32,160 bases of DNA from an uncultured Lentisphaeria bacterium (GTDB taxonomy: Bacteria > Verrucomicrobiota > Lentisphaeria > JABSQK01 > CAJWLW01): NCBI GenBank assembly GCA_913042885.1, contig CAJWLW010000020.1, positions 1 to 32,160 of the forward strand, written 5' to 3'. Below are positions 1-32,160 of this stretch, in pieces. The notes under the pieces were generated by a model. That model was given only the letters and a program-made list of their open reading frames with translations. It made no database searches and was not told where the DNA came from. Every line of letters starts with the position of its first letter. Position 1 is the stretch's first letter. Position numbers and translations under genes: made by a program.

Positions 1-280
1 ACGATACCGCCGACATGTCGTTGACGCCACCGATCTTGAGGCTGAACAGGCCGCCCACGACAGACACGCCGGTGTGTGACTCGCTGAATGCCTCGGCACC
101 GCCGCCCAGCTCCAGCAGGCGCAGGTCGATGTTCACCGTACCGTCGATCTTGGCACCGGCAGCGTCTTTCAACACGCCCTGGTAATTGATCATGGCCGGG
201 ATTGTAGCGGCCTGGGCGATGCCGGCCAGGACGATGCCCATGCAGATGAGCGCAGCGTTGATGTGCATTTTAATCTTCAT
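1..280 (-). CDS. Secreted S74-type structural protein, N-terminal part (runs off window)
   Basis: The gene starts at the ATG at 278-280 and runs leftward off the window; 93 codons are visible. A GGAG ribosome site lies 9 nt upstream. Residues 1-24 form a signal peptide (hydrophobic 9-22, AQA near the cut). The mature start reads IPAMINYQG, followed by a beta-rich stretch with the spacing of the 'INYQG-L-D-G ... G-FS--IG' head found on large secreted proteins of PVC and related bacteria. Many of these end in tail-fibre repeats and a peptidase S74 chaperone domain. The C-terminus is outside the window, so the S74 domain is inferred. The gene at the far right edge has that C-terminal type, so the two may be paralogues. 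Likely exported and cell-surface or extracellular; substrate and partner unknown. Confidence 0.7.
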   Translation of the reverse strand, partial: MKIKMHINAALICMGIVLAGIAQAATIPAMINYQGVLKDAAGAKIDGTVNIDLRLLELGGGAEAFSESHTGVSVVGGLFSLKIGGVNDMSAVS

Positions 281-380
281 TGTTTACGGCTCCTTCGAGT
301 TTACTGTTGCGAATTGGAAGTTTTGCAGAAAGAGGTAAGTGCTTCTGCCAGATTCAATTAAGCTTCTGTGTTAAGGGTTT

Positions 381-396
381 CACAGGAGATCCTGTG
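381..396. promoter_or_regulatory. Inverted repeat (possible operator) in the leader of the left-edge gene
   Basis: CACAGGA-GA-TCCTGTG is a perfect 7-bp dyad with a 2-bp centre. It lies just downstream of the candidate promoter at 412-440 and is flanked by two TTTCACA words. The position would suit a repressor site or a short hairpin in the 5' leader. No known regulator is recognised. Confidence 0.3.
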
Positions 397-411
397 CCGT
401 TTCACAATATC

Positions 412-440
412 GTTATATAACTAAATCCCTCAGATTCCAA
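412..440 (-). promoter_or_regulatory. Candidate sigma70-type promoter for the left-edge secreted protein gene
   Basis: Read on the minus strand there is TTGGAA (440-435), a 17-nt spacer and TATAAC (417-412). This is upstream of the gene starting at 280 and would give a leader of about 120 nt. It is a consensus match by eye only. Confidence 0.35.
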
Positions 441-520
441 GTAAAAAATCAGCAACTATGTTCTCTGGTGGCATTGCCCATCAGGTAGCCGTTGCTGCTC
501 TCGCGCACTGCCTCGGGGAC

Positions 521-735
521 GAACTTTGGGCTCGCACACAATAATTTTACACATTGCTGGAGTAGATTGAGGCCGTTGTACAATATTCAGACAGTCGCTG
601 ACCAAGGCGCTGAAACAATTGGAAAAAAACTCAGCATGCGTTTTGCACCGTACAGCGACCTTTGCAACAAGCGCTATATTGAAGACCAAACAAAATCCAA
701 TGAAGCGGGACATCTCGTCCGACGGCAGCGTGCCG
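521..735 (+). repeat. Direct repeat copy A (about 215 bp), upstream of efflux operon 1
   Basis: This segment recurs in the same orientation at 7521-7734, with about 88% identity by eye. The core at 601-690 is nearly identical (3 differences in 90 bp); the edges carry several small indels. I see no convincing gene in it: reading frames on both strands are broken by indels, and the differences do not favour third codon positions. The rest of the 281-891 gap holds the promoter and dyad noted above, and nothing else I can identify. The two copies bracket efflux operon 1. Confidence 0.85.
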
Positions 736-891
736 TTTGGGTACTGCGCTGCACCCACTCATTGCAATGGTTAAAATCGGGTCGCTGTGGTAATGTCTTG
801 CAGTAGTTCAGAACGCCCACCAACTCTTCCCGGCGCTAACTGTCCGTTTCCCGGGATCGCAATACACACAAGGAAAGGAGACATTCCGCCG

Positions 892-2217
892 ATGCGAATC
901 AAACAACCACTGCTGACAGCGTGGTTCGTCATCATTACTCTGTCCACCGTTCCTGTTTATGCGGATTCCAGTTCGGCCGCAACGATCGGAAACCCATCCG
1001 CGCCCGCGGCACCGCTTACTCTCGACACGTTCCTGGCACTGGTGCGCCGGGAGAACCCGGTGCTGACCGCGGCACGGAGCGGCATCGACGTCGCCCGCGG
1101 CTGGCGCAGCCAGGCACGGTTACTGCCCAACCCTACGCTGGAAGTGGAAGTTGGGGACATGGCGACGGACAGATTTGGCGACTTGGGCGAGTCGGTCAAC
1201 ACATTCCTGCTCTCCCAGGAGTTCGTGACGGCTGACAAACGCAGGGCGATGACGGCAATCGCCGATACCGAGGTCACGATTTCGTCTCTCGAATACGAGG
1301 TGCTCGAACGCGAAATGCTGACTCACGGCAGACAGGCATTCTTCACATTGTTGGCGGCGCAGGAACGCGTGGCCGCCTTCGAACGGCTGCTCGACATCGC
1401 CCGGCGCGGTGCCGAGGCGAGCCGGCATCGCGTCGAGGCCGGCGATGCGTCGCCGGTTGACACCGTCCGTGCCGGGGTCGCCCTGAGCCAGGCCGTCATC
1501 GGCCACCGTCATGCCGGCGCTGCGGCGGCGAATGCCAACGTCGCGCTGCAACAGCTGACAGGTTGTTCCGATGGCGCACTGCCGCAGATCGGCTCCGCCA
1601 CGACGCTCTACGAGTTACCATCCGAGGCCGAGTCGGAAGCGTCGCTGCTGGCGGCGCTCGAACAGCATCCCGCTGCCAGGGCCCTGCAGGCCGCCGTGTC
1701 TCTGGCCGCGGGTGAGCTGACCCTGGCGCGCAAGGAACGGTGGCCGAACATCGAGGCCGGGTTCGGCATCGAGTCCGTACCGGACGAGAACGACGGACGC
1801 GACGAATCGTTCGTCATCGAGCTCAGCCTGCCACTGCCTGTTTTCGACCGTAATCAGGGCGCGATCGCAGCAGCCAAATCGGCTTATCGCCAGGCAGAAC
1901 TGCAGTACCGCGCGGGCCGCGTCCAGCTGACCACACAACTGCGGCAAGCCCTGCGCAATTATGTCGCGGCACGGCAATCGACAGAGACTTACCGGAGTGA
2001 GGTTGTGCCCGGCGCACAACGCGCCTTCGATCTGGTGAAACGTTCGTACGAAGCAGGAGAAATCAACCAACTCGAACTGCTCGATGCGCAGCAGAGTTTG
2101 ATCGAAGCGGAACTGGCATATATCGATAACCTGGCGGATCTGCGGCAAGCGCAGGCAGAACTCCAGGGCCTTACTTTCACGACCGCTGGAAACGGCACTA
2201 CGCAAAGGAGCGAATGA
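892..2217 (+). CDS. cusC: RND metal-efflux outer membrane factor (CusC/CzcC, TolC family)
   Basis: A 441-residue outer membrane channel of a tripartite heavy-metal efflux pump. The chosen ATG has AGGAAAGGAG about 11 nt upstream and gives a clean signal peptide (residues 1-24, cut after VYA). A more upstream in-frame start at 787 would bury the signal peptide behind 35 polar residues. There is no lipobox, unlike CusC. The mature protein is two halves of long alpha-helix typical of TolC-type channels. Family marks are LPNPTLEVEV near residues 78-87 and SLPLPVFDRNQG near 311-323, where CzcC-type proteins have LPLPVFDRN. It is first in the operon, and its stop overlaps the next start (ATGA), implying translational coupling to the adaptor. 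It should form the exit duct for metal ions; which metal cannot be read from this subunit. Confidence 0.9.
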   Translation: MRIKQPLLTAWFVIITLSTVPVYADSSSAATIGNPSAPAAPLTLDTFLALVRRENPVLTAARSGIDVARGWRSQARLLPNPTLEVEVGDMATDRFGDLGESVNTFLLSQEFVTADKRRAMTAIADTEVTISSLEYEVLEREMLTHGRQAFFTLLAAQERVAAFERLLDIARRGAEASRHRVEAGDASPVDTVRAGVALSQAVIGHRHAGAAAANANVALQQLTGCSDGALPQIGSATTLYELPSEAESEASLLAALEQHPAARALQAAVSLAAGELTLARKERWPNIEAGFGIESVPDENDGRDESFVIELSLPLPVFDRNQGAIAAAKSAYRQAELQYRAGRVQLTTQLRQALRNYVAARQSTETYRSEVVPGAQRAFDLVKRSYEAGEINQLELLDAQQSLIEAELAYIDNLADLRQAQAELQGLTFTTAGNGTTQRSE

Positions 2218-4109
2218 ACATGTCTGTTGCACACATACTTGGTAATCGCCGGAACGGCCTGCGCAAGACGGGAAGCGGTACAATGCTGACCGGCTGTTGC
2301 CTGTTGTTCTTTATCTGGCCAGGGTTTCCTCTACTCGAATCCGTGCTGGCGCCCCAGGCTCAGGCCGCTGACGAACGGCATGACGACCACGCGGGCCACG
2401 ATCATGGCGAGCATGGTGAGCGCCAAGGCCACGACAAAGACGAAGGCAGTGACGATCACGACGGGCACGACGAACACACAGGCCACGAGCAAGACGGCGG
2501 CATCCGTTTGACGCCCGAAATCATCGAGGCCACCGGTATCCGGGTGCGCGTCGCCGGACCGGGGACACTGGGAAAACGAATCAAACTGATCGGTGAGATA
2601 TCGTTCAACGAGAACACCTTTGCCCACATCGTGCCGGCTGCCGCCGGGGTCGTTCGCGAGGTCGCGGCCGACATCGGCGAGCGCGTGCAGGCCGGCGATG
2701 TACTGGCCATCCTCGACAGTCGCGAAGTCGGTGAAGCCGCATTGGAACACAGCGATGCACTGACCGCCTATGAACTTGCTGTCGCCGACTTCGAGCGCCA
2801 GAAAATGATCACTGCCAACACGCACAAGATGTTGGAGATCTTGAGTCGCGAGGCCGATCCACAGACAGTAGCCGATCTCGTGAGCGGCCTGAAAATCGGT
2901 GCCGCCAAAGCCGACGTGCTCGACGCGCTGACGACCCGGGATTTAGCCCAGGTCTCCGTCGCCATGGCCGAGAAGTTGTTCAATTACCAGCAACCGATCT
3001 ACGATAATACAGTCAAGATGCTGGAGCTTCTCGAGAGCACCTCGACGGCGGCTGAGGCACAGAAGACACTCGAACACCTCGATATCGGCGTAGCCAAGAA
3101 GGAGATCATCGAAGCACTTGCAGATGTAGAACTGGCCCGCGCCAATTTCAAGCGCCAGGAACAACTCCTGCAACAAGAAGTGGGTTCGGCGAAGGCCATG
3201 CAAGAGGCGCGACGTGATCTCGATACCGCTGTTTCCACGCACGATGCCCTGTTCGAACAGGTACGACTGGACGCGGAGCAGGTACACCTGGAAGCACAGC
3301 GCGAGTACCTGACGGCGAAACAGGAGGCGATAGCGGCGACCATCACCTATCCTGCGCTGCTCGAGCAGGTGGTTTTCGATGCCGATGTGGCGCTCCTGAA
3401 TGCACGGCAGACACACGGGCTGGCCGAACAACAACTGAAGATCTCTGTGGACAAACTCCGGGTCCTCGGCCTTTCCCACGATGCCGTGCAGAAACTGGCG
3501 GGCTCGGATCAGCCCATCACCTATCTGCCGGTCACAGCGCCCTTCGACGGGACAATCACCGAAAAGCACATCAGTCGGGGTGAATGGCTGGGCGAAGACT
3601 CCGACGCCTTCACGATTGCCGATTTGCGCACGGTGTGGGTGAACTTGAGTCTGACGCAGACGGACTTGATGTATGTGCACCTCGATCAGCCGGTGCGGGT
3701 TGCGGCTCGCCACGTCGATGCGACTGCAGCCGGCAAGGTGACTTACCTGTCACCGACCATCGACGAGTCCACCCGTACGGTTTTGGCACGCCTCGAGATT
3801 GATAACGCCAGTGGCGATTGGCGACCGGGGTTGTTCGTCGTGGCAGAGGTCGACTCGGGGGATGCCCCGGCCGCCGTACTGGTACCGAAGAATGCGGTGC
3901 AGATACTCGACGAGCAGGCAGTCGTGTTCATCGCAAATGGTCAAAGTTTCACGCCGCGTCCCGTGACCACGGGCCGGTCGGACAAGAAATATGTCGAGTT
4001 GCTGAGTGGGCTGTCGCCCGGCCAGCGTTACGTCGCCGAGGGCGCCTTCCAGCTCAAAGCCAAGATTACCATCAGCGGCCTCGGCTCACACGCCGGGCAC
4101 GGTCATTAG
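2214..4109 (+). CDS. cusB: RND metal-efflux periplasmic adaptor (CusB/CzcB family), His-rich with an expanded hairpin
   Basis: A 631-residue membrane-fusion protein linking the inner-membrane pump to the outer channel. The start at 2214 overlaps the previous stop. A second ATG at 2220 is better spaced (9 nt) from AAGGAG, so either is possible. A signal peptide spans about 24-52. Residues 56-91 hold ten histidines among Asp/Gly, and the C-terminus ends GSHAGHGH; both are probable metal-binding tails. A lipoyl-like half (VPAAAGVVREV) follows around 140-175. The helical hairpin is unusually long: a 63-residue block (about 202-264, starting NTHKMLE) is repeated at about 265-327 (starting NTVKMLE). 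The second lipoyl half (VTAPFDGTITEKHISRGEWL), beta-barrel and membrane-proximal domains follow. The length exceeds CusB (about 407) and CzcB (about 520) mainly because of the His tail and this duplication. Confidence 0.9.
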   Translation: MNMSVAHILGNRRNGLRKTGSGTMLTGCCLLFFIWPGFPLLESVLAPQAQAADERHDDHAGHDHGEHGERQGHDKDEGSDDHDGHDEHTGHEQDGGIRLTPEIIEATGIRVRVAGPGTLGKRIKLIGEISFNENTFAHIVPAAAGVVREVAADIGERVQAGDVLAILDSREVGEAALEHSDALTAYELAVADFERQKMITANTHKMLEILSREADPQTVADLVSGLKIGAAKADVLDALTTRDLAQVSVAMAEKLFNYQQPIYDNTVKMLELLESTSTAAEAQKTLEHLDIGVAKKEIIEALADVELARANFKRQEQLLQQEVGSAKAMQEARRDLDTAVSTHDALFEQVRLDAEQVHLEAQREYLTAKQEAIAATITYPALLEQVVFDADVALLNARQTHGLAEQQLKISVDKLRVLGLSHDAVQKLAGSDQPITYLPVTAPFDGTITEKHISRGEWLGEDSDAFTIADLRTVWVNLSLTQTDLMYVHLDQPVRVAARHVDATAAGKVTYLSPTIDESTRTVLARLEIDNASGDWRPGLFVVAEVDSGDAPAAVLVPKNAVQILDEQAVVFIANGQSFTPRPVTTGRSDKKYVELLSGLSPGQRYVAEGAFQLKAKITISGLGSHAGHGH

Positions 4110-4127
4110 TGCAGGGAGAACGGCAGC

Positions 4128-7100
4128 ATGATTGATAAAATTATCGAGTCATCTATCCGCCTACGCACACTCGTGGTCATCGTCGTTGTGGCGGTTATAG
4201 GGCTGGGGGCCTACGAGTATTGGAATATGCCCGTGGACGCGTTTCCGGACATCTCGCCCATCATGGTGCCGGTGTTCGCAGAGGCGCACGGCATGGCGCC
4301 GGAGGAGGTGGAACGCCTCATCACGTATCCCATCGAGGCAGTGATGAACGGCCTTCCTGGAGTTACGCAAATCAAATCCACTTCAGCTTTCGGCATGGCC
4401 GTGATCTACGTTTATTTCCGGGAGAATGTCGATATCTACTTCGCCCGGCAACTGGTGTCCGAGCGCCTGGCCGGCGCCATGAATGACCTCCCGGAAATGC
4501 ATGATCCACCCACGCTCGGTCCCATCTCAACCGGGCTCGGCCAGGTGTTTCTCTATTATCTGACACTGGCGCCCGGCACGGACACCGGCGACAAAGATCC
4601 GGACACCTACCTGCGCGAGATCAACGACTGGATCGTAAAATTCCAGCTGCGCACGGTGCCCGGTGTCACCGACATCCTCTCCATCGGCGGGTACGTATTG
4701 CAGTATCAGATCCAGATCGATCCCACTGCCCTGCGAAAGTACGCGGTGGACCTCGAATCCGTTGTCGAGTCGGTACAGGCGAACAACCGGAATGTCGGTG
4801 GCCAGTTCTTGGTGCTTGGCGCAGAGGAGTATTTGGTGCGCGGCATGGGGCTGCTGGGGTCCTTGGATCAGATACGAAGCATCAAGGTCAAGACGGTCGA
4901 CGGGGTACCCGTCACCATCGGTGATGTCGCTCGTGTGGTCTACGGCAAGGAGGTGCGGCGTGGCGTAGTCACCCGTAACGGCAAAGGCGAAGTGGTCTCC
5001 GGCATTGTCCTCAAGTTGTTCGGCGAAAATACGTCGGGGGTCATTGAGGGGCTCTACGAAAAGGTGAATGAAGTCCAGGCCAGTCTGCCGCCAGGTGTAA
5101 AGCTCGAACCCTACTACGAGCAGGCGAAACTTGTGGCGAAGGCCACCCATACCGTGAAAGAAGCGCTGTTGATAGGAATCGTGTTGGTGATCCTCACGTT
5201 GGCAGCCTTCCTCGGCAACGTCCGAAGCTCCTTCATCGTAATCGTCGGCTTGCCGTTCTCGACCTTTTTTGCGGTGATTTTTATGGGGCTCGAGGGGATC
5301 AGCGCCAACCTCATGTCTCTTGGGGGCATTGCCATTGCTATCGGCATGCTGAACGACGGTCCCATCGTGATGGTTGAAAACATCTACCGCCACCTCGGCG
5401 AGAAGCGAGATCACGACGAGCCGCGGGACAAGATTATCTGGGAGGCGTGCCGCGAGGTGGCTCGGCCCGTCCTGTTTTCGCTTGGGATCATCGTCATGGT
5501 ATTCCTGCCGATCTTCACCCTCGAGGGTGTGGAGGGCAAGATGTTCTCGCCGATGGCGTTTACCATCACCTTTGCCTTGCTCGGGTCGATGATCGCCACC
5601 TTGGTAGTGACCCCGGCCCTGGCCCATTACCTGATGCGGCACGAAGCGGAACAGGAGTTCATCGTGTTGCGCTGGCTCAAGGCCATTTACCGCCCGGCCC
5701 TGGAGTTCGCGCTGCGCTTCAAGACGGCGATGCTCGGTGGCGCTGTGGCAGCCTTTCTTGCTGCCGTAGCGGCGGTACCCTTTCTCGGCACCGAGTTCAT
5801 ACCGACACTCGAGGAGGGCAGTATTCTGATCGGCGTGACCATGGCGCCTTCCACCTCGCTCCAGCAGGGAACAGAAACCGTTCTCACGCTGGAGCGCGAA
5901 ATCATGGAATACCACGAGGTGAGCGAGGTCATTTCGCGCGTTGGCCGACCGGAAGCCGGGAGTCATCCGCATCCGGTCAACTATGCCGAGGTTCACATCG
6001 AGTTGAAACCGCAAGCGGAATGGAAGCGGTATAAGACCAAGGCCGAACTGGTGGAGGCACTCGCCACGGATTTAGGACGCTTCCCTGGTGTGCAGCTTAA
6101 TTTCACCCAACCGATCCAGAACGCCTTCGACGAACTGCTCTCCGGCATCCGCGCGCAGCTGGCAATAAAGATTTACGGCGAGGAACTTGACGAGTTGCGG
6201 GCGAAAGCGGACGAGATCAGCGCCGCGATCGAAGACGTCCCTGGCCTGGTGGACCTGTCGACGGAGCAGAGCTACGGCCAGCCACAGGTTCAGGTTTCCG
6301 TGGATCGCCAGGCCTGCGCCCGTTACGGTATCAACGCCGAACAGGTGCTCGAATTGGTTGAGCTCGCAGTCGGCGGAGAGGTCATCGACACCATCTATCT
6401 CGGCACGCGGCGCTTCAGCATTCACCTGCGCTACCAGGAACCCTATCGCGATGACACGGATGCCATCGAAAGACTCTTGGTTCAGACCACTGACGGCTCG
6501 GTCATCCCATTGGCGGAGGTAGCCACGGTCAGGAAGACATTCGGCGCGATCCAGATCAACCGTGAAAAGAACCAACGCCGCTGGATCGTGCAGGGCAATG
6601 TGCGCGGACGAGACCTGGGAAGTGTTGTGGCCGAAATCCGGAACCGAATCGCGGAACGGGTAACGTTTGCACCGGGATACTTCATCGAGTACGGCGGCCA
6701 GTTCGAGAACCAGCAACGCGCCATGGGGCGCCTGGCGATTATTGTGCCGCTCGTCTTGTTGGCGATATTCCTCCTGCTCTACATGGCTTTCGGCACTCTC
6801 CGTCACGCCCTTATTATCATCCTCAACGTACCACTGGCGCTTATCGGCGGCGTGGCAGGGCTGTTTATCATGGGAGAATATCTGTCGGTCCCGGCCTCGA
6901 TCGGTTTCATCGCGCTCTTCGGCATTGCGGTGCTGAACGGCAACGTGCTGGTGAGCTATTTCAACGACCTGATTGCGCGCGGAAAACCGCTGGGTGATGC
7001 CATCGTGGAGGGGGCGCTGTTGCGTCTCCGGCCGGTACTTATGACGGCCGTGGCGACCAACCTCGGCTTGCTGCCGCTGCTTCTGTCCAGCGGCATCGGT

Positions 7101-7238
7101 GCTGAGGTGCAGCGCCCCTTGGCAACGGTCGTAATATTTGGTCTGACGACCTCGACACTGCTGACGCTGTTCGTGATTCCAGTCGTCTACGGACTCGTCG
7201 AAGGCTGGTGGTCTCGGCGCTCCAATCAAGCGAACTGA
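4128..7238 (+). CDS. cusA: Heavy-metal RND inner-membrane pump (CusA/CzcA family, HME)
   Basis: A 1036-residue proton-driven exporter, full family length, with AGGGAGA 9 nt before the ATG. The N-terminal transmembrane helix (about 13-33) leads into the porter sequence MPVDAFPDISP, a hallmark of metal RND pumps. The TM4 proton-relay segment reads AIAIGMLNDGPIVMVEN, with D410 and E417 in place. The first Asp of the CzcA pattern is an Ala (404), as in monovalent CusA-type pumps. Asn409 sits where Val is usual. Two of the three pore methionines I recall for E. coli CusA appear replaced in the central cleft (Tyr and Glu at the aligned spots), and a SHPHP motif lies at 612-616. Placement as CusA-like is therefore tentative and the exported metal is unsure. 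Seventeen nucleotides after the stop comes the PII-like relic. Confidence 0.9.
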   Translation: MIDKIIESSIRLRTLVVIVVVAVIGLGAYEYWNMPVDAFPDISPIMVPVFAEAHGMAPEEVERLITYPIEAVMNGLPGVTQIKSTSAFGMAVIYVYFRENVDIYFARQLVSERLAGAMNDLPEMHDPPTLGPISTGLGQVFLYYLTLAPGTDTGDKDPDTYLREINDWIVKFQLRTVPGVTDILSIGGYVLQYQIQIDPTALRKYAVDLESVVESVQANNRNVGGQFLVLGAEEYLVRGMGLLGSLDQIRSIKVKTVDGVPVTIGDVARVVYGKEVRRGVVTRNGKGEVVSGIVLKLFGENTSGVIEGLYEKVNEVQASLPPGVKLEPYYEQAKLVAKATHTVKEALLIGIVLVILTLAAFLGNVRSSFIVIVGLPFSTFFAVIFMGLEGISANLMSLGGIAIAIGMLNDGPIVMVENIYRHLGEKRDHDEPRDKIIWEACREVARPVLFSLGIIVMVFLPIFTLEGVEGKMFSPMAFTITFALLGSMIATLVVTPALAHYLMRHEAEQEFIVLRWLKAIYRPALEFALRFKTAMLGGAVAAFLAAVAAVPFLGTEFIPTLEEGSILIGVTMAPSTSLQQGTETVLTLEREIMEYHEVSEVISRVGRPEAGSHPHPVNYAEVHIELKPQAEWKRYKTKAELVEALATDLGRFPGVQLNFTQPIQNAFDELLSGIRAQLAIKIYGEELDELRAKADEISAAIEDVPGLVDLSTEQSYGQPQVQVSVDRQACARYGINAEQVLELVELAVGGEVIDTIYLGTRRFSIHLRYQEPYRDDTDAIERLLVQTTDGSVIPLAEVATVRKTFGAIQINREKNQRRWIVQGNVRGRDLGSVVAEIRNRIAERVTFAPGYFIEYGGQFENQQRAMGRLAIIVPLVLLAIFLLLYMAFGTLRHALIIILNVPLALIGGVAGLFIMGEYLSVPASIGFIALFGIAVLNGNVLVSYFNDLIARGKPLGDAIVEGALLRLRPVLMTAVATNLGLLPLLLSSGIGAEVQRPLATVVIFGLTTSTLLTLFVIPVVYGLVEGWWSRRSNQAN

Positions 7239-7255
7239 CAGAGAAGAACCTTATC

Positions 7256-7520
7256 ATGAAACGAGTCATTGCTTTCAGCAAGCCGAATAATGCTGGCCGA
7301 TGTGATCTTCACCCTGCACGGGATCGAAGATTTTTCCGGCGACTCGATGAATGAGTTCCGGGACATAGGACGCGGGATTCATCAGCATGTCAACGGGACT
7401 GCGGAGCCACACCCTTTCGGCTTTCCCTCTCTCCGTGCGGCTCGAGATCTTGTGCCGAACGGATAGGTTGACGAGATCGCCGAGACCATCGCCAAAGAAG
7501 CGCACACCGGGCTCGTCGGC
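7256..7520 (+). pseudogene. Decayed PII-like metal-pump accessory protein (frameshifted and truncated)
   Basis: The ATG at 7256 follows a GAGAAG ribosome site and reads MKRVIAFSKPN, the usual start of PII-like proteins coded after CusA/CzcA pumps (MK-VIAFIKP-). One extra A near 7286-7289 shifts the frame. The next frame (from 7290) continues MLADVIFTLHGIEDFSG and HPFGF. Around 7435 homology moves to a third frame (VRLEILCRTDR), and near 7464 it returns, after a TAG, to VDEIAETIAKEAHTGLVG. It then stops exactly where repeat copy B begins (7521), so the last ~20 residues are missing. An intact member would be about 100-110 residues and would be thought to sense or bind metal or nucleotide for the pump. 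With three frameshifts, a stop and a lost tail it cannot make a working protein. Confidence 0.75.
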
Positions 7521-7734
7521 GAACTTGGGGTTCGCACAAAACAACTTCACATTTTCGCTGGAGTAGATCGAGGCCGTTGTAAATATTCAGACAATCGCTG
7601 ACCAAGGCGCCGAAACAATTGGAAGAAAACTCAGCATGCGTTTTGCACCGTACAGCGACCTTTGCAGCAAGCGCTATATTGAAGACCAAACCAACTCCAA
7701 AACCGGGACATCTTGCCCGGCGGCAGCGTGCCGT
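7521..7734 (+). repeat. Direct repeat copy B (about 214 bp), downstream of efflux operon 1
   Basis: Same orientation as copy A at 521-735, displaced by almost exactly 7000 bp. Its left edge coincides with the point where the PII-like relic loses homology, so the repeat boundary is a recombination or insertion junction. The 165 bp between this repeat and the next gene (7735-7899) hold nothing I can assign beyond the ribosome site of that gene. Confidence 0.85.
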
Positions 7735-7899
7735 ACAAGTGCCTCCTTTCAAGGACATGAATTCGTCAACACCCGACGCCGATCGTTTTTATCACGACTA
7801 AGCGCAGCAACCACGGGAATCTCGAATTCACCCGGTCTTTGACCAAGCCAAGATCAAGCCGACCGCCTCAATTAAACGCATACACCGTGGGAGCCACAC

Positions 7900-9495
7900 A
7901 TGTCCTCTACAACACAACCCACGCTTCCCGGGCCTGACCGGCACGTGGACAGGCACACCCGGCAATACATCCGGATCGATCACAAGAAGCAACTTTTCCT
8001 GGACAACCGGATCGTGGAGGAAGTCAAAAACCTTCGCCGCGTCCAACATCATCCGGTCAAGCATCCGGCCAACCCGCTGATCATCCAGGATCGCGACTGG
8101 GAGAAGGCGGTTTATTTCCGCAGCAGCAACTACAGCGTTGCGTTCGACGCCGACAACCATCGCTTTCAGTGTTGGTATGAGGATCTCAATCTCCACCCGG
8201 TCGAGTCCGATTATTGTGAATCGGGCGGGCTCTTGTATGCCGAAAGCAAGGATGGCATCAACTGGGAAAAAACGTTGTTCGACAAGGTTCCGTTCAACGG
8301 CGGGAAGACCAACATTCTGATCGAGGGCAGTGAGGCGCTGGGTGCCATGCCGCATTCTGCCACGGTCCTGCTCGATACGCAGGAATCCGATCCGGCACGG
8401 CGCTACAAAATGATGTACAACGGCATCCGCAAGAATGCCAATCACCCCAAGAAAAACGAACAACGCATTCCGGCAGGCGCCGGACTGTGCCTGGCATATT
8501 CGCCCGACGGCCAAGAGTGGAGCCTGCATCCAGACAGCCCGTTGGTACTTGATTGGGGCAGTGACGTCGAAGTGCTGAACTATGACGCCCACCGTCGCAA
8601 GTACGTCATCATGGGGCGCTCGGATGGTCCATGGTATTCACCGCATCCGGACTTTCAGCATTTCTTCGCACCGACGCGGCCCAATGACCCGCGTAATGCA
8701 TCGTATCCCGTCCGCATGGTCTACCGGCTCGAGTCGGACGACTGCATCCACTGGTCGGAACCGGTTCTGGTCTTCGCGCCGGACCAGACCGATAATCTCG
8801 ACGACCAGCACTACAGCCTGACGCACTGGTATGTCGATGACTATCACCTCGGTTTCCTGACTGTGTTCCATGCGGTGCCCAATACCGTTACCTTGCAGCT
8901 GGCCTGGAGTTACGATGGCGCCGGCTGGTATCGCACCCAGGATCGGCCGCAACTGATCCCGCTAGGTGCGGCGGACAGCTGCGACGAATTCATGGCCGAA
9001 TGTCCGACACCCCCGATCACCGTCGGCGACGAACACTGGATCTTTTACGGTGGCGCCAAAGTCCATCACGACTGGAGCGACGTACCGCCACCAGGCTGCA
9101 TCGACGACCGGGAAGCGGCCGGCATCAAGGAAGATCTCGCCCATGGCACCTCTTTGAACCTCGCCACCATCGGCGTCGATCGCTGGGTGTCCCTGTGCGC
9201 ACTCAAGCGCGAGGGCTATGTCCAGTCGTTTCCGTTGTTCTCGACGGGATCCAAGCTCATCATCAACGCCAGTTGCGAGACGAACGGATTCGTTCGTGCC
9301 GAGATCACCGACAATTGGGGCAATCCCTGGCCGGGCTTTACGGCCGACGAATCGGATCTGTTCACCGGCGACGATATCAGCCATGTCATGTCATGGAACG
9401 GCCGGACCGACGTCAATTCACTGCCGGGATTTTACAAGGTCCGGTTGTATCTGTGTGACGCGCACGTGTTCTCCTTTCGCATTGCAGACGAATAG
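7900..9495 (+). CDS. GH32/GH43-like five-bladed beta-propeller glycosidase-type protein
   Basis: A 531-residue protein; the ATG has GGGAG 6 nt upstream. There is no signal peptide, so it is probably cytoplasmic. It opens with IRIDHKKQLFLDNRIVEEV and HHPVKHPANPLI, a pattern I associate with a planctomycete/lentisphaeral family of propeller proteins related to GH32/43/68 enzymes. Repeated blade-like strings follow (FQCWYEDL, LLYAESKDGINWEK, LCLAYSPDGQEWSLH, LAWSYDGAGW), each with the 'S-DG--W' turn of such propellers. AECP at 366-369 resembles the ECP motif of GH32-type enzymes, with E367 a candidate acid/base. A beta-sandwich-like C-terminus (from about 440, LIINASCETNGFVRAEI) would match a GH32 C-domain. 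The substrate is unknown. The next gene starts 7 nt after the stop, so the two are surely co-transcribed. Confidence 0.7.
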   Translation: MSSTTQPTLPGPDRHVDRHTRQYIRIDHKKQLFLDNRIVEEVKNLRRVQHHPVKHPANPLIIQDRDWEKAVYFRSSNYSVAFDADNHRFQCWYEDLNLHPVESDYCESGGLLYAESKDGINWEKTLFDKVPFNGGKTNILIEGSEALGAMPHSATVLLDTQESDPARRYKMMYNGIRKNANHPKKNEQRIPAGAGLCLAYSPDGQEWSLHPDSPLVLDWGSDVEVLNYDAHRRKYVIMGRSDGPWYSPHPDFQHFFAPTRPNDPRNASYPVRMVYRLESDDCIHWSEPVLVFAPDQTDNLDDQHYSLTHWYVDDYHLGFLTVFHAVPNTVTLQLAWSYDGAGWYRTQDRPQLIPLGAADSCDEFMAECPTPPITVGDEHWIFYGGAKVHHDWSDVPPPGCIDDREAAGIKEDLAHGTSLNLATIGVDRWVSLCALKREGYVQSFPLFSTGSKLIINASCETNGFVRAEITDNWGNPWPGFTADESDLFTGDDISHVMSWNGRTDVNSLPGFYKVRLYLCDAHVFSFRIADE

Positions 9496-9502
9496 GGTTC
9501 CA

Positions 9503-10777
9503 ATGTCGACCGACTTGATTGACAGTGCCAGGCTGCTGTTTCTCCGTGAGCTCACCCGGGACGTGGTCGAGGCCTGTCGAGTGCGGCCCGGCACCACCCG
9601 CGAAGGCTTGCCCGCAAACGTCACCGGCAGGACGCTTTTCGCTGCTGCCGGTGACGGGTACCCGGCCTTCTGGCTCGAAGACTTTACGTTCGCACTCGAC
9701 TGCGGCTTCATCACCACCGATGAAGTCAAGGATATGCTCGACCTGACATTCGAGGCGCAACAAGGGCCTGAAACCTGGCACCTCGACAGCGGCGCACGGG
9801 TGCCGCCATTTCAGATACCCGACCATGTGCTCTTCGACGCCAGTGCGGTGTATTTCGCCGGCACCTATTCGTCCGGGCCGGACCAGGGCGGCGGTATGTG
9901 GGGGAACCTGCCCGAATTGGATGACAATTTCCATGTCGCCCAGACGGCGTCCTGGTATTTTCAACAGACACAGGATATCGGCTTCCTTACCGCTGCAATC
10001 AACGACATGCCGGTGATCGAGCGGCTCGAGCGCGCCTTTTATGTCCCGCCATACGACCCGGAGACACAGTTAATTCGAGTGAGCCCGGACGAACGCGGCA
10101 CCAACTGGGGCTTCGTCGACACTATCGCCATGACCGGTCATCTGCTGTTCTGCTCACTCCTGCGGATGCGGGCGGCGGATCGGCTTGCAAACTTTTTCTC
10201 GGCGCTGCATGAGAATGAAAAGGCTGCCAAATACCGGGGTATCGCCGACACGATCAAGTCATCCATCCCGGTCGCATTCGGTACGGACTCTGGCTGGCTT
10301 TTGGCTGCAACCGGCCAATGTCGTCAGCACGATGTCTGGGGCACGGTGTTTGCCCTTTACGAAGATGCCCTCTCGGGTAAGGTACGAGAGCGGGCACTGG
10401 CAGCGGTTCTGGACGCTTACAATAACGGTACCGCCACCTTCCGGGGAAATGTCCGTCACGTCCTGACCAGCGAGGATTTCAGTTCGACCTCGGCCTGGGA
10501 GTCGACACCGACCGAGCACAACAACTATCAGAACGGCGGATACTGGGGGACCCCTTCGGGCTGGTATCTCCACGCGCTGGCGCAGATCGACCGGGCCGCC
10601 TGCGCCCGTTTCATTGCCGAGTATATTGACGAATTGATCGAAGGCGACTATCGCAGACCCGACACCCGGGGATCGCCGCTGGAGTGGTTCCATCCGGACG
10701 GGTTCCGCACGCCGGTTCCCATTTACATGACCTCCGTCGCCTGCCCTTTGGCCGCACTGATTCGACTCGGATGCTGA
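9503..10777 (+). CDS. Six-hairpin (alpha/alpha-barrel) glycosidase-like protein, paralogue 1
   Basis: A 424-residue protein starting at the ATG 7 nt after the preceding stop; a longer open frame upstream lies inside that gene and is rejected. No signal peptide. It carries the Trp/Gly-rich aromatic motifs of six-hairpin glycosidase-like (MGH1/trehalase-like) folds: YPAFWLEDFTFAL near 52-64, IPDHVLFDASAVYFAGTYSS with DQGGGMWG around 105-135, HDVWGTVFALYED near 275-287, and SAWEST followed by NGGYWGTPSGWYLHAL around 330-362. The same ordered motifs occur in the gene at 21572-22861, so the two are paralogues. Likely an intracellular glycosidase or carbohydrate-binding protein working with its operon neighbours. 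The catalytic acids cannot be assigned with confidence, and no named family is claimed. Confidence 0.65.
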   Translation: MSTDLIDSARLLFLRELTRDVVEACRVRPGTTREGLPANVTGRTLFAAAGDGYPAFWLEDFTFALDCGFITTDEVKDMLDLTFEAQQGPETWHLDSGARVPPFQIPDHVLFDASAVYFAGTYSSGPDQGGGMWGNLPELDDNFHVAQTASWYFQQTQDIGFLTAAINDMPVIERLERAFYVPPYDPETQLIRVSPDERGTNWGFVDTIAMTGHLLFCSLLRMRAADRLANFFSALHENEKAAKYRGIADTIKSSIPVAFGTDSGWLLAATGQCRQHDVWGTVFALYEDALSGKVRERALAAVLDAYNNGTATFRGNVRHVLTSEDFSSTSAWESTPTEHNNYQNGGYWGTPSGWYLHALAQIDRAACARFIAEYIDELIEGDYRRPDTRGSPLEWFHPDGFRTPVPIYMTSVACPLAALIRLGC

Positions 10778-10801
10778 TTATAGACGCAGTGATTGAAATA
10801 C

Positions 10802-13435
10802 ATGGGTAGCAAAATGGTCGACATCGATTACCGAACGCTCGTGTCGCAGGCAGACCTGATCTATGAAAGCCCTGCGGAATGGTCGGTCGAAGGCACACCG
10901 GTCGGCAACGGCCGCATGGGCACGATGGTCTGGACAACGCCTTCAGCGGTTCACTTTCAGATTAACCGTTGCGATCTCTTTGCCATCGACCGATACCACG
11001 CGGGCCATCAGTATGGCGCGTGCGATTACGCCGGTGCGTGCGCCCAGGTCACGCTCGATGTCGGCGAAGACGTGTTCCACACCGGAAACGGGTTCCGCCA
11101 GCATCTGTCCGTCTATGACGCGGAAGTCACGGTCGCAGCCGCGGACATTTATGTGCGCGGCTTTGTTCACTCGGCCGACGATGTGATGGTGCTCCAGGTC
11201 GATGACCAGCGGCCCGACCCGCAGCCGCTGCGGCTCACCGTTTCCATGTGGCGGCCGCCGCAAGTCGAAACTGTCCTGACCCTGTGGCCGGACAAGACGC
11301 TGAAAACCGGTACACATGTGGCGCGTTACACGTTTGAGGAAGGCGCCCACAGCATCGTGCTCCACCAGGCGTTTGACGAAATCCGCGAGTTCACCGACTC
11401 ATCGTATCACAGCGCCTCCGCCGTCGCGGCGACGGTGACTGACAGGCCGGTCACAATCGACACCGGCGACGACCGCAGCCGCACGTTGGTAGCATCGGCG
11501 ATGAACGGAAAGGCAACGTTTCACATCGCCAGCGCCGCATCGGAAACGATCGAATTGCCGGATGCAATTGCGGATTCTTCTTACGATGCGTTGCGCCGGG
11601 TGCACGCCGAGTGGTGGCACGATTTCTGGGCCCGGACCTTCATACACCTGAGCAGTGCCGATGGTGTCGCGGAATTCATGGCGCACCTGCGGACACTCCA
11701 TCTGTACTATCTGGCATCGTCGTCGCGTGGTGCGTTTCCGCCCAACGGTATTGGGCTTTTGTTTCAGACAGGCGGCGACGTGCACCATGCCGGTGCGCAG
11801 TTTTGGGTATGGATACAGGAGATGGCGATCTATCCCGCCTTCGCGGCCGATGCCATGGACCTGGTCGAGCCGTACTTCAACATGCACATCCGGCAACTGC
11901 CTGACTGCATTGAAGCTGCACGCCAGCGCTGGGGCGTGGATGGCGGTGCGTTCTTCTCGGAAACCACGGCGTTTGACGGGCCGGTTGTGTTGCCGCGGGA
12001 ATCGGCACAGGAAGTTCAGGATCTGCTGCTCGGGAAAGCTGCAGTCGATTCACTTTCCCCGGAAACACGGGCGCGGTGCGCGTACGAGAGCCAGTTGTTC
12101 TACATGAGCAACCACAAGGATGACGGCGAAACCTCGAGCCGGGCCTTTGCCCCCATCGGTCATGTCGTGTCGTCCGCCAGTGAAATCGCGGTTGCCGCAT
12201 GGTGGTGTTATCGCTGCACCGGCGACACCGCCTGGCTGGCCGAGACAGCTTATCCGCTGCTGCGTGAAACCACCGAGTTCTACCGCCATTTCGTTGTCAA
12301 AGGTAATGACGTTCGCTATCATCTTCATGGCACAAACGTTCATGAACAGTTTTACCTGGTCAAGGACAGCCTGGTGGATCTGGCGGCGATCCGGGGCACC
12401 GCACCGCTGGCGATTCGAGCGGCGGAGATTCTCGGTGTCGATACAAAACTGCGCGATCAGTGGCGGGAGCTGCTGGACAATCTCGCACCGCACCCCATGG
12501 GGCACGAACCAGCGTCGCAAGCACTTACTCTTGGCGTCCTGGCCGACGACGTCTGGGCTGCCGGGCACCTCGGCGATGTCGACCTCCGACCCGCGGGACA
12601 CGGTTCCGAAGATGTATGGCTGTTTCCGGTGTTTCCTTTTGAAAACTGGACGCTGGAGACCCGCGACCCGGCCGAAGACCGCATTGTACAGAGGTTGATC
12701 GATCTGGTCCCGAACCACAAGTTCGTCATGGAAACCGGCGGCTGGCGACCATCGCTCATTCGCACACCCATATCCTGTGCCAGAGCCGGCCGCGGCGAAG
12801 AGCTTCCGGCGATCCTGGCGTCCCACCTGGCGGCCTACACACCACTGTTGGCAAACGGCCTGAGTCTCTTCGAAACCGGTGTCCAGTCCATGGGCATCGA
12901 ACATTCCGGATTGCTGGCGACGGTCATGCAGGAAGGCCTCCTGCAAAGCGTGTCGCCGCGTCCGGGCGAACCGGAAATCATCAGTGTCTGCCCCGCCTGG
13001 CCCAAAGCCTGGCGGGCAAACTTTCGCCTCCTGGCGCGCGGCGGCTTTCTGGTTACCGCAGCCGTGCGGGATGGTGAGGTCGAGTTTGTCGAGCTCGAGT
13101 CACGCCTTGGTGAAGCGTGCCGCATTCGTAATCCCTGGCAACAACCGTGTTTTCTCACCGAAGTGGACGGCGCAACGCGCGAGCTGGACGGCAACGTCCT
13201 TCGCTTCGCTACCTGTCCGGGACAATCGTACCGGTTGCAGCCACAGCGCGATCATGAACCGGTCGATCGTCGTATCGCACCCGTGAAGGTGGCGGGGCCG
13301 GTATCGATGTCGTTCACCCTGTCCAGTGGGGTCACCGTGGGCGGCAGTATCGGCCGGCGCCGGGATGAGCCGGACAAGGGCCTGCAGGCACGCGAAGAGC
13401 AGAAAGCCGCCCACGAGTATGGCCGCTGGGGATAA
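10802..13435 (+). CDS. GH95/GH65-clan or DUF5703-like alpha/alpha-barrel glycoside hydrolase
   Basis: A 877-residue protein. Starts at 10793 (TTG) and 10814 (ATG) are also possible because no strong ribosome site singles one out. No signal peptide. The N-terminal beta-sandwich reads ESPAEWSVEGTPVGNGRMG and then FQINRCDLFA, the 'W--G-P-GNGR-G--V' signature shared by GH95, GH65 and DUF5703 proteins. The central alpha/alpha barrel contains NVHEQFYLVKDSLVDLAAIR, where H514-E515 and D522 align with the region holding catalytic carboxylates in these clans. A C-terminal beta domain follows (SVCPAWPKAWRANFRLLARGGF), typical of GH95-like enzymes. Probable role: cleavage of a terminal sugar from imported oligosaccharide; specificity unknown. 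It follows the six-hairpin gene by 24 nt, completing a three-gene run, and its stop lies 25 bp before the 55-bp repeat. Confidence 0.7.
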   Translation: MGSKMVDIDYRTLVSQADLIYESPAEWSVEGTPVGNGRMGTMVWTTPSAVHFQINRCDLFAIDRYHAGHQYGACDYAGACAQVTLDVGEDVFHTGNGFRQHLSVYDAEVTVAAADIYVRGFVHSADDVMVLQVDDQRPDPQPLRLTVSMWRPPQVETVLTLWPDKTLKTGTHVARYTFEEGAHSIVLHQAFDEIREFTDSSYHSASAVAATVTDRPVTIDTGDDRSRTLVASAMNGKATFHIASAASETIELPDAIADSSYDALRRVHAEWWHDFWARTFIHLSSADGVAEFMAHLRTLHLYYLASSSRGAFPPNGIGLLFQTGGDVHHAGAQFWVWIQEMAIYPAFAADAMDLVEPYFNMHIRQLPDCIEAARQRWGVDGGAFFSETTAFDGPVVLPRESAQEVQDLLLGKAAVDSLSPETRARCAYESQLFYMSNHKDDGETSSRAFAPIGHVVSSASEIAVAAWWCYRCTGDTAWLAETAYPLLRETTEFYRHFVVKGNDVRYHLHGTNVHEQFYLVKDSLVDLAAIRGTAPLAIRAAEILGVDTKLRDQWRELLDNLAPHPMGHEPASQALTLGVLADDVWAAGHLGDVDLRPAGHGSEDVWLFPVFPFENWTLETRDPAEDRIVQRLIDLVPNHKFVMETGGWRPSLIRTPISCARAGRGEELPAILASHLAAYTPLLANGLSLFETGVQSMGIEHSGLLATVMQEGLLQSVSPRPGEPEIISVCPAWPKAWRANFRLLARGGFLVTAAVRDGEVEFVELESRLGEACRIRNPWQQPCFLTEVDGATRELDGNVLRFATCPGQSYRLQPQRDHEPVDRRIAPVKVAGPVSMSFTLSSGVTVGGSIGRRRDEPDKGLQAREEQKAAHEYGRWG

Positions 13436-13460
13436 GGCCGATCCCGCCACCCCGACGTCT

Positions 13461-13515
13461 GATCAGCGACTCCATCACGCCGGCGCGCCGCGCAAATACG
13501 GATTGAGTGTATCGT
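13461..13515. repeat. 55-bp direct repeat, left copy (fragment of the phyH 3' end)
   Basis: Matches 20738-20792 with a single mismatch. On the minus strand it reads DTLNPYLRGAPA-stop, the last residues of the PhyH-type dioxygenase encoded at 20752-21468, so it is a detached copy of that gene's end. It begins 26 bp after the GH95-like stop. The following stretch to 13682 holds nothing I recognise. Confidence 0.9.
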
Positions 13516-13682
13516 AAAAGAAGTCTACTACCTTGGCTACTGTTGTGCCGCCTGGACCGGATTGTCTGTTCTCATGTTCGCATCCCAGCCCTTCCGTGCT
13601 ATCGTTCAAGGGTTCCGAAAGCAATCCCCTATCAGTCCGGTTGCGGACAAAAAGGGCTATTGATCCGGCACGAGAAGTCGAG

Positions 13683-13872
13683 GGTGCCAGGCTGAAGTAC
13701 TTTGCCGTGGCGGGACAGGATAACATCTCGGTTTTGCAGCACCTCAAGACGCTGCGTCAGACTGGGCTTTTTGGAGGCGTGCCAGGAGGGGAAGCGCCTG
13801 ATTTACTCCCTGGCTCGCAGTGACCTATCGGAGGAACTGGTGCTGCAATCCAAAGTTATCGCGGGAGCGTAG
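13683..13872 (+). pseudogene. Broken ArsR/SmtB-family metal-responsive regulator (C-terminal part)
   Basis: From about 13683 the frame reads LKYFAVAGQDNISVLQHLKTLRQTGL in two stretches, the recognition-helix region of ArsR-type winged-helix repressors (S---HLK-LR--GL). At a run of five Ts (13768-13772) one extra base shifts the frame. The next frame gives LEACQEGKRLIYSL and ARSDLSEELV, the beta-wing and last helix, to a TAG at 13870-13872. The N-terminal half is missing or scrambled. An intact protein (about 90-120 residues) would repress the efflux operon that begins 10 nt downstream and release it on metal binding. As found, it should be inactive, so the operon may be constitutive or controlled from elsewhere. 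Confidence 0.7.
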
Positions 13873-13881
13873 ACAGACGTG

Positions 13882-15225
13882 ATGTTCCGCTTGATTGCAA
13901 TAATGTCAACGCTTTTGCTGTGTCTCGGCTGTGCCAGCAACAGACGTGCGCCGATGACGGTTCTCGGCAATTCCGGGGCGGTTGCGCCAGTGCCTGCAAA
14001 TGCAGCATCGTCGCGCCTGGCCAAGGCGGAATTAACGCTGGTCGACCTGCTTGTCGTTGCTGCCGAACATCCGCGTGTGCAGGCTGCTCACTATCAGCTG
14101 CGGGCTACCGCCAGCGACGCCCGCCAGCGCCTGCTGTATCCAAACCCCGCGATTGGCCTGGAAGCGGAGGACGTTCCAGCTTCCGGTCTGGACATAGATG
14201 AAGGGGGTGATCGCCTGTTCCTAACCCAACCGCTGGTAATCGGGGATCGCTTGCGGACGGCCAGGCAGCTGGGCCAGGCCGAGACCGCGGCCAGTGCTCA
14301 ATCGGCCCAGGCGCTGCTGCATGATCTTCAGTCCCGCATCCGCAAGGTGTATGCTGAACTGGCATACCTGGCAATGCGGGAGCGGCAGTTAGCAGCAGTG
14401 ATGGAGGAAGTCGAGGCGGCACGCCGACTTTCTGAAGAGCGCGCTGAGGCGGGTGCGGTATCGCCTGCAGAAACACAGCGAATCCAGGTTGAGCACGAGC
14501 TGTCGAGTCAGGAGCGGGAAAGTGCACTGCGGCGCCAGGCCTCGGTGCGAGGGCACCTGGAAGCGCTCCTTGCACTGGACCGATTTCCACATGACCGCCT
14601 GAAACTGGTGCTGACTGAGCCGGAGCCTCCACCGACTTGGAGTCGTCTACGTACCGCACTTCTTGAGCATCACCCGCAACTGCAGCGACAGAGGCGGGCG
14701 GTCTCGGTGGCCGAGGCACGGGAGGAACACGAGAACGCCAAGCGTGTACCCGATTTGGATATCAACGTTGCCTACAGTCGCAACCATGCAAATGACGAAG
14801 ACTTTGCGGAGTTCGGAATTTCGTTGCCGCTACCTGTGTTCGATCGGCGACAGGGGCATATCGAGGCGGCTCGCAATCGAGCAGCAGCGAGTCGCTCGTT
14901 GGTATCCGCGCTTGAGCGGGAGTTACTTGCCGAGTTACAGGCTTGGTTGGCTCAGCTGGAGAACCGGCGTCGGGCGTTGCGACGCTACAACGAACACATT
15001 ATTCCCAAAGGCAATGCCTCCTATGCCCAGTCGACACACCGTTATCGCGCGGGAAAAGCCTCGTTACTCGATCTTCTTGACGCCCAGCGCACACAGGCGC
15101 GGATCAAGCAGAACCGGTTGCTTGTTCTCTATGAATTGAATCTGGCATGGGCGAATATCGAGAATCTCACTGGTTCCCCCGTTATGCACCTGCAAATACA
15201 ATCCAATGGAGAAGAAACACCATGA
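13882..15225 (+). CDS. czcC: RND metal-efflux outer membrane lipoprotein (CzcC-like, TolC family)
   Basis: A 447-residue outer membrane channel of the second pump; the ATG at 13882 follows a GTG at 13879. A hydrophobic leader ends CLGC, with C17 a probable lipidated cysteine (the lipobox is imperfect, with Cys rather than Leu at -3). Two TolC-type halves are visible: YPNPAIGLEAEDVP near residues 90-103 and ISLPLPVFDRRQGHIEAA near 312-329, the same LPLPVFDR signature as in operon 1. The last helices include SLLDLLDAQRTQARIKQNRLL. Sequence and length differ enough from the 892-2217 protein that it is not a recent copy. The stop overlaps the next start (ATGA), so it is coupled to the small Cys/His protein. 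Confidence 0.88.
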   Translation: MFRLIAIMSTLLLCLGCASNRRAPMTVLGNSGAVAPVPANAASSRLAKAELTLVDLLVVAAEHPRVQAAHYQLRATASDARQRLLYPNPAIGLEAEDVPASGLDIDEGGDRLFLTQPLVIGDRLRTARQLGQAETAASAQSAQALLHDLQSRIRKVYAELAYLAMRERQLAAVMEEVEAARRLSEERAEAGAVSPAETQRIQVEHELSSQERESALRRQASVRGHLEALLALDRFPHDRLKLVLTEPEPPPTWSRLRTALLEHHPQLQRQRRAVSVAEAREEHENAKRVPDLDINVAYSRNHANDEDFAEFGISLPLPVFDRRQGHIEAARNRAAASRSLVSALERELLAELQAWLAQLENRRRALRRYNEHIIPKGNASYAQSTHRYRAGKASLLDLLDAQRTQARIKQNRLLVLYELNLAWANIENLTGSPVMHLQIQSNGEETP

Positions 15226-15629
15226 AGAACAACCTCATGCTTGCCATCATCATTGTCGTGGTCGGAGCTGGCGCCGGCTTCGCCTACCTCAAGTGCGGCA
15301 AAAGTACTCCGTCATCACCTGCGCCGGCAACTCCTGGTCCCGGTGCGGCCAATGGTCACGTGCCTGGACACGAAACTACCGGAGAATGGTGTGCCGGGCA
15401 CCAGATCGCCGAGGCGGATTGCCCGTGGTGCAAGCCGTCGCTGATCGAATCGAAGGGCTTCTGCAAGGAACACGACGTGGCCGAAGCTCTGTGTACGGTT
15501 TGCAGTCCGGCTTTGATTGCCGGCTTCAAAGCCGAAAGGGACTGGTGTGCCGGGCACAAAATACCGGAATCACAATGCGCCGAATGCAAAGCGGGCAACC
15601 TCCCGCCGGACGAACGGGGTCCTAAATGA
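15222..15629 (+). CDS. Small membrane-anchored protein with three C-x2-H-x6-C-x2-C repeats
   Basis: A 135-residue protein overlapping both neighbours by 4 nt. Residues 5-20 form an uncleaved signal anchor, residues 26-50 a Pro/Ala/Gly linker, and the rest should face the periplasm. It contains three evenly spaced units, C57/H60/C67/C70, C81/H84/C91/C94 and C109/H112/C119/C122, each C-x2-H-x6-C-x2-C. The order of units and the linker (PALIAGFKAERDWC) match the N-terminal domain of the next protein (PALAAAFKAVDDWC), so the domain was duplicated between adjacent genes. Each unit has four potential thiol/imidazole ligands, so three bound metal ions per chain is a reasonable guess. Likely a periplasmic metal buffer or chaperone delivering to the pump. 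I do not recognise a named family, and whether the cysteines stay reduced there is open. Confidence 0.85.
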   Translation: MKNNLMLAIIIVVVGAGAGFAYLKCGKSTPSSPAPATPGPGAANGHVPGHETTGEWCAGHQIAEADCPWCKPSLIESKGFCKEHDVAEALCTVCSPALIAGFKAERDWCAGHKIPESQCAECKAGNLPPDERGPK

Positions 15630-17473
15630 CCCCCCGGCCCGTCAAAATCGGTCTTGCAGTCGTGTTGCTGGGCGTTGGCTTCGGCGCCATCGTTGCGGTG
15701 GATCGTCTGGGCTGGATCAACGGATCGGCGGCGGGCAACGACACGCAGTCGGCCGCTGCGCCCGCCTGTCCTCATGGCATGCCTGACGCGAAGTGCCCCT
15801 TCTGCGACGAATCTCTGATCGACAGTATGGGCTTCTGTCAGGGGCACAGTGTCCCCGAAGCACTGTGTACGTCTTGCTGGCCGGCACTCGCGGCGGCCTT
15901 CAAGGCTGTCGACGACTGGTGCGTCGGGCATTCACGCCCGGAATCCCAGTGCGAATTGTGCAATCCCGGCGCACTGTCCAAATTCGCACCCGTGGACGCC
16001 GTGGGTGCGGAGAGGCCGCAAGCGGCCACCGGATCGGTTCTGCCGCCGACGGAACCGTTATTGTCGGGTGAAGAGACGCCGCGGCATCTGCGCAACCCGA
16101 ATGTCACCTGCAACACGCAGAAGCTGCGCGTACAGTTCGCCACGCCTGAGATCGCCAAGGCTGCCGGGATCAAGGTGGAAAAGGTGACGGAACAGCCGGT
16201 CAGCCAGAGCGTTTCAGCGCCGGCCGAGTTGCACTACGATGCCAATCGCCATGCCCGGTTGAAGCCGCGCACCGGTGGAATCGTTCACGAGGTTAAGGCG
16301 GCGCTGGGCGACACGGTGGCAGCGGGACAGGTTCTGGCCGTTCTCGAAGCGGCGGAATTAAGTCAGCGCAAGGCCGAGTACCTACGTCTCTATCGCGAAG
16401 CGCAGGCTGCCGAGAAACTCGTGCGACAGCTCGAAGCGTGGCATCGGCGAATGAATGATATGGAGATCCGTCTGACTGGCAACAGTTACCTCGAAAGCCT
16501 GTCATTGGTGAAGCTCGCGGAAGAAAATTTCAATCGTGAAGAATCACTGATAGCGCGTGGGGTAACCTCGAAACGGGAGCTGATGGACGCGCAAAGCGCA
16601 ATGGTGCGGGCCAGGAATACGGTCTCTGAAAACGAGCGCAAGCTGAAGCTCTTCGGCATCGATTCTGAAACCTTGAAAAACCTTACGCCGGAGCAGATCG
16701 CCACGCTGGACGGCCAGGGCAGCACTTCCGAACAACCCGTACTTGAAGCGCAGCGATCGGTGTCAGTGCTGTCTGCACAGCGTCGCGCTGCCCACGACCA
16801 GCTGCGCGTACTTGGCCTCGACCCGGCCGCTATCCAAAAGGTCGTCGACGAGGAGGACACGTCGGGGCTGTTGGCGGTTACGGCCCCCTTCGCCGGTGTC
16901 ATCATTGATCGCCAGTGTACGCTGGGGGAAATGAAGACAGGTGACAACGTGCTGTTCGCCATCGCCGACATTTCTCTGATGTGGGCTATCCTTGATGTCA
17001 AGGAAGCGGATCTGCCCCGGATTCGCATGGGCCAATCGGCGATCCTGGACTTGGCCGGACTGCGTGGCCAGCGCTTCGCCGGAATGGTGACCTGGCTGAG
17101 TACGCAGGTCGACCGCCGGACAAGGACACTGAAAGTCCGAGTCCCCGTGGACAACCCCGATGGCTTGTTGCGCGCCGGCATGTACGGCAGCGCCGAGGTC
17201 ACTATTCGGGACCGTGCCAACTCCCTGATCGTGCCGCGGGAGGCGTTGCAGTGGGACGGGTGCTGCAACCTGGTCTTTGTTCGTCACTCCGATCAGCTGT
17301 ATGAGCCGCGCAAGGTAAAACTCGGCTACGAGACCGATCGTTTCTACCTGGTCGACAGCGGCTTGCGCGCCGGTGAGGAAGTCGTCACCACAGGCAGCTT
17401 CCTGATGAAGACGGAGATCATGAAAGGCAACATCGGCGCCGGCTGTTGTGAAGTGGAACCCGGCGTCGACTGA
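15626..17473 (+). CDS. czcB: RND metal-efflux periplasmic adaptor (CzcB-like) with N-terminal Cys/His triple-repeat domain
   Basis: A 615-residue adaptor whose ATG overlaps the previous stop. A membrane anchor (about 7-25) is followed by the Cys/His module: C48/H50/C57/C60 (first pair shortened to C-x-H), C71/H74/C81/C84 and C99/H102/C109/C112. A flexible linker (about 115-160) precedes the membrane-fusion core, with a lipoyl half at PRTGGIVHEVKAALGDTVAAG (two pieces, about 214-234) and a helical hairpin to about 400. The second lipoyl half (VTAPFAGVIIDRQCTLGE), a beta-barrel (MWAILDVKEADLPRIRMGQ) and a membrane-proximal domain follow. The C-terminus ends GAGCCEVEPG, adding a vicinal Cys pair; another Cys pair (GCCNLVF) lies near 547. 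Compared with about 520 residues for CzcB, the extra length is the metal-binding head. Confidence 0.9.
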   Translation: MTPRPVKIGLAVVLLGVGFGAIVAVDRLGWINGSAAGNDTQSAAAPACPHGMPDAKCPFCDESLIDSMGFCQGHSVPEALCTSCWPALAAAFKAVDDWCVGHSRPESQCELCNPGALSKFAPVDAVGAERPQAATGSVLPPTEPLLSGEETPRHLRNPNVTCNTQKLRVQFATPEIAKAAGIKVEKVTEQPVSQSVSAPAELHYDANRHARLKPRTGGIVHEVKAALGDTVAAGQVLAVLEAAELSQRKAEYLRLYREAQAAEKLVRQLEAWHRRMNDMEIRLTGNSYLESLSLVKLAEENFNREESLIARGVTSKRELMDAQSAMVRARNTVSENERKLKLFGIDSETLKNLTPEQIATLDGQGSTSEQPVLEAQRSVSVLSAQRRAAHDQLRVLGLDPAAIQKVVDEEDTSGLLAVTAPFAGVIIDRQCTLGEMKTGDNVLFAIADISLMWAILDVKEADLPRIRMGQSAILDLAGLRGQRFAGMVTWLSTQVDRRTRTLKVRVPVDNPDGLLRAGMYGSAEVTIRDRANSLIVPREALQWDGCCNLVFVRHSDQLYEPRKVKLGYETDRFYLVDSGLRAGEEVVTTGSFLMKTEIMKGNIGAGCCEVEPGVD

Positions 17474-17500
17474 GGCTTTTCCCGCGCTGAGGGGCAATAG

Positions 17501-20500
17501 ATGATCAACAAAGTTATTACCTGGTCGCTGGAACACCGATTGGTGGTCATTGCGCTGGCGCTGATCCTGGTGTTGACCGGCATCTTCGCCGTCCGGAATC
17601 TGCCAATTGATGCGTTCCCGGATACTACGCCGGTACAGGTGCAGATCAACACCACTGCCCCGGCTCTGTCGCCGTTAGAGATCGAACAGCAGATCACGTT
17701 TCCAGTTGAACAGGCCATCAGCGGCCTGCCGGGACTGGAGGTCGTTCGCTCGATTTCGAAGTTCGGGTTCTCCCAGGTGACGGTCGTCTTCGAGGATGGG
17801 ACGGGCATCTACTTTGCCCGCCAGTTGATCATGGAACGCTTACAGACGGTGGAGTTGCCGTCTGGCATCGCCGCACCAAAAATGGGACCGGTGGCGACCG
17901 GTCTCGGCGAGGTCTTCCATTACGTGCTCAGTAGCCAGACCATGAGCCTCGAGGAACTGACCACGTTGCATGATTGGGTAATCAAGCCGCGGCTGAGTGC
18001 TGTGCCGGGCGTGGCAGAGATCAACACCTGGGGCGGCGAACTGCGTCAGTATCATGTGCTGGTGGATGTCGCGGCACTGCTCAAGTACGACTTGACCATG
18101 GACGATCTCGTCTTTGCCCTGGAGCGCAACAATCTGACAGTGGGCGGTGGCAACATCGTACAGGCCGGTGAGCTGCACCTCGTCCGTGGCGTCAGCCTGA
18201 CCACCACGAAGGCGGAAATCGGCAACATCGTCATTACTGCCCACGACGGCGTCCCTGTGCTGGTGCGAGATGTGGCGGAGGTCGCGATCGGTCACGAGAT
18301 TCGCCGGGGTTCGGCCACCGCCAATGGCCAGGGAGAGGTCGTCCTCGGCCTGGGCTTCATGCTCATGGGAGAGAACAGCCATGAGGTCACACGGCGCCTG
18401 AAGTCGCGACTTGAGGCAATCCGACCCACGCTGCCGGAAGCAGTCGAGATTAAGATCGTCTACCAGCGCACGACGTTGGTGAATCAGGTCATCGACACCG
18501 TCAAGGAGAATCTATTCGAAGGTGCGATCCTGGTGGTCGCTGTACTCTTCATGTTCCTGGGCAACCTGAGGGCCGGCCTGATCGTTGCCTTGGCTATCCC
18601 GCTTTCGATGCTCTGTGCCTTCAACGGCATGCTGCGCTTCGGTGTCGCCGGCAGCCTGATGAGCCTGGGCGCCATCGACTTCGGACTAATTGTCGACAGC
18701 TCCGTCATTATGGTCGAGAACAGTGTGCGCCGGCTCGGCGACCGGGACGACCAACGTTCCGTGCAGGACATCGTTCGTGACGCCTCGATCGAAGTGCGCC
18801 GCGCAACGATGTACGGTGAACTGATCATCATGATCGTCTATCTGCCTATCCTGACCCTGGAGGGCATCGAAGGTAAACTGTTCCGGCCCATGGCGCTGAC
18901 GGTCATTTTCGCCTTGCTCGGTTCACTGGTTCTGTCATTGACGCTGATGCCGGTGCTGACCAGCATTTTCTTGCGCAAGGGTGTGGAAAAACGCCCGAAC
19001 TGGCTGGTGCGCGGTGCGCAGTGGTGTTACCGGCCGCTCCTGCGCCTGGCGCTTCGCTGGCGGCTGGCGTTCGTTGGCGGGGCGATCATCCTGCTGATTG
19101 GCAGCATCGTATTAAGCCAGCGGCTTGGCTCGGAGTTCGTGCCGAGGCTCTCGGAAATGGGTATCGTCATCAACACCGTCCGGCTGGCTGGTGTCTCCTT
19201 GGAGGAATCCACCCGCTACGGCTCCCACCTGGAGCGCTTCATCCTTGACAAGTTTCCCGATGAAGTCAAGGATGTCTGGGTGCGAACCGGCACCGCAGCG
19301 GTCGCAACCGATCCCATGGGCATTGAGCTGTCCGACGTTTTCATTACGCTCACCCCACGCGACCAATGGACACGTGCGCACAATCAAACCGAACTCACCG
19401 CGATAATGCGCCGGGATCTCGATGGTTTACCGGGAATGCGCATGATCTTCACCCAGCCGATCGAAATGCGCGTCAACGAAATGGTTGCGGGCATTCGCTC
19501 TGATCTCGGCATCAAGCTCTTTGGCGATGACCTGGACGTCTTGGGGGAGAAAGCCGCAGAAGTTGAGGCCGTGCTGAACACCATCCCCGGTGCTGCCGAT
19601 ATTTATACGGAACAAATCACCGGTCAACCGTCCCTGGAGATAACCGTCGATCAGCAGGCGATTGCGCGGCACGGGGTACCGGCTCGCCACGTGCTCGAAA
19701 TTGTCGAAGCGATCGGCGGCCGTAAAGTTGGGGAAGTGCGGGAGGATCAGCGGCGATTCGACCTCGTCGTGCGCTTGGCCGAGCCCTACCAGCGGGACGC
19801 TGTTGCCATCGGCCGTATCCTGGTGCCGACCGAGAGCGGCGAACGCATTCCACTCGATCAACTGGCCGACATTCGGCATGTCGAAGGGCCCTCCACCATC
19901 ACCCGCGAATGGCAGCGCCGACGCATCGTCATCCAATGCAACGTCAGCGACCGCGACATCGGCGGTTTCGTGGAGGAGGTGCAACGACGTCTCGCCGCCG
20001 ACGTGGCCTTGCCGAACGGCTATTACCTGGCGTATGGCGGCCAATTTGAAAACATCGAGCGTGCCCAGCAACGTCTGCTGATCGTCGTCCCCTTGGCCTT
20101 GGCGCTTATTCTCTTCTTGCTCTACACCTCTATGGGGACGGTGCGCGAGTCCCTGATTATTTTTACCGGGGCGCCCTTTGCGGCCATGGGCGGCATTCTG
20201 GCCCTGTGGCTGCGGGACATGCCATTCACCATCTCCGCGGGCGTCGGGTTCGTGGCGGTTTCCGGCGTTGCCATGCTCAATGGCCTGGTCATGATGTCCA
20301 CGATCAACCAGCTCCAGGAAAAGGGCATACCGCTCAACGACGCCATCGAGAAAAGCGCGCTCATGCGCCTGCGTCCCGTCCTCATGACTGCTCTCGTCGC
20401 CGGGCTCGGCTTTGTGCCGATGGCGCTCAATACGGGCATCGGAGCGGAGGTGCAGCGTCCGCTCGCGACCGTCGTTATCGGCGGCGTCATTACCGACAAC

Positions 20501-20626
20501 CTGTTGACGCTGCTGGTGCTCCCAGCCCTCTGCTCGCTCTTCGGACGCAAGACCTCCCAGGTCGTCGACGCGAAGCGGGCCAGTGAACTGAAGCTCGCAG
20601 GCATTAGCGACGCAGCGCAGAATTGA
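17501..20626 (+). CDS. czcA: Heavy-metal RND inner-membrane pump (CzcA-like, HME)
   Basis: A 1041-residue proton-driven metal exporter with GAGGGG 8 nt before the ATG. After the first transmembrane helix comes LPIDAFPDTTPVQVQINT, typical of CzcA-type pumps. TM4 reads GAIDFGLIVDSSVIMVEN: D393, D399 and E406 reproduce the spacing of the three acidic residues known as essential in Cupriavidus CzcA (D402, D408, E415). This places it with divalent-cation exporters (Zn, Co, Cd or Ni) rather than CusA-type Cu/Ag pumps. The central cleft motif ATDPMGIELSD and FTQPIEMRVNEMVAGIRSD also follow the CzcA pattern. It is last in the operon; the 111 bp to the 55-bp repeat hold no clear terminator. The C-terminal tail after TM12 is short and charged. 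Confidence 0.92.
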   Translation: MINKVITWSLEHRLVVIALALILVLTGIFAVRNLPIDAFPDTTPVQVQINTTAPALSPLEIEQQITFPVEQAISGLPGLEVVRSISKFGFSQVTVVFEDGTGIYFARQLIMERLQTVELPSGIAAPKMGPVATGLGEVFHYVLSSQTMSLEELTTLHDWVIKPRLSAVPGVAEINTWGGELRQYHVLVDVAALLKYDLTMDDLVFALERNNLTVGGGNIVQAGELHLVRGVSLTTTKAEIGNIVITAHDGVPVLVRDVAEVAIGHEIRRGSATANGQGEVVLGLGFMLMGENSHEVTRRLKSRLEAIRPTLPEAVEIKIVYQRTTLVNQVIDTVKENLFEGAILVVAVLFMFLGNLRAGLIVALAIPLSMLCAFNGMLRFGVAGSLMSLGAIDFGLIVDSSVIMVENSVRRLGDRDDQRSVQDIVRDASIEVRRATMYGELIIMIVYLPILTLEGIEGKLFRPMALTVIFALLGSLVLSLTLMPVLTSIFLRKGVEKRPNWLVRGAQWCYRPLLRLALRWRLAFVGGAIILLIGSIVLSQRLGSEFVPRLSEMGIVINTVRLAGVSLEESTRYGSHLERFILDKFPDEVKDVWVRTGTAAVATDPMGIELSDVFITLTPRDQWTRAHNQTELTAIMRRDLDGLPGMRMIFTQPIEMRVNEMVAGIRSDLGIKLFGDDLDVLGEKAAEVEAVLNTIPGAADIYTEQITGQPSLEITVDQQAIARHGVPARHVLEIVEAIGGRKVGEVREDQRRFDLVVRLAEPYQRDAVAIGRILVPTESGERIPLDQLADIRHVEGPSTITREWQRRRIVIQCNVSDRDIGGFVEEVQRRLAADVALPNGYYLAYGGQFENIERAQQRLLIVVPLALALILFLLYTSMGTVRESLIIFTGAPFAAMGGILALWLRDMPFTISAGVGFVAVSGVAMLNGLVMMSTINQLQEKGIPLNDAIEKSALMRLRPVLMTALVAGLGFVPMALNTGIGAEVQRPLATVVIGGVITDNLLTLLVLPALCSLFGRKTSQVVDAKRASELKLAGISDAAQN

Positions 20627-20737
20627 ACGTTCGGGAGTGCCAAATCTCTGTGACTTGGAGGTTTTGACATTTTATCTGGCGCCAACGATTATGACAGGAA
20701 GTGGCGACCCATTCAAGCTTCGACCTCAAGCCTCGGC

Positions 20738-20792
20738 GATCAGCGGCTCCATCACGCCGGCGCGCCGCGCAAATACGGATTGAGTGTATCGT
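20738..20792. repeat. 55-bp direct repeat, right copy (native 3' end of phyH)
   Basis: Same sequence and orientation as 13461-13515, with one mismatch. Here it covers the last codons and stop of the intact PhyH-type gene plus 14 bp beyond. Together the copies bracket efflux operon 2. Confidence 0.9.
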
Positions 20793-21468
20793 CGAATTTG
20801 CGGAAGGTGCCGTCGGCAGTTGGTACGATGGCCACCATGTTGGCAACGCGACGGGGGCGATCGGTCGTGTTGGGGCCGCTGCCGTGAACGAGAAGTCCAT
20901 CGAAGACGATCAGTGTGCCGGCGGCCGCGGGCACGTCGATCAATTGCGATTCATCGACCTCGGCGCGGACGACGATGGACCCCGGAATCGGGTCGTGGCG
21001 AACCTCCTGCCGATGACTGCCGGGCAGTATCTTGAGACACCCGTTCTCCGGTGTGGCGTCATCGAGTGCGATCCAGCAGGTCACGATTTTCGGCTCGTCA
21101 TAGCCGTAGTAGACATTGTCCTGATGAAGCGCCAGTGCGCCGCCGTACCGGGGAGGCTTGTAAAACAGCTGATCCTCCACCAGTCGAAACACCGGTCCCA
21201 GGACAGACTCGACAATATCGAGAATGACTGCGTGCTGCAGCACGAGCTCTTTGTAACGCGCGTTCCGCGTGAACACCGGCGTGAACAACGTGTACGACTG
21301 ATCCGGCTCGGTGCTGAGCCCGATGCTGCCGGCCTGTGCCTCCGCCGCGAACCGGTCTGCAATGTCGCGCAGCTCCGTCACGGCAGCGTCCGACATGACC
21401 CGACCGCAATCGAGGTAGCCCAAGGAATGGAATCGGGCCAGCTGTTCCGAGTTCAGATGATGGTTCAT
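20752..21468 (-). CDS. Phytanoyl-CoA dioxygenase (PhyH) family Fe(II)/2-oxoglutarate oxygenase
   Basis: A 238-residue cytoplasmic oxygenase. The metal triad is visible as H115-x-D117 (ALHQDNVYYG) and H195 (LLVHGSGPN), with an Arg at 204-207 placed to bind 2-oxoglutarate. ENGCLKILPGSH (141-152) is the typical PhyH turn. Length is normal to slightly short for the family. It would use O2 and 2-oxoglutarate to hydroxylate a small organic substrate. In glycan-rich loci of PVC-type bacteria such proteins are common, but the substrate is rarely known and cannot be inferred here. It is divergent from the six-hairpin gene at 21572, leaving 103 bp for shared promoters. Its 3' end is the sequence duplicated at 13461-13515. 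Confidence 0.85.
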   Translation of the reverse strand: MNHHLNSEQLARFHSLGYLDCGRVMSDAAVTELRDIADRFAAEAQAGSIGLSTEPDQSYTLFTPVFTRNARYKELVLQHAVILDIVESVLGPVFRLVEDQLFYKPPRYGGALALHQDNVYYGYDEPKIVTCWIALDDATPENGCLKILPGSHRQEVRHDPIPGSIVVRAEVDESQLIDVPAAAGTLIVFDGLLVHGSGPNTTDRPRRVANMVAIVPTADGTFRKFDDTLNPYLRGAPA

Positions 21469-21571
21469 GGCATTTCGCGCTCAAATGCGGCTATTCGCAT
21501 CGATCAATAACGAGTTCGTGGTAAGTTACACGACTAAGGCCGATGCAACACCGGTTCCCCAATCCGCCGAC

Positions 21572-22861
21572 ATGAACGACAACGACCGACAATTCCTGAT
21601 CGAGCTGGCGCAGGCAGCGATCGATTCGGCCCGGCTCGAGCCGGGCGCCAGCGCTTTGGACCCCGAAGGCAAGCCGACGGGCCGCCCCAACACGCTGGAC
21701 TTTGCGATCATCCCCCCGGGCGGGCGGGCCCACTATCCGGCCCTTTGGGTGGAGGAAATCCCCTACAGCTTCGCCACCGGCCTGGTGCCGGTCGAGGAAG
21801 GCCTGAACCATTTGCGACTGATCGCAGCTTGTCAGAACGGCCCGGAATGGCGAGCACTGGACGGCGCGGCAGCGCTCTGGCCGTACGCGGTGCCCGACCA
21901 TGTGAACTTCGACGGCACCGCGGTTTTCTTTCCAGGCACCTACAGCCCCGACGACGACCAGGGCGGCGAACCATACGGTGTGCGGCCCCCGGCGAGCAAC
22001 CACTACGACTTCATCTGGCTGGCGTGGCTGCTGGTTCGGCACACCGGCAGCCCGGAGCTGCTGCGCGAGGAATTCTCAGACGTGCCGCTCCTGGACCGGC
22101 TGCGGCGGGCGTTCGACGCCGTGCCCGCCGAGACCGACACCGGCCTGGTCGCCACCACGGCTGAGGAGCGATTTGTGGGGTTCCTCTTCTGCGACGCCAT
22201 CTACATGACCGGGCGCCTGTTGACGGCGTCGCTGCTGCGGCACCGGGCGGCCGGGCACCTGGCGGATCTCTATGCCCTTGTCGGCCGGGAGGACCATGCC
22301 GAGGCCATGCGCGACATGGTTCGGCAGATTGAACAGAACGTCCCGACCGCGTTCACACCGCGCCCGGGTCGAGGGTGGCTGCCCGCGTCCACCGGCGTCT
22401 CCAACCAGGATGATGTCTGGGGAACGATCTACGCCCTGTGGCGCCGCGTACTTGTGGGGCCGCCGGCGCAGAAGGCTTACCGGCAGATCCTGCGCGCGCT
22501 GGATGACGGAACCATCCTCTACGAAGGCGCGGTTCGCCACGTGCCGCTGGACGGCGATGCCTCCGAGACCTCGGCCTGGGAGCGCACCGAGGTGCCGTAT
22601 AACCGCTACATGAACGGTGCGTACTGGCACGTGCCCACCGGCTGGCTGATCAACCTGCTGTCCCGGGAGGATCCGGACCGCGCCCGTGCGGTGCTGGACG
22701 CCTATGTCGCACACATGCGCGAGCATGATTTTCGGCGCGGGCCGGAGCTCGGCGGGCCCTGGGAATGCATCGGCCCGGAGAAAGAAGCATGGAAGTGCCC
22801 GGTCTTTCTGGGCTCGATCACCATGCCTCTCGGCGTGTTGGCGGCCGAGTGGTGGCGCTAG
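21572..22861 (+). CDS. Six-hairpin (alpha/alpha-barrel) glycosidase-like protein, paralogue 2
   Basis: A 429-residue protein; the start MNDNDRQFLIEL is chosen because homology with the 9503-10777 protein begins here. The frame is open further upstream to 21467, but that would overlap the start of the divergent phyH gene, and no strong ribosome site decides. No signal peptide. It shares in order with paralogue 1: YPALWVEEIPYSF, VPDHVNFDGTAVFFPGTYSP followed by DDQGGEPYG, DDVWGTIYALWRR, and SAWERTEVPYNRYMNGAYWH then VPTGWLINLL. The two have diverged strongly outside these blocks, and this copy seems richer in G/C. Probable intracellular glycosidase-type enzyme; reaction unknown. It ends 15 bp from the stop of the convergent lyase-like gene. 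Confidence 0.65.
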   Translation: MNDNDRQFLIELAQAAIDSARLEPGASALDPEGKPTGRPNTLDFAIIPPGGRAHYPALWVEEIPYSFATGLVPVEEGLNHLRLIAACQNGPEWRALDGAAALWPYAVPDHVNFDGTAVFFPGTYSPDDDQGGEPYGVRPPASNHYDFIWLAWLLVRHTGSPELLREEFSDVPLLDRLRRAFDAVPAETDTGLVATTAEERFVGFLFCDAIYMTGRLLTASLLRHRAAGHLADLYALVGREDHAEAMRDMVRQIEQNVPTAFTPRPGRGWLPASTGVSNQDDVWGTIYALWRRVLVGPPAQKAYRQILRALDDGTILYEGAVRHVPLDGDASETSAWERTEVPYNRYMNGAYWHVPTGWLINLLSREDPDRARAVLDAYVAHMREHDFRRGPELGGPWECIGPEKEAWKCPVFLGSITMPLGVLAAEWWR

Positions 22862-22876
22862 AGTGCTCAGCCTGAA

Positions 22877-25348
22877 TTATTCAGTCCGATAGCGATGTTC
22901 GCACTCACCGCGACGGGCGACAATGACCTCGTGCTGTGAGCAGTCGATGGTCCACGTCGAAGCCGTGCCCGCCGGTACCACTTCGAGCACCGTGACCAAC
23001 CGATAGTCGGTGCCCGGCACACTGGTCATGGCCAGATGGTTGACCGGGCGTTCATTACCGTCGATGAAATCAGGACCGTGTTCCGCCGCACTCACATCCC
23101 AGGCCGGCGTGACAATGAGATCGGCCTGGCCGCCGCCTATCACGAATCGCCCGTCGTCCGACTTGATGGGCAAACGTGTATGAAGATGAAATGTTGCGCC
23201 GCGCGCATGTTCGAAGCTGACAGCATCATCAACAAAGAACAGTGACGGCTCGGGCGAGTAGATCCGCCTGATATGTTTCCTGAATGGCAGACCGATCCAA
23301 ACAGACGTCGTGTCGATGCTCGCGTCAAAAATGGTTTCGTCGCCGTGGCCGGTCGGCAGGATCGGCTGATGCGGGTGCATATGCTGTGCTTCATGGCGAT
23401 CCCCTGTCTTTGCCGGGCTCAGGACATTGTGCATATGAGCCTCCACGAGTACCCGCTCGCCAGGATGGGAGCCACCCAGTTTGCCACGATCGATGCACAC
23501 AGCTTCGTGAAAAATCTCGAGGATGAAGCTGCCCTTGTCCTGATGCAGATGGCCCCCTCCGGCGGCGGCGCCAAAAAGCTGGCAGCGGACGGGCCCGTGC
23601 GCCGTGGGCCGACAACTGGCGACGATACCGGTGCTCGGCAGCAGGCAGAAGTGCGGCAGATCGACAGCACCGTCCGCGGTTGGCGGGTCGGTCAGGATCA
23701 AGGTATGCAGTCCATCAACGGTGGCGTTGCCACTGGCATACGGGATGGCCTGCTCATGCAGCATGGCCTGACGCAGACGTTCCCAGCGCGGATCATCGCA
23801 CGCGACGGACATCAGGGCGGCAAGATCCAGCCCGTACGTGCCGGCGCTGTCACCATACGGCAAGATCTCGCCCGCGGATTCGACAGTCGACAGAAACATA
23901 AAGCAGAAATCGGTGCAGCCGATCATCGCGCGCGGCGTCATCTCCGCCAGCGATTTACCCCGATAACGGGCCAGCATCACCAGCGCGTAGAGTGCCCGGA
24001 CGATCGTCGCCGAGGTATAGCCTGGGCCCTCGTGCCCGCCATGGTCATCCGTTGCATTGAACACCAGGTCGATCGATTCCAGCAGTTCGCCCTCCGCCTG
24101 GTCGAGCCACGAATCGGCCCGCGGAAAGGTCGACCGCAGCGCCAGCAGCGCCGCAATCCTGCCTTGGGCAAAGCACGCCGCCTGATTGCAATGATAGATG
24201 TATTCGCATTCGAGAAAATCACGATTGATCAGCGTCAGGCCCTTCTTTGATATCGCGTCCATGACGATCTTGCGGCCGGCATCGGTCAGCGCAGCACCGG
24301 CCCAGTCCAGACCAAGGGCGAGGGCATAGCAATTGTCGAAGGCACTGAAGGCGCGGTGTGAAAAAGTGCTGCCGGGGAAATGCTCCTGGAAACACTCGTC
24401 CCAGTATTCGGCATGGGCGATCGAGAGCATGGCGCGGGCCGCCAGGCGCAGCAATTGCGGGTCGTTCTCAAGCAGGCCGACAAAGCCACAGGTGACGACT
24501 ATATTCGCCGGATCACTTTCCCCACGCTCGATCTCATGGGCCCGATGATGGCGGTTGGTCGTCGCGCCGGACGTCATGATGAACTGCTCGGGCTCGGAAC
24601 CGATGTAACTGTGCGCCTGTGTGCAGATGCGTTCTATCATCCATCGGAAGCCGGGATGTCGGGCTTTTGTCCGAATTGATTCGAGCTCGGGTTCGTCGAA
24701 CAGCAACCCGATCGATGGGCGTGCATCGATTGGCCGGTCGGCAGGCAGCAGGAATTCGGGCCAATCCGCGGTGTATGCCGGCGGTCGGCTTTGACGGATT
24801 CGCTCGATTTGCAGATTGACGAGGTTGATGTACTGGACAGTGGCGCTGCCGATTCCCCCATCAATGGCATCGCAGGTGAACCGGATACGCTGCAGGGTCT
24901 GGCCGGTGATCGGCCCGGTGAACTCCCATTTCTTGTCCTGGCCACGGACCCGTTCGAGGACGGTCTGTTCGCTGCCGTCAATCGTTGCTGCAAGGGTGAC
25001 GACAACAGAGCCCGGCAAAGCACAACGGATACGCATGGCGTCATAGCCGGTCAACGATATGTCGACGTCGCGCCACATCGTGAAAATCGGCGTGCCCGGC
25101 ATTGAATCGTGCCAGGAAAAATCGACCCAGCACCAGTTCTGCGAGGCCGCCGCTCCGGTGCCGTCGACCGGTTCGAAGGTATACGTATCCAGCTCCGACA
25201 GGGTCGGGTCCCAGAAAGCTTCGATCACCGATTCGGCGTCGTTGATCGGGCGTGGTCGCAAGCTGATACCGTTTGCTTGATGTTTGGGATTGCGTAGTGC
25301 TGCAGGCGTGAGTACACCGGAACATACATGTTGAGAAAACAATTGCAT
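22877..25348 (-). CDS. Heparinase II/III-family polysaccharide lyase-like protein
   Basis: A 823-residue protein. It opens with a beta-sandwich region (about 40-185), then a helical toroid (about 200-560) and a C-terminal beta-sandwich, the layout of heparinase II/III and related PL lyases. Motifs: YHCNQAACFAQGRIAAL; DDHGGHEGPGYTSATIV with H436, H439 and Y444, the candidate catalytic Tyr; and GGGHLHQDKGSFILEI with H600, H602 and D604, matching the 'H-H-D--SF' start of the heparinase C-domain. It would cleave uronic-acid polysaccharide by beta-elimination; whether the substrate is a glycosaminoglycan, alginate-like or other uronan is not determined. No classical signal peptide is evident at the chosen ATG (VCSG near residue 8 is not preceded by a hydrophobic stretch), so cell location is uncertain. 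It is divergent from the pseudopilin gene. Confidence 0.75.
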   Translation of the reverse strand: MQLFSQHVCSGVLTPAALRNPKHQANGISLRPRPINDAESVIEAFWDPTLSELDTYTFEPVDGTGAAASQNWCWVDFSWHDSMPGTPIFTMWRDVDISLTGYDAMRIRCALPGSVVVTLAATIDGSEQTVLERVRGQDKKWEFTGPITGQTLQRIRFTCDAIDGGIGSATVQYINLVNLQIERIRQSRPPAYTADWPEFLLPADRPIDARPSIGLLFDEPELESIRTKARHPGFRWMIERICTQAHSYIGSEPEQFIMTSGATTNRHHRAHEIERGESDPANIVVTCGFVGLLENDPQLLRLAARAMLSIAHAEYWDECFQEHFPGSTFSHRAFSAFDNCYALALGLDWAGAALTDAGRKIVMDAISKKGLTLINRDFLECEYIYHCNQAACFAQGRIAALLALRSTFPRADSWLDQAEGELLESIDLVFNATDDHGGHEGPGYTSATIVRALYALVMLARYRGKSLAEMTPRAMIGCTDFCFMFLSTVESAGEILPYGDSAGTYGLDLAALMSVACDDPRWERLRQAMLHEQAIPYASGNATVDGLHTLILTDPPTADGAVDLPHFCLLPSTGIVASCRPTAHGPVRCQLFGAAAGGGHLHQDKGSFILEIFHEAVCIDRGKLGGSHPGERVLVEAHMHNVLSPAKTGDRHEAQHMHPHQPILPTGHGDETIFDASIDTTSVWIGLPFRKHIRRIYSPEPSLFFVDDAVSFEHARGATFHLHTRLPIKSDDGRFVIGGGQADLIVTPAWDVSAAEHGPDFIDGNERPVNHLAMTSVPGTDYRLVTVLEVVPAGTASTWTIDCSQHEVIVARRGECEHRYRTE

Positions 25349-25396
25349 AACCGTCTTTACAAGGATTTCCCGGGGTTGTTCGAGGAACTGCCGCCG

Positions 25397-25426
25397 CTTG
25401 ACTGCGGAACGTCAAGGTCATAGTGT
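25397..25426 (+). promoter_or_regulatory. Candidate promoter with overlapping inverted repeat before the pseudopilin gene
   Basis: TTGACT (25398-25403), 17 nt, TAGTGT (25421-25426): a good -35 and a weak -10. CTTGAC at 25397-25402 pairs with GTCAAG at 25411-25416 over an 8-nt gap, a possible operator. It lies in the 134-bp gap between the divergent lyase-like and pseudopilin genes. Confidence 0.35.
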
Positions 25427-25482
25427 AATTCATGGGCGTTGGCAATGACCAATGATCAGAAACTTCCAGCGTCGGAGAAGAG

Positions 25483-26343
25483 ATGACGAAGCGACCAAAT
25501 ACGCTTCTCGGGCAACGGCATGCGTTCACACCGGTCGAATCGCTTGGGGTCAGGCTCAACAGGTCAATTCGACTCGGGTTTACCCTGATAGAATTGCTTG
25601 TCGTGATCGCCGTCATCGCGATATTGGCATCGATGCTTCTGCCGGCCCTGACCCGGGCAAAGGAAGCGGGTTTGAGGGCGGTGTGCATAAGCAACCTGAA
25701 GCAATCCTACCTGTCCTTCGCCATGTACAGTGATGGCCAGGACGGTTGGGCGCCCTTTGCCGATGCCTTTGGCGGTACCGCCGGCCCGCCCGGAGCGATG
25801 TGTCGCGACTGGACCTCGTCAATGCTCCACCTGGGCTACATGCCGGACGGCCAGGTCATCCAATACGACTACGATCCCCCGGGATCAGCCTACGTGGCTT
25901 CCACGCGAATGTCGGGTCTCGGTGCCATCCACTGCCCGGTAATAGGGGCGTATTCCAACAGCAACAGCCCCGATGACTTCATATTCAGCAGCCGCGGTTT
26001 CGGCATGCGAACATCGGCGAACGGCGAAGGTCAATACACCGGTGAAAAGTGGAGCCTGGAAACAGTCGGCGTAGCCGGGCCAACCGAGGTAAACGTCTAT
26101 GTCGGCAAGTTCGAAAAATTGCGCCTCGACCTTCCATTCCTGGCCGATGCTATCACCTCGAACAATGACGGCGGCAGTTCCATTTTCATTGTTCAGTTCA
26201 TGGTATTCTGGCCACAGATCACCCGCCCCCACATGGACCGGGCAAACGGCGTGATGCCCGACGGTCATGTCGAGTCGTTTTCGAAGGGCCAGCTGCTTGG
26301 CCTGGTCCCAGGCGCCGAGTTCACGTCGGTGATTATGCCATAA
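25483..26343 (+). CDS. Prepilin-type cleavage/methylation domain protein (pseudopilin-like)
   Basis: A 286-residue protein with GGAGAAG just upstream of the ATG. Residues 31-50 read [20 protein letters not shown], a textbook type IV prepilin/type II secretion leader: peptidase cut after G32, Phe33 as the first mature residue, Glu at +5, then a long hydrophobic helix. The 32-residue leader is long and contains an earlier AFTPVES that looks like a decayed first motif. The C-terminal half ([29 protein letters not shown]) is the 'H--G-N--F-DGHV' end common to the many pseudopilins of Lentisphaerae, Verrucomicrobia and Planctomycetes. Likely an inner-membrane or surface fibre subunit; in those phyla such genes often precede secreted glycan-active proteins, as here, with 27 nt to the next start. 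Confidence 0.88.
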
Positions 26344-26370
26344 ATTGCACGGCATCAGGATGAGTGACCC

Positions 26371-29300
26371 ATGATTACCACAGCAACCCCGCCAACGATC
26401 ACATCTGTAGCAATATCCTTGCTGTTGATGGCGCTGTGCTGTGAGCTGCGGGCAGAGCTTGTCGTGGCCCGCAACGGGCAGTCTGATTACACAATCGTAG
26501 TCGGCACGGATTGCTCGCCCTCCGAACGGTATGGTGCGACCGAGCTGCAGATGTTCCTCAAGCAAATCTGCGGGGCGCGCCTGCCGATTACAGACGCGCC
26601 CCCAACATCCGCCGGTCGCCAGGGCAGTATTTTCGTGGGCCGCAGCGCGGCGCTGGACCGCCTGCAACTGGGACTCGACTTCGCAACGCTGGGCGACGAG
26701 GGGTTTGTCATCAAGACCGTCGGGCCCCATCTGATCCTGGCGGGCGGCAAGTCGCGGGGCAGCCTGTACGCCTGCTATGAATTTCTGTACCAATACCTGG
26801 GTTGCCGCTGGTTCACCCCCTCGGTCAATCGTATTCCGCGCCGCGAAACGATCACGATTCCCGCCATCGACTACCGAAAGATACCGGCCTTGGAGTACCG
26901 TGACATATTCTATCAGGAAGCCTGGGACGGCGACTGGTCCGCACGCAACCATGTCACCGGTATCAATTCGCGCCTGAAAACGAGGCACGGCGGCAAGCGC
27001 CGGTACCATAACCTCCACTTCGCTCATACCGCTTACTCGCTGGTGCCGCCCGACCAATACTTCGGGGCACATCCCGAGTACTTCTCCGAGGTCAACGGCA
27101 AACGTGTCGGCAAGGGGGGGCAGCTTTGCCTGTCCAATCCTGATGTATTGAAGATCGCGACCGCCGGCGTCCGCCAGTGGGCACGGGATGAACCCGAGGC
27201 CGACATCATCTCCGTCTCCGAGACCGACTCGCACGGCCACTGTCAATGCGGAAACTGTCGGATTCTGATCGATCGGGAGGGCAGCCATGCCGGGCCGCTT
27301 CTGCACTTCGTCAACCGGATAGCCGACAATATCAGGGAGGAGTTCCCGGAGCTGGCCGTCGGCATGCTGGCCTACAATCACATGTACAGCAGGATACCGC
27401 CAAAACACGTCAGGCCCCGCCCCAACGTCGTCGTCCGCCTGGTCACCAGCGGCTGCTGTCGTTTCCATTCCCTGGCCACATGTGACAGTGACTTCGCCTA
27501 CGAGGGGAGTGTCCAGTTTCGTGACGACATTACGGGCTGGAAGAACGCCGGCGACAGCCTGTACGTGTGGAACTATGTCGCCGACTATGGCGACTTTCTG
27601 GCGCCCTTACCCAACCTCCACATCCTCCAGTCCGACATCAGGTTTTTCATTGAGCACAACGTCAAGGGCATATTCGAACAGGGCATATCCGGAATGCCCG
27701 GCGGGGAGTTCGCCGAGCTGCGCTCGTACCTTCTGGCCAGGTGTCTGTGGCAGCCGGAATGCGACTGGCAGCAGGTGATGGATGAATTCCTCGAAGCCTA
27801 CTATGGGGCGGCGGCAACGTCCATCAGGGCGTATATCGACCTGTTGCACGAGCAGGTTGCGGGCAGCGACTTTCATTCACAGCGGGCACAACCCGCGGCA
27901 TACCTGACCCGCGCCGTGGTCGATCGCGCCGATCAACTGTTTGACAAAGCGGCGGCAGCCGTTGCCGACGATCCGGTGCTGCTGCTGCGAGTGAAGAAAG
28001 AACGTCTCGGCATCGCGCTCACCAGGATCTACAGACATGAAGAGCTCCTGCCTTCACCAGAGGCACACGAAGCGGCGGTGGAAGCATTTGCCCGGACGGC
28101 CGAAGCATGCGGCATCTCGCACCTGGCGGAGGGGAATCAGCGCCCGCTCGAGAAGGAGCTTCAGAAGTGGCGACAACAGGTCGTGGACCGCAGGCGGGCC
28201 GCCGAAGCCCCCAAGGCGAACGCCCGCGTTGTCGGCCGTTGGGAGATCGAGGAAGGTACCGGCACAGGGATCGGGGATTCTGCGGGTGACAACGACGGCA
28301 CGATCCACGGCGCCCGGTGGAGCACGGATACGCCGGGGTCCGACTCGTCGCATGCCCTGGCGTTTGACGGGCGCGACGACTACGTCGACCTGCGGCAAGA
28401 CAGTTCCGAGCCCCGTCTCGAGACCTGGATTCACCCCGACAAGGCTTTTACGGTGTCGTTGTGGGCCAGGCCCGAGGGCACCGAACATCAGCAGGCCGCT
28501 TTCTTCTGCGGCCGCTCCGACCGAACGCGGCCCTTCGGCATCGTTTTCAATCCCGCTGATCACCTGGTCTTGGTACAAAGTGTCGCCACCGGCAACTACG
28601 CCCTCGGCCCGTACGTCACCGACCGCTGGCATCATGTGGCAGCCGTTTACAAGGGGACGGGCCGGGGAGCGGACCTGTACGTCAACGGTGTCAAGCAGAC
28701 GACCACGTCGTACACGGAGAATTTTCGGGCTTACGAGGACCTGTGGGCCTCGTTGGTCGGCGCCGGGTCGACTTGGGACAACGTTACGAATCAGCCGGTG
28801 CGGAACCTCAATTTCAGCGGCAAGATAGATGACGTCCGTCTGTACGACGGCGTTCTGAGCGCCGCCGAGATTGCCAGGAGCTACAAGCGGCGCCAGCAAG
28901 CGGACCTTGTCCTGGCCCGCCGGGGCCAGTCCAGCTACAAAATAGCGATTGCCCCGGACTGCTCGCCCTCGGAGCGCCACGGGGCGGATGAGCTTCAACG
29001 TTTTCTGGCGCAAATCTGCGGGGTCAAGCTGCCCATTGTGCATGATTCGGGTACCGACCCGGCAATATTCGTGGGTAACAGCAAGGCGCTGGAGCGGCTG
29101 CAATTGGAAATCGACTTTGCAACGCTGGGCGACGAGGGGTTTGTCATCAAGACCGCCGGACCGCATCTGGTTCTGGCGGGCGGCAAGCCGCGGGGCAGCC
29201 TGTACGCCTGCTACGAGTTTCTGTACCGATACCTGGATTGCCGCTGGTTCACTCCGAAAGTCAGTCGCATTCCGCGCCGGGAAACGGTCACGATTCCCAC

Positions 29301-31212
29301 CATCGACTACCGCAAGATACCGGCCTTGGAGTACCGTGATATATTCTATCGGGAAGCTTGGGACGGCGACTGGTCGGCACGAAATCACGTCACCGGCATA
29401 AATTCGCGGCTGGGCCCGCAGCACGGTGGCAAGGTTCGTTTTCATAACTTGCATTTCGTTCACACGCTGCCTGCCGCCGTTGCCGCCGAGAAGTACTTCC
29501 AGGAACATCCCGAGTACTTCGCCTTCTACCTGATTGATGGCAAACGGCATGGCCGTAGAGGCGAGAACGACCAGCTCTGCCTGACCAATCCGGATGTGGC
29601 CGACATTACCCTTGAAAGCGTCCGCCAGTGGCTGCGGGATGAACCCGAGTGCAACATTGTCTCGGTCTCCGAAGGTGACCATGGCCGGCCTTGCGAGTGT
29701 GGCGAGTGCCGCGCACTGGTTGCGCGCGAAGGCAGTCAGACCGGTCCTGTTCTGCACTTTGTCAACCAGATAGCCGACAGTATCAAGGAAGAGTTCCCGG
29801 ATGTAGCGGTCGGCTCTTTAGCCTACAAGCACCATGGCACGCGCAGGCCGCCCAGGCATGTCAAGCCCCGTACCAATGTTGTTGTGCGAATGAGCACCGC
29901 CGAGCATTGTCAGTTTCACCCGCTGACCACGGCCGATTGCGCGGGCAATCGTCACCTCCGTGAAGACACAGTCGGATGGTCGAAGATAAGCCCGCGCCTG
30001 TACGTGTGGGACTACGTGGCCAATTACGGCGACATCCTGATGCCGTGGCCCAACCTCCATGCGCTTCAGCCAAAGATCAAGTTTCTCGTCGACCATGGTG
30101 CCAAGGGGATATTTGCGCAAGGCATCAGTGCGACTGATGGCTCCGAGTTTGCGGCGCTGCGCTCGTACATTCTGGCCAGGTGCCTGTGGGACCCGGAATG
30201 CGACTGGGAGAAGGAAATGGATGCATTCCTCGATGCCTGCTACGGCCGCGCCGCCGGGCCGCTACGGCAATACATCGACCTGCTTCATCAAAAGGTGCGG
30301 CGCGATGACATCCATGCAACGGCGGCGCCCTCAGAATACCTGACCCGTGAATTGGTCAACCGGGCCGACGAGCTGTTCGATGAGGCCGAGGCGGCCACCG
30401 CAGATGACCCGGTGTCGCTGTTGCGCGTGAAGCAGGCACGAATGGGAATCCAGCTGGTCAAGATCAGCAGACACGACGAGTTTTTTTCATCGTTGAAAAA
30501 GTACGAGGCCGCGGTGTCGAAACTCGAGCAGACAGCCAGGGAATCCGGTGTCTCATCCCTGGCCGACGGGAGCCGTCTGCTCGAGACCGAGCTGGGCAAG
30601 TGGCGCAGTGACGGCGAGGCTCTCGAGGCAACCGGAAAATGGCAGACTGCCGACCCCGCCTTACGGCGGCGCGTCGAGAAGATTGAAGCCACAGTGACCT
30701 TGCAACCGCTGTCGCCCTCCTGGAGATTCGCCATCGATCCCAATGATGTCGGTGTAACCGGCAAGTGGTTTGCCGATGCCTTCAGTGACAATCGATGGGC
30801 AGTCGTGCGCAGCGATCGGGACAGGGGTTGGGAACGCCAGGGGTTTCCCAGCTACGTTGGCTTCGGCTGGTATCGGGGAACCTTCGATGTGGCCGCCGAG
30901 CTCGAGCAGCGAGAGTTTCTCTACCTGCACTTCGGCGCAGTTGACGAAGACGCCTATGTCTATTTGAACGGAAAGCTGGTGCACGAACACAGCTGCGACT
31001 CGACCGGCCTGCATCCCAGCGATATCTGGACGATGCCATTCGTTCTTGATGTCAGGCCGCACTTGAAATTCGGACAGAAGAATACGGTTGCGGTGCGCGT
31101 TTACAGTCGTGGCGGAATGGGTGGGATCTACAAACCGGTTCATCTCATCGCCGCTGACCGGAAGCTGGATCTCTACGACACGACGGGACTGACCCTGTAC
31201 ACGCAACCGTAA
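26371..31212 (+). CDS. Giant secreted protein: DUF4838 unit, LamG-like domain, second DUF4838 unit, C-terminal jelly roll
   Basis: A 1613-residue protein; AGGATGAG precedes the ATG. Signal peptide 1-28 (CCELRA cut). Unit 1 (about 29-600) and unit 2 (about 844-1410) are clear duplicates. Each has an N-terminal alpha/beta domain like those before GH20/GH67 barrels (ARNGQSDYTIVV / ARRGQSSYKIAI), then a DUF4838-type barrel with LEYRDIFY-EAWDGDWSARNH and SVSE-D-H--C-CG-CR. The C-x-C-G-x-C pattern, seen in both units, suggests a metal site or disulfide. Between them (about 620-840) lies a LamG/concanavalin-like domain (AFDGRDDYVDL, WHHVAAVYKG, GKIDDVRLYDG). The C-terminus (about 1440-1600) resembles the sugar-binding jelly roll of GH2 enzymes (GWYRGTFDV, AYVYLNGKLV). 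Probably an extracellular glycan-binding or hydrolysing protein; no activity is established for DUF4838 here. Confidence 0.85.
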   Translation: MITTATPPTITSVAISLLLMALCCELRAELVVARNGQSDYTIVVGTDCSPSERYGATELQMFLKQICGARLPITDAPPTSAGRQGSIFVGRSAALDRLQLGLDFATLGDEGFVIKTVGPHLILAGGKSRGSLYACYEFLYQYLGCRWFTPSVNRIPRRETITIPAIDYRKIPALEYRDIFYQEAWDGDWSARNHVTGINSRLKTRHGGKRRYHNLHFAHTAYSLVPPDQYFGAHPEYFSEVNGKRVGKGGQLCLSNPDVLKIATAGVRQWARDEPEADIISVSETDSHGHCQCGNCRILIDREGSHAGPLLHFVNRIADNIREEFPELAVGMLAYNHMYSRIPPKHVRPRPNVVVRLVTSGCCRFHSLATCDSDFAYEGSVQFRDDITGWKNAGDSLYVWNYVADYGDFLAPLPNLHILQSDIRFFIEHNVKGIFEQGISGMPGGEFAELRSYLLARCLWQPECDWQQVMDEFLEAYYGAAATSIRAYIDLLHEQVAGSDFHSQRAQPAAYLTRAVVDRADQLFDKAAAAVADDPVLLLRVKKERLGIALTRIYRHEELLPSPEAHEAAVEAFARTAEACGISHLAEGNQRPLEKELQKWRQQVVDRRRAAEAPKANARVVGRWEIEEGTGTGIGDSAGDNDGTIHGARWSTDTPGSDSSHALAFDGRDDYVDLRQDSSEPRLETWIHPDKAFTVSLWARPEGTEHQQAAFFCGRSDRTRPFGIVFNPADHLVLVQSVATGNYALGPYVTDRWHHVAAVYKGTGRGADLYVNGVKQTTTSYTENFRAYEDLWASLVGAGSTWDNVTNQPVRNLNFSGKIDDVRLYDGVLSAAEIARSYKRRQQADLVLARRGQSSYKIAIAPDCSPSERHGADELQRFLAQICGVKLPIVHDSGTDPAIFVGNSKALERLQLEIDFATLGDEGFVIKTAGPHLVLAGGKPRGSLYACYEFLYRYLDCRWFTPKVSRIPRRETVTIPTIDYRKIPALEYRDIFYREAWDGDWSARNHVTGINSRLGPQHGGKVRFHNLHFVHTLPAAVAAEKYFQEHPEYFAFYLIDGKRHGRRGENDQLCLTNPDVADITLESVRQWLRDEPECNIVSVSEGDHGRPCECGECRALVAREGSQTGPVLHFVNQIADSIKEEFPDVAVGSLAYKHHGTRRPPRHVKPRTNVVVRMSTAEHCQFHPLTTADCAGNRHLREDTVGWSKISPRLYVWDYVANYGDILMPWPNLHALQPKIKFLVDHGAKGIFAQGISATDGSEFAALRSYILARCLWDPECDWEKEMDAFLDACYGRAAGPLRQYIDLLHQKVRRDDIHATAAPSEYLTRELVNRADELFDEAEAATADDPVSLLRVKQARMGIQLVKISRHDEFFSSLKKYEAAVSKLEQTARESGVSSLADGSRLLETELGKWRSDGEALEATGKWQTADPALRRRVEKIEATVTLQPLSPSWRFAIDPNDVGVTGKWFADAFSDNRWAVVRSDRDRGWERQGFPSYVGFGWYRGTFDVAAELEQREFLYLHFGAVDEDAYVYLNGKLVHEHSCDSTGLHPSDIWTMPFVLDVRPHLKFGQKNTVAVRVYSRGGMGGIYKPVHLIAADRKLDLYDTTGLTLYTQP
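26455..28180 (+). repeat. Internal gene duplication, unit 1 (about 1.7 kb)
   Basis: This unit of the giant gene matches 28900-30610 at DNA as well as protein level. Stretches of tens of identical bases occur, for example around 26686-26724 versus 29119-29157 (encoding ATLGDEGFVIKT). The boundaries are approximate, set from the protein alignment by eye. Confidence 0.85.
28900..30610 (+). repeat. Internal gene duplication, unit 2 (about 1.7 kb)
   Basis: Second DUF4838 unit, parallel to 26455-28180 and offset by about 2.44 kb. Similarity is strongest over the N-terminal domain and the first part of the barrel, and weaker in the helical tail. Confidence 0.85.
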
Positions 31213-31281
31213 TGTTATCGTGTCACAAGTATCGTGCGCGTTCACAAGAGCACCAGCAGCCCCGGTGTCGTGGAACAGAAC

Positions 31282-31309
31282 GGCCCGATCCGCCAAGGCA
31301 GATCGGGCC
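31282..31309. terminator. Bidirectional terminator hairpin between convergent genes
   Basis: A perfect 9-bp stem, GGCCCGATC / GATCGGGCC, with a 10-nt loop, 70 bp after the giant gene's stop and 25 bp after the stop of the converging minus-strand gene. Read on the minus strand it is followed by a modestly T-rich stretch (CGTTCTGTTCC). There is no T-run on the plus side, so it suits the minus-strand gene better. Confidence 0.65.
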
Positions 31310-31334
31310 ATCGGATTACCTCATTGGCGAACGA

Positions 31335-32160
31335 CTACGGCTGCACGGTTGCCTTTAATTCTGTCAACTCAGCCCGCATAATTTCCATCTGCTTCTGCTG
31401 CTCCTTGACCACGGCGGTGAGCACACCGACGATGTCCATCGACACAAGGCCTTTTCGGTCGGGTGTCGCCACGATTTCGGGAACGTCTTCGGCAATAAAG
31501 CCAACATGCCCGTCCGGCGTCCTGGCATCCTTGTACTCGAACGTAACCGGATCAAGGTCGGCAAGCGTCTGCAGCGCCACATCCAGTGACAACGGCTCGA
31601 TGTTCTTCTTGGCGTCCCGGGTTGACACGCTGACCCAGTTCGCGCCGTCACAATAGGCCCCGGCAACCTGGAACATCTGACCGGGATTGTCGTTGGCTAC
31701 ACCGAGGTTGCCGTTCTTCTTGAGACGCATACGCTCCGCCCCGTAGGTCGCATTCTCGTACCAGACCAGGTCACCGCCGTTACCGAGTTTCATGTCCCAG
31801 TTGCCGGCCCCGCCATTATCGCCATTGATCTTGTAACCAGTGCCGCCGGCTTGGATGCCGCCAAAGACCGCCAACTGGCCGCCCAGCGTCAACGACATGT
31901 TTACCCTGCCGATCACCTGGTTCTCAAACCACTCCAAAGTCGAGCCATTGAGCCGGTAGTGCCAGTTCCCACCGGCGCCGTTATTCACGATCAAAGCGCT
32001 CGATGCCTGGATATTGCCTGCAACCTCGAGGTTGGCGGAGGGATTTTCCACCCCGATACCGACACGACCCGCCTGGTTGACCACCATCGCGGTTCCCGTA
32101 TGGTTATTGCCGATCACCAACCGCATGCCATTGTCGGTAGTGCCGCTGAAGTTAGCGCCA
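31335..32160 (-). CDS. Peptidase S74 (chaperone of endosialidase) protein, C-terminal part (runs off window)
   Basis: About 274 C-terminal residues are visible; the start lies beyond the right edge. Reading in from the edge there are tail-fibre-like beta repeats (VNQAGRVGIGVENPSANLEVAG, in two pieces; LGVANDNPGQMFQVAG). A pair of related units, NNGAGGNWHYRLN..LEWFEN and NGGAGNWDMKLG..LVWYEN, follows. The last ~100 residues are an S74 intramolecular chaperone: STRDAKKNI (the Ser/Lys self-cleavage site region), PVTFEYKD, HVGFIAEDVPEIV, then a closing coiled coil (LTAVVKEQQKQMEIMRAEL). Such domains trimerise fibrous proteins and then cut themselves off. It is probably secreted or surface-exposed, by analogy with the left-edge gene whose signal peptide is visible. 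Confidence 0.85.
   Translation of the reverse strand, partial: GANFSGTTDNGMRLVIGNNHTGTAMVVNQAGRVGIGVENPSANLEVAGNIQASSALIVNNGAGGNWHYRLNGSTLEWFENQVIGRVNMSLTLGGQLAVFGGIQAGGTGYKINGDNGGAGNWDMKLGNGGDLVWYENATYGAERMRLKKNGNLGVANDNPGQMFQVAGAYCDGANWVSVSTRDAKKNIEPLSLDVALQTLADLDPVTFEYKDARTPDGHVGFIAEDVPEIVATPDRKGLVSMDIVGVLTAVVKEQQKQMEIMRAELTELKATVQP

Follow-up and report, generated by a model that had tools for sequence, protein, structure and literature searches.

An unnamed Cys3His repeat, both stand-alone and on the adaptor, in a putative heavy-metal exporter operon of a Lentisphaeria bacterium

The window (the whole stretch of DNA that was analysed, 32,160 nucleotides from an uncultured Lentisphaeria bacterium) contains an operon with genes for an outer-membrane channel, a small Cys/His-rich protein, a periplasmic adaptor, and a pump. 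The order of channel, small protein, and adaptor is a CusF-like placement of the small protein, whose gene overlaps that of the adaptor by 4 bases. Longer in-frame starts are possible for the small protein (at 15147), and the position equivalent to 15222 begins most of the relatives displayed in our alignment. The features are:

13879..15225 (+), TolC/CzcC-type outer-membrane efflux protein, which opens the operon (Pfam OEP, 2.6e-31)
15222..15629 (+), stand-alone array protein, 135 aa, with three C3H units and a predicted N-terminal membrane helix (residues 2–25)
15390..15431 (+), small protein unit 1, C57/H60/C67/C70 (from the translation)
15462..15503 (+), small protein unit 2, C81/H84/C91/C94 (from the translation)
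15546..15587 (+), small protein unit 3, C109/H112/C119/C122 (from the translation)
15626..17473 (+), HME-RND periplasmic adaptor (CzcB/ZneB type), 615 aa, with an N-terminal array
15767..15961 (+), adaptor array, residues 48–112, three units (from the translation; model pLDDT 90–94 at residues 51–110)
16109..16111 (+), adaptor Cys162, conserved in 56/56 aligned array adaptors
17261..17266 (+), adaptor Cys546-Cys547 (WDGCC; conserved in 55 and 56 of 56), in the portion that matches ZneB's C-terminal half in the alignment
17444..17449 (+), adaptor Cys607-Cys608 (GAGCC) in the C-terminal tail, conserved in 56 and 55 of 56
17501..20626 (+), CzcA/ZneA-type HME-RND pump (TIGR00914, 1192.7 bits versus a cut-off of 701.45)

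All three units of the small protein match C-x2-H-x6-C-x2-C exactly (residues 57–70, 81–94, and 109–122), as a sequence-only reading of this DNA had proposed. They lie C-terminal to a hydrophobic N-terminal stretch, and the membrane tether that the same reading had assumed is indeed predicted, as an N-terminal helix. Shuffling the protein's residues 100,000 times produced a single strict unit in 142 cases and never two or more, so the units are not due to chance. The adaptor had been said to begin with the same three units in the same register. Three units are present (residues 48–60, 71–84, and 99–112), but the first is C-x1-H-x6-C-x2-C, only two of the three are strict, and the unit-to-unit spacing is 23 and 28 residues instead of the 24 and 28 of the small protein.

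We aligned the small protein with 46 of its 104 relatives (alignment A1; one or two of these may be adaptor fragments) and the adaptor with 55 of a set of 126 adaptors, all bearing the array (alignment A2). Among these author-chosen rows, the C3H ligands are conserved in 46 or 47 of the 47 short proteins and in all 56 adaptors. Non-ligand positions are strongly conserved too (P/A-E-S/A within the unit, and G79, F102, D107, and W108 among others). The AlphaFold models are confident over most of the array, with block means of 92–96 over residues 61–120 of the small protein and 90–94 over residues 51–110 of the adaptor. The three Cys and the His of a unit probably make up a single tetrahedral site, suited to a thiophilic divalent ion (Zn2+ or Cd2+, for example).

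The array does not belong to a family with a name, as had been suspected. No family scored above its cut-off on the array in a Pfam scan of the small protein, the adaptor, and ten relatives, or in an NCBIfam scan of the small protein and the adaptor. A sequence search of the PDB with the small protein gave a single weak, unrelated match (E 0.035); the SilB fragment included in the searched set was not among its matches. Foldseek and VIA-align found no PDB match to the small-protein model, which is not surprising given how little secondary structure the fold has. Across the Pfam and NCBIfam families and the PDB search, the small protein showed no homology to CusF. Nearly all of its source-named relatives are called "hypothetical protein," and 103 of the 104 relatives have no precomputed Pfam domain, which makes the C3H repeat a family worth naming. 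(One relative, P0080, has the precomputed label PF26237, which our Pfam scan of relatives did not reproduce.) Among titles and abstract openings in the open-access literature, we found none devoted to the repeat, although this does not prove its absence from print. The array also has a weak motif resemblance to the animal B-box zinc finger: zf-B_box_Trim66 matched with E = 0.13, far under that model's cut-off. The B-box is a eukaryotic family with a different ligand pattern, and we regard the match as convergence or chance.

Another candidate is HMBD (PF19335), the known CPMH..CPxCGM metal-binding domain of CusB-like adaptors. Like the array, it is a short CxxH/CxxC domain carried by HME adaptors, with CxxH followed by CPxC, and a local hhalign comparison gives a probability of 74% over 14 columns. 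End to end, however, that probability falls to 0.8%, and the array in the small protein, the adaptor, and ten relatives does not reach the Pfam gathering score. The ligand spacing differs as well: 27 of the 28 HMBD copies that we extracted (chosen by pattern, some of them out of loci that overlap) have H-x10-C where the array has x6. The array also lacks the GM motif and does not fit the pattern CxMH-x10-CxxCGM. The HMBD model itself matches in nine of the ten genomes searched. None of 74 adaptors (the sample by pump described below) bears both domains. Because of the missing Pfam match, the other spacing, and the end-to-end result, we rejected HMBD membership, and we give almost no credence to the array being a diverged HMBD.

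To map the array's distribution, we scanned with a profile of the 47 short array proteins in A1 (109–153 aa) and obtained 79 loci from many phyla. The proposed tie to CzcA-type pumps and HME-RND adaptors was borne out: an HME-RND adaptor and pump are present in 77 of the 79 loci, and the other two stop at contig edges. In 72 of the 79 loci, the adaptor itself has 2–9 array units. In nine of the 79 loci, a small gene lies between the channel and adaptor genes (the cusF position); in others, it immediately precedes the adaptor gene. An automatic count, which overlooks some small genes (that of locus L001 among them), gives no separate small array gene for 54 of the 79 loci, so a stand-alone chaperone looks dispensable. 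Five loci (L023, L026, L041, L047, and L076) have an array protein next to an adaptor that itself has fewer than two units; L026 and L076 appear to be frame-broken.

Among 72,556 plasmid records, one (pK2D_1) has the array. There, a two-unit protein with a lipobox-like start is encoded directly downstream of czcB-czcA, and genes annotated as cadA, thioredoxin, and czcD lie further on; this plasmid locus thereby includes Cd/Zn genes. Sequenced isolates that carry the array include Lentisphaera marina, Acanthopleuribacter pedis, and planctomycete K2D. In a tree of stand-alone and adaptor modules (293 rows, 66 columns; many forks unresolved), there were 26 label changes, at least six of them forced by well-supported branches. 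The nearest rows to each of the window's two modules are of its own kind.

Apart from the array, the window's adaptor is an HME-RND adaptor: it scores above the curated cut-offs of Pfam HlyD_D23 (4.6e-46; 157.2 versus 30) and RND_mfp (TIGR01730; 164.6 bits versus 94.9), and genes for a CzcA/CusA-type pump and an outer-membrane channel adjoin it. It is under the cut-offs of the narrower NCBIfam models for CzcB, IhpB, and CusB. Its best PDB match, by sequence and by model, is ZneB, and that of the pump is ZneA. By alignment, the pump is of the divalent (ZneA/CzcA) type, with acidic residues at the aligned ZneA positions and DFG..D in TM4 (E137, D393, D399, D604, D612, and E660). Four acidic positions are present in 68/68 array pumps (the window's included) versus 27/38 other pumps; because so many array-less pumps have them, we rejected them as an array-specific mark. 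Some other pump columns do separate array pumps from the rest, which probably reflects kinship.

We also asked how the adaptor's cysteine pairs are distributed. We sampled adaptors by pump, with 40 regions from Myxococcota (the phylum to which we assigned Enhygromyxa) and another 40 from that of a Planctomycetaceae genome, going down the match ranking and skipping matches with little upstream sequence. Six of the 80 regions had no countable adaptor and were left out, which leaves 74. (The Myxococcota half has 38 adaptors, or 40 under slightly different counting, with identical counts of arrays and Cys pairs.) Cys pairs were found in 8/14 array adaptors versus 1/60 array-less adaptors in this sample drawn by pump (Fisher p = 1.6e-6). 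Within the Planctomycetota half, the association is weak (3/7 versus 1/29, p = 0.018). Among the array adaptors from the profile-scan loci, 63 of 72 have at least one pair and 45 of 72 have both.

The neighbouring genes say little about the metal. Across the 99 neighbours that we scanned, of 184 listed, there were three ArsR, two TetR, two P-II, and five P-type ATPase domains; most of the 99 give no hint of metal identity. Metal-regulator genes lie beside the operon in four loci (ArsR above cut-off in L004, L009, and L020, and MerR-like in L064). The ArsR of L009 aligns with CadC (1u2w) over residues 8–101, and none of the neighbouring regulators reached the cut-off of a metal-specific NCBIfam model.

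Could the cysteines do something other than deliver metal? If the metal merely holds the fold, the arrays could be docking surfaces that join the small protein to the adaptor or assemble the adaptor ring. The conservation of non-ligand positions and the confident small fold agree with this, but a fixed interface accounts less easily than a capture array does for the variable number of adaptor units (2–9), and a generic zinc structure would be tied to metal exporters in 77 of 79 loci by coincidence; we consider structural zinc unlikely. We think it similarly improbable, and if anything a little more so, that the array acts as a buffer or sensor in the periplasm, either sequestering ions or, once loaded, gating the adaptor allosterically, with no hand-over to the pump. 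A membrane-tethered, multi-site array would suit such a role, as would the five loci in which the neighbouring adaptor lacks two units of its own (two of which look frame-broken). The 72 of 79 loci in which the adaptor carries the array, and the co-occurring Cys pairs, favour a path to the pump instead. Periplasmic thiols may also be oxidised, which counts against our best reading (below), and the array's probable periplasmic location and the thioredoxin-like gene with a lipobox-like start in the pK2D_1 cluster would fit a redox switch or a disulfide scaffold. But each unit has a conserved His beside its three Cys, and exactly nine Cys are present in 59 of 83 three-unit stand-alone proteins, an odd number that makes full disulfide pairing within one chain impossible. 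We consider the redox explanation very unlikely.

Our best reading is a metallochaperone plus an adaptor-fused capture array for Zn/Cd-type ions, which would work like CusF/CusB or SilB but with another, unnamed domain. Anchored by its N-terminal helix, the stand-alone protein would pick up periplasmic ions and transfer them through ligand exchange to the corresponding N-terminal array of the adaptor, a part that would be close to the inner membrane and next to the pump. Cys162, Cys546/547, and Cys607/608 of the adaptor, all conserved, could then be the last thiol stop ahead of the pump's acidic site. Because 6/14 array adaptors in the sample by pump and 9/72 from the profile-scan loci lack the Cys-pair motifs, this last relay step would not be universal. 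The sequence, conservation, gene order, linkage, and pump type are established parts of this explanation; from them we infer metal binding itself, the identity of the metal, the direction of transfer, and one site per unit, as well as the six sites that the sequence-only reading counted in the pair. Hand-over of ions to the adaptor gains support from the gene order, the fusion, the pump type, and the few neighbouring regulators. The array had originally been pictured as a metal "sponge," which is less apt than a chaperone or capture array because the adaptor itself bears the array in 72 of 79 loci. Overall, the operon at 13879–20626 probably encodes a tripartite heavy-metal exporter (channel, adaptor, and ZneA-like pump) that has its own metal-capture system in the periplasm, built from the C3H repeat. 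A more tentative and rather doubtful proposal is a thiol relay, unlike the methionine path of CusCFBA, that would run from the tethered C3H protein to the adaptor's array, on through the adaptor's Cys162, Cys546/547, and Cys607/608 at the pump face, and into the ZneA-like acidic site. The 2–9 units would tune capture capacity, and such systems would form an HME-RND class of their own, widespread and present in Planctomycetota, Lentisphaerota, Myxococcota, Zixibacteria, and others.

The copper pump has CusF, but to our knowledge descriptions of divalent HME-RND pumps usually include no chaperone dedicated to them. Being widespread, unnamed, and present in both stand-alone and adaptor-fused form, the C3H domain would allow a clean test of whether divalent pumps are fed by periplasmic ligand exchange. 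The closest solved structures to the window's pump and adaptor body are ZneA and ZneB, from ZneCAB of Cupriavidus metallidurans, and we know of no Cys/His array in ZneB. According to PMC4446572, ZneB binds Zn between its barrel and membrane-proximal domains. The same paper describes CusCFBA, whose operon encodes the small periplasmic metal-binding protein CusF, a beta-barrel; the N-terminal part of CusB binds metal and takes it from CusF, and the Cus path consists of methionine clusters for Cu(I)/Ag(I). In our operon, too, a small protein is encoded with the adaptor (the name of the Cus operon gives the order C-F-B-A), but it consists of tandem Cys3His units and accompanies a ZneA-like, divalent-type pump. 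In SilB, a CusF-like domain is fused at the C-terminus of the adaptor, and the domain also occurs alone (PMC4446572). The window's array is likewise both stand-alone and fused, but its fusion is at the adaptor's N-terminus. A stand-alone chaperone with the same domain on the adaptor is not new in kind, since CusF and SilB have been described in this way (PMC4446572); the operon in the window differs in the unnamed C3H domain from which the capture array would be built.

The array genes of the window lie in an operon-like run:

13879-15225, outer-membrane channel, the first gene of the run
15222-15629, small protein of 135 residues (P0001), with three C-x2-H-x6-C-x2-C units preceded by a hydrophobic helix at the N-terminus
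15626-17473, adaptor of 615 residues (P0002), with three units C-terminal to its own helix
17501-20626, CzcA/CusA-family pump, the last listed gene of the run

The main claim of the sequence-only reading, that the small protein and the adaptor carry the same three-unit array, is correct, as are its coordinates. The adaptor does have three units, but the first is C-x1-H and is shorter by one residue than the units of the small protein. Upstream of the channel gene, two overlapping frames (13533-13872) resemble, on visual inspection, what is left of an ArsR-type regulator, and these pieces, scanned separately, had no Pfam match. A similar remnant also precedes the operon in L001 (a locus from our profile scan).

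The suggestion that no named domain has this signature was borne out by a Pfam profile search, which gave nothing above the cut-off for the array in the two window proteins and ten relatives. NCBIfam gave nothing in the small protein and nothing on the adaptor's array, and no PDB relative of the array was found either by sequence or by the fold of an AlphaFold model. Among the known short CxxH/CxxC domains of adaptors of this kind, HMBD (PF19335) comes closest. We rejected it because its ligand spacing differs (x10 in 27 of 28 copies, which were chosen by pattern) and only the second half aligns.

A search with the small protein identified 104 relatives, most of which have three units (83); the rest have six (14), five (2), two (4), or one (1). 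In the six-unit proteins, the whole triplet is repeated (spacings of 23-24, 28, 37-44, 23-24, and 28). The signature differs by position in the triplet: CPWC or CPFC in unit 1, EALC in unit 2, and PESQC in unit 3. The profile of 674 unique strict units is C-[AG]-[EG]-H-G-[VIL]-[PA]-E-[SA]-x-C-x-x-C-N-P-x-L, in which Cys and His are fixed by the selection of strict units. P0015-P0027 (except P0018 and P0026) form a group of mostly six-unit proteins whose first units are C-x1-H; the N-terminus of P0016 resembles a lipoprotein's, not a membrane helix. Another relative, from a metagenome (P0006), is 94% identical to the small protein and has lost ligands in two of its three units, through either sequencing error or decay.

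We built a profile from 47 short proteins with the array (109-153 amino acids) and scanned one genome per species with it. Relatives are encoded at 158 places, and the best 80 of these gave 79 loci, of which 77 have a recognisable adaptor and pump, which is the co-occurrence with HME-RND (heavy-metal efflux) adaptors that the sequence-only reading had proposed to map. The other two loci (L006 and L029) both stop at contig edges. In 72 of these 79 loci, the adaptor has at least two units (2 units in 11 loci, 3 in 28, 4 in 11, 5 in 8, 6 in 9, 8 in 4, and 9 in 1). An automatic count, which overlooks certain overlapping frames, including that of L001, found a separate small array protein in 25 of the 79 loci, 18 of which also have an array adaptor. 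In loci where both were detected, the gene for the small protein mostly precedes the adaptor gene, and it lies between the channel and adaptor genes in nine loci; it follows the pump in two loci and in plasmid pK2D_1. In one planctomycete genome (L026 and L190), the array, of eight units, and the body of the adaptor are read in separate but overlapping frames. According to the record titles of the scanned loci, carriers include Planctomycetota, Lentisphaeria, Acidobacteriota/Holophagae, Myxococcales, Zixibacteria, Calditrichaeota, Cloacimonadota, and others. Whole-genome profile matches were found in 38 of 199 genomes from the phylum of a Planctomycetaceae genome (G003) and in 5 of 149 from the phylum of Acanthopleuribacter (G004).

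None of the 12 array ligands varies across 56 aligned array adaptors. Also conserved, in all rows or all but one, are Cys 162, 546, 547, 607, and 608, which include two pairs of adjacent cysteines (WDGCC at 546/547 and GAGCC at 607/608). When we searched with the C-terminal part of the adaptor, which itself holds the Cys pairs, the best 120 of 354 matches included 108 full-length adaptors, 107 with at least one unit and 105 with at least two. A fairer sample was drawn by pump: 74 adaptors adjoining HME pumps in two phyla, 14 of them with an array. A Cys pair was present in 8 of these 14 versus 1 of the 60 array-less adaptors (Fisher p = 1.6e-6), and in that sole exception (L183), the adaptor bears a single unit and the small array protein has a gene of its own. 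The counts were 5 of 7 versus 0 of 31 in the Myxococcota half and 3 of 7 versus 1 of 29 in the Planctomycetota half (p = 0.018). HMBD was found in 4 of the 60 array-less adaptors and in none of the 14. In the profile-scan loci (best 80 of 158 places), a Cys pair is present in 63 of 72 array adaptors and absent from 9. Adaptors extend outward from the inner membrane and then return to it (PMC4446572). Because of this return, and because the 546/547 pair is within the part that aligns with the C-terminal half of ZneB, the array and the Cys pairs are probably near each other and near the pump.

The best solved relative of the window's pump is ZneA (672.7 bits, versus 591.3 for CusA). As read from the alignment, E137, D604, D612, and E660 align with the acidic ZneA residues E136, D602, E610, and D658; at the position of ZneA D654, which we take to be a zinc ligand, the window's pump has methionine. 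Acidic residues occupy all four positions in 68 of 68 array pumps (the window's included) versus 27 of 38 others, and aspartate 393, in TM4, is conserved in 66 of 68 versus 25 of 38. Judging from sequence, these acidic residues point to divalent ions, with no single ion singled out. A second HME-RND system lies at 787-7238; its adaptor (2214-4109) has a His/Asp-rich N-terminal stretch and no Cys array, and the pump of this system has no DFG motif in TM4. The window would thus hold two unlike putative N-terminal metal-capture chemistries next to each other.

Among 99 neighbours scanned, we found P-type ATPase domains (5), ArsR (3), YHS (3), TetR (2), and P-II (2), and most of the 74 listed families have a single member. 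A few cases suggest Cd/Zn-type ions. The ArsR protein of locus L009 aligns with CadC over residues 8-101, better with Lmo1102, and over a shorter span with SmtB, PagR, and others (NCBIfam calls it ArsR/SmtB-type, with no metal assigned). For the MerR protein of locus L064, the top NCBIfam models are Zn-responsive, MerR, and CadR, each below its cut-off, and the best PDB matches are MerR and CadR. On pK2D_1, from a planctomycete isolate, the operon adjoins genes annotated as cadmium ATPase, thioredoxin, and CzcD; its array protein has two units and a lipobox-like start, and its adaptor shows a single clear unit along with a WEGCC pair. Within this Cd/Zn cluster, a thioredoxin-like protein with a lipobox-like start (L220:12235-12681) possibly keeps periplasmic thiols reduced. 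Immediately upstream of many array operons is a gene for another small Cys-rich protein that has no name, seems to be secreted, and often ends RPPR-like or in LLI/LLV, with no Pfam family above cut-off (ten scanned) and no NCBIfam match (six scanned):

Upstream small Cys-rich protein, at L035:7042-7494, L037:7236-7724, L066:7279-7800, L075:1872-2318, L016:7369-7719, L053:5856-6344, and others

The most economical reading would be that thiophilic divalent ions are handled by a chaperone-and-capture system. The number of units varies and includes odd numbers, which suggests that each unit may bind on its own. It is possible that the arrays are structural or serve in docking, that they act in buffering, or that their cysteines have a redox role. 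In the libraries and papers that we searched, we did not find the domain, its arrays of repeats, its association with ZneA-like pumps, or the added Cys pairs. The array system is widespread and easy to test, so we consider it to be of fairly high interest. A metal-chaperone domain that occurs on the adaptor and also stands alone is an already known type of system: the putative chaperone-and-capture system parallels CusF/CusB and SilB in design but is built from another domain.
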